Assembly: GCA_016793875.1 (NCBI GenBank)
Contig: JAEULG010000256.1
Location: 1 to 64,000, forward strand
DNA length: 64,000 nt
Direction: 5' to 3'
DNA from: Rhodospirillales bacterium
GTDB lineage: Bacteria; Pseudomonadota; Alphaproteobacteria; Rhodospirillales; Defluviicoccaceae
Position 1 is the stretch's first letter. Every line of letters begins with the position of its first letter. A program made the position numbers and the translations under genes. Under the pieces are notes generated by a model that was not told the origin of the DNA, searched no databases, and saw nothing but the letters and a program-made list of their open reading frames with translations. Below are positions 1-64,000 of the stretch, in pieces.

Positions 1-215
1 GAGCCGCGATTTTCCAGAATGTCTCATAAATCAACCATGCCTAGAGCGGCTACGAAACGGGAAATGAGGTGAGATTATCTTGAAGAGACGACGTCGTGTC
101 CGCGAGACTGCGGCGATGAATGCTTCCCGAGCGGTAAATAAAGCATCCGTTAATCGCGAGGTGTTTGCAGAGTAGAAGGTTACGGAGGAACCGTGATTGA
201 TAAGGAGGGTCACGC

Positions 216-1235
216 ATGCCAGGTTCACCTGCCACCAACTGCCAGAGTGCCCGTCTCGTCCACCGGCGCCGTCTGGCGCTCGTCGCCTTCGCCGCCGGCT
301 GCGCCGCATTCAATGCCGGCGATGCTGCCGCCCACGGCTACGCCGGCAACCGCTTCTTCCCCGCCACCCTGACCACCGACGATCCGTTCGTCGCCGATGA
401 GCTTTCGCTGCCCACCGTCAGCTGGTATCGCAACGGAGAACGGCCGGCGGAGGGGCAGACCGACGTCTCGGCGGAGTTCTCGAAGCGCATCATCGACAAT
501 CTCGGACTGTCGATAGAGCCCACCTGGACCCATCTCGACCGCCGCAACGAGGATAACAAGAGCGGCTTCCAGAACCTGGAGATGGCGCTCAAGTACCAAT
601 TCCTCACCAGCGCCGAACATGAAGCGATCGCTTCGATCGGCCTCGAAACGGAGATCGGTGGGACCGGGGCGAGCAAAGTCGGTGCCGAGAATTTCTCCGT
701 TCTGCAGCCAACCCTCTACTTCGGCAAAGGTGCTGGCGATTTGCCCGAAGGAGTGGGGGCCTTGCGGCCGCTCGCCCTCACCGGCTTCGTCGGCTATGGC
801 ATCCCGACCGACGCCCGGCACACGACGGCGAGCGTCGACGAGGAGACCGGCGAGGTGGAACGCGAGGTCGAGAGGCACGCGCAGACCCTGGCCTACGGCG
901 GGTCGATCCAGTACAGCCTGCCCTACCTGCAGGCGAACGTCTTCGATACGGGATTGCCGGAATATCTGAGCCGGCTGATCCCTGTGGTCGAGCTATCGTT
1001 CGAGACGCCGGTGCAGAACACGGGAGGAGAACGATCGACGACGGCATTCTGCAATCCAGGCTTTATCTGGGCCGGGCAGAGCTTCCAGGTCGGCGCCGAG
1101 GCAGTAGTTCCGCTCAACCGCGACACGGGCACCGGTGTAGGCTTCATCGCCCAGCTGCATTTCTACCTCGACGACCTGTTCCCGACGACCCTCGGCCGGC
1201 CCATCTTTCCCGGTGTCGCAGGACCGAGTTTTTAG
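216..1235 (+). CDS. Putative outer-membrane beta-barrel protein upstream of copCD
   Basis: A 339-residue protein of no confidently recognised family. The N-terminus has a basic stretch (HRRR) followed by a hydrophobic Ala-rich segment ending near AHGYAG at residues 39–44, consistent with an export signal. The rest is rich in alternating polar and hydrophobic stretches with many Gly, Thr and aromatic residues and ends in Phe, which fits an outer-membrane barrel. A strong ribosome site (aaggaggg) lies 6–13 bases before the ATG. copC starts 2 bases after the stop, so the three genes form one operon. I infer that it acts at the outer membrane in copper handling or sensing; the sequence does not prove this. 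Confidence 0.7.
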   Translation: MPGSPATNCQSARLVHRRRLALVAFAAGCAAFNAGDAAAHGYAGNRFFPATLTTDDPFVADELSLPTVSWYRNGERPAEGQTDVSAEFSKRIIDNLGLSIEPTWTHLDRRNEDNKSGFQNLEMALKYQFLTSAEHEAIASIGLETEIGGTGASKVGAENFSVLQPTLYFGKGAGDLPEGVGALRPLALTGFVGYGIPTDARHTTASVDEETGEVEREVERHAQTLAYGGSIQYSLPYLQANVFDTGLPEYLSRLIPVVELSFETPVQNTGGERSTTAFCNPGFIWAGQSFQVGAEAVVPLNRDTGTGVGFIAQLHFYLDDLFPTTLGRPIFPGVAGPSF

Positions 1236-1237
1236 CC

Positions 1238-1603
1238 ATGCGCGCCCTGATCCTGTGTCTCCTCGCCGGCTCTTGGCTTGCCTACACCTCCCCGGCGCAA
1301 GCGCACGCCTTCCTTGAGCAGGCGGTGCCGAAGGTCGGCAGCACCGTCGATTCTTCGCCGACGGAGCTGCGCCTGCGTTTCAGCGAGGCGGTTGAGCCGG
1401 CCTTCTCGCGGATCACGCTGGCGAAGAAGGACGGCGGAGCGATCGCGCTAGGACCCGTCGCGGTGGACCCGGGCGACGACCGCATTCTGGTCGCGGCGGT
1501 CCCGGCGCCCCTTCCGCCTGGCGTCTACCGGGTGAGCTGGCGGGCCGTTTCCCGCGACACCCACACGACGACGGGCGACTTCACATTCCAGGTAGGGCGG
1601 TGA
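1238..1603 (+). CDS. copC: Copper resistance protein CopC
   Basis: A 121-residue periplasmic copper-binding protein of the CopC/YcnJ N-terminal family. A signal peptide covers about residues 1–22 and is cut after AQA, leaving His23 (HAFL) as the mature N-terminus, the usual Cu(II) ligand. The C-terminal SRDTHTTTG motif with Asp107 and His109 supplies the other Cu(II) ligands. The Met-rich Cu(I) site of longer CopC proteins is absent, so this looks like the short form that binds only Cu(II). It lies between an outer-membrane-like protein and copD, spaced by 2 and 10 bases, and probably hands copper to CopD in the inner membrane. Confidence 0.93.
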   Translation: MRALILCLLAGSWLAYTSPAQAHAFLEQAVPKVGSTVDSSPTELRLRFSEAVEPAFSRITLAKKDGGAIALGPVAVDPGDDRILVAAVPAPLPPGVYRVSWRAVSRDTHTTTGDFTFQVGR

Positions 1604-1613
1604 GGGCTGCCGG

Positions 1614-2585
1614 ATGATCGACTGGCCGCTGGTCGGCGCGCGCTTCGTCCATCTCACGGCGTTGATGATCCTTGCCGGATCGTCGCTGTTCGCCCTGCTG
1701 ATTGCGGGTGGGGTACCGCCGCGGCGGTGGTTGATCCCGGCCGCGGCGGCCGCGGCGCTCTCGGCCGTCGGCTGGCTGTTCGCGGTGGCGGCGGCGATGA
1801 GCGACCGGTCGCTCGCCGCGGTGGATGCGGCGACGCTCCGCCTCGTTCTTGGCGCGACGGCGTTTGGGCACGTCTGGAAGGTGCAGCTGGCGCTGGCAGG
1901 GGCGACGCTCGCGGTCGCCGCATGGCGGGGTGGGCGCGGATGCAGCGTTCTTGTCTTCGCCCTGGCGGCAGCCCTCCTCACGGGGGTCGCCGCCGTCGGC
2001 CATGCCGGCATGGCGGGCGGCAGCACTGGGCTGCTGCACATCGGCAATGATGCCGTCCACCTGCTTGCCGCCGCGGTCTGGCTCGGCGGGCTCGTGCCGC
2101 TGGCAGCGTTGCTGTATCGGGCCTCGAGCGGGAACGGTTCACCGCCGGCGACGCTCCACGCGATCGAGCGGTTCTCGACGATGGCGATCGCCGCGGTGGC
2201 GGTGGTGCTGCTGACCGGCACGGCAAACCTGCAATGGCTGCTCAACTCGGCGGCCGGAATAGCCTCGGACTGGGGCCGCGTGCTGGCGATCAAGCTCGGG
2301 CTGGTAGCGGGATTGCTGGTGCTCGCGGCGATCAACCGGCTGATCCTCCTGCCGCGGCTGCACAGCGCGGCGTCCGCCGCCCGGGAGGGTGCCGCCGTTG
2401 CCCTTTATCGCACCGTTCTGTTCGAACAGATGGTAGCAGTAATGGTCCTGACCGCTGCGAGCCTGCTCGGCACCCTCCCGCCGCCGGTCGCAGCGGCCTC
2501 GCCGCCAAGAGCCTTCCAGCAGGTAGTTGGCGGTGCGGTCGGTTCGCCGCAGGAAGCGGAAATACCTATGCCCGTCGCAGTCTAA
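1614..2585 (+). CDS. copD: Copper resistance protein CopD
   Basis: A 323-residue polytopic inner-membrane protein of the CopD family. It shows about eight hydrophobic helices through residues 8–300, including a conserved segment around the GHAGMAGG and DAVHLLAAAVWLGGL motifs, whose His residues are typical of the family. CopD is thought to move copper across the inner membrane in partnership with CopC, whose gene ends 10 bases upstream. Length is close to the usual 300 or so residues. The 3' end abuts a stretch of degenerate mobile-element sequence, but the reading frame itself looks intact. Confidence 0.9.
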   Translation: MIDWPLVGARFVHLTALMILAGSSLFALLIAGGVPPRRWLIPAAAAAALSAVGWLFAVAAAMSDRSLAAVDAATLRLVLGATAFGHVWKVQLALAGATLAVAAWRGGRGCSVLVFALAAALLTGVAAVGHAGMAGGSTGLLHIGNDAVHLLAAAVWLGGLVPLAALLYRASSGNGSPPATLHAIERFSTMAIAAVAVVLLTGTANLQWLLNSAAGIASDWGRVLAIKLGLVAGLLVLAAINRLILLPRLHSAASAAREGAAVALYRTVLFEQMVAVMVLTAASLLGTLPPPVAAASPPRAFQQVVGGAVGSPQEAEIPMPVAV

Positions 2586-2599
2586 CAACATCATCGCCT

Positions 2600-2883
2600 G
2601 GATGAACCTGCGCCGCGCCGTTGCCGCCCTGGCCGAACAGCGCCAGCTGCGCATCGATCGTCTGCCGCAGCGCGGGCGGAATCGGCTGCCATGTACCCCA
2701 GAGCGTCTGGTTGGTGTCGCCGAGGCTGACGGTCGCCAGGGTCGGCGTCCACGTCGCGCCGCTATTGAGCGCGAAGGACCACAGCAGCTGCCCGCCCGGG
2801 GGTCCGCCCGGTGATCCGACGGTGACGACGAGGCGCATGCCCTGGTAGCTGCGCAGGTCGAGGCCGGTGAGACGCGCCTCGGC
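2600..2883 (-). pseudogene. Orphan coding-like fragment, origin unknown
   Basis: This minus-strand stretch stays open and reads as natural protein: beta-rich, containing TGLDLRSYQGMRLVV, QLLWSFALNSG and TLWGTWQPIPPALRQ. It has no start or ribosome site of its own. Its frame differs from the transposase-like sequence just upstream, to which it appears joined. I do not recognise the family; the pattern resembles a beta-sandwich repeat of a phage or surface protein, but that is a guess. It is best read as a gene remnant trapped between copD and smpB. Confidence 0.4.
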
Positions 2884-2884
2884 A

Positions 2885-3130
2885 CCGACCGAAAGGCGCC
2901 GGCCGCGACCGGCACAGTCCACAGCTGGTCGCCCGCAAAGCCGTCATAACCGGCCGCGTAGCAGACCAGAAGCCGTTCGCCCTCCTTCGCCGTCCGCTGC
3001 AGTCGCGCGACCAGTTCGTCCAGGCGGCGACGCGGTAGAGGCTCGGTTGCGTGGGTCGGGCCATGCGACCGCGACGACCCAGGACTTCCTGCTCAACTCG
3101 ATCGCTGCGTAGACATCGGAACGACGGCGG
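2885..3130 (-). pseudogene. Frameshifted N-terminal fragment of an IS110-family-like transposase
   Basis: Three successive minus-strand frames give consecutive pieces that match the N-terminal pattern of IS110-type DEDD transposases: DVYAAIELSRKSWVVAVAWP (about 3117–3058), then PSLYRVAA, then LDELVARLQRTAKEG with LLVCYAAGYDGF (to about 2935). The ELS/SWVVAV block and the C-Y-x-AGYDGF block are the family landmarks. At least two frameshifts and loss of all the C-terminal part make it non-functional. No inverted repeats are seen, as expected for IS110. It marks an old insertion between the copper operon and smpB. Confidence 0.6.
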
Positions 3131-3215
3131 ACGGCTCGGGGTCCATCTCATTGCGGATCGAAATGCGTCGTCGTAAGGGCGGACGATACGACGCCGCCGA
3201 TCCCCCGGGTCGCTG

Positions 3216-3695
3216 CTACTCCCGCGCCGTGCGCAGCAGGCGAGACTTCTGCCGCTGCCAGTCGCGCTGCTTGATCGCCTCGCGCTGGTCGGCCTTGCGC
3301 CGGCCCTTGGCGAGGCCGAGTGACACCTTGGCGATGCCGCGTGCGTTGAAGAAGATCGAGAGCGGCACCAGCGTCATCCCGTCGCGGCGGATGGCGCCGG
3401 TCAGCTTGTCGATCTCGCGCCGGTGCAACAGCAGCTTGCGCGGCCGCTTCGGCTCGTGGCCGAAGGTCTTGCCGGGATCGTAGGGGGCGATGTGAGCGTT
3501 GAGCAGCCACAACTCGCCGCCCTTGTCGGACGCATAAGACTCGACGATCGATGCTTGGCCGCGGCGCAGCGACTTCACCTCGCTGCCGGTCAGGGCAACG
3601 CCGGCAACGATGGTGTCCTCGATGCTGTAGTCGTGCCGCGCCCGCCGGTTCTGGGCGACGGTCTTGCTCTTGTCGTCGTCGGCCTTCGCTGCCAT
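3216..3695 (-). CDS. smpB: SsrA-binding protein SmpB
   Basis: A 159-residue RNA-binding protein that brings tmRNA to stalled ribosomes in trans-translation. Recognisable blocks are [13 protein letters not shown], the [16 protein letters not shown] segment, [18 protein letters not shown], and the basic C-terminal tail ([19 protein letters not shown]) that enters the mRNA channel. Length is normal. It follows dapA on the minus strand with a 10-base gap, the common alphaproteobacterial dapA–smpB arrangement, so the two are probably co-transcribed. No ssrA gene is visible in this window. Confidence 0.96.
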
Positions 3696-3705
3696 GCGCC
3701 TGCCT

Positions 3706-4581
3706 TCAGTTCAGGAGCCCGGCGCTCTGCATCGCCCGCCGGACGGTCTCGCGGCTGGCGTCGGTTAGCGGCGCCAGCGGCAGCCTGGTATCGGCGGCGC
3801 ACTTGCCGAGCAGGCTCGCCGCATACTTCACCGGACCGGGGTTGCTCTCGCAGAAAAGCGCCCCGTGCAGCGGCATCAGCCGGTCCTGCAAGGCCATCGC
3901 CGTCGCAATGTCGCCGTCGCGCCAGGCGTGCTGCATCTGCGCGCACAGGGCGGGCGCGACGTTGGCGGTCACCGAGATGCAGCCGACGCCGCCGGCGGCG
4001 AGGAACGGCACGGCGGTGCCGTCCTCACCGGAAAGCTGGCAGAACTGCGGGCCGATTGCGAGGCGGGTTCGGATCGGCCGGTTCAGATCGGAGGTGGCGT
4101 CCTTCACCCCGACGATGTTGGGCAGCTTCGCCAGCCGCGCCATCGTCTCGACGGTCATGTCGATCACCGAGCGCGGCGGGATGTTGTAGATGATCACCGG
4201 CAGATCGACGGCCTCAACGATCGCCTGGTAGTGGCGGAAAAGTCCGTCCTGCGTCGGCTTGTTGTAGTAGGGGGTGACCACCAGTGCCGCGGCGGCGCCC
4301 GCCTCCTTGGCATGCCGGGTGAGGTCGATGGCTTCCGCCGTGCAGTTGGAGCCGGTGCCGGCGATCACCGGCACCCGGCCGGCGGCGGCCTCGATGCAGA
4401 CCTCGACGATGCGCTTGTGTTCGGCATGGTTCAGCGTCGGCGATTCGCCGGTGGTTCCGCACGGCACCAGAGCGTCGGTACCCTCGCCGATCTGCCAGTC
4501 GACCAGGGCGCGGAACGCCGATTCGTCGAACGCGCCGTCCTTGAACGGCGTGATCAAGGCGACGATGGACCCGCTGAACAT
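3706..4581 (-). CDS. dapA: 4-hydroxy-tetrahydrodipicolinate synthase
   Basis: A 291-residue (beta/alpha)8-barrel lyase that condenses pyruvate with aspartate semialdehyde, the first step committed to lysine and diaminopimelate. Visible motifs are the N-terminal [10 protein letters not shown], the substrate loop [10 protein letters not shown], the catalytic Tyr block [11 protein letters not shown], and the Schiff-base Lys in [10 protein letters not shown]. Length is typical. It is the first gene of a minus-strand pair with smpB and is divergent from the lytic transglycosylase gene. The 250 bases between the divergent starts must hold both promoters. Confidence 0.96.
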
Positions 4582-4834
4582 CCCGAAAATTCTCCTTGGG
4601 CGAAAAGCGCCGTCCTGACGGGCCGGCGGGGCGCGACCTTAACCGCCCATTGCCAGCTTTGCAAAGCGTGGTACGCTGCAGCGTTTAGGACACACGCGGG
4701 CCTAACCCATTCAGGTAAATTTGCCACACGCTTGCCGCAAATTATCTGTGCTCGTAAACTTCGGCGCGGGCAGGGGCGTGCGGACGGATGGTCTCACCCT
4801 CACTCGCATTTCTTGCCATGGAAGGGTTAGAGCG

Positions 4835-6802
4835 GTGAACGTGCGACCGGGCCGGTATTTCCTCAGCCTCGGGCTCGCCGCGGGGATCTTTGCCTCGGCG
4901 CTGGCGCTGCCCTCGCGGGCGGACGATCCGTCCATCGCCTATGCCGCCCTTGCCGCCGCCGGCCGGGGCGACTGGTCCGCGGCCCATAGCATCGCCGCCG
5001 GGTCGACCGACCCGCTGGTGGACAAGCTCGTCGTCTGGCTGGACGCCACCCGCACCAACGGCGGCGGCTCGTTCTACGAGATCAGCCGCTTCGTTACCGA
5101 CAATCCGCAGTGGCCCTCGCAGCGCACCCTGCGGATGCGCGCCGAGCAGGCCATCGATGAAAACGTGCCGGACGATGCCGTCATCGCCTGGTTCTCGCGC
5201 AACGAGCCGCTGACGCTGGCCGGCGCCCGGCGCTATGCCGAGGCGCTGATCGCCGCGGGGGAGGAAGCCCGGGCGAAGCAGGTCGTCCGCGCCGCGTGGG
5301 CTGGCGCCGATGCGCAGACCGTCGATGAGGAAGACGCCTATTACACTCGCTTCATCGACGTTCTGACCGATGCCGATCATGCCCGCCGCCTCGACCGGCT
5401 GCTGTGGGCGGGCCGCATCGCTCCCGCCCAGCGGCTGCTGCCGCGGCTGTCCGCGGACCAGCAGGCGCTCGGCGAAGCGCGGATCGCCCTGCGTCAGAAC
5501 AATGCCAACGGACCGGATCTGGCAGCTCTGGTTCCGGCCGAGCTGCGCGGCGATCCGGGACTCATCTACGACCAGGTCCGCTGGTACCGCCGCAAGGGCT
5601 ACGACGAGATGGCGGTGCAACTGCTGACGACGACCCGGGTGGACTATGCCCGGCCGGAGCAGTTCTGGCAGGAACGCTCGCAACTCGCCCGCCAGGCGCT
5701 GGGCCGCGGCGACGCGGCGGGCGCCTACGCCCTCGCCGGCGAGCATGGCTTCGTCGACGGCAGCGAGCGCGCCGATGCCGAGTGGCTCGCCGGCTGGATC
5801 GCCTTGCGCTTTCTGCAGCGGCCGGACGTCGCCGCCACCGACTTCCTGGAGATGTTCGAGAACGTCCACCACCCGGTCAGCCGGGCGCGTGGCGCCTACT
5901 GGCTGGCGCGCGCCGCCCAGGCGCGCGGCGATGCCGATGCGGCGATGCTGTGGCACAAGACCGCGGCGGAGCACGGCTACGCCTTCTACGGCCAGCTCAG
6001 CGCCGCCGAGATTCGCCCCGGGGAGCCGCTGCGGCTGCCGCCAGACCCGCCGCTGGATCCGGCTGCCGAGGCACAGTTCCGCGAGCAGGAGCTGACGCGC
6101 GCCGTCGGCCTGCTGGCGGCGGCGGGGTCGCGCGACGCTCAGCGCACTTTCGTGATGCGGCTGGCCGAACTCGACGACTCGCGTGCCTGGAAGAATCAGG
6201 CGGCGGCGCTCGCCGGCGAGGTGGGCCGACCCGATCTCGGCGTCGCGGTTGCACGGCAGTCGATCCGCGGCGGCAAGCCGCTGATCGGCGCCGGGTACCC
6301 TTTGCTGTCGGCGGTGGACGCGACATCGGTGAGCGTGGAGAGCCCGCTGGTTCTCGCCATCATCCGCCAGGAAAGCTCGTTTGATACCGCCGCGGCCAGC
6401 CCCGCCGGGGCGCAGGGGTTGATGCAGCTGATGCCGGGCACGGCCCGCGACGTTGCTGCCAAGCTCGGCATGGCCTACGCGCCGAGTTCGCTGATCGCCA
6501 GCCCCGAGTACAACGTCAGCCTCGGCAGCGCGTATATTTCCGATATGCTGCAGCGCTTCGACGGCTCTTATATTCTTGCGCTCGCCGCCTATAATGCCGG
6601 GCCGTCGCGGGTGAATCAGTGGCTGAACACCAACGGCGATCCGCGCACCGGCACCGAGGCGGCGGTCGACTGGATCGAGCTCATTCCGTTCAACGAGACC
6701 CGGAACTACGTGCAGCGGTGCCTGGAAAATCTGCAAGTCTATCGCGCCCGGACGGACACGGTGCAACTGGCGCAGACGCTGGCGGGCGATCTGGTGCGAT
6801 GA
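4835..6802 (+). CDS. slt: Soluble lytic murein transglycosylase (Slt70-like)
   Basis: A 655-residue periplasmic enzyme that cuts peptidoglycan between MurNAc and GlcNAc, forming 1,6-anhydroMurNAc. I chose the GTG at 4835 because a signal peptide (NVRPGRYFLSLGLAAG to SRADD) starts there and GGAAGGG lies just upstream; an in-frame ATG exists at 4721. Residues 30–450 are an alpha-helical TPR-like superhelix as in E. coli Slt70. The C-terminal SLT domain has the catalytic Glu at about 513 (RQESSF), the AGAQGLMQLMPGTA block and ALAAYNAGPSRV. The stop overlaps the next gene by 4 bases (ATGA), indicating translational coupling. Confidence 0.94.
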   Translation: MNVRPGRYFLSLGLAAGIFASALALPSRADDPSIAYAALAAAGRGDWSAAHSIAAGSTDPLVDKLVVWLDATRTNGGGSFYEISRFVTDNPQWPSQRTLRMRAEQAIDENVPDDAVIAWFSRNEPLTLAGARRYAEALIAAGEEARAKQVVRAAWAGADAQTVDEEDAYYTRFIDVLTDADHARRLDRLLWAGRIAPAQRLLPRLSADQQALGEARIALRQNNANGPDLAALVPAELRGDPGLIYDQVRWYRRKGYDEMAVQLLTTTRVDYARPEQFWQERSQLARQALGRGDAAGAYALAGEHGFVDGSERADAEWLAGWIALRFLQRPDVAATDFLEMFENVHHPVSRARGAYWLARAAQARGDADAAMLWHKTAAEHGYAFYGQLSAAEIRPGEPLRLPPDPPLDPAAEAQFREQELTRAVGLLAAAGSRDAQRTFVMRLAELDDSRAWKNQAAALAGEVGRPDLGVAVARQSIRGGKPLIGAGYPLLSAVDATSVSVESPLVLAIIRQESSFDTAAASPAGAQGLMQLMPGTARDVAAKLGMAYAPSSLIASPEYNVSLGSAYISDMLQRFDGSYILALAAYNAGPSRVNQWLNTNGDPRTGTEAAVDWIELIPFNETRNYVQRCLENLQVYRARTDTVQLAQTLAGDLVR

Positions 6803-7524
6803 CGGCTGCGGCGACCGACCGCGAGGCACTGGCCGGGCTGCGTACCGTCGTTTTCGATGCTTATGGGACGCTGTTCGACGTCGGTGCGGCGAGCGCATGC
6901 TGCCGCGACCGGCTGGGCGATCAGGCGGATGCGCTGTCGGTGCTGTGGCGGGCGAAGCAGCTCGAGTACACGTGGCTGCGCAGCCTGCGCGGCGACTACG
7001 TCGACTTCTGGCACGTCACCGGCGAGGCGCTCGACCATGCCATGGCCACCTTCGGCCTGGACGACGCGCTGCTGCGCTCGCGGCTGATGGAGCTCTACTT
7101 CGCGCTGCGCGCCTATCCGGAAGTACCCGGCGTGCTGCACGACCTGAAGGCAGCGCGCTTGCGCACCGGCATCCTCTCCAACGGCTCGGTCAGCATGCTG
7201 GTCGGAGCGGTGCAGAGCGCGGGGGTGCAGGAGTTGCTGACCGAGATCATCTCGGCCGATGCCGCCGGCATCTACAAGCCGCATCCTCGCGTCTACGAAC
7301 TGGCGGTGCAGCGGTTCGCCCTGCCCGCGGAAAAGATTGTCTTCGTCTCGGCGAATGCCTGGGATGTGGCCGGCGCCGCTCGCTTCGGCTTCCGCGTCAT
7401 CTGGGTGGCGCGCTCGGGCGGCAGGCTGGACCGGCTGCCGGGCGAGCCGGTGGCGACGATCGGCTCGCTCGCCGAATTGCCCGCCCTGCTGGCCGAGCCG
7501 GTGGCGGTAGCAGCCGGACAATGA
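6799..7524 (+). CDS. Type II haloacid dehalogenase (HAD superfamily)
   Basis: A 241-residue HAD-superfamily hydrolase. Motif I is FDAYGTLFD with nucleophile Asp20, motif II is LSNGS (Ser127–Asn128), motif III Lys is in IYKPHP (Lys160), and motif IV is NAWDVAGA (Asp189). The Tyr after Asp-Ala and the S-N-G-S signature are those of L-2-haloacid dehalogenases, which hydrolyse 2-haloalkanoic acids to hydroxy acids. Many such genes have unknown natural substrates. Start and stop overlap neighbours by 4 bases at both ends, giving a tightly coupled slt–had–pncC unit. Confidence 0.88.
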   Translation: MTAAATDREALAGLRTVVFDAYGTLFDVGAASACCRDRLGDQADALSVLWRAKQLEYTWLRSLRGDYVDFWHVTGEALDHAMATFGLDDALLRSRLMELYFALRAYPEVPGVLHDLKAARLRTGILSNGSVSMLVGAVQSAGVQELLTEIISADAAGIYKPHPRVYELAVQRFALPAEKIVFVSANAWDVAGAARFGFRVIWVARSGGRLDRLPGEPVATIGSLAELPALLAEPVAVAAGQ

Positions 7525-8012
7525 TCGTCGAGGCGCCCCTGCTGGAGCTTGCCGCGGACGTCCTCGACCGCTGTCGGCAGCAGGGCCTGCGTCTCGCCAC
7601 CGCTGAATCCTGCACCGGTGGCCTGATCGCCGGCTGCCTTACCGCCGTCGCCGGATCCTCGCTGGTGTTCGACCGCGGCTTCGTTACCTACTCCAACACC
7701 GCGAAGACTGCCGAACTTGGCGTTCCGGCCGACCTGCTGGCGGCCAGGGGAGCGGTCAACGAGGCGGTCGCCCGGGCAATGGCGGAAGGCGCGCTCGCCG
7801 CCGCCGGTCTCGACGTGACGGTTGCCGTCACCGGCATCGCCGGACCCGACGGCGGTAGCCCCGGCAAGCCGGTGGGGCTGGTCCACTTCGCCGCTGCCCG
7901 CTCCGGCTGCGATACCTTGCACGAGCGACATGTCTTCGCAGGCGACCGCCAGCAGGTGCGCTCGGCAACGGTGGAGGCGGCGCTGCACCTGCTGCTGCGG
8001 CGGGTTTCCTGA
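7521..8012 (+). CDS. pncC: CinA-family nicotinamide-nucleotide amidohydrolase (PncC)
   Basis: A 163-residue single-domain protein matching the C-terminal domain of CinA, which deamidates nicotinamide mononucleotide to nicotinate mononucleotide in NAD salvage. The signature AESCTGG is at residues 28–34, followed by AGSSLVFDRGFVTYSN and GIAGPDGGSPGKPVG near residue 112. The N-terminal MocF-like domain of full-length CinA is missing, as is normal for stand-alone PncC. The ATG at 7521 overlaps the dehalogenase stop by 4 bases. Confidence 0.93.
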   Translation: MIVEAPLLELAADVLDRCRQQGLRLATAESCTGGLIAGCLTAVAGSSLVFDRGFVTYSNTAKTAELGVPADLLAARGAVNEAVARAMAEGALAAAGLDVTVAVTGIAGPDGGSPGKPVGLVHFAAARSGCDTLHERHVFAGDRQQVRSATVEAALHLLLRRVS

Positions 8013-8093
8013 GCCGCTGCGCCACGTCGTTCTTGCCGCCGTCACCAGCCCGGCGTACGTTGCCCGCCCCTCAGCACAACCTCCGGTCTTTCG

Positions 8094-8813
8094 ATGCGCC
8101 CCTCCGGCAGAGCTCCTGATCGTCTTCGCGCCGTCTCGCTGGAGCCGGGGGTCAGCAAGTATGCGGAAGGCTCGTGCCTTGCCCGCTTCGGCGATACCCA
8201 TGTTCTGTGTACTGCCTCGGTGGCGCAGCGGGTACCGCCCTGGCTGCGCGACAGCGGCCGCGGCTGGGTGACCGCCGAATACGGGATGCTGCCGCGGGCG
8301 ACCGCCGAGCGCACCGACCGGGAGGCGGCGCGCGGCCGGCAGACCGGGCGGACGCAAGAGATCCAGCGGCTGATCGGCCGTTCGCTGCGCGCCGTCACGG
8401 ACCTGCCGGCGCTGGCCGAGATGCAGATCCGCATCGACTGTGACGTGCTGCAGGCGGACGGCGGCACCCGGACCGCCGCGATTACCGGTTCTTTCGTCGC
8501 CCTGCATCTCGCCTGCCAGAGGCTCGTCGATCTCGGCCTGCTGACCGCGGTGCCGCTGACCGATCATGTCGCCGCCATCTCCTGCGGCATCTGCGAGGGC
8601 GTCTGCGTCCTCGATCTCGACTACCAGGAGGATTCCGCCGCGCAGGCCGACGCCAACTTCGTGCTGACCGGCAAGGGGGCGATCGTCGAGGTGCAGGGGA
8701 CCGCCGAGCAGCAGCCGTTCTCCGAGGCGCAGCTGCTGGAGCTGATCGCGCTTGCCCGCGGCGGCATTGCCGAACTGGTGGCGCTGCAGCGCCAGGCCAT
8801 CGGTCTCGCCTAA
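8094..8813 (+). CDS. rph: Ribonuclease PH
   Basis: A 239-residue phosphate-dependent 3'-to-5' exoribonuclease that trims the 3' ends of tRNA precursors. Family blocks present are the N-terminal [32 protein letters not shown], the Arg-rich [38 protein letters not shown] and [17 protein letters not shown]. Length matches the family. It begins the rph–rdgB–hemW string, with rdgB starting 11 bases after its stop. Confidence 0.97.
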
Positions 8814-8824
8814 GGACCGGCGTC

Positions 8825-9427
8825 ATGCACCGGCACTTCTCCGGCGAGCAACTGGTCCTTGCCACCCACAACCCCGGCAAGGTGCGGGAGATCGGCGATT
8901 TGTTGCGGCCGTTCGCGGTCAGCGTCGTGTCCGCCGGCGACCTGGGATTGCCGGAGCCGGAGGAGACCGGCACCACCTTCGTCGCCAATGCCGAGCTGAA
9001 GGCACTGGCCGCCGCCCGTGCCGCCCGGCTGCCGGCGCTGGCTGACGATAGCGGCCTCGTCGTGCCGGCGCTGGGTGGCGCACCAGGCGTCGTTTCCGCC
9101 CGCTGGGCGGGGCCCGGCAAGGACTTCGGGATTGCCATGCGCCGGGTGGAAAGGGAGTTGGCGGCTCTGCCGGCGGCCGACCCGCGGGCGTCGTTCGCCT
9201 GCGCGCTGACGCTGGCGTGGCCGGACGAGCACATCGAGACCTTTGAGGGGTTCGTCCACGGCCGGCTGGTGTTCCCGCCGCGGGGTAGCCACGGCTTCGG
9301 CTATGATCCGATCTTTCAGGCCGACGGCTACGGCATCACCTTCGGAGAGATGGATCCGGCCGAAAAGCACAGGATCAGCCACCGTGCCGATGCCTTCCGC
9401 CAGCTTGTCGACGCCTGCTTCGGATAG
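8825..9427 (+). CDS. rdgB: dITP/XTP pyrophosphatase (RdgB/HAM1)
   Basis: A 200-residue enzyme that hydrolyses non-canonical purine nucleotides (dITP, XTP) to monophosphates, keeping them out of DNA and RNA. Motifs are [12 protein letters not shown] (residues 12–23), [24 protein letters not shown], the C-terminal [11 protein letters not shown] and the [13 protein letters not shown] block, all family landmarks. It follows rph by 11 bases and its last 38 bases overlap the start of hemW, so the three genes are almost surely one transcript. Confidence 0.97.
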
Positions 9428-10583
9428 CGCCGCCCCGCCTTGCCGTCCGGGCGACCTCGCCGTCTACATCCACTGGCCGTTTTGCCGTTCGAAGTGCCCT
9501 TACTGCGACTTCAACAGCCACGTCCGCGAGCGCATCGACGAGGCACGCTGGCTGGCGGCCTATCGCTCGCAATTGCAAAGCCTTGCCGAGGGCTGCAGCG
9601 GCCGGACGGTGCGCAGCGTCTTCTTCGGTGGGGGAACGCCGTCGCTGATGGCGCCGGCCACCGTCGCCGCGATCCTCGAGGAGGTCGGCCGGCTGTGGCC
9701 GGTGGCGCCCGATGCCGAGGTGACGCTGGAGGCGAACCCCTCGACGGCGGAGGCGGGCAGGTTTCAAGACTTTGCTGTCGCCGGCGTCGGCCGTCTCTCT
9801 CTCGGCGTGCAGGCGCTGGACGATGCGGCATTGCGCTCCCTCGGCCGCGGCCATACGGCGGCCGAGGCGGTGGCGGCGGTGGCGATGGCCGCCCGGATCT
9901 TCCGCCGCTTCTCCTTCGATGTGATCTGGGGACGACCGGGACAGCAGCCGGCCGACTGGCGCCGCGAATTGGCAGAGGCGGTGGCCATGGCCGGTGACCA
10001 CCTCTCGGTCTACCAGCTGACCATCGAGCCCGGCACTGCCTTCCGCCGCGACGGCGTCGCCGCTGCCGACGAGGAAACGGCGCTGGCGATGTGGCTGGCA
10101 ACCCAGGAACTGCTGCAGGCGGCCGGTCTGCCAGCCTACGAGATCTCCAACCACGCCCGCCCCGGCAGCGAATGCCGCCACAACCTCGCCATCTGGCAGG
10201 GCCGCGACTACCTCGGCATCGGGCCGGGTGCCCACGGCCGGGTCACCGGCGAGGCCGGTGTGGTGGCCACCCGCGCCGGGCGATCGCCGGAAAAATGGCT
10301 GACGGCAGTCGAGGCCGGGGGTGACGGCCTCGCCGAACGCGAGCAGGTGAGCGCGGCGGAACGCCGCGAAGAGCTGCTGTTGATGGGCCTGCGGCTTACC
10401 CGCGGCCTCGACCGGGGGTCATTCCGCACCGCCACGGGCGTCGAGCCGGAAGCGGCTGTCGATCCGGCGGCGCTGGCGGTACTGATCGAGGGCGGCTTCG
10501 TCGAGGCGGACGCAGCAGGAATGCGGGCGACGGCGGAAGGGCGGCTGCGGCTGAACGCGGTGCTGGCGCGGCTGCTCGCCTGA
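9390..10583 (+). CDS. hemW: Heme chaperone HemW (radical SAM)
   Basis: A 397-residue radical-SAM protein of the HemW/HemN-like group, now regarded as a heme chaperone rather than a coproporphyrinogen oxidase. The 4Fe-4S motif C-x3-C-x2-C is at Cys32, Cys36 and Cys39 ([14 protein letters not shown]), with the GGGTPS SAM motif following. The HemW-diagnostic HNxxYW motif reads HNLAIW here, so Tyr is replaced by Ile. I chose the ATG at 9390, which overlaps rdgB by 38 bases; in-frame sequence further upstream is only an rdgB shadow. Confidence 0.93.
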
Positions 10584-10637
10584 CCCTCGGTCACCGCCGC
10601 TGTCGCCGCCTCGTCGCAACTGCCTTATATAGGCGCC

Positions 10638-11738
10638 ATGGACGCAAGCTTCGCGAAACCCGGCGACGGCAACCGCCGCATCGTCGTCGCCATGTCGGGC
10701 GGCGTTGACAGCTCGGTGACCGCCGCGCTGCTGGTCGACGCCGGCTGGGAGGTTATCGGCATCACCCTGCAGCTCTACGATCACGGCCGGGCGGTAGGAC
10801 GGCCGGGAAGCTGCTGCGCCGGGCAGGACATCCACGATGCCCGCCGGGTCGCCGATCACCTCGGGATCGCCCACTACGTCCTCGACTATGAGGCACGCTT
10901 TCGCAGCGGCGTCATCGACGACTTCGCCGACGCCTACCTTGCCGGCGAGACGCCGATTCCGTGCGTGCGCTGCAACCAGCGGATCAAGTTTCGCGACCTG
11001 TTGGAAACCGCGCAGGGCCTCGGTGCTGCGGCGCTGGCAACCGGCCACTATGTCGAGCGCCGCGACGGGCCGGCCGGCGCCGCGCTTTATCGGGGTGCCG
11101 ACGCCGCTCGCGATCAGAGCTACTTTCTGTTCGCCACCACCCGCAGCCAGCTCGAATACCTGCGCTTTCCCTTGGGTGCGCTGGGCAAGGAGGAGACCCG
11201 CGCGGCGGCACGGCGCGTAGGGCTGGCGGTCGCGGAGAAGCGCGACAGCCAGGACATCTGCTTCGTGCCGAATGGCAGCTACGCTGATGTCCTGCGCCGG
11301 CTGCGCCCCCAGGCGCAGGAGCCGGGGGAGATCGTCGACGAGGCGGGGCGGGTCCTGGGACGTCACCGCGGCATCGCCGGCTTCACCGTCGGCCAGCGGC
11401 GCGGTCTCGGAATTGCCTCCTCCGAGCCGCTCCACGTGATCCGGCTGGAGCCGGCGCGGGCCCGCGTCGTCGTCGGGCCGAAGAGCGCTCTGTTCGGCCG
11501 GGAGGTCCGGCTGCACGAGGTCAACTGGCTGGGCGACGAGGCGCTGCCGGTGGAGGGGCGGGAGGTGACGGTGAAGCTGCGCTCGGCGATGGCGCCCGCT
11601 GCCGCGCGCATCGACCTTGCCGCCGACGGCACCGGCCTCGCGCTGCTCGATGCTGCCTATCCAGGACCGGCGCCCGGCCAAGCATGCGTCTTCTACGATG
11701 GCGAACGCGTGCTGGGCGGAGGCTGGATCAGCCGCTGA
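10638..11738 (+). CDS. mnmA: tRNA-specific 2-thiouridylase MnmA
   Basis: A 366-residue cytoplasmic enzyme that thiolates U34 of the tRNAs for Lys, Glu and Gln. The PP-loop ATP site SGGVDSS is at residues 20–26. The catalytic cysteines by family alignment are Cys112 ([10 protein letters not shown]) and Cys208 (DSQDICFVP). The insertion [10 protein letters not shown] and the C-terminal GQRRGLGI segment are also typical. A monocistronic start about 54 bases after hemW is preceded by a TATATA-like element near 10624. The last 11 bases overlap a convergent small gene. Confidence 0.97.
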
Positions 11739-11931
11739 TCTCCGGATCCGTGGCGGGCGCGGGCTCGACTTGGCCTGCGGCCGCACCGCCGGTCATGAGC
11801 AGCCGGTCGATATCGGGCTCGCTGAGATCGGCCAGCGCGGCAATGGCGCGCCCCCAGTCGGCGACGTCGGTCCATTGATGGCGGTACAGCAGGCGGTGTA
11901 GGCGGGGCAGATCCTGTTGCTGCGTGCTCAT
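11728..11931 (-). CDS. Small hypothetical protein (67 aa)
   Basis: A 67-residue soluble-looking protein starting [17 protein letters not shown], with a helical, charged body ([24 protein letters not shown]) and a short Ala/Pro-rich tail. I do not recognise a named family. The protein-like composition and a plausible start at 11931 support it; a longer in-frame start exists at 11991. It converges with mnmA and overlaps its 3' end by 11 bases. No function can be assigned. Confidence 0.5.
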
Positions 11932-12104
11932 GGCTGCGGTTCCGATGTGGCGTGCGATCGGAACCTTACGGGAACATCCGGCCAGCATCAAGAGTTTTAA
12001 CCTATCTGAGGATATTAAACCCCTATAAAGGGGCGGCCCTTATCGAGTTCTGGAGGGACGTTTACCACAAGATGCTCTGCTCCCCTTCTCCCGCTGATGT
12101 TCGC

Positions 12105-12164
12105 ATAAGTTGTGTTCAATTTTGTTATAAACTAATAAGTTGTGTAGATGGCGCAGGGCGCGCT
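12105..12164 (+). promoter_or_regulatory. Flagellin promoter region with 30-bp-spaced direct repeats
   Basis: An AT-rich island in GC-rich DNA upstream of flagellin. ATAAGTTGTGT occurs exactly twice, at 12105–12115 and 12135–12145, 30 bp apart (three helical turns), suggesting a protein-binding pair on one DNA face. TTGTGT (12110) and TAATAA (12133) with a 17-base spacer resemble a sigma-70 promoter. Directly after, TGGCGC at 12149 with GG-N10-GC (12150–12163) matches the sigma-54 spacing, which would start transcription near 12175. Which one is used cannot be told. A palindrome CCCCTATAAAGGGG lies further upstream at 12020–12033. Confidence 0.4.
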
Positions 12165-12226
12165 ATGGTTGCGGCACTCGGATCGAAACATCCGCAGTAA
12201 ATGCCTAGAACAGGAGCCCGACGACC

Positions 12227-13927
12227 ATGTCCGATACCGTCATCAGCGCGTCGATGCGCGCCAATCTGCTGTCGCTGCAGAGAACCACTTCGCAGATGGA
12301 CAAGACGCAGATCAATCTGTCGACCGGCAAGAAGGTCAACAGCGCGGTCGACGATCCCGTTTCCTTTTTCACCGCCAAGTCGCTGACCAACCGGGCGAGC
12401 GATCTCAATAAGCTGCTGGATGCGATGGGTCAGAGCATGTCGAGCCTGAAGCAGGCGTCCACGGGCCTTGAAAGCGTCACCAAGCTGGTCGAGCAGGCCA
12501 CTGCCATTGCCGGGCAGGCGCGCGACGCGCTGGCCGCCGGCACCCAGGAGGCAAAGGTTGCCGGCACCGTCAACCTGAAGGGCATCGAGGATCTGACGTC
12601 GCGCTCCGGGGTTTCGGCGACCAGCCGGCTGACCTTCACGGTCAACGACAAGGACGGCAATGTCGTCCTCAATGCCCAGAACATCGACATCGCCGCGAAC
12701 GACTCGACGGACCAGTTGGTCGGCAAGATCAACGATCTGAATCAGGGCCTGGCCGACCCGGTGATCGAGGCCAAGGTCAACGATGCCGGCAAGCTGGAGA
12801 TCAAGGCGCTCGACGGCGCCAGCTTCGCGCTGAAGTTCACCGGCGATACCGCGACCCCCTCGACGGCGGAGGATCTGGCGCTGGCCCAGGCGCTCGGCTT
12901 CGGTGATACCGCCCAGAAGGTCGCCGACGGCACTCTGACCGCCGGCGTGCAGAACTACGCGGTGCAGGTCACCGCCAGTGCGACGGCATCGCTCAATTCG
13001 CTCGCTCTCTACAGCGGTGTCAACACTCTCGCCCAGGCCAGCGATACCCTCTCGAGCCTGTTCAACGAGCCTACCGCCACGACCAGGCTGGTCAGCGGAA
13101 CGGTCGATGCCGGCGATCAGTTCGTCGTCGGCTTCAACGGCGGCTCGCAGAAGTCCTACAGCATCTCCGGCCTGAGCATTCAGGGGCTGGTCGACAAGAT
13201 CAACTCCGACTTCACCGGCAAGCTTGCCGCCAGCTTTGATGGCAGCACCGGCAAGATCAACATCCGCTCTACGGACGCGGTGGTGAAGACGGTCGAGTTC
13301 GGTGTCCATGACGAGACGACGACGGACGGCCTCGCAGCGCGCTTCGGCTTCGGCGTTGCCAGCGCCGTCACCGCCACCGCCGCTACCGCGGATGCGACGA
13401 GCATCGAATCCATCCAGCTCGGCTCGGCGGCGGCCGATCTCGCCACCTATGAGGCCGACTACAACAAAATACGCGATCAGATCGATTCGCTGGTCAAGGA
13501 CGCCGGCTACCGCGGCACCAACTTGCTGAACGGCGATACCCTGACCACCGTCTTCAACGAGGACCGTAGCACCTCGATCGCCACCAAGGGCCAGGTCGTC
13601 ACCTCGGCGGGTCTTGGCCTCGACAAAGCCAATTTCGGCAATGCCGTCGGCGTCGATGCCTCGCTGGAGCAGGTGCGGACCGCCGTCAACAGCCTGCGCA
13701 GCTTTGCGTCGAGCGTGGCCAACGACCTCAACGTCATCCAGACCCGCGAGGACTACACCAAGGAGACGGTCAATACCCTGCAGGAAGGCGCTGACAAGCT
13801 CACCGTTGCCGATCCGAACGAGGAAGGGGCGACGATGATGGCGCTTCAGACCCGCCAGCAGCTGGCGGTATCGGCGCTGTCGCTGGCCTCCCAGGCACAG
13901 CAAAGCGTGCTGTCGCTCCTCCGCTGA
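12227..13927 (+). CDS. fliC: Flagellin
   Basis: A 566-residue flagellar filament subunit. The N-terminal D0/D1 helices (VISASMRANLLSLQRTTSQ, then INLSTGKKVNSAVDDPVSFF) and the C-terminal D1/D0 helices (VRTAVNSLRSFASSV to SLASQAQQSVLSLLR) are clear. Residues about 130–420 form a variable, beta-rich surface domain with two similar FGFG-type segments. The ribosome site is CAGGAG, 10–15 bases upstream. It is followed by a strong terminator at 13948 and then by flaF, so it is probably a highly expressed single-gene transcript. Confidence 0.95.
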   Translation: MSDTVISASMRANLLSLQRTTSQMDKTQINLSTGKKVNSAVDDPVSFFTAKSLTNRASDLNKLLDAMGQSMSSLKQASTGLESVTKLVEQATAIAGQARDALAAGTQEAKVAGTVNLKGIEDLTSRSGVSATSRLTFTVNDKDGNVVLNAQNIDIAANDSTDQLVGKINDLNQGLADPVIEAKVNDAGKLEIKALDGASFALKFTGDTATPSTAEDLALAQALGFGDTAQKVADGTLTAGVQNYAVQVTASATASLNSLALYSGVNTLAQASDTLSSLFNEPTATTRLVSGTVDAGDQFVVGFNGGSQKSYSISGLSIQGLVDKINSDFTGKLAASFDGSTGKINIRSTDAVVKTVEFGVHDETTTDGLAARFGFGVASAVTATAATADATSIESIQLGSAAADLATYEADYNKIRDQIDSLVKDAGYRGTNLLNGDTLTTVFNEDRSTSIATKGQVVTSAGLGLDKANFGNAVGVDASLEQVRTAVNSLRSFASSVANDLNVIQTREDYTKETVNTLQEGADKLTVADPNEEGATMMALQTRQQLAVSALSLASQAQQSVLSLLR

Positions 13928-13947
13928 TCGCGGCCGGAAGAACTGAC

Positions 13948-13980
13948 AAGCCGGCGGTGCCCGCCAGCACCGCCGGCTTT
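13948..13980 (+). terminator. Rho-independent terminator after flagellin
   Basis: A perfect inverted repeat: AAGCCGGCGGTGC pairs with GCACCGCCGGCTT around a CCGCCA loop, followed by a short T run. It begins about 20 bases after the flagellin stop and should end that transcript. Confidence 0.85.
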
Positions 13981-14113
13981 GCGTTTCCGGGCTGCCGAAA
14001 TGGGCGAATCATCAAACCAGCGCAGTCGGTTAACCGGATAGTCACCCCCCTCGGGCACAATGATCACATCAGGCCGCGGGTGCGCGCCCGCGCCAGGAAA
14101 GAAGGCCCGCCCG

Positions 14114-14539
14114 ATGACCGATCCATGCCGCCGTGCCACCCAAGCCTACAGCCGCGGAAGCCGCAGCTATACCGATCCGCGCCGCCTGGAGGGCGATGTC
14201 CTGCTGCAGGTCGCGCAGCGCCTCGACGACCTGCGCCGCCGCTGGTCGCCGGAGCTTTCCGCCGAACTGGAGCCGGCACTTCTGCATAATCGCCGGCTGT
14301 GGACGATCTTCGCCGCAGAAATGGCCGACGATACCGCCGGCTTGCCGCTCGAGCTGCGCAACAACGTTGCCAGTCTTGCGGTCTTCGTCTTCAAGCGTTC
14401 GCTGGAACTGCTGGTGAAGCCGGCGGCGGAGCCGATCACCGCGCTCGTCGAGATCAACCGCAGCATCGCTGCCGGCCTGCTGGCGGCAAGGGACAACGGC
14501 CCGGAGGCGGTAGCGGCGGGCGCTTCCGCCGCCGCCTGA
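14114..14539 (+). CDS. flaF: Flagellar biosynthesis regulator FlaF
   Basis: A 141-residue FlaF protein, which in alphaproteobacteria is needed for flagellin production and secretion and works with FlbT. It shows the family pattern: an N-terminal RRATQAYSRGSRS, the helical ADDTAGLPLELRNNVASLAVFVFKR block (here split in description only) and an Ala-rich end. I chose the ATG at 14114 rather than 14060 because the family begins close to AYxxG. It lies directly downstream of the flagellin terminator; flbT is not nearby. Confidence 0.87.
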   Translation: MTDPCRRATQAYSRGSRSYTDPRRLEGDVLLQVAQRLDDLRRRWSPELSAELEPALLHNRRLWTIFAAEMADDTAGLPLELRNNVASLAVFVFKRSLELLVKPAAEPITALVEINRSIAAGLLAARDNGPEAVAAGASAAA

Positions 14540-14618
14540 GCGGGGGTCCCCTCGTTGCCGTGTGCCGGGCGCATTTCCGTGCTTCGCCGCCGCCCGCTGG
14601 CGGTGTAGAAGACGCCTC

Positions 14619-14879
14619 ATGCCGACGTCTTCTGTCCTGCTGGCGCTCGCCGCCACGGCGATCGCTGTCAGCGTGGCCGCCTGCTCCACCGACAAGGCGC
14701 GTCTCGCCGGCGCCTGCCAGCTTCAGCGCTGTGTCTGCGCGCCGGGGGGCTGGTCGCCGGCTTCGGCGGGCGGACAGTCGCCGGTGGTCTGGCAGTCCGA
14801 CGGCACTGCCTCCTGCCCGGAAGGGCTGGAACTCCATGCTTTGACGCCGCCGCCGGGGCAGGTGCGCAAGGGCATCTGA
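14619..14879 (+). CDS. Small Cys-containing lipoprotein
   Basis: An 86-residue protein with a signal peptide (SVLLALAATAIAVSVAAC) ending in a VAAC lipobox, so Cys21 would be lipidated. The mature part has further cysteines (ACQLQRCVCAPGG, then ASCPEG), suggesting disulphides or metal binding. I do not recognise a family. It follows flaF by 79 bases and is followed directly by a hairpin. Confidence 0.6.
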   Translation: MPTSSVLLALAATAIAVSVAACSTDKARLAGACQLQRCVCAPGGWSPASAGGQSPVVWQSDGTASCPEGLELHALTPPPGQVRKGI

Positions 14880-14881
14880 GT

Positions 14882-14904
14882 GATATTGCGGTATGGGCAA
14901 TATC
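14882..14904 (+). terminator. Hairpin directly after the lipoprotein gene
   Basis: GATATTGC pairs perfectly with GCAATATC around a 7-base loop, 2 bases after the lipoprotein stop. There is no T run, so it may be a weak terminator or an mRNA-stabilising stem. Confidence 0.45.
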
Positions 14905-14980
14905 AGCCGGCCGCCTACCACGCGGACGAAGAGACAGGCCTCAGGGTGACGGCGGGGAGCATCGGCGCCGTCGCCGCGGG

Positions 14981-15100
14981 AAAAAAAATGGCCCGGAACT
15001 GAGGTTCCGGGCCAAGTCCAACAGGGAGGCTTCACGTCTGGGAGACGTAGGACTCGCTATCAACGAGCCCTTCTTTCGGGCATTGCACCCGAAACCTTGA
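14981..15100 (-). ncRNA. Predicted small RNA with four tandem hairpins
   Basis: Read on the minus strand, four perfect or near-perfect stems follow one another: TTTCGGG/CCCGAAA (15094–15074), GGGCTCG/CGAGTCC with one G–U (15070–15050), ACGTCT/AGACGT with a CCC loop (15048–15034), and a 10-bp stem GGCCCGGAAC/GTTCCGGGCC (15013–14990) followed by eight or so U residues, a textbook terminator. Between the third and fourth stems lies an unpaired GCCTCCCTGTT, complementary to Shine–Dalgarno sequences. No open frame explains it. The 5' end is unknown. It could instead be the structured 3' end of the mprF transcript, whose stop is 355 bases upstream. The family is not recognised. Confidence 0.55.
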
Positions 15101-15454
15101 AACTCGATGCTGCACTGCAGCGACACCAAAAGATATAGCCCCTTACCCAAAGTGCCGCCTCTCGAAAATACGCAACGCTCCCATGCACGCCCCTCATCAA
15201 AGTTGCATGGTAATGCAGGTGGATCGCGCACTGCGCGCGGATCGGGCTTGGTGAGCTGGGCGGCGAGCCTGGGCGACAGGGCCTGTTCGCACGTGCAATG
15301 CTGCGAGGGCGCAGGAGAGCATTGTTCCGAACGGCGCATCGGACCGCGCCGGGGATACCGGGGGCGTTCCCAGGGGGAAGCGGATGGCCGGTCGCTCTCG
15401 CCGGCCGGCCGCAAATCGCCCATCCCGCGCTGGTCCCGGCCGTTGTTCCCGCGG
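15101..15454. other. Non-coding stretch between mprF and the predicted small RNA
   Basis: About 350 bases without a convincing gene. It contains a 7-bp inverted repeat CCATGCA/TGCATGG (15181–15187 and 15204–15210) around a 16-base loop. On the minus strand, CTATATC near 15138–15132 is a possible −10 element for the small RNA, but no good −35 is seen. Confidence 0.4.
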
Positions 15455-18112
15455 TCACACCGCTGGCGGTGCGGAGCGCTTGCTGGCCGCGGCGCCGCGG
15501 TTGAGGGCGGCGGCATCGGCCAGGACGATCAACGGCTCGACGCCACCGGGCGAGGCTAGATAGCGCGGCTCCCACACCGGGTGGAACTGTTCCTTGAACT
15601 TGCGGTCGCCGCTGAGGGTGAAGAACTCGTCGCCGTGCTCGGCGATCAGCGCGCCGAGCCGGTGCTGCAGCGGGCCCATCTGCCGCCGCTGCGTCTCGGC
15701 GAGCGGAGCCATGCCGATCGACAGAACGGTCACGCCGCGCGCTTGCAGCTCCAGCATCGTCGCGACGGTCAGGTACTCAAGGGTCGACGCGGGCGCGTGG
15801 GGCTGCCAGCGCAATGCGTCGAATGCCGCTTCGTCGCCGCTGGCGGCCCTCAGGACGACGGCAAAGGCGACGATCTCTTCGCCACTGAGGGCGATGGCAA
15901 CCTCGAAGCGGCGGATGTAGCCGGTCGAGAAGGGGGCGGTGGAAAAGCCCGGCTCGCGTCCCTGGCGGGCGATCAGCCAAGCCCTGGATATGGCCGCAAG
16001 CGTGTCCGTCACCGGCGGAACTTCCTCCGGCAGCAGCAGACGGAACGACAGACCCTCGCGTGCCCCGCGGTTGAAACCGAAGCGCATCCTGCTGTTAGCC
16101 GGGTCATCCAGGACGAAATCGTTGAGCGGCACCCGTGCGGCATCGCCAAGCCGGGTAACGGTCAGGCCGACATCGGCGTAGAGGCGGAGGTCATCGGGCC
16201 GTACAAGGTAGAACGCCGGCCGTACCCGTTCCCGATCGCAAATTTCGCGGAAACGCCAGATGAGCTCGGCGCGCTCGTCCGGCTCGCCCACGGGATCAAA
16301 CAGGGCGATACAGGAAGTGCCGTGCCGCCGGAACATCAGGAACGACCGGCCGGAGGCGCTGAACAGCAAGCTCTTGTCACCAGCGCACGCCAGCATCGCA
16401 TCAGCGTTGGACTGGCGATCGGCGATGGTCCGGGCGCGTTCAAGTTCCGCCGGCGTGGCCGCGGGAGCGGCGGCGCGCCGGGGTGGGTGCAGAACATGCA
16501 GCAGCGCCAGGACGACGACGCCGAGAGCCGCCGCGAACAGTGCCCGCAGCGAGCGCGGGAAGTTTCCGTTCAGCGAGAAGTGCACCCAGAGCGAGTCATG
16601 GTAGGTCGCGTGTTTGTAGGCGAACAGCACGAGCCAGACGGCGGCGCCCAGGATGCACAGCAGCGTGACCATCCAGCCCAGCGTCAACGGCTCGTCGAGG
16701 AGTGATGTCCGCCGATAAAACTCGTCGCGATAGGGCACCAGCAGAAAGGCGATCAGGAAAAGAGCGATTGCGGAACCGTAGTCCAGACCCTTGGCAATCG
16801 AGCAGATGATGCCGATGGCGAGAAGGGCATGGACCAGCCAGTAGGCGCCATGCAGGCGGCGTTGCAGGGCAGGGGCGAGAAAGATCAGCATACTCGCCAC
16901 CATTGCGCCGACGAAGTGGGCGGTCTCGATGACCGGCAGCGGTACGATGGCGCCGACGGCGGCCGCCCGGGCCGGACCCATCGGCGTTGCCGCCGAGGCC
17001 AGGAGCACGATGCCGGCGAGGACGACGAAGATCCCGGCGAGGGTGGGGACGATCTCGCCCGTCACCTCGACCAGACGGTCGAAGGCGGCGACCGTCGCCG
17101 GGATCTGCCGCCGCAATTCGTTGAGCCCGAGCAGCGCCCCTGCGACCAGCAGCGGCAGCACGTAGTAGACGAGGCGGTACACCACCAGCGCGCCGACGAG
17201 GGGGCCGATCTCGGTGCGGTCGCCGAGTGCGTAGACGAAGACCGCCTCGAACACGCCGAGCCCGCCGGGGACGTGGCTGAGGATGCCGGCGACGATGGCG
17301 ACGCAGTAGAGCGGCAGGAAGGCGAAGAAGGGGTAGGCAAGGTCGGCGGGCAGCAGCATCCACAGGGCGGCGGAGGCGAAGCACAGGTCGATGGCGGAGA
17401 TGGTCAGCTGCCCGGCGACCAGCGTCGGCGACGGCAGCGGGACGGTCATCCGCCGCCAACGCAATGTCCGGCGCGTCGCGCACAGTACGACAAAGCCAAT
17501 GATGCCGGCGATCATGGCGACGCTGGTCGTCTCCAGCACCAGCGGCGGCAGGTGGAGAATGTCGACAAGCAGGGCCGGCCGCAGCAGAACGCCGATGCCG
17601 CTGACGGCGCAGATGCCGAAGCCGAAGGCGATGATACAGAAGAGAGTGACCCGACCGATGTCGTCGGCGGGCAGGCCTGCGGCGGAGTAGATACGGAAGC
17701 GCACCGACCCGCCGGTCAGCAGGGCGAAGCCGACGGTGTTGCCGATGGCGTAGCCGCAGAACGAGGCCAATGCAGTCACCCGGCGCGGCAGCCGCCGGCC
17801 GACGTAGCGCAGGGCCGACCAGTCATAGCCCATCAGCGTAAGGTAGCTGAGAGCAGCGAAGCCAAGACTGGCGCCCACCGCGTTGGCCGGCAGGTCGGCG
17901 ATGGACCGGCCGACGTCAGCAACGCGCATCTCCGCCAGCAGGCGGTTCAGCGCGAAGCCGCAGAGCACCAGAACGATGGCGGTGGCGGCAAGGCCGAGAC
18001 CATCGCGGTGGCAATCTGCCCAGGCGAGAATACGCCGCGGCCACGATCGCGATGGCGTACGCGCGGTCACGACCGCCCCCACCGCATCGGCAGCAGCGGC
18101 GGCCGGTCCCAC
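15455..18112 (-). CDS. mprF: Bifunctional phosphatidylglycerol lysyltransferase/flippase MprF
   Basis: An 885-residue inner-membrane protein. The N-terminal half has about 12–14 transmembrane helices (flippase part; note GFALLTGGSVRFRIYSAAG and SHVPGGLGVFEAVF, hallmarks of the LPG-synthase membrane region). The C-terminal third, from about residue 560, is the cytosolic GNAT-like domain (DUF2156) that transfers an amino acid, usually Lys, from tRNA to phosphatidylglycerol: SFLMFRRHGTSCIALFDPVG and STLEYLTVATMLELQARG lie here. Aminoacylated lipid lowers surface charge and gives resistance to cationic peptides. It starts with GTG. The donor amino acid cannot be told from sequence. Confidence 0.93.
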   Translation of the reverse strand: MGPAAAAADAVGAVVTARTPSRSWPRRILAWADCHRDGLGLAATAIVLVLCGFALNRLLAEMRVADVGRSIADLPANAVGASLGFAALSYLTLMGYDWSALRYVGRRLPRRVTALASFCGYAIGNTVGFALLTGGSVRFRIYSAAGLPADDIGRVTLFCIIAFGFGICAVSGIGVLLRPALLVDILHLPPLVLETTSVAMIAGIIGFVVLCATRRTLRWRRMTVPLPSPTLVAGQLTISAIDLCFASAALWMLLPADLAYPFFAFLPLYCVAIVAGILSHVPGGLGVFEAVFVYALGDRTEIGPLVGALVVYRLVYYVLPLLVAGALLGLNELRRQIPATVAAFDRLVEVTGEIVPTLAGIFVVLAGIVLLASAATPMGPARAAAVGAIVPLPVIETAHFVGAMVASMLIFLAPALQRRLHGAYWLVHALLAIGIICSIAKGLDYGSAIALFLIAFLLVPYRDEFYRRTSLLDEPLTLGWMVTLLCILGAAVWLVLFAYKHATYHDSLWVHFSLNGNFPRSLRALFAAALGVVVLALLHVLHPPRRAAAPAATPAELERARTIADRQSNADAMLACAGDKSLLFSASGRSFLMFRRHGTSCIALFDPVGEPDERAELIWRFREICDRERVRPAFYLVRPDDLRLYADVGLTVTRLGDAARVPLNDFVLDDPANSRMRFGFNRGAREGLSFRLLLPEEVPPVTDTLAAISRAWLIARQGREPGFSTAPFSTGYIRRFEVAIALSGEEIVAFAVVLRAASGDEAAFDALRWQPHAPASTLEYLTVATMLELQARGVTVLSIGMAPLAETQRRQMGPLQHRLGALIAEHGDEFFTLSGDRKFKEQFHPVWEPRYLASPGGVEPLIVLADAAALNRGAAASKRSAPPAV

Positions 18113-18178
18113 GTACGCCTGCCCAACCTTGATCCTCCTGTCGATCGATCTGCCGCGGCCGCTGACCGAACCTTTTCC

Positions 18179-19432
18179 TCAGACGTTGATCGTCGTCAGT
18201 TCGACCGCCGTCCGCTTGCCCTCGACGACGACAATACCGGTGTCGCTTACGAAGTAACGCTTGCGATCCTCTTCGAGATCATAGCCGATCGTCGTGTCCG
18301 CCGGGATCTTCACGTTCTTTTCCAGGATGCAGCGCCGCAGCTTCGACCGCCGGCCGATATCACAGTTGTCGAAGATGATCGACTCGTGAACCTCGGCGCC
18401 GGAGTGGATGTAGACGTGCCGGCCGATGACGGAGTTCTTCACCAAGCCGCCGGAGACGATGCAACCGCCGGCGAGGACCGAGTCGATCGCCTGGCCGCGC
18501 CGGTTATCCTCGTCGAAGGCGAACTTCGTCGGTGGATCGGAATATCCCGAGGTGCGCAGCGGCCATTCCCGGTTGAAAAGGTTGAGCGCGGGCGTGATCG
18601 CGCGCAGGTCCATATTGGCTTCGTAGTAGGCGTCAAGGGTGCCGACGTCGCGCCAATACGGCTCCTTGCCCGCGGGCTCTCCCGGGATGGTGTTGGTCAT
18701 GAAGTCGTAGGCGAACATCTCGGCCCGGCCGATCGCCTTGGGCAGGATGTCCTTGCCGAAGTCGTGACTGCTGTTGGGGTCCTGCTGGTCTTCCTCGACC
18801 AGGCGCAGCAGCATGTCGGTGGAGAAGATGTAGTTGCCCATCGACGCGTAGACCATGTCCGGATTGCCCGGCATGGTCGGCGCATCGGCCTTCTTCTCGT
18901 GGAAACCGATGATGCGGTTGCCGCTGGTGGTTTCGATGACGCCGAACTCCTTGGCGAACTTCTTCTCCACCGGAATCGCGGCGATCGTGACGTGGGCGCG
19001 CTTCTGCTCGTGGAATTCGATCATATCGCGGATGTTCATCCGGTAGATGTGATCACCACCAAAGACCGCGACGACGTTCGGCGCCGACTGCTCGATCAGG
19101 TTGATGTTCTGGTGGATCGCATCGGCGGTGCCGCGGTACCAGTCCTTGCCTTCCGAGCGCATCTGCGCCGGCACCGGCACGATGAACTCGCTCTTCAGCA
19201 ATCCGCCGAGGCGCCAGCCGTCACTGATGTGCTGCAACAGCGACTGGCTGCGGAACTGGACGACGACGTAAATCGAGTGGATGCCCGAGTTGATCAGGCT
19301 GCTGAGTACGAAGTCGACGATCCGGTATTTGCCGCCGAATGGGACCGCCGGTTTGGCACGCTCCTTGGTGAGCGGGTAAAGGCGCGTTCCCTCGCCGCCC
19401 GCAAGCACGAAGGCCAGAACCTTGAGTTGCAT
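18179..19432 (-). CDS. glgC: Glucose-1-phosphate adenylyltransferase
   Basis: A 417-residue ADP-glucose pyrophosphorylase making ADP-glucose, the glycogen-synthase donor. The nucleotide site GGEGTRLYPLT is at residues 12–22, followed by KERAKPAVPFGGKYRIVDF. YRGTADAI and the FGGDHIYRM block are typical, as is the C-terminal left-handed helix with IHSGAEVHES. A strong AAGGGAAAGGGGG ribosome site precedes the ATG at 19432; longer in-frame sequence upstream is not needed. glgA and glgP lie 26 kb away, across the polysaccharide locus. The enzyme is usually regulated allosterically. Confidence 0.97.
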   Translation of the reverse strand: MQLKVLAFVLAGGEGTRLYPLTKERAKPAVPFGGKYRIVDFVLSSLINSGIHSIYVVVQFRSQSLLQHISDGWRLGGLLKSEFIVPVPAQMRSEGKDWYRGTADAIHQNINLIEQSAPNVVAVFGGDHIYRMNIRDMIEFHEQKRAHVTIAAIPVEKKFAKEFGVIETTSGNRIIGFHEKKADAPTMPGNPDMVYASMGNYIFSTDMLLRLVEEDQQDPNSSHDFGKDILPKAIGRAEMFAYDFMTNTIPGEPAGKEPYWRDVGTLDAYYEANMDLRAITPALNLFNREWPLRTSGYSDPPTKFAFDEDNRRGQAIDSVLAGGCIVSGGLVKNSVIGRHVYIHSGAEVHESIIFDNCDIGRRSKLRRCILEKNVKIPADTTIGYDLEEDRKRYFVSDTGIVVVEGKRTAVELTTINV

Positions 19433-19572
19433 TAGCGCACCCCCTTTCCCTTTTGTTGATGGGTTACACCGGTCTGGTCTTGTAGCATTCCGGCGGGGAA
19501 CCGGCAGTGTTCTTTTTTTGCGCCGCAAGGGCGACACCGGCGCATGCGTCGGCGCAACCTCACATCGAGGGG

Positions 19573-19890
19573 TCAATTGCCCCGGAGACGGGGCACGTAG
19601 CAGCCTTCGCCGAGCCCGACGAAGTGGACATCGAGATCCGGATGAACGATCGGGTCGCCGCTCTCGTCCGGTTCCAGGTTGCGCTCGGCAACGTAGGTCT
19701 GATTGTCGGTCGCATGCATCAGCACCCGGTACCAGGGTTTGTCCTTCGGCGGCCGGCTGGGCGCCATCTCCTCATACCAGGCCTCGGTGCCGCAAAAGCA
19801 GGGATCGGCATCGATGATCACGCCGCGGTAGTTGAACAGCTTGTGCCGGACGATTTGTCCGACGCCGAATCTGGCAACGACGGTAGGCAC
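19573..19890 (-). CDS. hspQ: Heat shock protein HspQ
   Basis: A protein of about 105 residues of the HspQ/YccV-like family, which binds hemimethylated DNA in vitro, affects DnaA stability and acts as a Lon specificity factor in enterobacteria. Family blocks are FGVGQIVRHKLFNYRGVIIDADP, PWYRVLMHATDNQTYVAE and the acidic NLEPDESGDPIVHP (given here as separate short blocks). No ATG precedes the conserved part closely; the GTG at 19890 is my choice, and a longer frame reaches 20031. It is divergent from the acyl-CoA synthetase gene. Confidence 0.85.
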   Translation of the reverse strand: MPTVVARFGVGQIVRHKLFNYRGVIIDADPCFCGTEAWYEEMAPSRPPKDKPWYRVLMHATDNQTYVAERNLEPDESGDPIVHPDLDVHFVGLGEGCYVPRLRGN

Positions 19891-20023
19891 CGCAATGCAA
19901 CCCGGAAATCCTGACGATGGCGGACCCTTTAGCACCGAAAGCGGGCGGATTTCCAGGGCTGGCGCATGCCAGCTGGACGTGTGTATGTTGATGCAAACCA
20001 AAAGGGATTCAGGGGAAACCGGC

Positions 20024-21553
20024 ATGGACATGGGCTCATTGCCAGCGCGGCATGGCCGCTATCGCGGCGAGCATCCGGCGTTGATCAGCGGCGGGCGACA
20101 GCTTAACTGGCGCGAATTCGATGCCGCCATCAACCGGCTCGCCAATGCTTTGCTGGCCGCCGGCCTGCGCAAGGGCGACAAGTTCGCAACCGTCCTGCCG
20201 AACTGCCAGGAACTCATGCTGGCGTACTGGGCCGGCGCCAAGACCGGCTGCGTCATCGTGCCGATGAGCCCGCTGCTGCAGGACAACGGGCTCGTCTCGC
20301 TATTGACTGACTCGGACGCGAAGCTGGTGCTCGGTCACGCCTCGTTCGCGGCCACGTTCGAGCGCATCCGCGACCGGCTGCCGCTGGTCAAAGCCGACTG
20401 CTGGATCCTGCTGGGCGCGGGCGGCGAGGAAGGGCCTGGCTTCCAGCCCTACGAGACCTTCATCGCCAGTGGCTCCACGGCGGCGCCCCCGGACGCCAGC
20501 CTGACCGATGCCGACGAGTTCAACATCATGTATTCCAGCGGCACCACCGGCCTGCCGAAGGGCATCGTCCACAACCATTACGTTCGGGCGATGTACTGCA
20601 TGATCTTCGCGTCGTCGTTCCGGATCACGCCGGAGAGCGTGGTGCTGCACGCCGGCTCGATCGTCTTCAACGGCTGCATGGTCGACCTGATGCCGTGGAT
20701 GTTCGTCGGCGGCACCTACGTCCTGCACGAGAGCTTCGATGCCGGTCGCGTCATCGCCGACATCGACCGCTACAAGGTGACCCACATCGTTCTGGTGCCG
20801 GCGCAGATCACCGCCATCCTCGATCATCCCGACTACGCGCCGGCGAAGCTGGCCAGCCTGGAGATGCTGCACAACCTCGGCGCACCGCTGCACCGCTGCA
20901 TCAAGGAGCGCATCAATGCCGAACTGCCGGGCCGCTTCTATGAACTCTACGGCCTCACCGAAGGGTTCATGACCGTTCTCGACAAGCACGATTCCATCCG
21001 CAAGCTGGGCTCGGTCGGCTGTCCGCCGCCGTTCATGCAGATCAGCATCCGCCGGGACGACGACAGCGAGTGCGCACCGGGGGAAGTCGGCGAGATCTGC
21101 GGCAGGAGTCCCTGCCTGATGCCGGGCTATTACAAGCGCCCCGACCTCACCGCCCAGGCGATCCGCGACGGCTGGCTGCACACCGGCGATGCCGGCTACC
21201 TCGACGAGGAGGGCTACCTGTTCCTCGTCGATCGGATCAAGGACATGATCATCACCGGCGGCGTTAACGTCTATCCGTTCGACATCGAGAAAATCATCGC
21301 CAGCCATCCGGAGGTGCGCGAGGCGGCGGTATTCGGCGTGCAGGACGAGAAGTGGGGCGAGGTGGCGGTTGCGGCGGTGACGCTGCGCGATGGCGCGCAG
21401 TCAAGCGCAGCGGAGCTGGTGGAGTGGACCAACGCCCGTGTCGATGCCAAATTCCAGCGGATCAAGGACGTGATCGTCTACGATGAGTTTCCACGCAATG
21501 TCGCCGGCAAGACCCTGAAGCGCGAGATGCGGAGTTCCTATCATCGGGAGTAG
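20024..21553 (+). CDS. AMP-dependent acyl-CoA synthetase/ligase
   Basis: A 509-residue class I adenylate-forming enzyme that activates a carboxylic acid to its acyl-AMP and then thioesterifies it to CoA. The P-loop [11 protein letters not shown] is at 170–180, YELYGLTE is the A5 motif, and [15 protein letters not shown] is A7. The catalytic Lys496 is in [10 protein letters not shown]. The start at 20024 is supported by AGGGGAAA upstream. The substrate is unknown; the sequence resembles medium/long-chain or crotonobetaine-type CoA ligases. It is followed 43 bases later by an SMR exporter gene with no obvious functional link. Confidence 0.88.
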
Positions 21554-21596
21554 GGGATACGGCGGCAGTTGCCGGTCGAGCCGGGAGGGTAAAGCG

Positions 21597-21917
21597 GTGG
21601 CCTGGATCGTCCTGTTCGTCGCTGGCTTGCTTGAGGTGGGCTGGGCGATCGGCCTGAAGTATACTGAGGGCTTCTCGCGGCTCGGCCCCAGCGTGCTCAC
21701 CGTCCTCGCCATGGTGGCGAGCCTCGGCCTGCTCGGCATCGCGCTCAAATCGCTGCCCGTCGGGACCGCCTACGCGATCTGGACGGGGGTCGGCACCGTT
21801 GGCACCGCCCTCCTCGGCATGGTGCTTTTCGGCGAGTCGACGGCCGCGCTCCGCCTCGCCTGCATCGGCCTGATCGTCGCCGGCATCACCGGCCTGAAGC
21901 TGGTGACACCGGACTGA
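21597..21917 (+). CDS. gdx: SMR-family guanidinium exporter (Gdx/SugE type)
   Basis: A 106-residue, four-helix small multidrug resistance protein. The Gdx subgroup features are present: Glu13 in [21 protein letters not shown] (key Glu within the first helix) and the [16 protein letters not shown] segment. Gdx proteins work as antiparallel dimers exchanging guanidinium for protons. It starts with GTG, preceded by GGGAGGG. The 43-base leader is too short for a full guanidine-I riboswitch and none is seen. Confidence 0.87.
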
Positions 21918-21952
21918 CCCCAGAGCCCCTCGGCGCTGCCCCCGAGCTGGCG

Positions 21953-22630
21953 TCAAGCGCCCGACGAGAGCGTGCGAGCGAGCCAGCGGTACAACTCAGG
22001 CTCGGCGAAGGCGGCATCGGCGGTGCGGACGTGAGCACCGGCGTCGGGCAGCGCACCCAGGCGGTAGGGCCTGGCGATAACGGTGTCGTTGCCCTGGGTG
22101 CGGGCGATGACGTCGCGCGAGCCGGCGGTGAGATAGCCGACCTCGTCGTCCTCCGCCCAGGCGACCCACATCGGCAGGTGGGCGAGTTCCGGCAACCGCT
22201 CCGGCGGCTCGCAGGCGCCGCAGACGGAGACCAGCGCGGCAAAGCGGCGGGGCGCGTGCAACGCGGCGCAGAACGTCCCGACGCCGCCCATGCTGAAGCC
22301 GGCGATGACGAGACGCTGCGGGTCGGCTACGCCGCCGGCCACCATCGCGTCGATCAGCGCGTCGAGTCCTCCCAGCACGTCGGGATCGCACCAGCGGCAA
22401 TCGGCGGGGCACTGCGGCGCCACCACCTGGAAGGCGAATCCGGCGAGGGCAGGGGGCGATCCGCTGCGCAGCTTCGGCAGGCCCCATCGCGCGACCCGAT
22501 GCAGATCCGCACCTCCCGCGCCGCGCTCGCCGACGCCGTGCAGGAACACGATCGTGGGCGGCGGACCGCCTGCGGGCTGGATATCGGCCGGCAGCAACAG
22601 GCAGGAGCGGTCATGCCGAAAGTCGATCAT
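21953..22630 (-). CDS. Alpha/beta hydrolase (phospholipase/carboxylesterase type)
   Basis: A 225-residue alpha/beta-fold hydrolase. The oxyanion-side HGVGERG follows the strand TIVFLHG (residues 26–36), the nucleophile elbow is GFSMGG with Ser113, an acidic residue lies in WAEDDEVG, and the catalytic His is in DAGAHV. The pattern resembles PHB depolymerase-like or dienelactone-hydrolase-like esterases. The substrate is unknown. It follows the glucan-phosphatase-like gene by 40 bases on the same strand, so the two are probably co-transcribed. Confidence 0.8.
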   Translation of the reverse strand: MIDFRHDRSCLLLPADIQPAGGPPPTIVFLHGVGERGAGGADLHRVARWGLPKLRSGSPPALAGFAFQVVAPQCPADCRWCDPDVLGGLDALIDAMVAGGVADPQRLVIAGFSMGGVGTFCAALHAPRRFAALVSVCGACEPPERLPELAHLPMWVAWAEDDEVGYLTAGSRDVIARTQGNDTVIARPYRLGALPDAGAHVRTADAAFAEPELYRWLARTLSSGA

Positions 22631-22670
22631 CGCGGTGCCACCGGGAGTGGCCCGCTTTTCCTAGGGGCGT

Positions 22671-23315
22671 TCATTCCCGGCTCGGATCAAGCCGGCTGCG
22701 GGGAGCGGCACGGCCGTTGAGAAATGCCGCGCGAATGGTCTCTGCCTCGGCCTGCAGCCAATGCATCTGCGGGTCGTGTTCCTCCGCCTGCTGCGACAGG
22801 TAGTAGGCCCGGACCATGATGTTCTCGCGCAAAGCGTTGACCAGATCGACGCGGCAGCCATGATACGCCTCGAAAGACGGATCCGACTGCGGCCGGGACG
22901 ATTTCAGCAGCAGCATCGCAACGTCGGCCGGCTGCATTTCGATGAAGGTGAAGTAGCCGAGCGCGGTCAGCGGCGCACGGTTGCAGCCCGCGGTACAGTA
23001 GAGATAGACGCGATGGCCTGCATCGAGCAAATCGTGCAGGCAGGCAACCGCCTGCGGCAGGTTGCGCCGCTGGTCCGGCGGGTCGAAGTCGAGCATCGGC
23101 GTGTTCACCATGGCCAAGTCCAGCGCTTCGCCATGGGCGCGTAAGGCATCCCAGTCGATGCCGAAGGCCTCGTGGCAGGCGCTGCTTTGCAGCGAGAGCA
23201 ACGCGGTTGCCCCGGTTCCGTCGCGGATCCGCCCGACGTCATCGGTCGTCATCGGGCATGAGCCGATCAGCAGATCGTGCCGGACCTCATTCCAGTTAAG
23301 CGTCCATTCCCACAT
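22671..23315 (-). CDS. Dual-specificity phosphatase resembling plant glucan phosphatases (SEX4/LSF2-like)
   Basis: A 214-residue cysteine phosphatase. The catalytic loop is CTAGCNRAP with Cys107 and Arg113, matching the CTAGLGRAP/CSAGLGRAP type of plant starch phosphatases rather than common bacterial PTPs. The general-acid loop is LDFDPPD (Asp76/Asp78), close to the plant DFDP motif, and RNLPQAVACLHDLL fits the following helix. The N-terminal RHDLLIGSCPMTTDDVGRI matches the entry segment of that family. In plants these enzymes remove phosphate from starch. No carbohydrate-binding module is fused. With glgC 3 kb away, a role on glycogen phosphate is inferred. Confidence 0.75.
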   Translation of the reverse strand: MWEWTLNWNEVRHDLLIGSCPMTTDDVGRIRDGTGATALLSLQSSACHEAFGIDWDALRAHGEALDLAMVNTPMLDFDPPDQRRNLPQAVACLHDLLDAGHRVYLYCTAGCNRAPLTALGYFTFIEMQPADVAMLLLKSSRPQSDPSFEAYHGCRVDLVNALRENIMVRAYYLSQQAEEHDPQMHWLQAEAETIRAAFLNGRAAPRSRLDPSRE

Positions 23316-23606
23316 GCAGACGGTCCCCTGTGCCGTTCAGAGCGGCGTTCTCCGCAAGGTTTTATGCCATTGTCTCCGCCTTGGCCACCGGCTGACGGCG
23401 ACCACCGGTCCGATCTCCAGCGTAGAACCGAACGGCACCGTCGGCAGCAACGATCGCTGCCACATGTCAGCACTGTTCAAGCGGTCTTCGGCAGACCCTC
23501 AGCGCCATCGGTATTCTAGCTTTGCCTTCCTCCGGCTGCACAATGCGACCGGCCCCCGAGGCCGCTTCGGCGTTCGCCGAACACTCCGCCAGAAGGAGTT
23601 GCGGAG

Positions 23607-24758
23607 GTGATAATATTCCGGCGGGCTCATTCGCGGGCGCCGGGCCGGCTCGCTGCCCCCATTGCCGTTACCCCAATGACCGTGTGCGCTACCGATAATC
23701 TCCTGCCCTGCGCTCCCCAGGACCAGCCCCTCGTCATCGCGCATCGCGGAGCGAGCGGCTACGTCCCCGAGCACACTCTTGCCGCCTACGCGCTGGCAAT
23801 CGAGATGGGGGCGGACTTCGTCGAGCCGGACTTGGTGATGACGAAAGACGGCGTCCTCGTCGCCCGGCACGAGAACGAAATCGGTGGCACGACCGATGTG
23901 GCCGAGTGGCCGGAATTCGCTGAGCGGCGGACGACCAAGGTCATCGACGGCCAGCCGATCGGGGGGTGGTTCACCGAGGATTTTACCCTTGTCGAGCTCA
24001 AGCGCCTGCGCGCAAGGGAGCGCATCCCCGACCTGCGGCCGGAGAACAGGCGCTTCGACGGCATTTTCGCCATTCCCACTCTGGGGGAGGTGCTGGATCT
24101 CGTCCGCGGTGCCAACTTTCGCTTCCAGCTCGAGGCGGTCGCCGCAGGGAAGAGCGAACGGCGCTGTGTCGGCGTCTACCCCGAGACCAAGCATCCCAGC
24201 TATTTCCGTTCCATCGGACTGCCGATGGAATGCCCGCTGCTGCGCCTTCTGGACCACGGGGAATATTTTCAACCGAGCGGCAAGGTCTTCATCCAGTCGT
24301 TCGAGGTTGGCAACCTGAAACGGCTGCGGACGATGACGTCGTTCCCGCTGATACAGCTGTTGAACGACAGCGGCGCACCGTGGGATTTCGTCGTTGCCGG
24401 CGATGAGCGCTCGTACGCCGATCTGGCCAAGCCAGAGGGACTGGCCAGGATTGCCCGCTACGCCAATGGCATCGGCGTCAGCAAGAACCTCGTCTTTCCG
24501 CGCACCGGCGTGGCGGGCGGCCTCGGAGCTCCGACGACGCTGATCGCCGATGCCCATGCTGCCGGCCTTGTGGTTCACGGCTGGACCTTCCGCGCCGAAA
24601 ACTACTTCCTGCCGCCTAAATTCCGTTCGTCCGGCGGCGAGGTGAAGTACGGGGATCTGATCGCCGAGATCACGATCTTCCTGGAACAGGGGATGGACGG
24701 GTTCTTCACCGACCAGGCGGACGTTGGCGTTCGCGCCCGCGATTCGGTTGGGCGCTAG
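23607..24758 (+). CDS. glpQ: Glycerophosphodiester phosphodiesterase
   Basis: A 383-residue GDPD-family TIM-barrel enzyme that hydrolyses glycerophosphodiesters to glycerol-3-phosphate and an alcohol. Catalytic and Ca-binding residues are His46–Arg47 (AHRGASGYVPEHT), Glu73 and Asp75 (FVEPDLVMTKDG) and His88 (ARHE). The GTG at 23607 is supported by AGAAGGAG 8 bases upstream. The N-terminal 40 residues are only weakly hydrophobic, so export is uncertain, though the length (over 350) matches periplasmic GlpQ rather than cytosolic UgpQ. It is divergent from the glucan-phosphatase-like gene. Confidence 0.9.
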   Translation: MIIFRRAHSRAPGRLAAPIAVTPMTVCATDNLLPCAPQDQPLVIAHRGASGYVPEHTLAAYALAIEMGADFVEPDLVMTKDGVLVARHENEIGGTTDVAEWPEFAERRTTKVIDGQPIGGWFTEDFTLVELKRLRARERIPDLRPENRRFDGIFAIPTLGEVLDLVRGANFRFQLEAVAAGKSERRCVGVYPETKHPSYFRSIGLPMECPLLRLLDHGEYFQPSGKVFIQSFEVGNLKRLRTMTSFPLIQLLNDSGAPWDFVVAGDERSYADLAKPEGLARIARYANGIGVSKNLVFPRTGVAGGLGAPTTLIADAHAAGLVVHGWTFRAENYFLPPKFRSSGGEVKYGDLIAEITIFLEQGMDGFFTDQADVGVRARDSVGR

Positions 24759-24866
24759 CAGCCCTCATTCCTTCCGCAATGTCCTGCGGCGAGCCCGTTT
24801 GATCCTCCCCCGGCGGCGGCGTCCGCGCTACGATCGCGGCGGACAGCCGGGAGGGAAAGGGCACGC

Positions 24867-26546
24867 ATGAAGGCGGAGGATTTTGCGGCGCGGTCGCTGA
24901 GCGGCGGCCGGATGGTCGTCGAGACGTTGCTGGACCATGGCGTCCAGCGGGTGTTCGGTGTCCCGGGCGAGAGCTACCTGCCGCTGCTCGACGCCCTCTA
25001 TGACGTTCGCGACCGGCTCAGCTTTGTCACCTGCCGTCACGAGCACGGCGCGGCGATGATGGCCGAAGCGCACGCCAAACTGGACGGCGTGCCCGGCGTC
25101 TGCCTCGTGACCCGCGGCCCCGGCGCCTGCAATGCCGCCATCGCCGTGCACACCGCCTTCCAGGATTCGACGCCGATGCTGCTGGTGGTCGGGCAGGTGC
25201 GGCGCCGCTTCCTCGGCCGCGAGGCCTTCCAGGAGGTCGACTTTGCCAGCATGTTCCGGCCGTTGGCGAAGCACGCGGAGCAGATCGACGACGCGAAGGC
25301 CATCCCGGTGGCGATCGCCCGCGCCTTGAAGGTCGCCTGCGGCGGCCGGCCCGGCCCGGTGGTGCTGGCCCTGCCGGAGGATCTGCTGGCGGAGACGATT
25401 GCGGTGCGCGCGGCGGCGCCGGCCGCGCCGGCAGCCCCGGCGCAGGCGTCGTGCGATCCCGCGCTGCTGCGTCGGTTGCAGCAGATGCTGCAGGGAGCGC
25501 AGCGGCCGATGGTGCTGTTGGGCGGCAGCGGCTGGACCGAGGCCGCCCGCAGCGACATCGCGGCATTCGTCATCGCTGCCGGGCTCCCCGTCTGCTGCGG
25601 CTTTCGCCGCAACGACCTGTTCGACAACGGCACGCCGAACTATGTCGGCGAACTCGGCATCGCCGCCGACCCGGCGCTGGTGGCCCGGGTGCGCGGTGCG
25701 GATCTGCTGCTGGTCGTCGGCTCGCGGCTGGGCGAGGCGACCAGCCAGGGCTACGCGCTGCTGTCCCCCGGGGGGCCGGCGCTAGTGCATGTCCACCCTG
25801 ACCGCCGCGAAACCGGGAGGGTCTTTCCGGCGGCACTTGCCATCGAAGCTGCGCCTGCAGCGTTCGCACGCGCGGCGCGCACGCTCGATGTCGGCGATGC
25901 CACCCGCTGGCGCGACTGGACCGCCGCGGCCCGCGCCGACTACGTCTCGGACAGTGCGCCGCCTCCGGGCACAGCCCTGCTCGACATCGGCGCGGTGATG
26001 GCGGAACTGCAGCAGGTGCTGCCGGCGGATGCCATCGTCACCGTCGATGCCGGCAACTTCTCCGGCTGGCCGCAGCGGTTTCTCCGCCATGGCGGTAGGC
26101 GACGGCTGCTCGGCGCCGCCAACGGCGCGATGGGCTACGGGGTGCCGGCAGCCGTGGCAGCGAAGCTGCGCTTCCCCGAGCGCCTGGTCATCGGCTGTGC
26201 CGGCGACGGCGGCTTCGGCATGACCGGTCAGGAACTGGCGACGGCGGTGCAATGCCGCGCCGCGCCGATCATCCTTGCCTTCGACAACGGCATCTACGGC
26301 ACCATCCGCATGCACCAGGAGCGCCGCTACCCCGAGCGGACGCTCGGCACGACGCTCGGTCGTGCCGACCTCGCCGCGGTTGCCCGGGGGTGGGGGGCGC
26401 ACGGCGAGAGCATCGAGCGCACAGAGGACTTTGCTCCGGCCTTCAATCGGGCGGCCGCCTGCGGCCGGGCAGCGTTGCTGCATCTCGTTCTTGATCCCGA
26501 GCAGATCAGCACCCGCCACACGCTGAGCAGCTTGCGCACTAGCTAG
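24867..26546 (+). CDS. Thiamine-diphosphate-dependent enzyme (acetolactate-synthase-like)
   Basis: A 559-residue three-domain ThDP enzyme. The catalytic Glu35 is in FGVPGESYLPLL, the ThDP/Mg motif runs from GDGGF (446–450) to DNGIYG about 30 residues on, and the middle domain carries VVGSRLGEATSQG. It resembles the acetolactate synthase/benzoylformate decarboxylase group. There is no small regulatory subunit next to it, so it is probably not the biosynthetic IlvB; a catabolic or decarboxylase role is possible. The start is ATG with GGGAGGGAAAGG just upstream. It stands alone between glpQ and the polysaccharide locus. Confidence 0.85.
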   Translation: MKAEDFAARSLSGGRMVVETLLDHGVQRVFGVPGESYLPLLDALYDVRDRLSFVTCRHEHGAAMMAEAHAKLDGVPGVCLVTRGPGACNAAIAVHTAFQDSTPMLLVVGQVRRRFLGREAFQEVDFASMFRPLAKHAEQIDDAKAIPVAIARALKVACGGRPGPVVLALPEDLLAETIAVRAAAPAAPAAPAQASCDPALLRRLQQMLQGAQRPMVLLGGSGWTEAARSDIAAFVIAAGLPVCCGFRRNDLFDNGTPNYVGELGIAADPALVARVRGADLLLVVGSRLGEATSQGYALLSPGGPALVHVHPDRRETGRVFPAALAIEAAPAAFARAARTLDVGDATRWRDWTAAARADYVSDSAPPPGTALLDIGAVMAELQQVLPADAIVTVDAGNFSGWPQRFLRHGGRRRLLGAANGAMGYGVPAAVAAKLRFPERLVIGCAGDGGFGMTGQELATAVQCRAAPIILAFDNGIYGTIRMHQERRYPERTLGTTLGRADLAAVARGWGAHGESIERTEDFAPAFNRAAACGRAALLHLVLDPEQISTRHTLSSLRTS

Positions 26547-26895
26547 CCGCTAGACGTATCTGTTGCCCGGCGGTTACCCTGCTTTGCCGCTGTCGCAGGC
26601 TGCGGCTACGCTGGACAAGATACGGTCGCGCAGGTATTGCCCGCATGATATGGTCCGCGACTGTCGTGGCCGCTTGCCTGCAAAGGGGGAGTTATGCTCC
26701 CCCTCGGGATAATGGCGAGCGACGTTCGCGACCCGTTCTTACGGCACTCTACGGCAATTGAGGGAGCCTCGGCAGAATCGAGGTGATCGCGCCAGAAGGT
26801 TGCCGCAAGGGTGAGGCACGCCCGGCCTGAAGGCCGGTCCGCCCGAAGGCGATGCCGGTCGGCCCGGCACGTGCAGAATTACGGATGGGGAAAAG
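26547..26895 (+). promoter_or_regulatory. Leader region of the polysaccharide locus
   Basis: About 350 bases without a gene ahead of the Wzc-like gene. It contains two perfect hairpins: GGGGGAG/CTCCCCC with a TTATG loop (26685–26703) and CCGGCC/GGCCGG with a TGAA loop (26822–26837). Neither has a T run. They could be a leader that affects expression of the locus. No JUMPstart/ops element or known riboswitch was recognised. Confidence 0.4.
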
Positions 26896-29136
26896 ATGGA
26901 AGACAGACCGAACTTCTCCGTTGGGAGCCCGCTGGATCGCATGTCGGAGGTTCTCCCGGGGGGCGGGACGTTCAGCCTGGAGGAGCTGCTGCGCACCCTG
27001 CGGCGGAGGATGTGGCTGATCCTGACGATCATGATGGTCGGCACGCTGCTGACCGCTGCCGTCTCGATCATGCTGCCGTCGCGCTACACGGCCGTCGCCA
27101 AGGTGCTGGTCGCCGACAAGAGCCCCGAGGGACCCGATCTGAACGCGGCGGTACGCGGTCTGCCGCCCGACGTCGCCTTCATGAGCAGCCAGGTCCAGGT
27201 GGTTGCCTCGCGCAATCTGGCGGCGATCGTCATCGACAAGCTCGGTCTGGAATCCGACCCGGAGTTCAACGACACGCTGCAGCCGCCAACGCTGCTCAAG
27301 CGTATCACGGACGCCCTGCCCACCGAGTGGTTCCGGCAGAAGCTGGGCATGCCGTCCGCCGTTCTCGATCCTGAGCTCGCCAAGCGTTTGCAACGCGAGG
27401 AGGTCATCGACACCTTCCTCGAGAACATGTTCACCGAGGTCGTCGAGGCGAGCCGGGTCATCGACATCTGGTTCACCTCCGAAGACCGCGAGAAAGCCTC
27501 GCGGATAGCCAATGCGATCTCCGACACCTACATCGACCAGCATCTGGAGAACCAGTACCAGACGATCCGCCGGACGATGGCTTGGCTCAATGACCGGGTC
27601 GCCGGGCTGCGTCAGGAGGTCAAGACCGCCGACGATGCCGTCGAGAAGTTCCGTTCGGAGAAGGGGCTGCTCAAAGGGACCGGCGGCGAGATGCTGAACG
27701 AACAGCAGATCTCGGAACTCAGCTCGCAGCTGGTGCTGGCCCGCTCGCAACGGGCGGAAAGCGAGGCGCGGCTGTCGCAGGTCAGGGGCCTCGCCCGTTC
27801 CGGGGGTACCGCCAGCATCGCCGAAGTCGTCAACTCGCCGCTGATCTCGTCGCTGATCGCGCAGGAGACGGAAGTGAAGCGGCGGATCGCCCAGTACTCA
27901 CAGGAGTATGGCGAACGCCATCCGCTGCCGATCAATGCCAAGGCGGAACTGCAGGATCTGCAGGCCAAGATCGGCGTCGAGGTCAACCGTGTGGTTCAGA
28001 GCCTGCAGAACGAAGTTGTGGTGGCGCGGGCGCGTGAGCAGTCGCTGCAACGCGGTCTCGAACAGTTCGGCACGCAGGTTTCGAAGTCCAACAAGGACGA
28101 GGTGACGTTGCGGGCGTTGGAGCGGGATGCCGAAGCGGCTCGCTCCACCCTCGACAACTTCATGCAGGAGGCGCACCAGCTCAACGCGCAGGACACGCTG
28201 CGGGCCCAGCAAGCCGACGTCACGCTGATATCGTACGCGCCGATCCCGCCGGAAGCGGCGTTCCCCAAGCGCAAGCTGATGGTGCTGCTGGCGATCGTCG
28301 TCTTCGGCCTGATCGGGATCGTGGTGGCGCTGATCGTCGATCAGTTCGACTCGGGCTTCCGCAGCTCGGAGCAGGTGCAGAACACGCTCGGGGTTCCGGT
28401 CCTCGGCCTTGTGCCCGCGTTGAAGGGGGCAGGCCGCAAGGGGCGGGTTCCGGGGCGGTACGTGCTCCAGCAACCGACGTCGTCCTTCGCCGAGGCCATC
28501 CGCCGGATCCACGCAAAACTGCTTCAGGATCCTTCGGTGCGCACGGTCCAGATCACCTCGGCGGAGCCGAGCGAGGGCAAGACGACCGTCTCGCTTAATC
28601 TTGCCCAAGTGGCCGCCCGCCTCGGCGGCCGTGTTCTGCTGATCGATACCGATTTCCGCCGCTCGGAGATCGCCGACCTGCTGCGGCTGCGCAAGTCGCC
28701 GGGGCTGATCGACATCCTGACCAAGCGGGCAAGCTTCAGCGACGTGGTGCAGGCCGGCGAGGGTAGTCCCGACATCGTGGTTGCCGGCGGCTTCGAATCA
28801 CAGAGCTCGGAAATGCTGGTGCTGCGGGATCTTCCGCACCTGCTGAAGCAGGTGCGTGACCGCTACGACCTGATCATCATTGACGCACCGCCAGTGATCT
28901 CGCTGGTTGACGCCGCGGTGGTGGCAGGCCAGGTCGACCGGACGATTCTGGTGGTGAAGTGGGCTGGCACGCGGCGGTCCGTGGTCGGTCACGCGGTGAA
29001 CGAGGTCAACAGTGCCGGTGGCACGCTCGGCGGCGTCATCCTGACCAAGGTCGACGTAAAGCGGCACTCGCTTTATTCGTTCGGCGATTCCGGCCAGTAC
29101 CACGGCCGTTACAAGAAGTACTACGACGTGGCGTGA
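26896..29136 (+). CDS. Polysaccharide co-polymerase/tyrosine autokinase (Wzc/GumC-like)
   Basis: A 746-residue inner-membrane protein controlling polysaccharide chain length and export. The N-terminal Wzz domain begins with FSLEELLRTLRRRMWLI and a first helix near 35–57; a long periplasmic coiled-coil region follows; the second helix is near 461–480. The cytosolic BY-kinase domain has Walker A AEPSEGKTT (556–564), Walker A' LLIDTDFR (582–588) and the Walker B-like LIIIDAPPV. The C-terminus carries a Tyr cluster (YSFGDSGQYHGRYKKYY), the usual autophosphorylation site. It is the first gene of the locus. Confidence 0.93.
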   Translation: MEDRPNFSVGSPLDRMSEVLPGGGTFSLEELLRTLRRRMWLILTIMMVGTLLTAAVSIMLPSRYTAVAKVLVADKSPEGPDLNAAVRGLPPDVAFMSSQVQVVASRNLAAIVIDKLGLESDPEFNDTLQPPTLLKRITDALPTEWFRQKLGMPSAVLDPELAKRLQREEVIDTFLENMFTEVVEASRVIDIWFTSEDREKASRIANAISDTYIDQHLENQYQTIRRTMAWLNDRVAGLRQEVKTADDAVEKFRSEKGLLKGTGGEMLNEQQISELSSQLVLARSQRAESEARLSQVRGLARSGGTASIAEVVNSPLISSLIAQETEVKRRIAQYSQEYGERHPLPINAKAELQDLQAKIGVEVNRVVQSLQNEVVVARAREQSLQRGLEQFGTQVSKSNKDEVTLRALERDAEAARSTLDNFMQEAHQLNAQDTLRAQQADVTLISYAPIPPEAAFPKRKLMVLLAIVVFGLIGIVVALIVDQFDSGFRSSEQVQNTLGVPVLGLVPALKGAGRKGRVPGRYVLQQPTSSFAEAIRRIHAKLLQDPSVRTVQITSAEPSEGKTTVSLNLAQVAARLGGRVLLIDTDFRRSEIADLLRLRKSPGLIDILTKRASFSDVVQAGEGSPDIVVAGGFESQSSEMLVLRDLPHLLKQVRDRYDLIIIDAPPVISLVDAAVVAGQVDRTILVVKWAGTRRSVVGHAVNEVNSAGGTLGGVILTKVDVKRHSLYSFGDSGQYHGRYKKYYDVA

Positions 29137-29272
29137 GCAGGCGCTCGGCGTGCGGCCACGGCGCTGCAAAGGCGTGCCGCCTGACACCTCGTCGGGCATC
29201 GCCTCTGGCGGGCGCTCCGGCGCCTGTCCGCGTGGCGAGCCCTACCCACGCTGAACGAACCAGGAGACCAAC

Positions 29273-30259
29273 GTGGCGACGCAGCCTCGCATCTGCATCG
29301 GAGTTCCGGTCTACAACGGCGGAGCGCTGTTCGGGGAGATGATCGAATCGCTCCTGGCCCAGACCTACGGTGATTTCGAGATCTTCATTGCCGACAACTG
29401 CTCGACGGATGCCACAGAAGAGGTTGCGCGCGGGTTCGAGGCGCGCGACCGGCGCGTCCACTACCACCGCAATGCGACGAATATCGGGGCATCGCCGAAC
29501 TTCAATCGCGTCCTCGAGCTTGCCGGCGCGTGCGACTACTTCAAATGGGCGGCGCACGATGATTTGTACCGGCCGGCGTGGCTGGAGAGGTGTGTGGAAG
29601 TGCTGAACGACCAGCCGGAGGTCGTTCTCGCCTATACCGTCGTCGATGTCGTCGACGAGACCGACGATCACCTGCTGAGCAGGCATCCGTTCTACAAGTT
29701 CGGCTGCCTCGAAAGCTCCACCGATGCGCTCGGCCGGCCGGTGTGGAAGATGGGGCCGCTGCATCTGGCGGAAACCGTGGACCCGGCTGCCCGATACCAT
29801 GAGTTTCTGAACCGCATGGTCGCCTGCTTCCCGATTTTCGGGTTGATCCGGGCCGCGGTGCTCCCGGGTACCGGACTGCACCGCTCCTACTTCGGCTCGG
29901 ATCGCACGCTCCTCGGGGAACTTGTCCTGCGCGGCCGCTTCCGTCAGGTGGAGGAGCGGCTTTATATCAACCGCTACCACAAGTCCGTGGGGCGCCTCGT
30001 CCCGAGCAACAAGCAGCAGGCGTGGATCGGCAGCAGCGGCGGCAGTCAGCTCCCGCCACAGGTGCTCCAGTACATCGATCTGCTGCGGGCGCCGTTCGCT
30101 GCCGGACTATCGGCCGCCGACAGCGTGCGCTGTTTCACCGTCGCCTCGACCCACATCGCCCGCCGCCAGACCGGTCGGCTTATACGTTTGGCATTGCCGA
30201 CGATCGGGTATCCCACGACAGCCGGTCAGGCGCCCGCCGGACCGTCGGCGAAACCATAG
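29273..30259 (+). CDS. Glycosyltransferase family 2
   Basis: A 328-residue GT-A enzyme. The N-terminal nucleotide-sugar site is CIGVPVYNGGALF, followed by IADNCSTDATEE and the DxD-like AAHDDLY motif near residue 90. It lacks membrane helices and would act at the cytoplasmic face on a lipid-linked acceptor. Donor and acceptor cannot be deduced. The start is GTG with AGGAGA 6 bases upstream. It lies 136 bases after the Wzc-like gene in the same direction. Confidence 0.88.
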   Translation: MATQPRICIGVPVYNGGALFGEMIESLLAQTYGDFEIFIADNCSTDATEEVARGFEARDRRVHYHRNATNIGASPNFNRVLELAGACDYFKWAAHDDLYRPAWLERCVEVLNDQPEVVLAYTVVDVVDETDDHLLSRHPFYKFGCLESSTDALGRPVWKMGPLHLAETVDPAARYHEFLNRMVACFPIFGLIRAAVLPGTGLHRSYFGSDRTLLGELVLRGRFRQVEERLYINRYHKSVGRLVPSNKQQAWIGSSGGSQLPPQVLQYIDLLRAPFAAGLSAADSVRCFTVASTHIARRQTGRLIRLALPTIGYPTTAGQAPAGPSAKP

Positions 30260-30446
30260 GCGGCGGTGGGAAAGGCACCGAAGAGCCGGCAAGAAGACTC
30301 CTGTCCGGACTGAGCGGCACACTTCCTGCTTTGCCGAAGTGAGGGTTCGGGCCAAATTCCACGGGCGGGGCGGTTGCCATCGTACGTGCCCGCATAGAGA
30401 TAGGCCGTAGACTCCGGCAAGGGGGAGGCGGCGGAGGGGCGCACGC

Positions 30447-31808
30447 ATGTCGACGGGAAATCTGGTGCGCGACGATTCGAAGCCAGCAGAGGGTGAACAA
30501 GCGGGCGGCTGGGGACGCGAGATCTATGCCCTCACCGAGCGGCTCTTTCCCCTGCACCGCAGCATCACCGGCGATGGCGTGCGGCGGACGCTGCAGATAA
30601 TGGGCGAGTATGTGCCGCTGAGCATCAGCGAAGTGCCGACTGGCACGCCTGTCTTCGACTGGGAGATTCCCAAGGAATGGACCGTTCGCGAAGCCTTTAT
30701 CAGCGATAGTCACGGCCGCCACGTCGTCGATCTGCGCAACAATAATCTGCACATCGTCGGCTACAGCATGCCCATCCGGGCAACGATGCCCTTACAGGAA
30801 CTGCTGCCACATCTCCATACGCTTCCCGACCGTCCCGAGAGTATTCCCTATCTCAACAGCTACTGGAAGGAATACTGGGGGTTCTGCCTTTCGCACAATA
30901 CCAAACTGGGGATGGCGTCCGGCGATTACGACGTCGTGATCGATTCGAGCCTTGAGGACGGCCACCTGAGTTATGGCGAGTACCTGATACCGGGCGACAG
31001 CAGCGAGGAAGTCTTGCTGTTCTCCCATACCTGCCATCCGTCCCTGGGCAACGACAACTGCAGCGGGCTCGCCGTCACGACGGTGCTCGCTCGCCTGCTC
31101 GCGTCCCGATCACTGAGGTATTCCTACCGGTTCCTGTGGGCGCCGAGCACCATCGGCTCGCTCGCCTGGCTCAGCCGCAATCCCGAGGCGGCCAGCCGCG
31201 TCCGGCACGGTCTGGTACTCACTGGCTTCGGCGATCCGGGCGCCTTTACTTACAAGCAGAGCCGGAGTGGCGATGCGCTGATTGATCGGGTTGTGCCGCT
31301 GGTGCTGGACGGCTTCGGGCCGGGCAGCCGCATCGAGCCGTTCAGCGTCTACGGCTACGACGAGCGGCAGTTCTGCTCGCCGGGATTCAATCTCGCCGTC
31401 GGCCGGCTGTCACGGACCCCTTATGGCCAGTATCCGCAGTACCACACATCCGACGACAACCTGACGTTCATCAGCCCCCGCCAACTGGGCGAGGCGCTGG
31501 CGGTACTGGTGGAGATCGTCGACGCGCTGGAATGCAGCGAGCGACGCTACCTGAACACATCGCCGTATGGCGAGCCGCGGCTGGGCAAGCGCGGCTTGTT
31601 CCGGCCAATCGGCGGATCCGGCCTCAGCCGGCTGGAGGAGGCCCGGCTATGGGCGCTAAACCTCGCCGACGGCGGCCACTCGGTGCTCGACATGGCCGGG
31701 CGCTCGCGAATGGACTTCAGGACGCTGCGAACAGCGATCGGCGAGCTGACTGCCTGCGGCCTCCTCCGGGAGATCGCCGACGCTGATGCATCACCATCAC
31801 CACCATGA
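30447..31808 (+). CDS. DUF4910 (M28-like aminopeptidase-fold) protein with winged-helix C-terminus
   Basis: A 453-residue protein of the DUF4910/DUF2172 family that recurs in surface-polysaccharide clusters. The N-terminal LFPLHRSITGDGVRRTL and PTGTPVFDWEIPKEW blocks are diagnostic. The zinc-peptidase-like core has SHTCHPSLGNDNCSG (His194, His197, Asp203). A C-terminal winged-helix region covers about residues 375–445. The reaction is unknown; an amidase or deacylase role on sugars has been considered for the family but is unproven. A strong GGAGGGG ribosome site is present. The last bases before the stop also read as a run of His codons in another frame, by chance. Confidence 0.85.
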   Translation: MSTGNLVRDDSKPAEGEQAGGWGREIYALTERLFPLHRSITGDGVRRTLQIMGEYVPLSISEVPTGTPVFDWEIPKEWTVREAFISDSHGRHVVDLRNNNLHIVGYSMPIRATMPLQELLPHLHTLPDRPESIPYLNSYWKEYWGFCLSHNTKLGMASGDYDVVIDSSLEDGHLSYGEYLIPGDSSEEVLLFSHTCHPSLGNDNCSGLAVTTVLARLLASRSLRYSYRFLWAPSTIGSLAWLSRNPEAASRVRHGLVLTGFGDPGAFTYKQSRSGDALIDRVVPLVLDGFGPGSRIEPFSVYGYDERQFCSPGFNLAVGRLSRTPYGQYPQYHTSDDNLTFISPRQLGEALAVLVEIVDALECSERRYLNTSPYGEPRLGKRGLFRPIGGSGLSRLEEARLWALNLADGGHSVLDMAGRSRMDFRTLRTAIGELTACGLLREIADADASPSPP

Positions 31809-31826
31809 CGACTTGGAGGCAAGCCG

Positions 31827-32645
31827 GTGTTCCTGGGGCGAATACAACGTATGGTTCCTGCGCGCCACGGCATTTACAAGGGAATTCAGCAGAGACTCGT
31901 CGAGAGGTTCTCCGGGAACCGCGTGCTATTCCACCATGTACCGAAATGTGCCGGCTCTTCCGTTTATCGTCAGTTGCTCAAGTCGTACGTATTCTCTCAT
32001 AGGGTATTGCATGTCGGCCCGGCGTACCGGGCATACGAAGATATGCATGAGAAATCTGATCAGAAGAAAGTCAGCGAAGAATCGCAGAAATTCCGCGAAT
32101 ACCTCTTATTGTACTACCTACATCAGGATATTCGCTGCATTGCTGGTCATGTGCGCTTCTCAGAGCCGGCGTATCGACTGTTTTGCGATCGCTACACGTT
32201 TGTCACGACATTGCGCGATCCGGTAGCCTGGTTCATCTCCTGGTATTTTTACAACGTTACCGCCAACGAGAAACGCTGGAAGGTCGCGATGCCGATCGAC
32301 GAGTTCATCGAAACCGAGCAGGCACGACACTTCGGCGCCGGGTATGCCCATTTCTTTTCCGGGCTGCCGGTGGAAGCAGAACCATATTCTCGGGAGGCCA
32401 TCGAGCGGGCGAAGAGCAACATCGGCAAGATGCATATCGTCGGCTTTGTCGACGATATGCCGGGCCTTCAGTCGCAGTTGCGCAAGACGCTTGGCATCAA
32501 GATTACCATTCCGCACGACAACCGGGCGCGCATCGACCCGCAGACCCGCAACAGGGTCATAACCCCGGCCGTCGTCGCGAAAATCAGGGCGATCAGCACC
32601 GCCAACCTTGAGATCTATGAGTTCGCCCGGCAGCAGTTCGGCTGA
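31827..32645 (+). CDS. Sulfotransferase-family protein
   Basis: A 272-residue protein of the sulfotransferase superfamily (heparan-sulfate-2-O-like, PF03567 type). The 5'-PSB PAPS loop is HHVPKCAGSSVYR (residues 36–48), and the 3'-PB strand-helix is TLRDPVAWFISWYF (about 128–141). Bases here are more AT-rich around residues 55–100 than in neighbouring genes, hinting at separate acquisition. The start is GTG with GGAGG 7 bases upstream. Placed in the polysaccharide locus, it probably sulfates a sugar of the glycan, an inference from context. Confidence 0.82.
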   Translation: MFLGRIQRMVPARHGIYKGIQQRLVERFSGNRVLFHHVPKCAGSSVYRQLLKSYVFSHRVLHVGPAYRAYEDMHEKSDQKKVSEESQKFREYLLLYYLHQDIRCIAGHVRFSEPAYRLFCDRYTFVTTLRDPVAWFISWYFYNVTANEKRWKVAMPIDEFIETEQARHFGAGYAHFFSGLPVEAEPYSREAIERAKSNIGKMHIVGFVDDMPGLQSQLRKTLGIKITIPHDNRARIDPQTRNRVITPAVVAKIRAISTANLEIYEFARQQFG

Positions 32646-32831
32646 CGGAAAGTCCGGTCTCTGAGCCGGGTCGCCCGACGACAGGACCTTCCGACTGCGT
32701 CATCCATATCGCCGATGCCGGGGGGAAGCGCGGTCAGGGTGCCGGCGGTGCGATTGGGCAGCGGCACCGCCTGGCAAGCGTGGCCGAGCGTCCCCTATAG
32801 ATCGCGGGAGCGATGAACGCCGGGGCGTCGG

Positions 32832-33962
32832 TCAGCGGCCCGGAGCATTGATGGCGCAGTTGGCCGCGCGCGGCGTGCCGCCGCCGGCAACCGACTGGCT
32901 CGGATTGTTGTTCAGCACCATGCGCAGGCGCGGGTAGATCTTGCGCATGTCGTTGACCAGCTGCTGCTTGACATTGCCGGCGATGTTCTGGTCGCCGCGC
33001 AGGGTGGGGCACTGCGAGTTGTCGACGACATACACGCCGTAGTTCTGCATCGCCTGCGCCAGTCGCCGGCCCGGCTCGCTCAGGCCGAGGCTGGCGATAT
33101 TGACGCTCGGGGGAATCGCCAGCAGCGCCCCGTAGGGGATCTGTCCACGGCAATAGCTGCCGCCGCAGAAGCCATCGGTCGACGACGCCGGCCAGACGAC
33201 CTGATCCTTCAGCATCATCCCGCATTTGCCGCGGGCGTCGAGGGCGATCTGCACTGCATGTTCGATCTTGGTGCCGGCGGAATTGACCTCGTGGCCGCGG
33301 AGCAGGCCGAACATCCCGGCGACGCCGGAGGCACTGCTGCCGACGCGCTTGCCGCCCGGTCCGGTGTGCCCCGCGTCGCGCAGGCTCCACTGGTGATGGA
33401 TGGAGGCGCTCGGCTGGCCGTTGTTCCACCGCCACTGGTAGAACTCGTGGGTGATGTTGGTGGTCGAGTCATGGATGACGACGGTGGCATCGCTCGTCGA
33501 CTGGTTGTGCGCTCCGTTCGGGACCCGCAGGGTGACCGGCAGGCCCTTGCCCGTGGGGCCCGTCACCCGCTTGCTGGGGTCGGCGGCCGTGCTCTTGTAG
33601 ACGTTCACGCCCCAGCCGTTGTTGCTGTTGATGTTGTTGAACGTCGCCCGCTTCAGATTCAGCGTCGTTGCGTGGGAATCGCTGGCGTAGACGGCGCCGC
33701 TGCCGATGGGCCGGTGCAGCGCACTGGCGGCGCTGAAGGGATTGGCAAAAGGGTCGGTGGATGATTGGCACGGACCGGCTGCTGCTGGATCGGTCAGCAG
33801 CAACGGTGCGGCGAGTCCAGCGGCGACGGTGGCGGCGCGCCACCGGCGGCCGAACTCCCGCGGCCGCGTCGGGATGCTGCCGTCGGCGGTCCGACGTGCG
33901 CGTGCCCTTACCGATAGTAGCGATCTTGATATATATATACTATGAGTAGTAATCGGACCCAT
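32832..33962 (-). CDS. Secreted protein of unknown function, paralogue A
   Basis: A 376-residue protein from the ATG at 33962, which has GGAGAGAG just upstream; a longer frame reaches 34010. A hydrophobic export segment (TVAAGLAAPLLL, ending PAAAG) lies unusually far in, near residues 45–60, after a basic region. The mature part shares most of its length with the protein at 38252: HRPIGSGAVYA, NSNNGWGVNVYK, GKGLPVTLRV, GMFGLLRGHEVN, IEHAVQIAL, GQIPYGALLAIPP, GLSEPGRRLAQAMQNYGVYV and PRAANCAI. Cysteines are conserved at the ends. I do not know the family's function. It is transcribed against the surrounding polysaccharide genes. Confidence 0.75.
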   Translation of the reverse strand: MGPITTHSIYISRSLLSVRARARRTADGSIPTRPREFGRRWRAATVAAGLAAPLLLTDPAAAGPCQSSTDPFANPFSAASALHRPIGSGAVYASDSHATTLNLKRATFNNINSNNGWGVNVYKSTAADPSKRVTGPTGKGLPVTLRVPNGAHNQSTSDATVVIHDSTTNITHEFYQWRWNNGQPSASIHHQWSLRDAGHTGPGGKRVGSSASGVAGMFGLLRGHEVNSAGTKIEHAVQIALDARGKCGMMLKDQVVWPASSTDGFCGGSYCRGQIPYGALLAIPPSVNIASLGLSEPGRRLAQAMQNYGVYVVDNSQCPTLRGDQNIAGNVKQQLVNDMRKIYPRLRMVLNNNPSQSVAGGGTPRAANCAINAPGR

Positions 33963-34461
33963 AACTTCTCTCTCCATAGCCGTTATGCCGTGGCACCTTC
34001 GGTGCATCAAGACAGACCGTGCTTAGACCCCGATAGGGGACTTTATTCGGTTAATGCGTGGCCATTTGGAGGATTCGCGGTTTTTTAACCGTTCACGGGA
34101 TCCTCGTAACTGGTTCATGACGTTATGGTTCGAATGCAGGCGGGCCGTTGTGGGGACCCACTGGCGAATCGCCAGGGCAACATACTTGCATCGGAGTAAT
34201 GCAGCATACCTCCCCATTCAGGGGGGATCGGCGGTTGTTATTGGGCAAGAGTGTGGCCGTCCCCGCTGAAATGAGGTTGAACGATGGTATTTCGGCGTCG
34301 GCGGGGCGACGAAGGCGTTCGGCTGGTGCCGCGGAGGGCTGCTTGAGGGCGCGCATCCGGCGGATGTGGCCGCTGGACATCTGTTGCGTCTGTGCAGCGG
34401 GGTGTGGCCCCTAAGCGTTTCGCGGCCAGTGGCGTGGCCGCGTGGCCGCGATCGGGTTACA
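33963..34461. promoter_or_regulatory. Divergent intergenic region with several palindromes
   Basis: About 500 bases between secreted paralogue A (minus) and a GT4 gene (plus). It has CCCC-GATA-GGGG (34028–34039), CGGTT-TTTT-AACCG (34078–34091), a 15-bp palindrome CTGGCGAATCGCCAG (34161–34175) and TCCCC-ATTCA-GGGGG (34211–34225). The 15-bp palindrome looks like an operator. No open frame, RNA family or riboswitch was recognised. Confidence 0.4.
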
Positions 34462-35637
34462 ATGAGCGTCCCTACGCTTGCCGGGCCACCGACGCTGGCT
34501 GGCCCGGCCTCCTCCCCCGTTTCAGTGAAGGATCAGGTGGCCAGCAACAAGCAGCATCGGGTGTTGATCGTGGTCGCCGGCGGCCTGCGCGACCCGGGCG
34601 GCGTGACACGCTGCATGGAATATCTCATCGGGTCGTGGCGCGGCAGCGCCCGGCCGCCGGATTACCGGATCATCGATCCGCGCGGCGTCGGCAGCATCGC
34701 AAGGTCGCCGTGGTACTTCTTGAAGGCGCTGGCGGCCGTCGGACGGGAAGCGGCCGCGGACCGGTCGATGATCGTCCATGCGAACATGTGCGAGTACGGC
34801 AGTACGTTGCGAAAGCTGCCGATCGTCTGCCTGGCCCGCCTGCTTGGCGCGCATGCCGTCATTCACCTGCACGGTGCCGAGGTGAAAGCGATGTTCGATG
34901 CGTGGCCGGCGTGGTTGCGGTGGCTGTTCCGGCAATCGGTCGCCCGAGCTGACCGCATCGTCGTCCTCGGCAACAGCTGGAAGGAATTTCTCTGCAGCGA
35001 TGTGGGTATTCGCCCTGAACAAGTGGTGATCATTCCAAACGCCGTCCCGGTGCCGGCAGAACCGAGGAGGGCATCGCCGACGGGGCGCTGCCGGGTGCTG
35101 TTCCTCGGCAGGCTGGAAGAGCGCAAGGGGGCAGGCCGTCTGCTGGCCGCGCTGCACTCCCCGACGATGGCGGACGTCGACTGCGATGTGGTCATGGCCG
35201 GCGACGGTGACGTCGATTTCTACAGGAACATGGCGGAATCCCTAGGCTTGCGGGACCGCGTCCGCTTCACCGGCTGGCTTGATCGGCCGGCGGTGGTCGA
35301 GTTGATGGCGACATCGGACGTTCTCGTACTGCCATCGCTCAACGAAGGGCTGCCCATGGCCATTCTGGAGGCGATGGCGAACGGCCTGGCGGTGGTCACG
35401 ACACCGGTCGGTGCGATCACCGACGTGATCCGGGAAGAAGAGACCGGCTTGCTGGTGCCTCCCGGTGACGCCGCGGCTTTAGCATCGGCCCTGCGGCGCG
35501 TAGTAATTGATCCAGAACTCAGGTGCCGGCTTGGCCAGCAGGCGCGGTCACTGGCCCAGACCGAATTCGACATCGCCAGCTATGGCGACCGATTCATTGT
35601 TCTTTACGATGAAGTATCGAGAAAATCACCTTTTTGA
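34462..35637 (+). CDS. Glycosyltransferase family 4
   Basis: A 391-residue GT-B retaining transferase. The N-terminal strand is VLIVVAGGLRDPGGVTRCM, HLHGAEVKAMF follows, and the C-terminal donor domain has VLFLGRLEERKGAGRLL and the E-x7-E motif with Glu295 and Glu303 (NEGLPMAILEAM). The ATG at 34462 fits the family start better than 34366. The donor is unknown. It is the first gene of the second transcription block of the locus, downstream of a palindrome-rich region. Confidence 0.88.
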   Translation: MSVPTLAGPPTLAGPASSPVSVKDQVASNKQHRVLIVVAGGLRDPGGVTRCMEYLIGSWRGSARPPDYRIIDPRGVGSIARSPWYFLKALAAVGREAAADRSMIVHANMCEYGSTLRKLPIVCLARLLGAHAVIHLHGAEVKAMFDAWPAWLRWLFRQSVARADRIVVLGNSWKEFLCSDVGIRPEQVVIIPNAVPVPAEPRRASPTGRCRVLFLGRLEERKGAGRLLAALHSPTMADVDCDVVMAGDGDVDFYRNMAESLGLRDRVRFTGWLDRPAVVELMATSDVLVLPSLNEGLPMAILEAMANGLAVVTTPVGAITDVIREEETGLLVPPGDAAALASALRRVVIDPELRCRLGQQARSLAQTEFDIASYGDRFIVLYDEVSRKSPF

Positions 35638-36057
35638 TACGGATATATTGCCTTAGTCTGCGTCGCCATTACTATTTTTACTGTGGGCCAGCGCGGTGCT
35701 GTCAAGTCCAAGGGACGTAGCGGCATCGGATTTGGTAGGCGGGAAGAATCGGACAGCCGTCTGACCGGAAAGGTTGCACAAATTCGACATCATTCGTTCT
35801 CGCTATTGCCGCGGGGTTTCCACCCGTTGTGCAGAAACGCGGGCCGCGCGGGGCCATCTATGGGGTGTCAAGAAGCCCATATGAGGTAATTGTGTCGATG
35901 TGTGGGAAGGAATTTGGCTTTGCTGCGTATCTTTTCCACAACAACCGCGAAACTTGTCCCTCAAGGGAAAGAGCAATGTGGACAAGAAGATCATTCCATT
36001 ATAGTCTTCACATATTCACGCGCGTTGCATGCGGTCTCTCGGGACACGTAGGATGCT
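35638..36057 (+). other. Intergenic region, 420 bases, no gene seen
   Basis: Less GC-rich than its surroundings, especially 35880–36050. No convincing open frame, tRNA or terminator was found. It probably holds the promoter for the WecG/TagA gene, but no clear −35/−10 pair can be chosen. Confidence 0.35.
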
Positions 36058-36981
36058 ATGGAGAAAATCGGGGGTAGGTTCATCGTGAATCGGCAACGGC
36101 CGAAAATATCGATCTTTGGCTGCGAAATTGACCCGCTGAGCAAGGATGAAGCCGTAAATACTATTGGCGGCTGGACGCGCGAGAGTGCGCCTTGCCGCTA
36201 TATCGTGACGCCTAATGTTCATCACTTGGTGCTTCTGCAAGAACAACCTGCCCTTCGCAAGGCATACGAGAGTGCTGATCTGACATTGGTAGACGGCCGG
36301 CCGGTCGGTTGGGCCCTGAAGCTCATGAAAAATCCGGTTCCGGAAGTGGTTCCGGGTAGTGATCTTGTGCCGGCGCTCTTTGACTCTGGCACCCGTGATC
36401 GCCCTTTAACCGTGTTTCTGCTTGGCGCGGCACCTGGAGTGGCCGAGAAGGCTGCGAGTGTCATTCATTCGCGATGGGAGCACGTCCGGGTCTTGGGGGT
36501 GTATAGCCCGTCGATCTCGTTCGAGCAGGATCCGGCCGAACTGGAGCGTATCGCTCGGCAGATCAACGAAGCGGCACCCGACCTGCTGGTCATTGGTCTC
36601 GGCTGTCCGAAACAGGAGGTGTGGGCCAGCCAGTTTGCACCCCGTCTCAAGGCCAAGGTCGCGATCTGTGCTGGCGCTACCATCGATTTCATTGCCGGGC
36701 ATCGGCGCCGGGCGCCGGTGTGGATGCAAAAAATCGGCTGCGAGTGGTTGTTCCGCGCGTTGACCGAGCCGATGCGCCTTGGCCCGCGCTACCTGCGGGA
36801 TGGCGTTGAGTTTCCGATGATCATCGCCCGCAGCCTGTTTACCCGGGTGGCCTTCGAGGATGCGGGTGCTGCCGACCGTCTGCTCGGGCGCGCCATAACG
36901 ACGCCGCGATATCCGCCGACGTATTGGGACGCCCCGCGGAGCTCGACCCGCCGGCCATGGTCGTTCGGTAAGCTTCGGTAG
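36058..36981 (+). CDS. WecG/TagA/CpsF-family glycosyltransferase (GT26)
   Basis: A 307-residue GT26 enzyme, a family that adds N-acetylmannosamine-type or glucose residues to lipid-linked sugars. Motifs are TPNVHHLVLL (51–60), the catalytic-site Asp in LVDGRPVGWALK (Asp79), and GLGCPKQE (180–187). The C-terminal WMQKIGCEWLFRALTEPMRL is the membrane-associating appendage typical of TagA relatives. A proline/arginine-rich tail of about 35 residues extends beyond the usual end. It is followed by a hairpin at 37038. Confidence 0.9.
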   Translation: MEKIGGRFIVNRQRPKISIFGCEIDPLSKDEAVNTIGGWTRESAPCRYIVTPNVHHLVLLQEQPALRKAYESADLTLVDGRPVGWALKLMKNPVPEVVPGSDLVPALFDSGTRDRPLTVFLLGAAPGVAEKAASVIHSRWEHVRVLGVYSPSISFEQDPAELERIARQINEAAPDLLVIGLGCPKQEVWASQFAPRLKAKVAICAGATIDFIAGHRRRAPVWMQKIGCEWLFRALTEPMRLGPRYLRDGVEFPMIIARSLFTRVAFEDAGAADRLLGRAITTPRYPPTYWDAPRSSTRRPWSFGKLR

Positions 36982-37037
36982 CAGCGGGGCTTACGGGACA
37001 CCTGGACTGCGATTTTTGCTTCATTCATCGAGCAGGA

Positions 37038-37071
37038 GGAAGCCGGTCCCGTTTTGGCGGGGCCGGCTTCC
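37038..37071 (+). terminator. Strong hairpin between the GT26 and SDR genes
   Basis: GGAAGCCGG pairs with CCGGCTTCC, and an inner CCC pairs with GGG, around a short GTTTT-containing loop. There is no T run afterwards. It may end the GT26 transcript or act as a leader stem for the epimerase gene. Confidence 0.5.
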
Positions 37072-37146
37072 GGCTGACAGCGACAAGGCGGCGCCGGTGG
37101 GCGGAAAGGGGTCCCCGAGACCGGGCTGCGCGGCAGGAGAAGAAAG

Positions 37147-38202
37147 ATGCGCGTTCTTGTAACCGGACACGAAGGCTACATCGGCTGCGTTCTCGCGCCA
37201 TTCCTGGTCAAGGCCGGCCATGACGTCGTCGGCCTCGACAGCGGCCTGTTCGCCGACTGCACCTATGGCGGCGAGATCATACGCCTGCCCGGTCTCCGCA
37301 AGGACGTTCGCGATGTCGTTCCGGAAGATCTTGCCGGCATCGATGCCGTTGTGCACTTGGCTGGCCTATCCAACGACCCGCTCGGCAACCTCAATCCCGA
37401 GCTGACCTACGAGATCAATCATCGTGCGTCAGTGCACCTGGCCGAATGCGCCAAGGCGGCTGGCGTCTCCCGTTTCGTATTCTCTTCGTCCTGCAGCAAC
37501 TACGGCTCGGCCGGCGACGACTTCCTCGACGAGACCAGCGCCGTCAACCCGGTAACGCCATACGGAGAATCGAAGGTGCGCGCCGAGCGCGACATCGCGA
37601 GGCTCGCCGACGACCGCTTCAGCCCCACCTACCTGCGCAACGCCACCGTCTATGGCCTCACGCCGCGCATCCGCTTCGACCTCGTAGTCAACAATCTGGT
37701 GGCGTGGGCGGTGACCACCGGACAGGTTCTGCTCAAGAGCGACGGCACCCCGTGGCGGCCGATCGTGCATGTAAGGGACGTCTCCCAGGCCTTCCTTGCG
37801 GTGCTGCGGGCTCCGCGCGAACGGGTCCACAACGAGGCCTTCAACGTCGGCCGCAACGACGAGAACTACCGGATCCGCGAAATTGCCGAGATCGTGGCCG
37901 AGGTGGTGCCCGACTGCCACATCGAATTCGCCGAGGGGGCGGGTCCCGATACCCGCTGCTATCGCGTCGACTGCAGCAAGATTGCGCGCGTCCTGCCGGA
38001 TTTCCGGCCGGAATGGACCGTGCGGCGCGGCGCCATCGAGTTGTACGAGGCCTACCGCCGCGTCGGCCTCGATCTCGCCGAGTTTGAAGGACCGCGGTTC
38101 AGCCGTATCAAGTACCTGCAGGGGCTGCTCTCTTCAGGACGGCTCGACCGCGAGCTGCGCTGGCAGGCGCCTGAAACGGCGCAGATGACGGCCGCTCTCT
38201 GA
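37147..38202 (+). CDS. NAD-dependent epimerase/dehydratase (extended SDR)
   Basis: A 351-residue nucleotide-sugar-modifying SDR. The Rossmann motif is VTGHEGYIG (residues 5–13), the catalytic Tyr139–Lys143 lie in PYGESKV, and Ser lies in [30 protein letters not shown] (cut short here) is typical of sugar-nucleotide 4,6-dehydratases and epimerases. The exact sugar is unknown. AGGAGA precedes the ATG by 6 bases. Together with the cytidylyltransferase-like, PIG-L and C-methyltransferase genes it probably makes one unusual activated sugar. Confidence 0.87.
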
Positions 38203-38251
38203 TAGCCGGGCGGTCCGGCGGCCGGCATCCGAAAGGCGGCTGCCGGCATTT

Positions 38252-39337
38252 TCAGCGGGCGTCGTAGGCGCAGTTGGGCGCGCGCGGGCTGCCGCCGCCC
38301 GACGCATCCTGGTCTTTGGTGTTGTTGGTCACCATCCGCAGATACGGCTGCACGATATTGAGATCGCGGTTCAGCGTCGGGATCAGGCTGGGGGAAATGT
38401 CTTGATCGGCCGGGAGTGTCAGGTTCGAGCCCTTGTCCTGGACGTAGGTGCCGTAGTCGCGCAGCGTTTCCGCCAGTCGCAGGCCCGCTTCGCTCAGACC
38501 CAGCGTCGCCGGATCGGGCCCCCCCTTTTCGACCGGCGGCAGGGCGAACAGCGCTCCATAGGGAATGGTCCCGCTGGTACAGCCGCGCTGCTGGACACAG
38601 CCATCGACCCCGGTTGCCGGCCACTGGAACTCGCCGGCAGCGGAAAGCAGCGTCGGCGGGATGGCCATGGCAAATACGTGCTCGATGCGGTGGCCGGGCG
38701 TGTTGATCTCGAATCCGCGCAACAAGCCAAACAGGCCCGCCTGACCGCCGGCGGAGACCCCAACAAGGTCCCACGCCGAGGAGCCGTGGCCAAGATTGTT
38801 GGCTTGCCACCGCCGCCGGATGGCCGCTGTCGGGCCGCTCTCGTTGGGCCACCACCGGTAAAACTCGTCGGCGACCCCGCTGGGTTGCACGACGATGATG
38901 ACCGAATCGTTGACGCGGCCGTTGCTGGCGCCGGGGGTGACGCGCAGTTCCTTCGGCAGGCCTTTGCCGCTGAAGTCGCCGTTCCAGGTGACCATTGTCT
39001 TGGGATCGGTGTACGTCACCTGGAAGACATTGCGGCCCCAGCCATTGTTGGAATTGACCCGCCACGATCCGCGGGCCCGCAGCCAGCTCTGCGTCGTCGC
39101 GTCGTTCGCGCCGGCATAGTCGGCGCCGCTGCCGATCGGCCGGTGATGGGCGCTGCGGCTGTTGAATGGATTGAGAAAGATGTCGTCCGGCGCGTCGCAT
39201 ACGGCCGCCTCGGCCGAGGACGACGATGAGCTGCTGGCGGTTGTGGCAGTCAGCATGAGGAAGGAGGCGGCGAGGGCAACGATCGGTCTCGTCAGCGGAG
39301 CGATGCCGTGGCGAGTCGAGAAAATGCAAGGTCGCAC
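38252..39337 (-). CDS. Secreted protein of unknown function, paralogue B
   Basis: A 361-residue exported protein starting with GTG. The signal peptide (PIVALAASFLMLTATTASS) is followed by a Ser run and SAEAAVCDAP. The body parallels paralogue A at 32832: NPFNSRSAHHRPIGSGADYA, NSNNGWGRNVFQ, GKGLPKELRV, AGLFGLLRGFEIN, IEHVFAMAIP, GTIPYGALFALPP, GLSEAGLRLAETLRDYGTYV and PRAPNCAY. The order of blocks is the same throughout. Function unknown. It too runs opposite to the surrounding polysaccharide genes, and sits between the SDR and the cytidylyltransferase-like gene. Confidence 0.78.
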   Translation of the reverse strand: MRPCIFSTRHGIAPLTRPIVALAASFLMLTATTASSSSSSSAEAAVCDAPDDIFLNPFNSRSAHHRPIGSGADYAGANDATTQSWLRARGSWRVNSNNGWGRNVFQVTYTDPKTMVTWNGDFSGKGLPKELRVTPGASNGRVNDSVIIVVQPSGVADEFYRWWPNESGPTAAIRRRWQANNLGHGSSAWDLVGVSAGGQAGLFGLLRGFEINTPGHRIEHVFAMAIPPTLLSAAGEFQWPATGVDGCVQQRGCTSGTIPYGALFALPPVEKGGPDPATLGLSEAGLRLAETLRDYGTYVQDKGSNLTLPADQDISPSLIPTLNRDLNIVQPYLRMVTNNTKDQDASGGGSPRAPNCAYDAR

Positions 39338-39647
39338 GACGATGAATCCATATCTGTTGCGAAATCACTTTACAAACATGTTCGCCGCGCGACAAGAGGG
39401 GGATACCAACAAAGTGGTATATTGTATAAACTATAGGTTGAGTAGTATACGGCGACTATCAATGCTTGTGCACCAGTGATCCAGTAAAGCGAACATTGGT
39501 ATCCCTGAACAGGTGCTGGTGCTACAACGGGCGATCAAATCGGTATCGGCGTCGCTGGCGGTTGTAACGGCAACCTGAATGCGCGCCAGAGGTTGTCGCC
39601 GAGGCTGCACGATATCGTGCATAGAAGCTACGAAGCGGAGGTCATCA
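39338..39647. promoter_or_regulatory. Divergent AT-rich intergenic region
   Basis: About 310 bases between paralogue B (minus) and the nucleotidyltransferase gene (plus). The stretch 39415–39450 is strongly AT-rich (GTATATTGTATAAACTATAG) and is a likely promoter for one or both genes. No RNA structure or open frame was recognised. Confidence 0.4.
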
Positions 39648-40454
39648 GTGAAGGTTGTCCTTTTCTGCGGCGGCCTGGGTACTCGCCTGAAGGAGTACTC
39701 CGATACCATTCCGAAGCCGCTGGTGACTATCGGGTATCGTCCGGTAATGTGGCATCTGATGCGATACTATGCGCACTTCGGCCACAAGGAATTTATCATC
39801 TGCCTCGGATATCGCGGCGACCTGATCAAAGAGTACTTTCTCCATTACAACGAGTGCCTGTCCAACGACTTCACTATGCGCGATGGCGGTCGCCAGATCG
39901 ACTTGCTGCAAAGCGATATCGACGACTGGAAGATCACCTTCGTCGATACCGGCCAACAATCCAACATCGGCCAACGCCTGGTGGCGGTGCGGAAGTTCGT
40001 CGATGACGACGTCTTTCTTGCCAATTACAGCGATGCGCTGACCGACCTCGACCTCAACCGTTACATTCAGCTTGCGCTCGACTCGCAGGCGATTGCCACC
40101 TTGCTCGCTGTACAAACGGCGCACAGCTTTCACGCCGTGACCGCCGAAGCGGACGGCTGGGTGACCGGCATCGGACCCATCCGCAATGCCACCTTCACGG
40201 TCAACGGCGGCTTTTTCGTCCTTCGGCCGGAGATCTTCGATTACATCCGTGACGGCGAGGAACTGGTGGTCGAACCGTTCGGCAGGCTGGTCGCACAGCG
40301 CAAGCTGCTCTGCTATCAGTACGACGGCTTCTGGCGGTCGATGGACACGTTCAAGGACAAGATGAGCTTCGATCGCATGTACGAGCGCGGCATCGCTCCC
40401 TGGGAGTTGTGGCGGACGCGCGGTCAGGGCAGCAACGAACCCTGGACCGACTGA
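39648..40454 (+). CDS. Sugar-1-phosphate nucleotidyltransferase (glucose-1-phosphate cytidylyltransferase-like)
   Basis: A 268-residue enzyme that couples a sugar-1-phosphate to a nucleotide. The signature FCGGLGTRLKEYSDTIPKPL (residues 6–25) has the family GGxGTRL and Lys23. IICLGYRGDLIKEYFLHYN is the RfbF (CDP-glucose) type block, and DTGQQSNIGQRL replaces the RfbF norm, so the base may be C but is not certain. The GTG at 39648 has GCGGAGG 7 bases upstream. It opens a run of three close genes ending with the C-methyltransferase. Confidence 0.85.
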   Translation: MKVVLFCGGLGTRLKEYSDTIPKPLVTIGYRPVMWHLMRYYAHFGHKEFIICLGYRGDLIKEYFLHYNECLSNDFTMRDGGRQIDLLQSDIDDWKITFVDTGQQSNIGQRLVAVRKFVDDDVFLANYSDALTDLDLNRYIQLALDSQAIATLLAVQTAHSFHAVTAEADGWVTGIGPIRNATFTVNGGFFVLRPEIFDYIRDGEELVVEPFGRLVAQRKLLCYQYDGFWRSMDTFKDKMSFDRMYERGIAPWELWRTRGQGSNEPWTD

Positions 40455-40470
40455 GCGTAGGGCCGAGGCA

Positions 40471-41124
40471 ATGCTTCCATTCAGACTGGGGACCGACGCC
40501 GCACCGTTGCGGACCGTCCTGTGCCTTGGCGCCCATTGCGACGACGTCGAGATCGGTTGCGGGGGGGCGGTTCTCCGGCTGATCGAGGACCATCCCGACC
40601 TCGCGGTGCACTGGGTGGTGTTCAGCGGGACACCGCTTCGTCGCGAGGAGGCAAGGCGCGCCGCCGAACAGGCGCTCGCCGGGGCGAGGCAGCGGCAGAT
40701 CACCCTTCACGAGTTCAGCGACGGGTTCTTTCCCTATGTCGGCGCCGACATCAAGCGGAGCTTCGAGCAGCTAAAGCAGGACGTGCAGCCCGACCTGATC
40801 TTCACCCACTATCGCGGCGACCTGCACCAGGACCACCGTCTCATCAACGAGCTCACCTGGAATACCTTTCGCAACCACCTGATCCTGGAGTACGAGATCC
40901 CGAAATACGACGGCGACCTCGGCACTCCCGGCGTATTTGTGCCGCTGCCGCCGCGGCTGTGCGACCGCAAGATCGACATCATTCTCGACTGCTACGAGAG
41001 CCAGCGGGCAAAGCACTGGTTCAGGCGCGACCTGTTCATGGCGATCCTGCGCTTGCGCGGTATGGAGGCAAACGCGCCTTCCGGCTTGGCCGAAGCCTTC
41101 TATTGTCGCAAGGGAATCCTCTGA
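40471..41124 (+). CDS. PIG-L family deacetylase
   Basis: A 217-residue zinc-dependent deacetylase of the PIG-L/LmbE family. The first metal motif is AHCDDVEIG (His22, Asp25; the usual Pro is Cys), and the second is HQDH (His119, His122). Members remove N-acetyl groups from GlcNAc-type sugars. In this operon it probably deacetylates an amino sugar before methylation or acylation. It starts 16 bases after the nucleotidyltransferase gene. Confidence 0.88.
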   Translation: MLPFRLGTDAAPLRTVLCLGAHCDDVEIGCGGAVLRLIEDHPDLAVHWVVFSGTPLRREEARRAAEQALAGARQRQITLHEFSDGFFPYVGADIKRSFEQLKQDVQPDLIFTHYRGDLHQDHRLINELTWNTFRNHLILEYEIPKYDGDLGTPGVFVPLPPRLCDRKIDIILDCYESQRAKHWFRRDLFMAILRLRGMEANAPSGLAEAFYCRKGIL

Positions 41125-41207
41125 CGACCGCAGCCCGCCCAAGGCGCAGCAGAGCCGCCGGGCGGCGGTGCGGTGACATCATCACTCGGACGGGGTAGTA
41201 GACAGAT

Positions 41208-42485
41208 ATGGATACGCTTGCTTCCTCATCTTCCGACGCCCGCAATGGCGTCGGCGCAACCCGCTGCCGGTTCTGCGGGTCGACGGCGCTGGAGAGCTTC
41301 ATCGACCTCGGCATGTCGCCCTTGTGCGAGTCCTACGTGCCGCCGGAGCGGCTGAACGCCGCCGAAGTCTTCTATCCCTTGCACGCGCTGGTCTGTCGCG
41401 ACTGCATGCTGGTGCAACTCGACCAGTATGTCAGCGCATCGGACATCTTCAGCGACTACGCCTACTTCTCGTCATTCTCCGACAGCTGGGTGGAGCACGC
41501 CCGCCGCTACGTCCTGCACATGATGGAGACGTTCGGCGTCGGCGCCGGAAGCAAAGTGGTGGAGATCGCCAGCAACGACGGCTACCTGCTGCAGCATTTC
41601 GTCGCCCACGGCGTGCCGGTGCTCGGCATCGAGCCTGCGGCGAACGTGGCCAAGGTTGCGGTCGAGCGCGGCATCCCCACCGAAGTGCGGTTTTTCGGTT
41701 GCGAGACCGCCGCTTATGTGCGCCGCGAGCACGGACCGGCCAACCTGCTGGTCGGCAATAACGTGCTGGCGCACGTGCCGGATCTCAACGACTTCGTCGG
41801 CGGCATCAAGGTCATCCTTGCCGACCGCGGCATCGTGACGATGGAGTTCCCGCATATTGCCAAGCTGATCGAATTCAACCAGTTCGATACGATCTATCAC
41901 GAGCACTTCTGCTACTTCTCGCTGTTCGCCGTCGAGCAGGTGTTCAAGGCGCACGGTCTGCGCCTGTTCGACGTCGCCCAGCTGCCGACGCACGGCGGCT
42001 CGCTGCGCATCTACGGCTGCCATGCCGGGGATGCGAGCCGGGCGGACTCGGAGCGTCTGTCCGGGTTGCGCGCCTGGGAGCGGGCGAACGGCTTCGATCG
42101 CCTGGAGACCTATACCGGCTTCGAGGAGCAGGTGCGCGAGACCAAGCGCAAGCTGCTGGAGTTCCTGATCGGCGCGCGCCGCGCCGGCAAGACCGTCGTC
42201 GGCTACGGTGCGCCGGGCAAGGGGAATACGCTGCTGAACTACTGCGGTATTCGCCAGGATCTACTCGACTACACGGTTGACCGGAGCCCCTACAAGCAGG
42301 GCCTGTACCTGCCGGGGACGCACATTCCGATCTATCATCCCGACAAGATCAAGGAGACGAAGCCCGATTACATCCTGATCCTGCCGTGGAACATCAAGGA
42401 GGAGATCATCGAGCAGCTCGCCTACGCACGTGAATGGGGCGCAGCTTTCGTCGTGCCCATTCCAGAGGCGGCTGTTCTTCCCTGA
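41208..42485 (+). CDS. Sugar C-methyltransferase (zinc-binding, SAM-dependent)
   Basis: A 425-residue three-part enzyme. The N-terminal zinc domain has Cys20, Cys23, Cys63 and Cys66 (CRFCG and CRDC). The central SAM domain has VVEIASNDGYLL (117–128). The C-terminal C-methyltransferase domain has VVGYGAPGKGNTLLNY. Relatives such as NovU and TylC3 methylate a carbon of NDP-4-keto-6-deoxysugars. The family HEHFCYFS active-site segment is present. This points to a branched deoxysugar in the product glycan. Confidence 0.9.
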   Translation: MDTLASSSSDARNGVGATRCRFCGSTALESFIDLGMSPLCESYVPPERLNAAEVFYPLHALVCRDCMLVQLDQYVSASDIFSDYAYFSSFSDSWVEHARRYVLHMMETFGVGAGSKVVEIASNDGYLLQHFVAHGVPVLGIEPAANVAKVAVERGIPTEVRFFGCETAAYVRREHGPANLLVGNNVLAHVPDLNDFVGGIKVILADRGIVTMEFPHIAKLIEFNQFDTIYHEHFCYFSLFAVEQVFKAHGLRLFDVAQLPTHGGSLRIYGCHAGDASRADSERLSGLRAWERANGFDRLETYTGFEEQVRETKRKLLEFLIGARRAGKTVVGYGAPGKGNTLLNYCGIRQDLLDYTVDRSPYKQGLYLPGTHIPIYHPDKIKETKPDYILILPWNIKEEIIEQLAYAREWGAAFVVPIPEAAVLP

Positions 42486-42701
42486 TCTCGCGGGCGGGCG
42501 ATCCGCCGCCCTCCTTTGCGACGGTTGGCCATGGCAGCCGGAAGCGCCCGGTGCGGTGGCTACTGAAGTGAGGGTGGATCGGACCGTGTGCGCCCCCGCC
42601 CCCCAGCGTACTTGAGGCTGACTGCCAGTGGGCTGCTCCTCGGTGCAGTCCGTCGGCGGGCAAGATGCCGGTCGTTTTCGCTTCGTCAGACGGTATGAGC
42701 C

Positions 42702-44030
42702 GTGAAAGCCCCGCTTTTTCTTCCTGCCGTGCTGCGGACGACGTTTGCCCGGAGCACGGCGATCCTGACATCGGCCGCCGCGATCCAGAACCTGATGGTG
42801 CTGGCAGTCTCGCCGATCCTGTCGCGGCTGTTCAGTCCGGAGGAGTTCGGGGCGGTTGGTCTGCTCTACGCGATTGCGGCGCTGCCGGCGACGGCCAGCA
42901 CCGGCCACTACTATCTTGCGGTGATGCAGACCCGCCAGCGGCTGGTATCGATCAATATCGTCGCGCTCGCCTGGTCGTGCGTCGTGCTGACGACCGTCCT
43001 GGCCGCCGGACTGGCAAGCTTCGCCTATCTTACCCCAAGCCTGATCGGTGACACCGCTGGTCAGCTCGGCCCGCTGCTGTTGCTGATCCCCCTCGTCATG
43101 TTGACGGATGGGAGCCTTGCGACCGGGCGGATCTGGGATCTGCGCCAAGCGGACTACCGCTCGCTCTTCCGCAACCGGCTGATCGAGACCGGCGTGACGA
43201 TCGTCATGCAGCTGGCCGCGGGTTTGCTCGGCGCGGGGTCGCTCGGCCTCGCTTGCGGCCGGTTGTTGGGTGTCGGCGCGGCGTCCGCCGACGCCGCGAT
43301 CGTCTTCTTCCGGAGCATCGGCCGCAGAGGGCGCCGGGCAATTAGCCTTCGCGGCATCAGGAAGGCGGCCAGCCGCTACTGGCGCTTTCCCGCTTACCAG
43401 ACCCCGGCGGAGCTGCTCGGCACCCTGTGCCGGCAGATGCCGCCGATGCTGCTGGCCATCTACTTTTCGGTGGAAGCCACCGGTCTTTATTGGATGGCGA
43501 ACCGCGTCCTGGAGCGGCCGGTGCTGCTGTTCGGCGCCGACATGAGCCGCGTCTTCCTGCAACAGGTGGCGGAGCGGCGCGACCGCGATCACGGCGCCCT
43601 CGGCCTCTTCGTTAAGGTCACCTTATTCATGTCGGCCCTGGCGCTGCCGCCCTTCATCGTCGTCATCATCTTTGGACCCGAGCTCTTCGGCTTCGTCTTC
43701 GGCGCGCAATGGCAGCTTGCCGGCGAGTACGCCCGCTGGATGGCGCTGTTCTCGTTCGCCTACCTCTTTGCCCTGCCGACACGCGGCATGACCACGGTCT
43801 TCGGCCTGCAGCGTGCCTATGCCATCATGGAGGCGATCCGGGCGGCGCTGGGGGCGCTGTCGATCGCCTTGGCAGCGCGGCTGACCGGCAGCGACATCGA
43901 TGCGATGGCGGCATTCTCCGTTGTTCAGCTAGTGGTTCTGAGCGTCTTCGTGCTGGTGATCTTTCTGATCGTCCGGCGGCTGGAGGCCGCGCGGCGGCGA
44001 TCTGCGGATGTCGCGGGGGCGTTGTCATGA
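42702..44030 (+). CDS. Polysaccharide flippase (Wzx/MATE-like)
   Basis: A 442-residue inner-membrane protein with about 12 predicted helices, of the oligosaccharide flippase (MOP exporter) family. TRSTAILTSAAAIQNLM near the start, SPEEFGAVGLLYAIAALPAT and FRFPAYQTPAEL-like sequence (WRFPAYQTPAEL) are typical of Wzx. It would move undecaprenyl-linked repeat units to the periplasm. The start is GTG without a strong ribosome site. Its stop overlaps the next gene by 4 bases. Confidence 0.88.
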   Translation: MKAPLFLPAVLRTTFARSTAILTSAAAIQNLMVLAVSPILSRLFSPEEFGAVGLLYAIAALPATASTGHYYLAVMQTRQRLVSINIVALAWSCVVLTTVLAAGLASFAYLTPSLIGDTAGQLGPLLLLIPLVMLTDGSLATGRIWDLRQADYRSLFRNRLIETGVTIVMQLAAGLLGAGSLGLACGRLLGVGAASADAAIVFFRSIGRRGRRAISLRGIRKAASRYWRFPAYQTPAELLGTLCRQMPPMLLAIYFSVEATGLYWMANRVLERPVLLFGADMSRVFLQQVAERRDRDHGALGLFVKVTLFMSALALPPFIVVIIFGPELFGFVFGAQWQLAGEYARWMALFSFAYLFALPTRGMTTVFGLQRAYAIMEAIRAALGALSIALAARLTGSDIDAMAAFSVVQLVVLSVFVLVIFLIVRRLEAARRRSADVAGALS

Positions 44031-45241
44031 ACAGCCGCACCGTGCCGATCGCCGGCACCGCAGGCGCTTCCGTGGCCGGGGTCGCCCCGGCTCAGCCCGC
44101 CGAGCGCGAGGTGAGGGTCGCCTTCGTTTCGCCGGGTGCCTATCCCCCCGACTTTGCCGGCGCCCAGCTCCGCTTGCACCGCACGTTCCTGCGCCTGCGC
44201 CAGCAGCACCCGCTTTCCGTCAGGGTGCTGGCGCAGGCCGGCGAGGCGACGCAGGCCGGCTGGTCCGAACTCGACGGCATTCCGATCCGGCGGCTGCCGG
44301 CGGATGCCGGCTTTGCGGCCACCTTCCGGGCAGCCGGCGCGCACCTGCTCAGCGAGCGCAAGACCGGCTTCGATCTGGTGTATTGCGTGACCACCGGCCG
44401 GCTGGTCTACAGCATCGGCGCCTGGGCGCGGATGCTGCGGCTGCCGTTGGTGGTGGAGTTCGTCAACAACAACATCGAGGACAGCCGCGGACGCCGCCTG
44501 ATGGCGCAGCAACTGGCGCGGGCCGCGACCCTCGCGATCGCCATCAGCCGGCCGATCTTCGAGCAGTTCCGCCGCCTGGGCGTTCCCGAGGAGCGGATAT
44601 GGGTTCGTCCCAATCCGGTGGATACTGGCCGCTTCCGCGTCCCGTCGGTAACGGAGCGCTTTGAAGCTCGCCAGCGCCTCGGTGTCGGTCCGGAGACGGT
44701 GCTGCACCTGCTGGTAGGCGGACTGACCAAGCGCAAGAACCACGAGGTCGGCATTGCCGCTATCGAACGGCTGCCGCCTGGGCACCGGCTGGTCATGGCC
44801 GGGCCGGTGCTGCCGGACGAGCGCAGCTATGCCGATGCGCTCGCCGAGCGGGTTGCAGCATCACCGGCAGCGGAGCGCCTGTCGCTGATCGCCGGCTTCG
44901 TTCCTGACGTCGAGCAACTGATGTACGCCGCGGACTGTCTGTGGATGCCCTCGCTGGAGGAAGGGCTGGGGAATGTCATGCTGGAGGCCCAGTGCTGCGG
45001 TGTTCCCTGCATCATCAGCGACCGGCTGGGGCTCGATGAGCACATTCGCTATGGCTACGACGGGCGGACCGCGGCGCCCCTCCCGCCGGCCTGGGCTGAG
45101 GCGGTGGTCTCCCTCGATAAGCTGATCGGCAACCCCGCGGCGCGGCAGGAGATGGCCGGGCGGGCGCAGGCCGCCTACGCCTATCCCGCCATTGACGCCG
45201 AGCTGTGGCGGCGCCTGCGGCAGGTTGCCGGCGGCGGATAG
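44027..45241 (+). CDS. Glycosyltransferase family 4
   Basis: A 404-residue GT-B transferase. The N-terminus has VAFVSPGAYPPDFAGAQLRL, the middle IAISRPIFEQFRRLGV and WVRPNPVDTGRF, and the donor site the E-x7-E motif Glu312/Glu320 (SLEEGLGNVMLEAQ). The ATG at 44027 overlaps the flippase stop by 4 bases, so translation is coupled. It is the last clear gene of the locus. Confidence 0.88.
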   Translation: MNSRTVPIAGTAGASVAGVAPAQPAEREVRVAFVSPGAYPPDFAGAQLRLHRTFLRLRQQHPLSVRVLAQAGEATQAGWSELDGIPIRRLPADAGFAATFRAAGAHLLSERKTGFDLVYCVTTGRLVYSIGAWARMLRLPLVVEFVNNNIEDSRGRRLMAQQLARAATLAIAISRPIFEQFRRLGVPEERIWVRPNPVDTGRFRVPSVTERFEARQRLGVGPETVLHLLVGGLTKRKNHEVGIAAIERLPPGHRLVMAGPVLPDERSYADALAERVAASPAAERLSLIAGFVPDVEQLMYAADCLWMPSLEEGLGNVMLEAQCCGVPCIISDRLGLDEHIRYGYDGRTAAPLPPAWAEAVVSLDKLIGNPAARQEMAGRAQAAYAYPAIDAELWRRLRQVAGGG

Positions 45242-45430
45242 CGGGCGGCGTGTCTTCTGGCAGCTTGTGCGAGGATGGCGGCGAACCGAATACCTCGGCG
45301 CCGAAATCCCTTGTTCGTGGACCTGCCGTCAGCGGCGCGCTATACGCTTCGACAGAATGACCAGCTTGGCGTGCCAGTAGTAAGGCTGTGACGTGCCCGC
45401 CACGCGATGTGCATCAGGGAGAGCACCAGG

Positions 45431-47956
45431 ATGAAACTCGAGGGGACCTCTGCCGCCGCCAAAGGCACGGACTTTGAGCTGCGCGTCGTCGCCGAAGAAG
45501 GCGGAATGGACGTCGACAGCCTGATCCGCAGCTTCTACTTCCACTTGGGATGTACGCTGGCGAAGGATCAGTACACCGCCACCAACCAGGACCGCTATCA
45601 GGCGTTGGCACTCGCGGTCCGCGACCGGCTGGTCGGCCGCTGGATTCAGACGCAGCAGGGCTATCACAAGCAGAACGTCAAGCGGATCTGCTATCTCTCG
45701 CTCGAGTTTCTGATCGGTCGGGCGATGGGCAACAACGTCATCAACCTGTTGCTCGAAGACACCTGCCGCGAGGCGATGAAGCAGATCGGCCTCGACTGGG
45801 ACGTGCTGCGCGATGTCGAGAGCGACGCGGCTCTCGGTAACGGCGGCCTCGGCCGTCTCGCTGCCTGCTTCCTCGACTCGATGGCGACGCTGCGGCTGCC
45901 GGCGATCGGCTACGGCATCCGCTACGACTACGGCATCTTCAAGCAGCACATTGAGAACGGCTACCAGGTCGAGGAGCCGGACAACTGGCTGCGCTACGGC
46001 AACCCGTGGGAGGTCGTGCACCCGGAACTCTCGTTCATGGTCAATTTCGAGGGCCGGGCCGAGCCGCGAAGGGTAAACGGCGTCACCCACTGGGACTGGG
46101 TCGGCACCCGCCCGATCATCGGCATTGCCTATGATACCCCGATCGTCGGTTACGGCACATTCAACGTCAACAACCTGCGCCTGTGGTCGGCGCGGGCCAC
46201 CGACGAGTTCCACTTCGGCGATTTCAGCCGCGGCTCCTACGTCGAGGCGGTGGAAGACAAGCTGATGGCGGAGAACCTGACCAAGGTGCTCTACCCCAGC
46301 GATGCGGTCTACGCCGGCCGCGAACTGCGCCTGCGCCAGCAGTATTTCTTCGTCTCCTGCTCGGTGCAGGACATTATCCGCCGCTTCAAGGTCGACAATG
46401 ACGACTGGCTGAAGTTCCCGGACAAGGTGTTCGTGCAGATGAACGACACCCATCCGGCGCTGGTGGTCGCCGAGCTGATGCGGCTGTTCCTCGACAAGGA
46501 GGACGTCAACTGGGACAAGGCGTGGGAGATCACCGTCGCCTCCACCGGCTATACCAACCACACCCTGCTGCCGGAGGCGCTGGAGCGGTGGCCGGTGAGC
46601 ATGTTCGAGCGGCTGCTGCCCCGCCACCTGCAGATCATCTACGAGATCAACAGCCGCTTCCTGCGTAAGGTGGCGACCCGCTACCCGGGCGACTTCGACC
46701 GGCTGAAGCGCATGAGCCTGGTGCAGGAGGAGCCGGAAAAGGCCGTCCGCATGGCCAATCTCGCCGTCGTCGGCAGCTGCTCGACCAACGGCGTCGCGGA
46801 GTTGCACTCGCGCCTGCTGCGCGAAGGCCTGATGAGCGACTTCGCCGACTTCTTCCCGGAGCGGTTCAACAACAAGACCAATGGCGTGACGCCGCGCCGC
46901 TGGCTGCTGAAGGCCAACCCGCGGCTGTCCTCGCTGATCCGCGCCAAAATCGGCGATGGCTGGATCAACCATCTTGATCAGCTTCGCGGTCTGGAGAAGT
47001 TCGTCGGCGACGCCGGCTTCCGCCAGCAGATCCGTCAGATCAAGCACGCGAACAAAGAAGCACTGGCCGAGTACATCAAGCGGGAGATCGGCTTGACGGT
47101 CAATCCCGCCTCGATGTTCCAGGCGCAGGTCAAGCGCATCCATGAATACAAGCGCCAGCTGCTGCTTGCGCTCTACATCATCGTGCTGTACGACCGGCTG
47201 AAGGCCAATCCGGATCTGGACATCGTTCCGGTGACCTTCATCTTCGGCGGCAAGGCCGCTCCCGGCTACTACATGGCGAAGCTGATCATCAAGCTGATCC
47301 ATCAGGTTGCCAGTGTTGTCAACTACGACCCGGAAGTCCGGGACAAGATCAAGGTAGTCTTCCTGCCCGACTACCGCGTCTCACTGGCCGAGAAGATCAT
47401 TCCGGCGGCTGACCTCAGCGTGCAAATCTCGACGGCCGGCATGGAAGCTTCCGGCACTGGTAATATGAAATTCCAGATGAATGGCGCGCTCACCATCGGC
47501 ACCCTTGACGGCGCCAACGTCGAGATCAAGGAAGAGGTGGGTGACGAAAATATCTTCATCTTCGGATTGACCACAGAGCAGGTGGATGAGCTGCGGCCGC
47601 ACTACAATCCGCGTCGCTTCTATGATAGCGATGAGGAAATTCGTCGCGCGGTCGATCTCATCAACAACGACTTCTTCAGCTTGAACGAGCCTGGCATCTT
47701 CCGCCCGATCGTCGCAAACCTGCTGGAGAATGGCGATTACTACATGAACCTGGCAGATCTGCGCAGCTTCATCGAGATGCAGGGCCAGGTCGAGGCGCTC
47801 TACCGTGATCCGGAAGCGTGGAGCAAAAAGGCGATCTATAACATCGCCCGCTCCGGCAAGTTCAGTTCCGACCGGACCATCGCCGAGTATGCTGACGACA
47901 TCTGGGAGGTGAAGCCCGTGGAGGTCGTCGCTTCGGAGGGCAAGCGCCGCTCGTAG
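45431..47956 (+). CDS. glgP: Glycogen/alpha-glucan phosphorylase
   Basis: An 841-residue GT35 enzyme that phosphorolyses alpha-1,4-glucan to glucose-1-phosphate. The PLP Lys680 is in TGNMKFQMNG, with the surrounding ISTAGMEASG and GALTIGTLDGANVEI. The N-terminal SLEFLIGRAMGNNVINL and DAALGNGGLGRLAACFLDS blocks are conserved. Length matches the family (about 830). It starts 189 bases after the last polysaccharide gene and is followed by glgA, so the two form a glycogen block. Confidence 0.97.
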   Translation: MKLEGTSAAAKGTDFELRVVAEEGGMDVDSLIRSFYFHLGCTLAKDQYTATNQDRYQALALAVRDRLVGRWIQTQQGYHKQNVKRICYLSLEFLIGRAMGNNVINLLLEDTCREAMKQIGLDWDVLRDVESDAALGNGGLGRLAACFLDSMATLRLPAIGYGIRYDYGIFKQHIENGYQVEEPDNWLRYGNPWEVVHPELSFMVNFEGRAEPRRVNGVTHWDWVGTRPIIGIAYDTPIVGYGTFNVNNLRLWSARATDEFHFGDFSRGSYVEAVEDKLMAENLTKVLYPSDAVYAGRELRLRQQYFFVSCSVQDIIRRFKVDNDDWLKFPDKVFVQMNDTHPALVVAELMRLFLDKEDVNWDKAWEITVASTGYTNHTLLPEALERWPVSMFERLLPRHLQIIYEINSRFLRKVATRYPGDFDRLKRMSLVQEEPEKAVRMANLAVVGSCSTNGVAELHSRLLREGLMSDFADFFPERFNNKTNGVTPRRWLLKANPRLSSLIRAKIGDGWINHLDQLRGLEKFVGDAGFRQQIRQIKHANKEALAEYIKREIGLTVNPASMFQAQVKRIHEYKRQLLLALYIIVLYDRLKANPDLDIVPVTFIFGGKAAPGYYMAKLIIKLIHQVASVVNYDPEVRDKIKVVFLPDYRVSLAEKIIPAADLSVQISTAGMEASGTGNMKFQMNGALTIGTLDGANVEIKEEVGDENIFIFGLTTEQVDELRPHYNPRRFYDSDEEIRRAVDLINNDFFSLNEPGIFRPIVANLLENGDYYMNLADLRSFIEMQGQVEALYRDPEAWSKKAIYNIARSGKFSSDRTIAEYADDIWEVKPVEVVASEGKRRS

Positions 47957-47976
47957 GGCAGGGCAGCATCACAGTG

Positions 47977-48009
47977 ACAGCATGCTGCTGCATCGCAGCG
48001 GCATGCTGT
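47977..48009 (+). terminator. Long hairpin after glgP
   Basis: ACAGCATGC pairs with GCATGCTGT, and after one T–G mismatch GCTGC pairs with GCAGC around an ATC loop, giving about 14 pairs. There is no T run. It lies 20 bases after the glgP stop and may be a weak terminator or an mRNA-stabilising stem between glgP and glgA. Confidence 0.55.
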
Positions 48010-48224
48010 GCGCCCGCAATGTGAACGATGCTGCGATGACGTAAGGTTCTGGACATTCGGGTAGACTTCGGCTGAACTGCACAATCATACTTCCGGTTGC
48101 CGGCGAGACGTGGAAGCGGCTCCGGGGCCCCGCAGCAACCCCTGCCGCCCTTACCCGGCTCGGACAGAGAACGCGAACTTAGAACGACGACAAAGCGCGC
48201 AGTAACGGCAACAGACGGACTGCC

Positions 48225-49697
48225 ATGTATATTGTAATGGTTTCGGCGGAGCTGGCCCCGGTGGCCAAAGTCGGAGGGCTTGCCGACGTCGTGTTCGGCC
48301 TCAGTCGCGAGCTGGAGGTCAGAGGCCACGCGGTCGAGATCATCCTGCCCAAGTACGACTGCATGTGGCATGACGAGATCTGGGGACTGCACAAGATATG
48401 GGAGAATCTGTGGGTACCCTGGTATGGCTCCGGCATCTCCTGCTCAGTGTGGTTCGGCTTCGTTCATGGACGGAAGTGCTTTTTTATCGAACCACACAGC
48501 CAGGACAACTTCTTCCATCGCGGGTCATTCTATGGCTTTCATGACGATCCGTTGCGCTTTGCCTTCTTCTGCAAAGCGACGATGGAGTTCATACTGAAGT
48601 CAAACAAACGCCCGGATATCATTCACTGCCACGACTGGCAGACCGGCCTTGTCCCCGTTCTTCTGTATGAAATCTATGCACGCCTGGGCATGGACCGGCA
48701 GCGTGTGGTCTATACCATCCACAACTTCAAGCATCAGGGGGTCACCGGTGAAGCCGTGCTGTGGGCGACTGGCCTCTGCCGCCCCGAGTACTACTTCCAT
48801 CACGACCGGCTGCTGGATAACTTCAATCATACGGCCATCAACCTGATGAAGGGCGGCATCGTTTATTCCAACTACGTCAACACCGTCTCGCCGCACCACT
48901 CTTGGGAGGCTCGCTTTTCCGACCAGGGCTACGGCTTGGAGCAGACGCTCGCCATCCATCACTACAAGTTCGGCGGCATTCTCAACGGCGTCGATTACGA
49001 CGTATGGAATCCCGAGATCGATCGATTCATTCCGTCGCACTACAACGTCTGGAACGTCGAGGGAAAATACGGCAACAAGGACGCGCTGCGCGACCGCTTG
49101 TGGCTCAGGAAGGAATATAAGCCCATCGTGGCCTACGTCGGCCGCCTGGATGCGCAGAAGGGAGTCCACCTCATCCAGCATGCGATGTTCTATGCGCTGG
49201 AGCGCGGGGCGCAGTTCGTGTTGCTCGGGGCCGGCGGCGATCGCGGCATCAACAATCACTTCTGGCATCTCAAGCACTATCTCAACGACAACTCCGACTG
49301 CCACATGGAAATCGGCTTCAACGAGCAACTCGCCCATCTGATCTATGCCGGGGCGGATATCTGCGTCGTTCCCAGCCTGTTCGAGCCGTGCGGCCTCGCT
49401 CAGATGATCGCCATGCGCTATGGGTCGGTTCCGGTGGTGCGGGCCGTCGGTGGTCTCGTCGATACGGTATTCGACCGCGACCATTCCGACCGGCCGCTGG
49501 AGGAGCGCAACGGCTACGTCTTCCACGACGCCGACTTTCGTGGCATCGAATCGGCGCTCAGCCGGGCAATCGGCCTGTGGTTCGACTACCCCAAGGAGTT
49601 CCGCCGGCTCATCTCCAATGCCATGTCCGCCGATTACTCCTGGGGCCAGTCAGGCGGCCACTACCTCGCCATCTACGAGGCCACTCGCTGCCGCTAG
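48225..49697 (+). CDS. glgA: Glycogen synthase (ADP-glucose)
   Basis: A 490-residue GT5 enzyme that extends alpha-1,4-glucan from ADP-glucose. The ADP-glucose loop KVGGLADV is at 15–22 (usual KTGGLADV), the C-terminal catalytic block FEPCGLAQM is at 386–394. GSFYGFHDDPLRFAFFCKA is a variant of the segment found in plant and cyanobacterial starch synthase III-type enzymes, so it may belong to that branch, an inference. It lies 268 bases after glgP; glgC is 29 kb away. Confidence 0.95.
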   Translation: MYIVMVSAELAPVAKVGGLADVVFGLSRELEVRGHAVEIILPKYDCMWHDEIWGLHKIWENLWVPWYGSGISCSVWFGFVHGRKCFFIEPHSQDNFFHRGSFYGFHDDPLRFAFFCKATMEFILKSNKRPDIIHCHDWQTGLVPVLLYEIYARLGMDRQRVVYTIHNFKHQGVTGEAVLWATGLCRPEYYFHHDRLLDNFNHTAINLMKGGIVYSNYVNTVSPHHSWEARFSDQGYGLEQTLAIHHYKFGGILNGVDYDVWNPEIDRFIPSHYNVWNVEGKYGNKDALRDRLWLRKEYKPIVAYVGRLDAQKGVHLIQHAMFYALERGAQFVLLGAGGDRGINNHFWHLKHYLNDNSDCHMEIGFNEQLAHLIYAGADICVVPSLFEPCGLAQMIAMRYGSVPVVRAVGGLVDTVFDRDHSDRPLEERNGYVFHDADFRGIESALSRAIGLWFDYPKEFRRLISNAMSADYSWGQSGGHYLAIYEATRCR

Positions 49698-49802
49698 AAT
49701 AGGGCTGCTCGTAAACGGCGGCGCTGGTGGCAGGTTTCCGGCCGATCGAACTGGCGGATGCGTGCCGGTCCCGGTTCCAGGCGCACCATCTCAGGGGGTG
49801 AA

Positions 49803-51188
49803 TCAGCGGTCCGCCGCCTGCGGCTGCCCGGCGGCAGGTCGCCGCAGTTCTCCGGGTGACGTCGGAACCGTCTCTGCTTTCCAGCGCTGCAGGGCGGCGG
49901 ACAGCCGGGTGACGATGTCCGGATGGCGCGAAGCAACGTCCGTGGTTTCGCCCAGATCACTGCCCAGGTCGAAGAGCGAGGTTACCCCGTCGATCTCCGT
50001 CAGCTTCCAGTTGCCCTCGCGGGCGGCGGCGCCGCCTTTGTACATCCAGAACAGCCGGCGCGCCGGCAGGCTATCCTTCTCGCCCGCGAGGAGCAGGCGC
50101 AGGCTCGTCCCGTCCAGGTCGCGGCCGGCAGGAACGCTAGTCGCCGTGAGATCGAGGACCGTCGGAAATACGTCCATCGTAGTGGTGGTCGCCTCGCTGG
50201 TCGGAGGAGCGATGTGGCCGGGCCAGAAGGCGATTGCCGGCACCCGGTGGCCGCCTTCGTAGACCTCTCCCTTAACGCCGCGCAGTGGCCGGTTGCTGCC
50301 GGCACCGAAGGCGCCGTTGTCGGAGAGGAAGAGAACGAGGGTGTCCTCCTCCAGCCCGGTGTCCTGCAGTGTCCTCATGATCGTCCCAATGCCGTCGTCC
50401 AGCGCCGCGACCATCGCCGGATAGCGGGCGGGATCCCCCTCCATCGCCACCTTGCGCTGGCCGGGGACGCGGATCGGGCCGTCGTCCGGAGCCTGATAGG
50501 GGACGTGCGGGGCCTGATAGGCGACATAGAGGAAGAACGGCCGCCGGGCGTTGTGGCGGATGAACCGCGCCGCCTCGCGGGTGATCAGCGTCGTCGAGTA
50601 GGTCTCATCGTGGACCGGCGTCGTGTTCCTCCACCAGTCGGGATTGCCAAGGGAGTCGAGGTGGTTGACGTAGTCGATCTCGCCCTTGCGGAAGCCGTAG
50701 AACGCATCGAAGCCGTGCTGCCCCGGTGCGAACCGGGGCAGATGGCCGAGGTGCCACTTGCCGACCAGTCCGGTGCGGTAGCCGGCGCCCTTGAGGACGT
50801 CGGCGATGGTGATCTCGCCGGGTTCGAGGCCGATGGTCGCGGAGGCGGAAAGGGCGTCGTCCAGTCCGGCCCGCTGCGCATAGCGGCCGGTCAGAAGAGA
50901 GGCGCGGGTGGGCGTGCACAGCGGCCCGTTGGCATGAAAATCGGTGAAGCGGATGCCGGCGGCGGCGAGGGCATCGATGGCCGGCGTGGGGATGGCGCCG
51001 CCATAGCTGCTCAGATCGCCATAACCGAGATCATCGGCGACGATCAGGACAATGTTGGGGCGGCTCCCTGCATCGGGGGCGGGTCGCGGCTGGCAGGCGG
51101 ACAGGGTCAGCAAAGCCCCCAGCACAAGGGCAGCGATTGCCGCGATGGCTCTGCCGGGGCGGCGCTTATCGGAACGCCTCACCTGCAT
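49803..51188 (-). CDS. Lipoprotein sulfatase (formylglycine type)
   Basis: A 461-residue arylsulfatase-family hydrolase. The catalytic motif is CTPTRASLLTG with Cys91, to be converted to formylglycine by a maturase not seen here. Metal ligands include ADDLGYGD (Asp52–Asp53) and SDNGAFG. The lipobox TLSAC places Cys32 after a hydrophobic signal, so it is a membrane-anchored periplasmic or outer protein. I chose 51188; an in-frame ATG at 51224 and longer sequence exist. It converges with glgA. Substrate unknown; a sulfated polysaccharide is a reasonable guess. Confidence 0.87.
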   Translation of the reverse strand: MQVRRSDKRRPGRAIAAIAALVLGALLTLSACQPRPAPDAGSRPNIVLIVADDLGYGDLSSYGGAIPTPAIDALAAAGIRFTDFHANGPLCTPTRASLLTGRYAQRAGLDDALSASATIGLEPGEITIADVLKGAGYRTGLVGKWHLGHLPRFAPGQHGFDAFYGFRKGEIDYVNHLDSLGNPDWWRNTTPVHDETYSTTLITREAARFIRHNARRPFFLYVAYQAPHVPYQAPDDGPIRVPGQRKVAMEGDPARYPAMVAALDDGIGTIMRTLQDTGLEEDTLVLFLSDNGAFGAGSNRPLRGVKGEVYEGGHRVPAIAFWPGHIAPPTSEATTTTMDVFPTVLDLTATSVPAGRDLDGTSLRLLLAGEKDSLPARRLFWMYKGGAAAREGNWKLTEIDGVTSLFDLGSDLGETTDVASRHPDIVTRLSAALQRWKAETVPTSPGELRRPAAGQPQAADR

Positions 51189-51465
51189 GCGGCCGACCGC
51201 AAGAGCATGGTAGGGCGTTTCCATTTCGCCATCGCAGACCCTTGCGCAGATGCGATCGCTGCTTTTGAAGTACTTGCCGCGACCACTGATGCCGCGGGCC
51301 GAGCATCCATCCTGGGCCGGGCGAATGCGCAGCTGGTCGAGAGTTCCTACTAGCACGCTTGCGACCAGCGGTCGTTGCCGCATTCGCTGCCAATCGATAA
51401 CATTCGCAAGAACAAGACGGAGTGCGGGCCGTAGCGAAGCGGCCACCGACCCTGGGAGTGAAAGC

Positions 51466-53415
51466 GTGAAAAACAAGGTGGTGACCGCGGAAGAGGCGGT
51501 GGCGCTGGTCCGCGACGGCGATACGCTGATCAATACCGGCTTTATCGGCTCAGGCGCGCCGGAGGCGCTGCTGGTGGCGCTGGAGCAACGTTTCGTCGAG
51601 ACCGGCAGCCCGCGCGGCCTGACGCTGATGTTTGCTGCCGGCCAGGGTGACAGCAAGGAGCGGGGGCTCAACCACCTGGGACAGGAAGGGCTGTTGAAGC
51701 GGGTCATCGGCGGCCATTGGGGGCTGATCCCGAAGGTGGCGAAGCTGGCGCTGGCCAACCGCATCGAGGGCTGGAATCTGCCGCAGGGCGTCATCTCGCA
51801 GCTCTACCGGGCGATCGCCGCCCGTACGCCCGGCGTAATCACCAAGGTCGGCCTCGGCACCTTCGTCGATCCGCGGCGCGAGGGCGGCAGGATCAACGAG
51901 ATCAGCACCGATGATCTGGTCGAGGTGCTGCAACTCGCCGGCCAGGAGTGGCTGTTCTATAAGGCGTTCCCGGTCAACGTCGCCTTCTGCCGCGGCACCA
52001 CCGCCGATCCCAACGGCAATGTGACCATGGAGCGGGAGGCGCTGACGCTCGACAATCTCGCGATGGCAATGGCCGCCAAGAATTCCGGCGGCCTCGTCGT
52101 CGTTCAGGTCGAGCGCATTGCCGAGGCCGGCTCGCTCAACCCGAAGCACGTGAAGATCCCCGGCATCCTCGTCGATTGCGTTGTCGTCGCCACCCCGGAT
52201 CTGCACTGGCAGACCTACGGCGTTCCCTATGATCCCGCCTATGCCTCGGAAATCCGGGTACCGTTGGGCTCGCTGCTGCCGCTGCCGCTGGACGAGCGTA
52301 AGCTGATCGCGCGGCGCTGCGTCTTCGAGTTGCCGCCGGGCGGCGTCGTCAACCTCGGCATCGGCATGCCGGAGGGCATCTCCTCGGTTGCCAACGAGGA
52401 GCAGGTGCTGAAGTACGTGACACTGACCACCGAGCCGGGCGCCATCGGCGGCGTTCCGCAGGCGGGGCTCAACTTCGGTGCCGATGTCAACGCCGAGGCG
52501 ATCATCGACCAGAACGAGCAGTTCGACTTCTACGACGGCGGTGGCCTGGACATGGCCTGCCTCGGCCTCGCCGAGTGCGACGAGGAAGGCAATCTCAACG
52601 TCAGCCGGTTCGGACCGAAGCTGGCGGGCGCCGGCGGCTTCATCAACATCAGCCAGAACGCCCGCAAGATCGTCTTCGCCGGCACCTTCACCGCCGGCGG
52701 CCTGAAGGTGGCGGTGGCGGACGGCAAGCTGCACATCGTCCAGGAAGGCCGCTCCCGCAAGTTCGTCAAGCAGGTCGGCCAGGTGACGTTCAGCGGAGCC
52801 TATGCCCGCCAAGCCGGCCAGCCAGTGCTGTACGTCACCGAGCGCTGTGTCTTCCGACTGACGGACCGGGGACTGGCACTGACCGAGGTCGCCCCCGGCA
52901 TCGACATCGAGCGCGACATCCTTGCCCATATGGATTTCAAGCCGGTCGTCGAGCGCCCGAAGCTGATGGATTCGCGCATCTTCGGCCCGAACGTCATGGG
53001 GCTGGAAAAGGAGTTCTTGGGCTTCCGGACGATTGCCGAGCGCATCACCTACGATAACGAGCGCAACATCCTGTTCCTCAACTTCGAGGGCCTGCCGGTG
53101 CGTACCGAGGAAGATGTGGCGGCGGTGCAGGAGGCGGTGTCCGGGGCGTGCGAGAAGATCGGCAAGAAGGTGAAGGTAGTCGTCAACTACGACTCGTTCC
53201 GCATCGACCAGAGCCTGCTCGATGCCTACGCGAAGATGATCCGCCACATGGAGGACACCTACTACATCACCGTGAACCGCTACACGACGAGCGCGTTCAT
53301 GCGGGCCAAGCTGGGCGAGGAGCTGAGCAAGCGCAACGTCGCGCCGCATGTTTTCGAATCAGCGGAAGAGGCACAGGCGTTCCGCAACGAGCCGGTCACC
53401 GGCGACGCCGGTTAA
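51466..53415 (+). CDS. Acyl-CoA:acetate/propionate CoA-transferase
   Basis: A 649-residue single-chain class I CoA-transferase fusing the A and B subunits. The catalytic Glu323 is in TTEPGAIGG. The A part begins with VTAEEAVALVRDGDTLINTGFIG (shown in part) and the B part near FELPPGGVVNLGIGMPEG. About 120 residues from 530 on form an extra C-terminal domain seen in some acetate CoA-transferases. It probably activates short-chain acids such as propionate using acetyl-CoA. The start is GTG with GGGAG nearby. Confidence 0.88.
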   Translation: MKNKVVTAEEAVALVRDGDTLINTGFIGSGAPEALLVALEQRFVETGSPRGLTLMFAAGQGDSKERGLNHLGQEGLLKRVIGGHWGLIPKVAKLALANRIEGWNLPQGVISQLYRAIAARTPGVITKVGLGTFVDPRREGGRINEISTDDLVEVLQLAGQEWLFYKAFPVNVAFCRGTTADPNGNVTMEREALTLDNLAMAMAAKNSGGLVVVQVERIAEAGSLNPKHVKIPGILVDCVVVATPDLHWQTYGVPYDPAYASEIRVPLGSLLPLPLDERKLIARRCVFELPPGGVVNLGIGMPEGISSVANEEQVLKYVTLTTEPGAIGGVPQAGLNFGADVNAEAIIDQNEQFDFYDGGGLDMACLGLAECDEEGNLNVSRFGPKLAGAGGFINISQNARKIVFAGTFTAGGLKVAVADGKLHIVQEGRSRKFVKQVGQVTFSGAYARQAGQPVLYVTERCVFRLTDRGLALTEVAPGIDIERDILAHMDFKPVVERPKLMDSRIFGPNVMGLEKEFLGFRTIAERITYDNERNILFLNFEGLPVRTEEDVAAVQEAVSGACEKIGKKVKVVVNYDSFRIDQSLLDAYAKMIRHMEDTYYITVNRYTTSAFMRAKLGEELSKRNVAPHVFESAEEAQAFRNEPVTGDAG

Positions 53416-53459
53416 CCGGCCCGGTTGAAAACGGAAGCAGCGCCCGGCGTGCCGCCGCT

Positions 53460-53864
53460 TCAGATCTTGGTGAAGCGGGCGCGGGCGCCGCGCTCGATTG
53501 CCGTCGCCACCAGCCGGTCGATGTCGAGGCGGTCGCGGATGATCTCCAGCATGCGGGATTCCTCCGGCGTTACCTCCTGGTCGGCGGCGGCGATATCGCA
53601 GGCGAGGACGTATGCGGTCTCCCGCAGCTTCGGCGGTAGCGCTTCGTCGATCAGGTTGAACGCCTGGTCGAGCCCGTCGTCGGCGCTGAGCAGCTCCGCG
53701 CAGGCTTCGGCGTCCTGGGTCAGGGCCTTGCTGTTGTAGCCCTCGAACACCGGCAGGGTGCCGATGATCTCGCCGATCTTGCGCAGTTCGGAGTCCGGCA
53801 TGCGGCGATCGGCAGCGGAGACCAGAACCATCGTGTAGATCAATGCTGTATGGTGGCTGATCAT
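53460..53864 (-). CDS. TerB-like (tellurite-resistance/DjlA-fold) protein
   Basis: A 134-residue all-helical protein of the TerB-like family. ALIYTMVLVSAADRRMPDSEL and VLACDIAAADQEVTPEESRML are the two repeated acidic helical motifs that bind metal in the fold. Single-domain TerB proteins of unknown role are common in alphaproteobacteria. It converges with the CoA-transferase and has its own start at 53864. Confidence 0.75.
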   Translation of the reverse strand: MISHHTALIYTMVLVSAADRRMPDSELRKIGEIIGTLPVFEGYNSKALTQDAEACAELLSADDGLDQAFNLIDEALPPKLRETAYVLACDIAAADQEVTPEESRMLEIIRDRLDIDRLVATAIERGARARFTKI

Positions 53865-54031
53865 CCGGGGCCTCGGCGATGTGGGGCAGGGCGCAGGAAC
53901 GCCCAGGAGCAGGGCGCTTAGAGTAGATGCCCGGGGCGGGCTAGGGAAGAGCAGGCGGTTCCACACGACGCCGGCCGGAGCGACAATTAGGAAGCCCGGC
54001 CGGCGGTCGGCACTTAGCGTAGGGTAAATCG

Positions 54032-54511
54032 CTAGATCTGGGACAGCAATGTTTCGGCGCTGGTTTTGTCAAAGCCCGAGGCGTCGATGTTGAGGACTTT
54101 GACGACGCCGTTGTCGACCAGCATCGAGAACCGCTGATTGCGCAGGCCCAGTCCCTTTCCGGTCAGGTCCAGCTCCAAGCCAGCGGCCTTGGTAAAGGCG
54201 GCGTCACCGTCGGCGATCATCGCCACCTTGTCGCCGACGTCCTGGTCCTTGCCCCAGGCGTTCATGACGAATACGTCGTTCACCGAGGTGCAGACGATGG
54301 CATCGACACCCTTGGCCTTGAGCGCGTCCGCCTGCGCCACGAACCCCGGCAGGTGCTTGGCCGAGCAGGTCGGGGTGAACGCGCCGGGGACGCCGAACAA
54401 CGCCACCTTCTTGCCCTTGAACAGATCATCGGTGGTCAATGCTTCAGGGCCATCGGAGCCCCACCGCATCACCTTCACCGAAGGAATCTTGTCACCAACA
54501 GCGATCGTCAT
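54032..54511 (-). CDS. Peroxiredoxin (Prx5-type)
   Basis: A 159-residue thiol peroxidase. The active-site motif PGAFTPTC has Thr46 and the peroxidatic Cys49; DLTGKGLGLRNQRFSMLVDNG (in short blocks) is typical of the AhpC/TSA Prx5 subgroup. A second Cys lies in VCTSVND, so a 2-Cys cycle or a glutathione-linked one is possible. The ATG at 54511 fits the family. It follows the DsbD-like gene on the same strand by 131 bases. Confidence 0.92.
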   Translation of the reverse strand: MTIAVGDKIPSVKVMRWGSDGPEALTTDDLFKGKKVALFGVPGAFTPTCSAKHLPGFVAQADALKAKGVDAIVCTSVNDVFVMNAWGKDQDVGDKVAMIADGDAAFTKAAGLELDLTGKGLGLRNQRFSMLVDNGVVKVLNIDASGFDKTSAETLLSQI

Positions 54512-54642
54512 CGTCGCCCCCTTCCTCCTGATCTCTGGGATGTCCGTGTCAGGCAAGCATGCCCGGACCGCTTGCCCATCTGTGCGACAGATAAGCGACC
54601 GCTGCGATCATTGCAAAGCTGATCGCGTTCCGCGCGGGCGGG

Positions 54643-56793
54643 TCAGCGGGCCGCAGCGACCGGCTTTGCCCCGGCGCGATCGAGCGTATCCAGCGCCGCG
54701 TCCTCGCTCAGCAGTTCCGGCAGCGCCTGTCCTGCCGACAGTGCCGGCCCGTAGACCGCATCGAAAGGAATGCCATAGCGGCCGAAGCCCGCGAGGTAGT
54801 GGACGATGGCATCGTCCGGGCGGGTCCAGTCGCCGCGCATCGCAACGACATCGTCCGCCGAGAGCCGCGACAGGACGGGATCGCGGGCGAGAACGAGACG
54901 CTCGTTGACCTTGCAGGTCAGGCACCAGTCGGCGGTGACGTTGACCCAGACGATCTTGCCAGCGGCGACGAGGGCGGGGATGCGCCCCGGATCGAAGGGC
55001 TGCCACAGACCGGCTGTGTCAGCGGTCTCTCCGGCCGGACTTCCCGCCGGGTGCAGTGGCACCGCGAAGGCGGCAATGGCCGAAAGAAGGGCGGCGCCGG
55101 CTGTCGCCGGGCGCAGGCGTTCCGGCAGAAAGCCGCGGCAGGAGAGCAGCAGGGCGGCCGCTGCGGCAGCGCCGGCAACCGCGAGCGCGCCATCGCGGCC
55201 GATGGATCCGGCCAGCACCCAGGCGAGCCATAGGGCGGTTCCGGCAAGCGCGAAGGCGAGGATTCGACGCAGCGTCCGCATCCACGGCCCCGGCTTCGGC
55301 AAGCGGACGGCGAGGCCCGGGAACGCCGCGACACAGAGGTAAGGGATGGCAAGGCCGAGGCCCACGGCGGCAAAGACGAGGACGATTTCGCCCGGCCCGC
55401 GCGCCAGGGCGAAGCCGATGGCGGTGCCGAGGAATGGTGCCGAACACGGCGTCGCCAGCAGCGTCGCCAGCGCGCCGGTGAGGAAATGACCGGCATAACC
55501 GCGCACCTCGCTCGCGCGTTCAGTGGCGGCAGCGAACGCACGCGGCAACGGTACCTCGAACAGGCCCCACAGATTGCAGGCGAACAGCAGGACTACCAGG
55601 ATCATCGCGGTCAGGAACCACGGTTGCTGGAACTGCACCCCCCAACCGATCGCCGCGCCGGTGGCGCGCAGGGCGATCAGCACCGCCGCCAGCACCATGA
55701 ACGAGAACAGGATGCCGAGGGCGGTGGCGACGAAGCCGGAACGTACCACCCGGCGGTCGCCGCCGCCGTGCGCGACCACCGACAGCAGCTTGATCGACAG
55801 CACCGGCAGGACGCACGGCATCAGGTTGAGGATGAGGCCGCCTAAAAGCGCCAGCGCCACGATCACCGCCATGCCGCGTGGCGCCGGCGAGGACGCAGGT
55901 GCCGGCGCCGACGCAGGAGCCGACACCGGCTCGCTCGCCGACAGGCGTGCGGCATGCTCGACCGCCCGGTCTCCATCCGCCACGGTAACCGTTACCGGCA
56001 GGCCGGCGAGCGGTTCGGTGAGGCCCTCGGTGTTGCCGATCCCCACCCGCAGGACTGCCGACTTGCGGTCGGGCGCAAACGTTGCTTGCGGTGCATCGAA
56101 GACCAGCGGCGGCGGCGCTTCGGCAAAGACGTCGGGGTTCACCAGGGGCTCGTCGGCGTGGATGGCGACCACCAGCGTCGGCCCCCCTGCCGCTTGTTCG
56201 ACGGCGACTTGGTCGACCGCCAGCCCGCTGGCTGCTGCGCTTGCCGGCACCTGCGCCGCGGCGCGGGCAATGTCGTAGGCGTGCGCGCTCGGGCTCGCCG
56301 GTCCGGCCGGGATGTCGAGAGCGAGTTCGGCGGTATAGGGGACGCAGATGTCGGCGCAGGTGAGGTAATCCAGCGTCGCCCGCAGGCGAACCGCTTCGCC
56401 CGGCCGCATCGGCTTTGCCTCGACCGGCAGCAGGACGGCGTCCGCGTAACCGATGGTCTGCAGGTCGAGGACCGAGAACCGATGCGGCGCCGGCCAGTGA
56501 ACGCTGGCATCGGCGAGATTGTCCGAGAGCGACCAGTCGGCGCGGGGCGGGTAGCCGGCGTCACCGGGCGATCGCCAGTAGATGTGCCAGCCCGGCCGCA
56601 TACGGAACTCGATGCCCGCGGGGACTACCGGTCCCGAGCCGACCGCGGTGATGCCCGCGACCAGCCGCACCGCCCCATGCTCGGTCGTTGCCCATGGCGA
56701 GGCGGTGGTGTCCCCGGCGCCTGCCGCTTGCGCAATCGTCGCGTTGACCAGCAGCGCTGCGAGAAAGGTCACGATGTGCCGCATGAACCTCAT
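54643..56793 (-). CDS. DsbD/ScsB-like thiol:disulfide reductase
   Basis: A 716-residue inner-membrane electron carrier. A signal peptide covers about 1–23. The N-terminal domain has the CxxxC motif TCADICVPYTAEL (ScsB-type, rather than DsbD's fold). The membrane domain has two conserved Cys in MPCVLPVLSIKLL and TPCSAPFLG, and the C-terminal thioredoxin domain has WCLTCK. It would pass reducing power from cytoplasmic thioredoxin to periplasmic partners. The N-terminal type suggests a ScsB-like protein linked to copper or peroxide stress; the peroxiredoxin gene downstream fits. Confidence 0.88.
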   Translation of the reverse strand: MRFMRHIVTFLAALLVNATIAQAAGAGDTTASPWATTEHGAVRLVAGITAVGSGPVVPAGIEFRMRPGWHIYWRSPGDAGYPPRADWSLSDNLADASVHWPAPHRFSVLDLQTIGYADAVLLPVEAKPMRPGEAVRLRATLDYLTCADICVPYTAELALDIPAGPASPSAHAYDIARAAAQVPASAAASGLAVDQVAVEQAAGGPTLVVAIHADEPLVNPDVFAEAPPPLVFDAPQATFAPDRKSAVLRVGIGNTEGLTEPLAGLPVTVTVADGDRAVEHAARLSASEPVSAPASAPAPASSPAPRGMAVIVALALLGGLILNLMPCVLPVLSIKLLSVVAHGGGDRRVVRSGFVATALGILFSFMVLAAVLIALRATGAAIGWGVQFQQPWFLTAMILVVLLFACNLWGLFEVPLPRAFAAATERASEVRGYAGHFLTGALATLLATPCSAPFLGTAIGFALARGPGEIVLVFAAVGLGLAIPYLCVAAFPGLAVRLPKPGPWMRTLRRILAFALAGTALWLAWVLAGSIGRDGALAVAGAAAAAALLLSCRGFLPERLRPATAGAALLSAIAAFAVPLHPAGSPAGETADTAGLWQPFDPGRIPALVAAGKIVWVNVTADWCLTCKVNERLVLARDPVLSRLSADDVVAMRGDWTRPDDAIVHYLAGFGRYGIPFDAVYGPALSAGQALPELLSEDAALDTLDRAGAKPVAAAR

Positions 56794-57037
56794 AACGATG
56801 GAACCTCGGTCTCGTTGCGGCGTCACAATGGATGATCTTGCAACCATAGCCGGTTGCAGGGCGTGGACTGGATTTGAATATAGGCGTCCATCGCTGGCAA
56901 GTCGCCGCGGTATCACGGTGCGTTGAGGGATCCGGATGACAGGTGCGGCGTTTCGCTGTTGCCGTTGCGGTGCGCATGGACAAGGCTGTTGACTGCTGTG
57001 CTAAACTCGCAGGCGGCGACGAACGTCGGGAGCTTGC

Positions 57038-57613
57038 ATGGGACGTGGGCGAGAGTTCGATAGCTACCTTGCCGGCCATCTGCTGATTGCGATGCCGGGC
57101 ATGCGCGACCCGCGCTTTGCGCGCACGGTCGTCTACATGTGCGCTCACAGCGCCGAAGGAGCGATGGGCCTTGTCATCAATCGTGTCCTTGAGTCGCTGA
57201 CCTTCGAGGAGTTGCTGGAACAACTGGGAATCGAGGGTTCCGTGCCCCCGGAAGCCGCCACCGTCCATTTTGGCGGGCCGGTCGAGACCGGGCGGGGCTT
57301 TGTCCTGCATTCGGCCGACTATCGCCATGACGGGACGCTCGCCGTCGACGACGATGTCTCGCTGACCGCGACCGTAGATATTTTGCGGGCGATCGCCTCC
57401 GGCGAGGGGCCGCGCCGCCACCTGCTGGCGCTGGGCTACGCCGGTTGGGGGCCGGGTCAGCTCGATGGCGAAATCCGCGCCAACGGCTGGCTGCACGTTG
57501 CCGCCGACGAGGCCCTGGTGTTCGATACCGAGTTGGACTCTAAGTGGGATCGGGCGATTGCAAAGATCGGCATCGATCCACGGATGCTCTCGGATGCGGC
57601 CGGTCATGCCTGA
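57038..57613 (+). CDS. yqgE: YqgE/AlgH family protein (UPF0301)
   Basis: A 191-residue protein of the UPF0301 family. The blocks [48 protein letters not shown] and [20 protein letters not shown] (each family-typical, in part) are present. The function is not known; in pseudomonads AlgH affects alginate and other secreted factors. It stands alone ahead of a cluster of DnaA-box-like sites. Confidence 0.93.
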
Positions 57614-57995
57614 GCGCTGCCGGCCGCTGCCGCTGGCGGCTATCCCTGCGTCGTCACATATCCACAAAAAAAGTGGATAACTCTGTGGATGACGGTGTAC
57701 GGCGGACGTTAACCGCCACCGTTACCGCTGGAATTCACGCGCTGCCGCGGCGGTGGTCGCCGGCTCCCCGCAGGCGGTTGCCGTGCCTGTAAGCGCCTGT
57801 GGATTGTTCAGTGTGCACACGCCGTTCGTACAACCATAAGGCGCGGCGGTGGCGAACATCGCCGCGGCTCCGTCGGCAGATGATCCGTCCTGAGAGGATT
57901 GGCCGTGCCGCCCGCGGCTGGCACGCGCAATGACTGGACATCGCCGGCGCGACGGCTTAGGTCGTTGTCACCTCATCCAAGCGAACAGGTGCGTC
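57614..57995 (+). promoter_or_regulatory. Intergenic region with a cluster of DnaA-box-like sites
   Basis: About 380 bases without a gene between yqgE and hisG. Three 9-mers with 8 of 9 matches to the DnaA box lie within 35 bases: ATATCCACA (57658–57666), AGTGGATAA (57672–57680, opposite strand) and TGTGGATGA (57684–57692, opposite strand). A weaker TGTGGATTG is at 57798. The first two form a TATCCAC/GTGGATA inverted pair around A7. Confidence 0.5.
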
Positions 57996-58661
57996 TTGTC
58001 GGTCGAACCCCTGGTCATGGCAGTGCCGAAAGGCCGCATTCTGAAGGAGTTGACGCCGCTGCTCCAGGCGGCCGGCATTGAGCCGGAGCCAGCTTTCGCC
58101 GACGACGACGCTCGCCAACTCCGTTTCTCCACCAACATCCAAGGGCTTGATCTCATTCGGGTCCGGTCCTTCGACGTCGCCACGTTCGTCGCTTTCGGCG
58201 CTGCCCATATCGGCGTCGCCGGCAACGACGTTCTCATGGAATTCGATTATCCCGAGATCTACGCGCCGCTCGACCTTGGCATCGGTCCCTGCCGGCTGTC
58301 GGTCTGTGAGCCGGCCGACCTGTCGGCGGAAGACGATCCGCGCTCATGGAGTCATATTCGCATCGCCACCAAGTATCCGCGGCTGACCGCTCGCCACTTC
58401 GCCAACCGCGGCGTCCAGGCGGAATGCATCCTGCTCAACGGCGCCATCGAACTGGCGCCGGTGCTGGGCCTGAGCCAGCGCATTGTCGATCTCGTCTCCA
58501 GCGGCGCCACACTGCGGGCCAACGGCCTCGTCGAGATCGAGCGGATCGTCGAGATCACATCGCGGCTTGCCGTCAACCGGACGGCGTGGAAGACGCGGCC
58601 GCGGCAGATCGGACCGCTGCTCGACCGCTTTCGCGAGGTTGTGCATGCCGACGCGGCTTGA
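57996..58661 (+). CDS. hisG: ATP phosphoribosyltransferase, short form
   Basis: A protein of about 221 residues catalysing the first step of histidine synthesis (ATP + PRPP). Blocks [40 protein letters not shown] and [16 protein letters not shown] are diagnostic. The regulatory C-terminal domain is absent, so it is the short form that needs HisZ, not seen here. The start is unclear: TTG at 57996 best fits family length, ATG at 58017 and 57930 are also in frame, none with a good ribosome site. It overlaps hisD by 17 bases. Confidence 0.92.
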
Positions 58662-59949
58662 TGTCCGCCATCCCGGCTTCGAGAAGGACTTCGCCGCGCT
58701 TTTGACCGCCCGCCGCGAGGCCGCCGATGACGTCGACGCGGTCGTTGCTGCCATCCTCGACGACGTCCGGGACCGCGGCGACGCGGCAGTCCTCGACTAC
58801 ACCCGGCGTTTCGATGATTCAGGTGCCGATGCCGACCGCCTGTCCGTAGGCAAGGCGGAGATTGCCGCCGCCTGGGCCGAATGCCCCCCCGCGACGCTTG
58901 CTGCGCTCGATCTTGCCGCCGCGCGCATCCGGGCATTCCACGAGCAGCAGCGCCCCGCCGACCTCGATATGACCGATGCCGAGGGCGTGCGGCTGGGCTG
59001 GCGCTGGATGCCGATCGACGCGATCGGCCTCTACGTTCCCGGCGGTACCGCCGCTTATCCCTCTTCGGTGCTGATGAACGCGCTGCCGGCAAAGGTTGCC
59101 GGCTGTGGGCGCCTGGTCATGACCGTCCCGGCGCCGGCTGGCCGGATCAACCCGCTGGTGCTGGCGGCGGCGCGCATCGCCCAGGTGGACGAGGTATGGC
59201 GGATCGGCGGCGCCCAGGCGATCGGCGCGCTGGCCTACGGGACCGGGTGCATCGCCGCCGTCGACAAGATCGTGGGGCCGGGCAACGCTTACGTCGCGGC
59301 GGCCAAGCGCCGGGTGTTCGGCCGCGTCGGCATCGACATGGTGGCGGGTCCGTCGGAGGTGCTCATCGTCGGCGACGGCGACAACGATCCGACCTGGATC
59401 GCGCTCGACCTGCTGGCGCAGGCGGAGCACGATGCCGCCGCACAGTCGATCCTGATCACCGACGATGCCGCGTTCGGCGCGGCGGTGGAGGAGGCGGTCG
59501 GGGCGCAGCTGCGTGCGCTCCCGCGGCGGGAGATCGCCGCGGCGAGTTGGCAGGCGAACGGCTGCATCATCCTCGTCGAAGAGCTCGGCCAAGCGGCGGC
59601 GCTGATCGACAGGATCGCGCCGGAGCACCTCCAGCTCGCCATGAATGACCCCGATGCGCTGCTGTCCCGTGTCCGCCACGCCGGCTCGATCTTTCTCGGA
59701 CGATTCACGCCGGAGGCGCTGGGAGACTATGTCGCCGGGCCGAACCACGTGCTGCCGACCCTGCGCAGCGCCCGGTTCTCCTCCGGCCTGGGTGTTCTCG
59801 ACTTCATGAAGCGGTCGACGTTTCTCGGGTGCGACGCCGAGCGGCTGGCGCGGCTCGGCCCGCCGGCAGTGACCCTCGCGGAAGCGGAGGGCCTGCACGC
59901 ACACGCCCGGTCGATATCGATCCGCCTGAACCCGCGGCCGGTGCGGTGA
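58645..59949 (+). CDS. hisD: Histidinol dehydrogenase
   Basis: A 434-residue zinc- and NAD-dependent enzyme oxidising histidinol to histidine in two steps. Motifs are [48 protein letters not shown] (zinc-side residues) and APEHLQLA. Length is typical. The ATG at 58645 overlaps the hisG end, so expression is coupled. It is followed 111 bases later by the UPF0262 gene. Confidence 0.96.
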
Positions 59950-60060
59950 GCGGGTGGCAGGCCGCGATGGGCAGGCTCGGTCCAAGCGTTGCCGGTAGTG
60001 CGCGGCGGTGGCCGCGCGCCCAGAGCGACGGAGACTGCGCTCCGGCTGCGGATTGCGGGC

Positions 60061-60585
60061 ATGCAGGTGGCTGAGCGGCCCGCACCTCAGGAAAGCACAC
60101 CGTCCGGAGAGGAGGAGCGGTCAGACCGGATCGTCCGCCTGCTCGTCGAGGATCAGGCGCGCATTCGCCTCAGTCCGGCCGTCGAGCACGAGCGGCGGAT
60201 TGCGCTCTACGATCTGCTCGAGGAAAACCGCTTCGCCGTAAAGGGACCTTTCCACGGTCCCTACGTGGTCCATCTCGCCGGCGAGGGCGAGCGGCTCGTC
60301 TTCACCATCTGTGACGAGATGGACCTGCAGCTCACCCGCTTCTCACTGCCGCTCGGCTCGATGCGCTCGATCATCAAGGATTACTTCCTCATCTGCGAAA
60401 GCTATTTTGACGCGATCAAGACGATGCCGCCGAACCGTATCGAGGCGATCGACATGGGGCGGCGCGGGCTGCATAACGATGGGGCGCAGCTCCTGCGGGA
60501 GCGTCTCGCCGAGAAGGTCGAAATCGACAAGGATACTGCCCGCCGCCTGTTCACGCTGATCTGCGTGCTGCACATCCGGCGGTGA
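60061..60585 (+). CDS. UPF0262 family protein
   Basis: A 174-residue protein of the alphaproteobacterial UPF0262 family. The blocks RRIALYDLLEENRF, GPYVVHLAGEGERLVF, GSMRSIIKDYFLICESYFDAI and PNRIEAIDMGRRGLHNDGA are conserved. Function unknown. Its place between hisD and a low-molecular-weight phosphatase is the usual alphaproteobacterial order, which supports the assignment and suggests co-expression. Confidence 0.9.
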   Translation: MQVAERPAPQESTPSGEEERSDRIVRLLVEDQARIRLSPAVEHERRIALYDLLEENRFAVKGPFHGPYVVHLAGEGERLVFTICDEMDLQLTRFSLPLGSMRSIIKDYFLICESYFDAIKTMPPNRIEAIDMGRRGLHNDGAQLLRERLAEKVEIDKDTARRLFTLICVLHIRR

Positions 60586-60690
60586 CGATCAGGAGCGTGC
60601 AACGATGGTACCTGCGCGGCGTGCAGCCGAGGCGCCGCCGGCGGGCCGGGGCAACCCCGGTGTCCGCGGACGGGCGGACGCTGGGGCATA

Positions 60691-61143
60691 GTGCCGGAGG
60701 TGGCCAGCCGCGCGACCGCCGTCCTCTTTGCGTGCACCTACAATGCGGTGCGATCGCCGATGGCTGAAGGCATCCTCCGCCACTTGCTCGGCCACCGCAT
60801 CTTCGTCGATTCGGCGGGAGTGCGGCCGGGCGAGACCGACCCGTTCGCGGTGCAGGTGATGGATGAGATCGGCATCGATATGTCCAATCATAAGCCGAAG
60901 GCATTCGACGATCTGGAGGACGATTCCTTCGACGAAGTCATCTCGCTGTCGCCGGAGGCGCAGCACCGCGCGGTCGATATGACCCGGGTGATGGCGTGCG
61001 ACGTGATCTTCTGGAACACGTTCGATCCGACGATCGTCGAAGGCAGCCGGGAGTCGCGGCTCGATGCATATCGCCAGGTGCGCGATCAGCTGATGCGACG
61101 TATCAAGGACCACTTTGGCATCGTGCCGATGGCCAACCTGTAG
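60691..61143 (+). CDS. Low-molecular-weight phosphotyrosine-phosphatase family protein
   Basis: A 150-residue LMW-PTP/arsenate-reductase-fold protein. The P-loop CTYNAVRS has Cys15 and Arg21 (C-x5-R); the usual Gly-Asn of CxGN is Tyr-Asn here. The C-terminal FDPTIVEGS carries the candidate general acid Asp. The start is GTG. It may be a protein phosphatase or an ArsC-like enzyme; the position next to UPF0262 is conserved in alphaproteobacteria. Confidence 0.85.
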   Translation: MPEVASRATAVLFACTYNAVRSPMAEGILRHLLGHRIFVDSAGVRPGETDPFAVQVMDEIGIDMSNHKPKAFDDLEDDSFDEVISLSPEAQHRAVDMTRVMACDVIFWNTFDPTIVEGSRESRLDAYRQVRDQLMRRIKDHFGIVPMANL

Positions 61144-61261
61144 CGACAGAAGACCTGGGACACGGCCCATGTACGAGGAGCAGCCTGTCGCCGGCCCGAC
61201 GGCTCCGGCGCACGGCCGCAGGCAGGGCGCGGGGACGGTGGTGAACAGCGGAGGAAGGGAA

Positions 61262-62401
61262 ATGAGCGAGCCCGGCGAAGACGGCGCGCCGGAGACCGGA
61301 GACGACGCAAAGGCCGCTTGGCAGAAGGCAAAGCTTCCTTCGCTGGCGCCGTCGGCAACGGCTGAAGAGGCATTGGCCGAGATCGTGCTCGGCGGCGTTG
61401 CCCATCTCCGCGGCAACGAGAACTGCGTGCTCACGCGCTCACACGAGGAGGGCGTCCATCAGATGCGGGTCGCGGTTCGCCGGCTGCGTTCCTGCCTCGC
61501 GCTCTACGAGCGGTTTATCCCCGATGAGCAGCGGATCTATCTGACCGGCGAGATGAAGTGGCTTATCGGCGAACTCGGTCCGGCGCGTGACTGGGATGTC
61601 TTCGTCGGCGAGGTGATGGCGCCGGTGATCGGCCAGGTCGCAGACGAGCCCCGCCTTGACGAACTGGCGGAACAGGTCGAGCGGCACCGCGACGAAGCCT
61701 ACGCGCGGGCGCAGGCGGCGGTGGGGGCGCAACGGTACATCGGCCTCGTGCTGCTGCTGAATTCGTGGGCCGAGGGGCGTGGCTGGCGCGAGGGCGACGC
61801 TGACCGGCTGGCGGCCATCCAGGTGACGGCGACCGACGTCTCCCACGAACTGCTGGATGAGATCTGCCAACAGGTACTGGAGGCGGGCGCCGGCTTCGAG
61901 GACCTGGACGCGGAGCAGCGGCACAAGGTCCGCATCCAGCTTAAGCAGCTCCGCTACGCGACGGAATTCTTTGCCACGCTGTACCCGAAGCGTCGCGTCT
62001 CGCCGTATCTCGAAGCGATGAAATCGCTGCAGGACCAGCTCGGCGTCAGCAACGACGTGGAGGTTGCCCGCAAGCTGCTGAAGCGGGTGGTCAAGAAGAC
62101 CCGTGGCAAGGAGCGTGTCCGCCTTTCGTACGCCGCCGGCCTCGTCGTCGGCTGGCACAGTCACGTCGGCGGCGGCCGCGAAAAGGAACAGGTCGAGGCC
62201 TGGCAGCAGCTCATCAGCCGCACCCCCTACTGGCAGGCCGCCGGGGAAGCGGCCAAGCCACAGCCCGAGCCACAACCGGCGAGCCCTCCGCCGGATGATC
62301 AGGCGCCCACACCGGCACCCGTTGCGCCGTCCGGGACCGCCAAACCCGCCCGGCCCCCGCGTTCTCCCCGGCCCCGCAACCGCGTCGTCCGCCCCGGCTA
62401 G
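61262..62401 (+). CDS. CHAD domain protein
   Basis: A 379-residue protein whose residues about 40–330 form a CHAD domain, a helical bundle with conserved His that binds polyphosphate. HEEGVHQMRVAVRRLRS and the KVRIQLKQLRYATEFF block are family landmarks. The CYTH domain often fused or encoded next to it is missing. The last 60 residues are rich in Pro and Ala, ending in PRPRNRVVRPG. A strong GGAGGAAGGGA precedes the ATG at 61262. A role in polyphosphate granules is inferred. Confidence 0.88.
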   Translation: MSEPGEDGAPETGDDAKAAWQKAKLPSLAPSATAEEALAEIVLGGVAHLRGNENCVLTRSHEEGVHQMRVAVRRLRSCLALYERFIPDEQRIYLTGEMKWLIGELGPARDWDVFVGEVMAPVIGQVADEPRLDELAEQVERHRDEAYARAQAAVGAQRYIGLVLLLNSWAEGRGWREGDADRLAAIQVTATDVSHELLDEICQQVLEAGAGFEDLDAEQRHKVRIQLKQLRYATEFFATLYPKRRVSPYLEAMKSLQDQLGVSNDVEVARKLLKRVVKKTRGKERVRLSYAAGLVVGWHSHVGGGREKEQVEAWQQLISRTPYWQAAGEAAKPQPEPQPASPPPDDQAPTPAPVAPSGTAKPARPPRSPRPRNRVVRPG

Positions 62402-62416
62402 GGCGGCCGTGCAGCC

Positions 62417-63340
62417 TTACTCGGCGAGGCAGAGGGCGAGGGAGGTCCGCCACGCCGGCAGGCCGACACCGAAGGTTTGCTGCACCTTGCCGGTGTCCAG
62501 CGCCGAGAAGAACGGCCGGGCAGCCGGCGTCGGAAACTCGGCCGAGGTCGTCGCCCGCAGGTGTGGTACCGACCGCCCGAGGGCGGCGTGGTGGGCGAAG
62601 ACGGCGGCGGCGAAGGTGTAGCGGGAGCACCAGCCGACACCGCAGAGGTGGTAGGTGCCGCCGCGCTCGCGCAAGGCACCGCTGCCGCCGCGGGCCCAGC
62701 CCGCCGCCAGCAGCTGCGCGGTGGCATCGGCGAGCGACGGCGCCCAGGTCGGGCAGCTCTGCTGGTCGTCGACGATCGCCACTTCCGCGCTCTTCACTTC
62801 CAGGCGCAGCAACGCGGCGAGGAAGGTGCGGCCGCGGCTGCTGTAGACCCAGCTCGTCCGCAGGATCAGGTGGGCGCCGCCGACGGCGCGGATGGCGTCC
62901 TCGCCTGCGAGCTTGCTGCGACCGTAGGCGCCTAGCGGCTCGGCCGGGTCCTCCTCGTGGAACGGGCGGGTGACCCCGCTGGCGTCGCGGTAGACGGTTT
63001 CGCCGAAGACATAGTCGGTCGAATAGTGGACAAGGGCGGCTCCCAGCGCTTTTGCTTCCTCGGCGAGCACCCCTGGTGCCGTGCCGTTGATGGCGATGGC
63101 CAGATCCGGCTCCTCCTCCGCCCGATCGACGGCGTTATAGGCGGCGGCATTGACGATCAGCGCCGGAGCATGGCGGCGAACGGCGGTGGCAAGGGCCGCA
63201 GGGTCGGCGAGATCGGCCTCCGCCCGGGTGAGCGGAACGACCGGCCCCAGCGTCGACAGCGTCCGCCGCAGCACCCGCCCGGTCTGCCCATCAGCTCCCA
63301 CCAGCAGGATCGGGCCCGGCTGACCTGCTGCCGGCGTCAC
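62417..63340 (-). CDS. rfbD: dTDP-4-dehydrorhamnose reductase
   Basis: A 307-residue SDR reducing dTDP-4-keto-L-rhamnose to dTDP-L-rhamnose, the last step of the pathway. The Rossmann motif is LLVGADGQTG (12–21), AAYNAVDRAEEE and the catalytic Tyr139–Lys143 in AYGRSKLAGE are clear, and SWVYSSRGRTFL is typical. The GTG at 63340 is backed by GGAGG. The rest of the rhamnose pathway (rfbABC) is not in the window, so the gene may work with distant partners. It is divergent from the ELM1-like gene. Confidence 0.92.
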   Translation of the reverse strand: MTPAAGQPGPILLVGADGQTGRVLRRTLSTLGPVVPLTRAEADLADPAALATAVRRHAPALIVNAAAYNAVDRAEEEPDLAIAINGTAPGVLAEEAKALGAALVHYSTDYVFGETVYRDASGVTRPFHEEDPAEPLGAYGRSKLAGEDAIRAVGGAHLILRTSWVYSSRGRTFLAALLRLEVKSAEVAIVDDQQSCPTWAPSLADATAQLLAAGWARGGSGALRERGGTYHLCGVGWCSRYTFAAAVFAHHAALGRSVPHLRATTSAEFPTPAARPFFSALDTGKVQQTFGVGLPAWRTSLALCLAE

Positions 63341-63527
63341 GACCGTCTGTCCTCCGACGAATCGGCAGATCCGGTTGCACCGGCGCCGCCGCACGGTGAT
63401 CGCGGCTCGGTCATTGTTTCAGCTCCTTGCTGTCCCCGGCCCCCCGTTGGCAGCAGCGCGGCTGCCAGGGCCGAAATGCTTATAACCGCTGTTTGCGGCC
63501 TGTCGATGATCCGTTAGCCTTTCGGGC

Positions 63528-64000
63528 ATGACACGCGACGACAGCAGTGCGGGGTTGCCCGTGCTTTCGAGGGATTCCGGTGCGGGCTCATCGGAGGGGG
63601 CTCCACGGGTGTGGCTGGTGATCGGCGACAAGCTCGGCGACAACGCCCAGGTGGAAATCGTCGCCGATGCGCTGGGGTGGCCGGTAGAGCGCAAGGTGCT
63701 GCGTTTCCTGCCGCAGTATCAGACCGGCAAGCCGCCGTTCAAGCCGTCGCTCTACCACATCGACCGGGCGGCTTCGGCGCCCCTCGAGCCGCCGTGGCCT
63801 GACTTAGTACTGACCGTCGGCCGCCGGCCCTCGATGGCGGCAATGTGGATCAAGCAGCAGGCGGGCGGCCGGACGCGCGTCGCCATAGTCGGCCGGCCGC
63901 GGCGGATGCTGCGCGACTTCGATCTGGTGCTGGCGACCCCGCAGTACCGGCTTCCGGACCGCGGCAACGTGCTGCGCCTCGATCTGCCGCTGATGCGGAT
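63528..64000 (+). CDS. ELM1-like protein (partial, cut by window end)
   Basis: The first 157 residues of a protein of the mitochondrial-fission ELM1 family (DUF1022), common in alphaproteobacteria. VWLVIGDKLGDNAQVEI, KVLRFLPQYQTGKPPFKPS, LVLTVGRRPSMAAMWIKQQ and TRVAIVGRPRRM match the family. It resembles a GT-B glycosyltransferase fold; the biochemical role in bacteria is unknown. The gene runs past base 64000. Confidence 0.82.
   Translation, partial: MTRDDSSAGLPVLSRDSGAGSSEGAPRVWLVIGDKLGDNAQVEIVADALGWPVERKVLRFLPQYQTGKPPFKPSLYHIDRAASAPLEPPWPDLVLTVGRRPSMAAMWIKQQAGGRTRVAIVGRPRRMLRDFDLVLATPQYRLPDRGNVLRLDLPLMR

What the first reader, a model, noticed from the sequence alone, without database searches (positions are those of the whole stretch)
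22671..23315. Bacterial homologue of plant starch phosphatases close to glycogen genes
The catalytic loop CTAGCNRAP, the DFDPPD acid loop and the RHDLLIGSCPMTTDD entry segment resemble SEX4 and LSF2 rather than ordinary bacterial tyrosine phosphatases. glgC is 3 kb away, and glgP and glgA are in the same window. Bacterial glycogen phosphate removal is poorly described, so this could be a glycogen-dephosphorylating enzyme. An alpha/beta hydrolase gene follows it by 40 bases.
Basis: partly seen in the sequence, partly recalled or inferred. Interest (0 to 1): 0.6.

Follow-up and report, generated by a model that had tools for sequence, protein, structure and literature searches.

The report
Bacterial relative of starch-dephosphorylating enzymes
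A gene in a glycogen-making alphaproteobacterium encodes a protein whose closest relatives of known structure are the plant and animal enzymes that strip phosphate from starch and glycogen, a class reported in 2009 to be absent from bacteria; whether the bacterial protein does that job has not been tested.

Summary
ORF 22671-23315(-), 214 aa, has all three quoted motifs. In PDB sequence searches its best matches are the glucan phosphatases SEX4, LSF2, LSF1, then laforin (single sequence 2e-18 to 8e-8, next phosphatase 0.05; nine-sequence profile 9e-29 to 5e-16, next 2.5e-7). A confident AlphaFold model (pLDDT 90) ranks the same proteins first. A tree joins bacterial, plant and laforin sequences against nine other DSPs (97/94). 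Published work (PMC2714694) calls glucan phosphatases absent from bacteria and unlikely there. The family is small: 8 of 11 genomes of the window's family plus one genome of another family; none in class and phylum samples. It differs from plant enzymes: no carbohydrate-binding module, a DUF2934-like C-terminal hairpin, and Asn instead of Gly in the catalytic loop. One genus-mate lost the catalytic Cys. The glycogen link is suggestive only: all nine carriers have glgC, but it lies nearby in just two, and no glucan dikinase domain was found in this genome. Best reading: a real bacterial branch of the glucan-phosphatase lineage, probably acting on phosphorylated alpha-glucan (about 0.5); activity untested.

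The parts
22671..23315 (-). Bacterial glucan-phosphatase-like dual-specificity phosphatase, 214 aa
23324..23329 (-). Putative ribosome-binding site AGGGGA, 8 nt before the ATG
   Evidence: sequence
23238..23282 (-). N-terminal recognition segment RHDLLIGSCPMTTDD (residues 12-26), matching LSF2 RDELIVGSQPQKPED, SEX4 RPDLIVGSCLQTPED and laforin LPNIWLGSCPRQVEH
23073..23090 (-). Acid loop DFDPPD (residues 76-81): D76 aligns with LSF2 D161 (general acid); F77 aligns with aromatic-channel F162
   Evidence: D and F invariant in all nine homologues
22977..22997 (-). Catalytic loop CTAGCNR (residues 107-113): C107 nucleophile and R113, with N112 where LSF2, SEX4 and laforin have Gly
22716..22838 (-). 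C-terminal helical hairpin (residues 160-200), DUF2934-like in 4 of 9 family members; lies within the structural alignment to LSF2 that reaches its C-terminal (CT) motif
21953..22630 (-). Alpha/beta hydrolase (Abhydrolase_2/Esterase), 40 nt downstream; not found next to the phosphatase in the relatives examined
18179..19576 (-). glgC, glucose-1-phosphate adenylyltransferase (TIGR02091 above cut-off)
19573..20031 (-). YccV-like protein next to glgC; the set phosphatase, YccV-like, glgC recurs in G008
45407..47956 (+). glgP, carbohydrate phosphorylase
48225..49697 (+). glgA, starch/glycogen synthase

Best explanation
The gene encodes a cytosolic dual-specificity-type phosphatase of the glucan-phosphatase lineage (SEX4/LSF1/LSF2/laforin). 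The inferred mechanism is the usual Cys-dependent one: C107 attacks the phosphate, R113 holds it, D76 protonates the leaving sugar hydroxyl and then helps hydrolyse the phosphocysteine. The most likely substrate is a phosphate monoester on an alpha-1,4-glucan chain (glycogen or maltodextrin), guided to the active site by the N-terminal aromatic segment (W2, W4), F51 and F77. The C-terminal DUF2934-like hairpin packs on the domain where the plant CT motif lies. Shown here: homology, fold, conserved catalytic residues, narrow distribution, a genome with glycogen genes. Inferred: activity, substrate and physiological role.
For: phmmer against PDB: SEX4 2e-18, LSF2 7e-18, LSF1 9e-14, laforin 8e-8, next DSP 0.05. 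Nine-member profile: LSF2 9e-29, SEX4 3e-24, LSF1 1e-23, laforin 8e-17 and 5e-16, next Tk-PTP 2.5e-7, with the N-terminal segment aligning only to glucan phosphatases. hhalign: plant glucan phosphatases 3.6e-32 over 154 columns at 31% identity, generic DSPs 1.4e-12 at 14%. Model pLDDT 90; VIA Z LSF2 23.9, SEX4 23.1, laforin 22.2 (4rkk) and 19.3 (4r30), then Tk-PTP 19.0; Foldseek also ranks LSF2, SEX4 and laforin first. Tree: bacterial + plant + laforin 97/94 against nine other DSPs. Aromatic-channel F162 is F77 and W136 is F51, both invariant; D161, C193 and R199 equivalents kept. All nine carriers have glgC against 117 of 297 genomes in the order sample. The genome has glgC, glgA, glgP, glgX, malQ and three GlgB-type matches over cut-off.
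Against: N112 replaces the Gly of the CxAGxGR loop in all nine. LSF2 channel residue Y135 is not kept, and Y83/Y85 would fall before the bacterial N-terminus. SBS2 residues are not conserved; of SBS3 only E268 matches (E190). No known carbohydrate-binding module was detected. No PPDK_N (GWD/PWD-type) domain was found in the 99%-complete genome, so the source of glucan phosphate is unknown. Gene neighbourhoods are mostly unrelated to glycogen. By genus the glgC association is 4 of 4 against 56 of 111, p about 0.06, and carriers are phylogenetically clustered. G003 has lost the catalytic Cys. Forcing the family together with bacterial/archaeal DSPs costs 12.7 log units but the AU test does not formally reject it (p 0.11).
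Confidence: 0.5

Rival explanations
1. It belongs to the same lineage but acts on a different phosphorylated carbohydrate: a sugar phosphate, phospho-oligosaccharide, capsular or cell-surface polysaccharide.
For: No glucan dikinase domain found in the genome; channel and surface sites only partly conserved; an exopolysaccharide-type chain-length/kinase gene is in the window at 26896-29136 (by inspection of the translation only); neighbourhoods vary.
Against: The preference for alpha-glucan phosphatases is consistent in every comparison; all carriers have glgC.
Confidence: 0.22
2. It is a protein phosphatase (Tyr or Ser/Thr) whose similarity to glucan phosphatases reflects shared ancestry only.
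For: The fold is DSP (PF00782); other DSPs act on proteins; no known glucan-binding module detected; grouping with bacterial/archaeal DSPs is disfavoured but not formally rejected (p 0.11).
Against: The N-terminal recognition segment aligns only with glucan phosphatases and the best tree separates it from nine other DSPs, 97/94.
Confidence: 0.15
3. It works mainly as a glucan-associated, weakly active or non-catalytic scaffold, as LSF1 is described to do.
For: G003, the single-contig genome, keeps a full-length homologue at 60% identity with HDTSSINR in place of [HY]C[TS]AG[ILC]NR and no second copy; the non-Gly at P-loop position 6 recalls LSF1 (CTTGFDR). PMC13011383 describes LSF1 as catalytically inactive and regulatory.
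Against: Eight of nine members keep C, D and R; Asn at this loop position is, from memory, found in active RNA triphosphatases (HCTHGFNR), so it need not abolish catalysis.
Confidence: 0.1

Closest known systems
LSF2 (Arabidopsis, 4kyq), phosphoglucan phosphatase
   Same: Best profile and fold match (9e-29; Z 23.9, 177 residues, 28% identity); single DSP domain without a CBM; D161/F162 and C193/R199 equivalents; alignment reaches LSF2's C-terminal motif
   Different: Asn for G198; Y135 not kept and Y83/Y85 fall before the bacterial N-terminus; SBS2 absent, SBS3 only E268; DUF2934-like tail; bacterial, no plastid
SEX4 (Arabidopsis, 3nme/4pyh)
   Same: Best single-sequence match (2e-18), 30-31% identity, same DSP core, channel Phe equivalents
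   Different: SEX4 has a CBM48 and CT motif; the bacterial protein has no CBM
LSF1 (Arabidopsis, 8j5d)
   Same: Profile match 1.4e-23; also non-Gly at P-loop position 6 (Asp)
   Different: LSF1 is much longer (529-residue chain in 8j5d) and described as catalytically inactive (PMC13011383)
Laforin (human, 4rkk/4r30)
   Same: Profile match 8e-17 (4r30) and 5e-16 (4rkk); GSCP motif; same clade in the tree
   Different: Laforin has an N-terminal CBM20 and a longer recognition loop; only 23-27% identity
DUF2934 (PF11154)
   Same: C-terminal 40 residues match in 4 of 9 members (best 0.0015)
   Different: Weak match; the window protein itself does not reach the threshold; DUF2934 function unknown

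Membership tests
Glucan phosphatase lineage (SEX4/LSF1/LSF2/laforin), by descent | Closer in sequence to glucan phosphatases than to any other DSP of known structure | tested here: met
Glucan phosphatase lineage (SEX4/LSF1/LSF2/laforin), by descent | Forms a clade with them against other DSPs | tested here: met
   97/94 with nine outgroup DSPs; outgroup set is small and partly fragmentary, and the alternative with bacterial/archaeal DSPs has AU p 0.11
Glucan phosphatase lineage (SEX4/LSF1/LSF2/laforin), by descent | DSP fold, best structural match among solved DSPs | tested here: met
   laforin 4r30 (Z 19.3) and Tk-PTP (19.0) are tied, LSF2, SEX4 and 4rkk stand above
Glucan phosphatase as an enzyme | Catalytic Cys, Arg and general-acid Asp | tested here: met
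   C107, R113, D76; 8 of 9 homologues keep all three
Glucan phosphatase as an enzyme | CxAGxGR active-site loop with Gly at position 6 | tested here: not met
   Asn in all nine; LSF1 also departs (Asp). So it is filed here as a homologue, not as a proven glucan phosphatase enzyme
Glucan phosphatase as an enzyme | Aromatic channel (LSF2 Y83, Y85, Y135, W136, F162) | tested here: inconclusive
   F162 as F77, W136 as F51; Y135 not kept; Y83/Y85 fall before the N-terminus, W2/W4 nearby
Glucan phosphatase as an enzyme | A CBM (CBM20 or CBM48) or, as in LSF2, surface glucan-binding sites | tested here: inconclusive
   No known CBM in Pfam scans; SBS2/SBS3 mostly not conserved, but these are also mostly lost in the active algal OsttaDSP (PMC5779698)
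Glucan phosphatase as an enzyme | Releases phosphate from starch or glycogen | not testable with these tools
   needs an assay
DUF2934 | Pfam PF11154 match above cut-off | tested here: inconclusive
   4 of 9 members match, best E 0.0015; query itself below threshold

The most novel reading that the evidence does not exclude
A true bacterial glucan phosphatase: glycogen in some alphaproteobacteria carries phosphate esters and is edited by a SEX4/LSF2-lineage enzyme, without a plant-type glucan dikinase, which would revise the published view that such enzymes are absent from bacteria.
Probability: 0.42. Interest if true: 0.85.

Novelty: new variant of a known kind. Interest (0 to 1): 0.6.

Why it matters
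The 2009 survey PMC2714694 states that laforin and SEX4 are absent from bacteria and archaea and that a bacterial glucan phosphatase is unlikely; a 2025 paper, PMC13011383, still lists bacteria among glycogen makers without laforin and asks whether their glycogen is phosphorylated. A bacterial lineage member makes the question testable in a simple host and bears on where the plant and animal enzymes came from.

Tried and rejected
Viral relatives: none among 9 candidate stretches. Plasmid relatives of the protein, or of LSF2: none. Class and phylum samples (385 and 398 genomes) at E <= 1e-8 gave only weak matches (4.6e-11 to 4.5e-9) on other DSPs, including gamma proteins that carry a further large domain after the DSP domain. 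The order sample with the profile gave the same nine carriers plus two weak DSP-like matches, 3.6e-9 and 2e-7. L004 (Erysipelotrichaceae) from the genome-contig scan matched only 40 residues. Conserved operon with the hydrolase: rejected; in G008 the next gene is an unrelated SDR. DUF2934 as a glycogen marker: one stand-alone DUF2934 gene heads a glgB-glgX-malQ cluster in this genome, but the Mesorhizobium plasmid relative lies among stress genes, so not argued. The own-genome second DSP (C14) was left out of the tree as a long branch. Organism: genus-mate G004 matches a GenBank MAG titled Rhodospirillales bacterium Prado228; identity with the glycogen-accumulating genus Defluviicoccus (PMC9041414) was considered, not established. 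Of relatives' neighbourhoods only genes within about 10 kb were looked at, and not every ORF was scanned.

Full report
Observation. Window 22671-23315(-) encodes a 214-aa protein with a putative ribosome-binding site AGGGGA. glgC is 3.1 kb away, glgP and glgA are in the window, and an alpha/beta-hydrolase gene starts 40 bases downstream.

Sequence placement. A single-sequence search of all PDB chains gives SEX4 2e-18, LSF2 7e-18, LSF1 9e-14 and laforin 8e-8; the next phosphatase is at 0.05. The window protein and eight homologues, 49-60% identical to it, were aligned (A1). Their profile gives LSF2 9e-29, SEX4 3e-24, LSF1 1e-23, laforin 8e-17 and 5e-16, then Tk-PTP 2.5e-7. The N-terminal segment (residues 5-60) aligns only with glucan phosphatases in that search. 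Profile-profile comparison: 3.6e-32, 31% identity over 154 columns against SEX4/LSF1/LSF2; 1.4e-12, 14% over 123 columns against three generic DSPs.

Tree. With nine other DSPs as outgroup, bacterial, plant and laforin sequences form one side of a branch with support 97/94. Inside that group the order is unresolved: bacterial + plant without laforin has 70/66, and bacterial + laforin, or plant + laforin with the bacterial group beside them, are not rejected (AU p about 0.26). Forcing the bacterial family together with the bacterial/archaeal DSPs costs 12.7 log units but is not formally rejected either (p 0.11). Outgroup rows are few and some are fragments. The SEX4 and laforin PDB sequences used carry a Cys-to-Ser mutation at the catalytic position.

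Structure. AlphaFold2 on A1 gave mean pLDDT 90.4 and pTM 0.87. VIA-align ranks LSF2 (Z 23.9, 28% identity over 177 residues), SEX4 (23.1), laforin 4rkk (22.2), laforin 4r30 (19.3) and Tk-PTP (19.0); Foldseek also puts LSF2, SEX4 and laforin first. The alignment to LSF2 reaches residue 201 of the model and residue 279 of LSF2, inside the LSF2 C-terminal motif.

Active site and glucan contacts. C107, R113 and D76 correspond to LSF2 C193, R199 and D161. LSF2 channel residues, listed in PMC5779698, are Y83, Y85, Y135, W136 and F162. F162 is F77 and W136 is F51, both invariant; Y135 is not kept; Y83/Y85 fall upstream of the bacterial start, where W2 and W4 (W4 invariant) lie nearby. The P-loop Gly198 is Asn in all nine. 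From memory, Asn occurs at that position in active RNA triphosphatases, so loss of catalysis does not follow. SBS2 residues are not conserved; of SBS3 only E268 matches. The Pfam domain DUF2934 matches the C-terminal tail in 4 of 9 members (best E 0.0015). In genus-mate G003 the loop reads HDTSSINR, so the catalytic Cys is lost though the sequence is otherwise conserved.

Distribution. The protein was found in 8 of 11 genomes of the window's family and in one genome of another family among 297 of the order. Samples of 385 class and 398 phylum genomes had none above the weak DSP level. A pattern scan of genome contigs (84,980 species) returned one close relative (L003), which is the same contig place as G004; that scan only reaches close relatives, and other phyla were not sampled with the profile, so a wider spread is not excluded.

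Link to glycogen. All nine carriers have glgC, against 117 of 297 genomes in the order. Ignoring relatedness p is 2e-4, but carriers cluster, and by genus it is 4 of 4 against 56 of 111, p about 0.06. In the window and in G008 the phosphatase, a YccV-like gene and glgC are neighbours. In the other loci examined, the neighbouring genes I scanned were of other kinds: RtcB, NAPRTase, Fic, BacA, MgtE, ribosomal S6, LysR, GST and others. The genome carries glgC, glgA, glgP, glgX, malQ and three GlgB-type matches over cut-off. No PPDK_N domain, the domain of glucan water dikinases, was found in the 99%-complete assembly although 13 of 14 control genomes have one. If glycogen is phosphorylated here, another route must supply the phosphate.

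Novelty. PMC2714694 concludes that glucan phosphatases are absent from bacteria and unlikely there. Searches of the library found no paper describing a bacterial one; the library is limited to open-licence papers, so prior work may exist elsewhere.

Judgement. Descent from the glucan-phosphatase lineage is well supported (my estimate about 0.9). The claim that it dephosphorylates glycogen is an inference, about 0.5.

Noticed in passing
L007 (G003:C1:3235598-3236203): Homologue with catalytic Cys replaced (HDTSSINR), full length otherwise: a natural pseudophosphatase in the single-contig genome of the genus.
   Followed up: partly
G000:C216:202-7394 (L043): Stand-alone DUF2934 protein (135 aa, Lys/Ala/Glu-rich tail) just upstream of glgB, glgX and malQ on the same strand.
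   Followed up: partly
G000:C161:2454-3893 (L042): 479-aa open frame with three DUF2934 matches; function unknown.
   Followed up: no
G000:C216, C189, C165: Three GlgB-type matches over cut-off; the C189 frame is 1250 aa with two GlgB_N and two CBM48 matches.
   Followed up: no
G000 whole genome: No PPDK_N domain match in a 99%-complete assembly, though 13 of 14 control genomes have one.
   Followed up: no
G008:C422:10-1050 (L017): glgC frame carries one in-frame TAA in the search; the contig end is near, so it may be an assembly effect.
   Followed up: no
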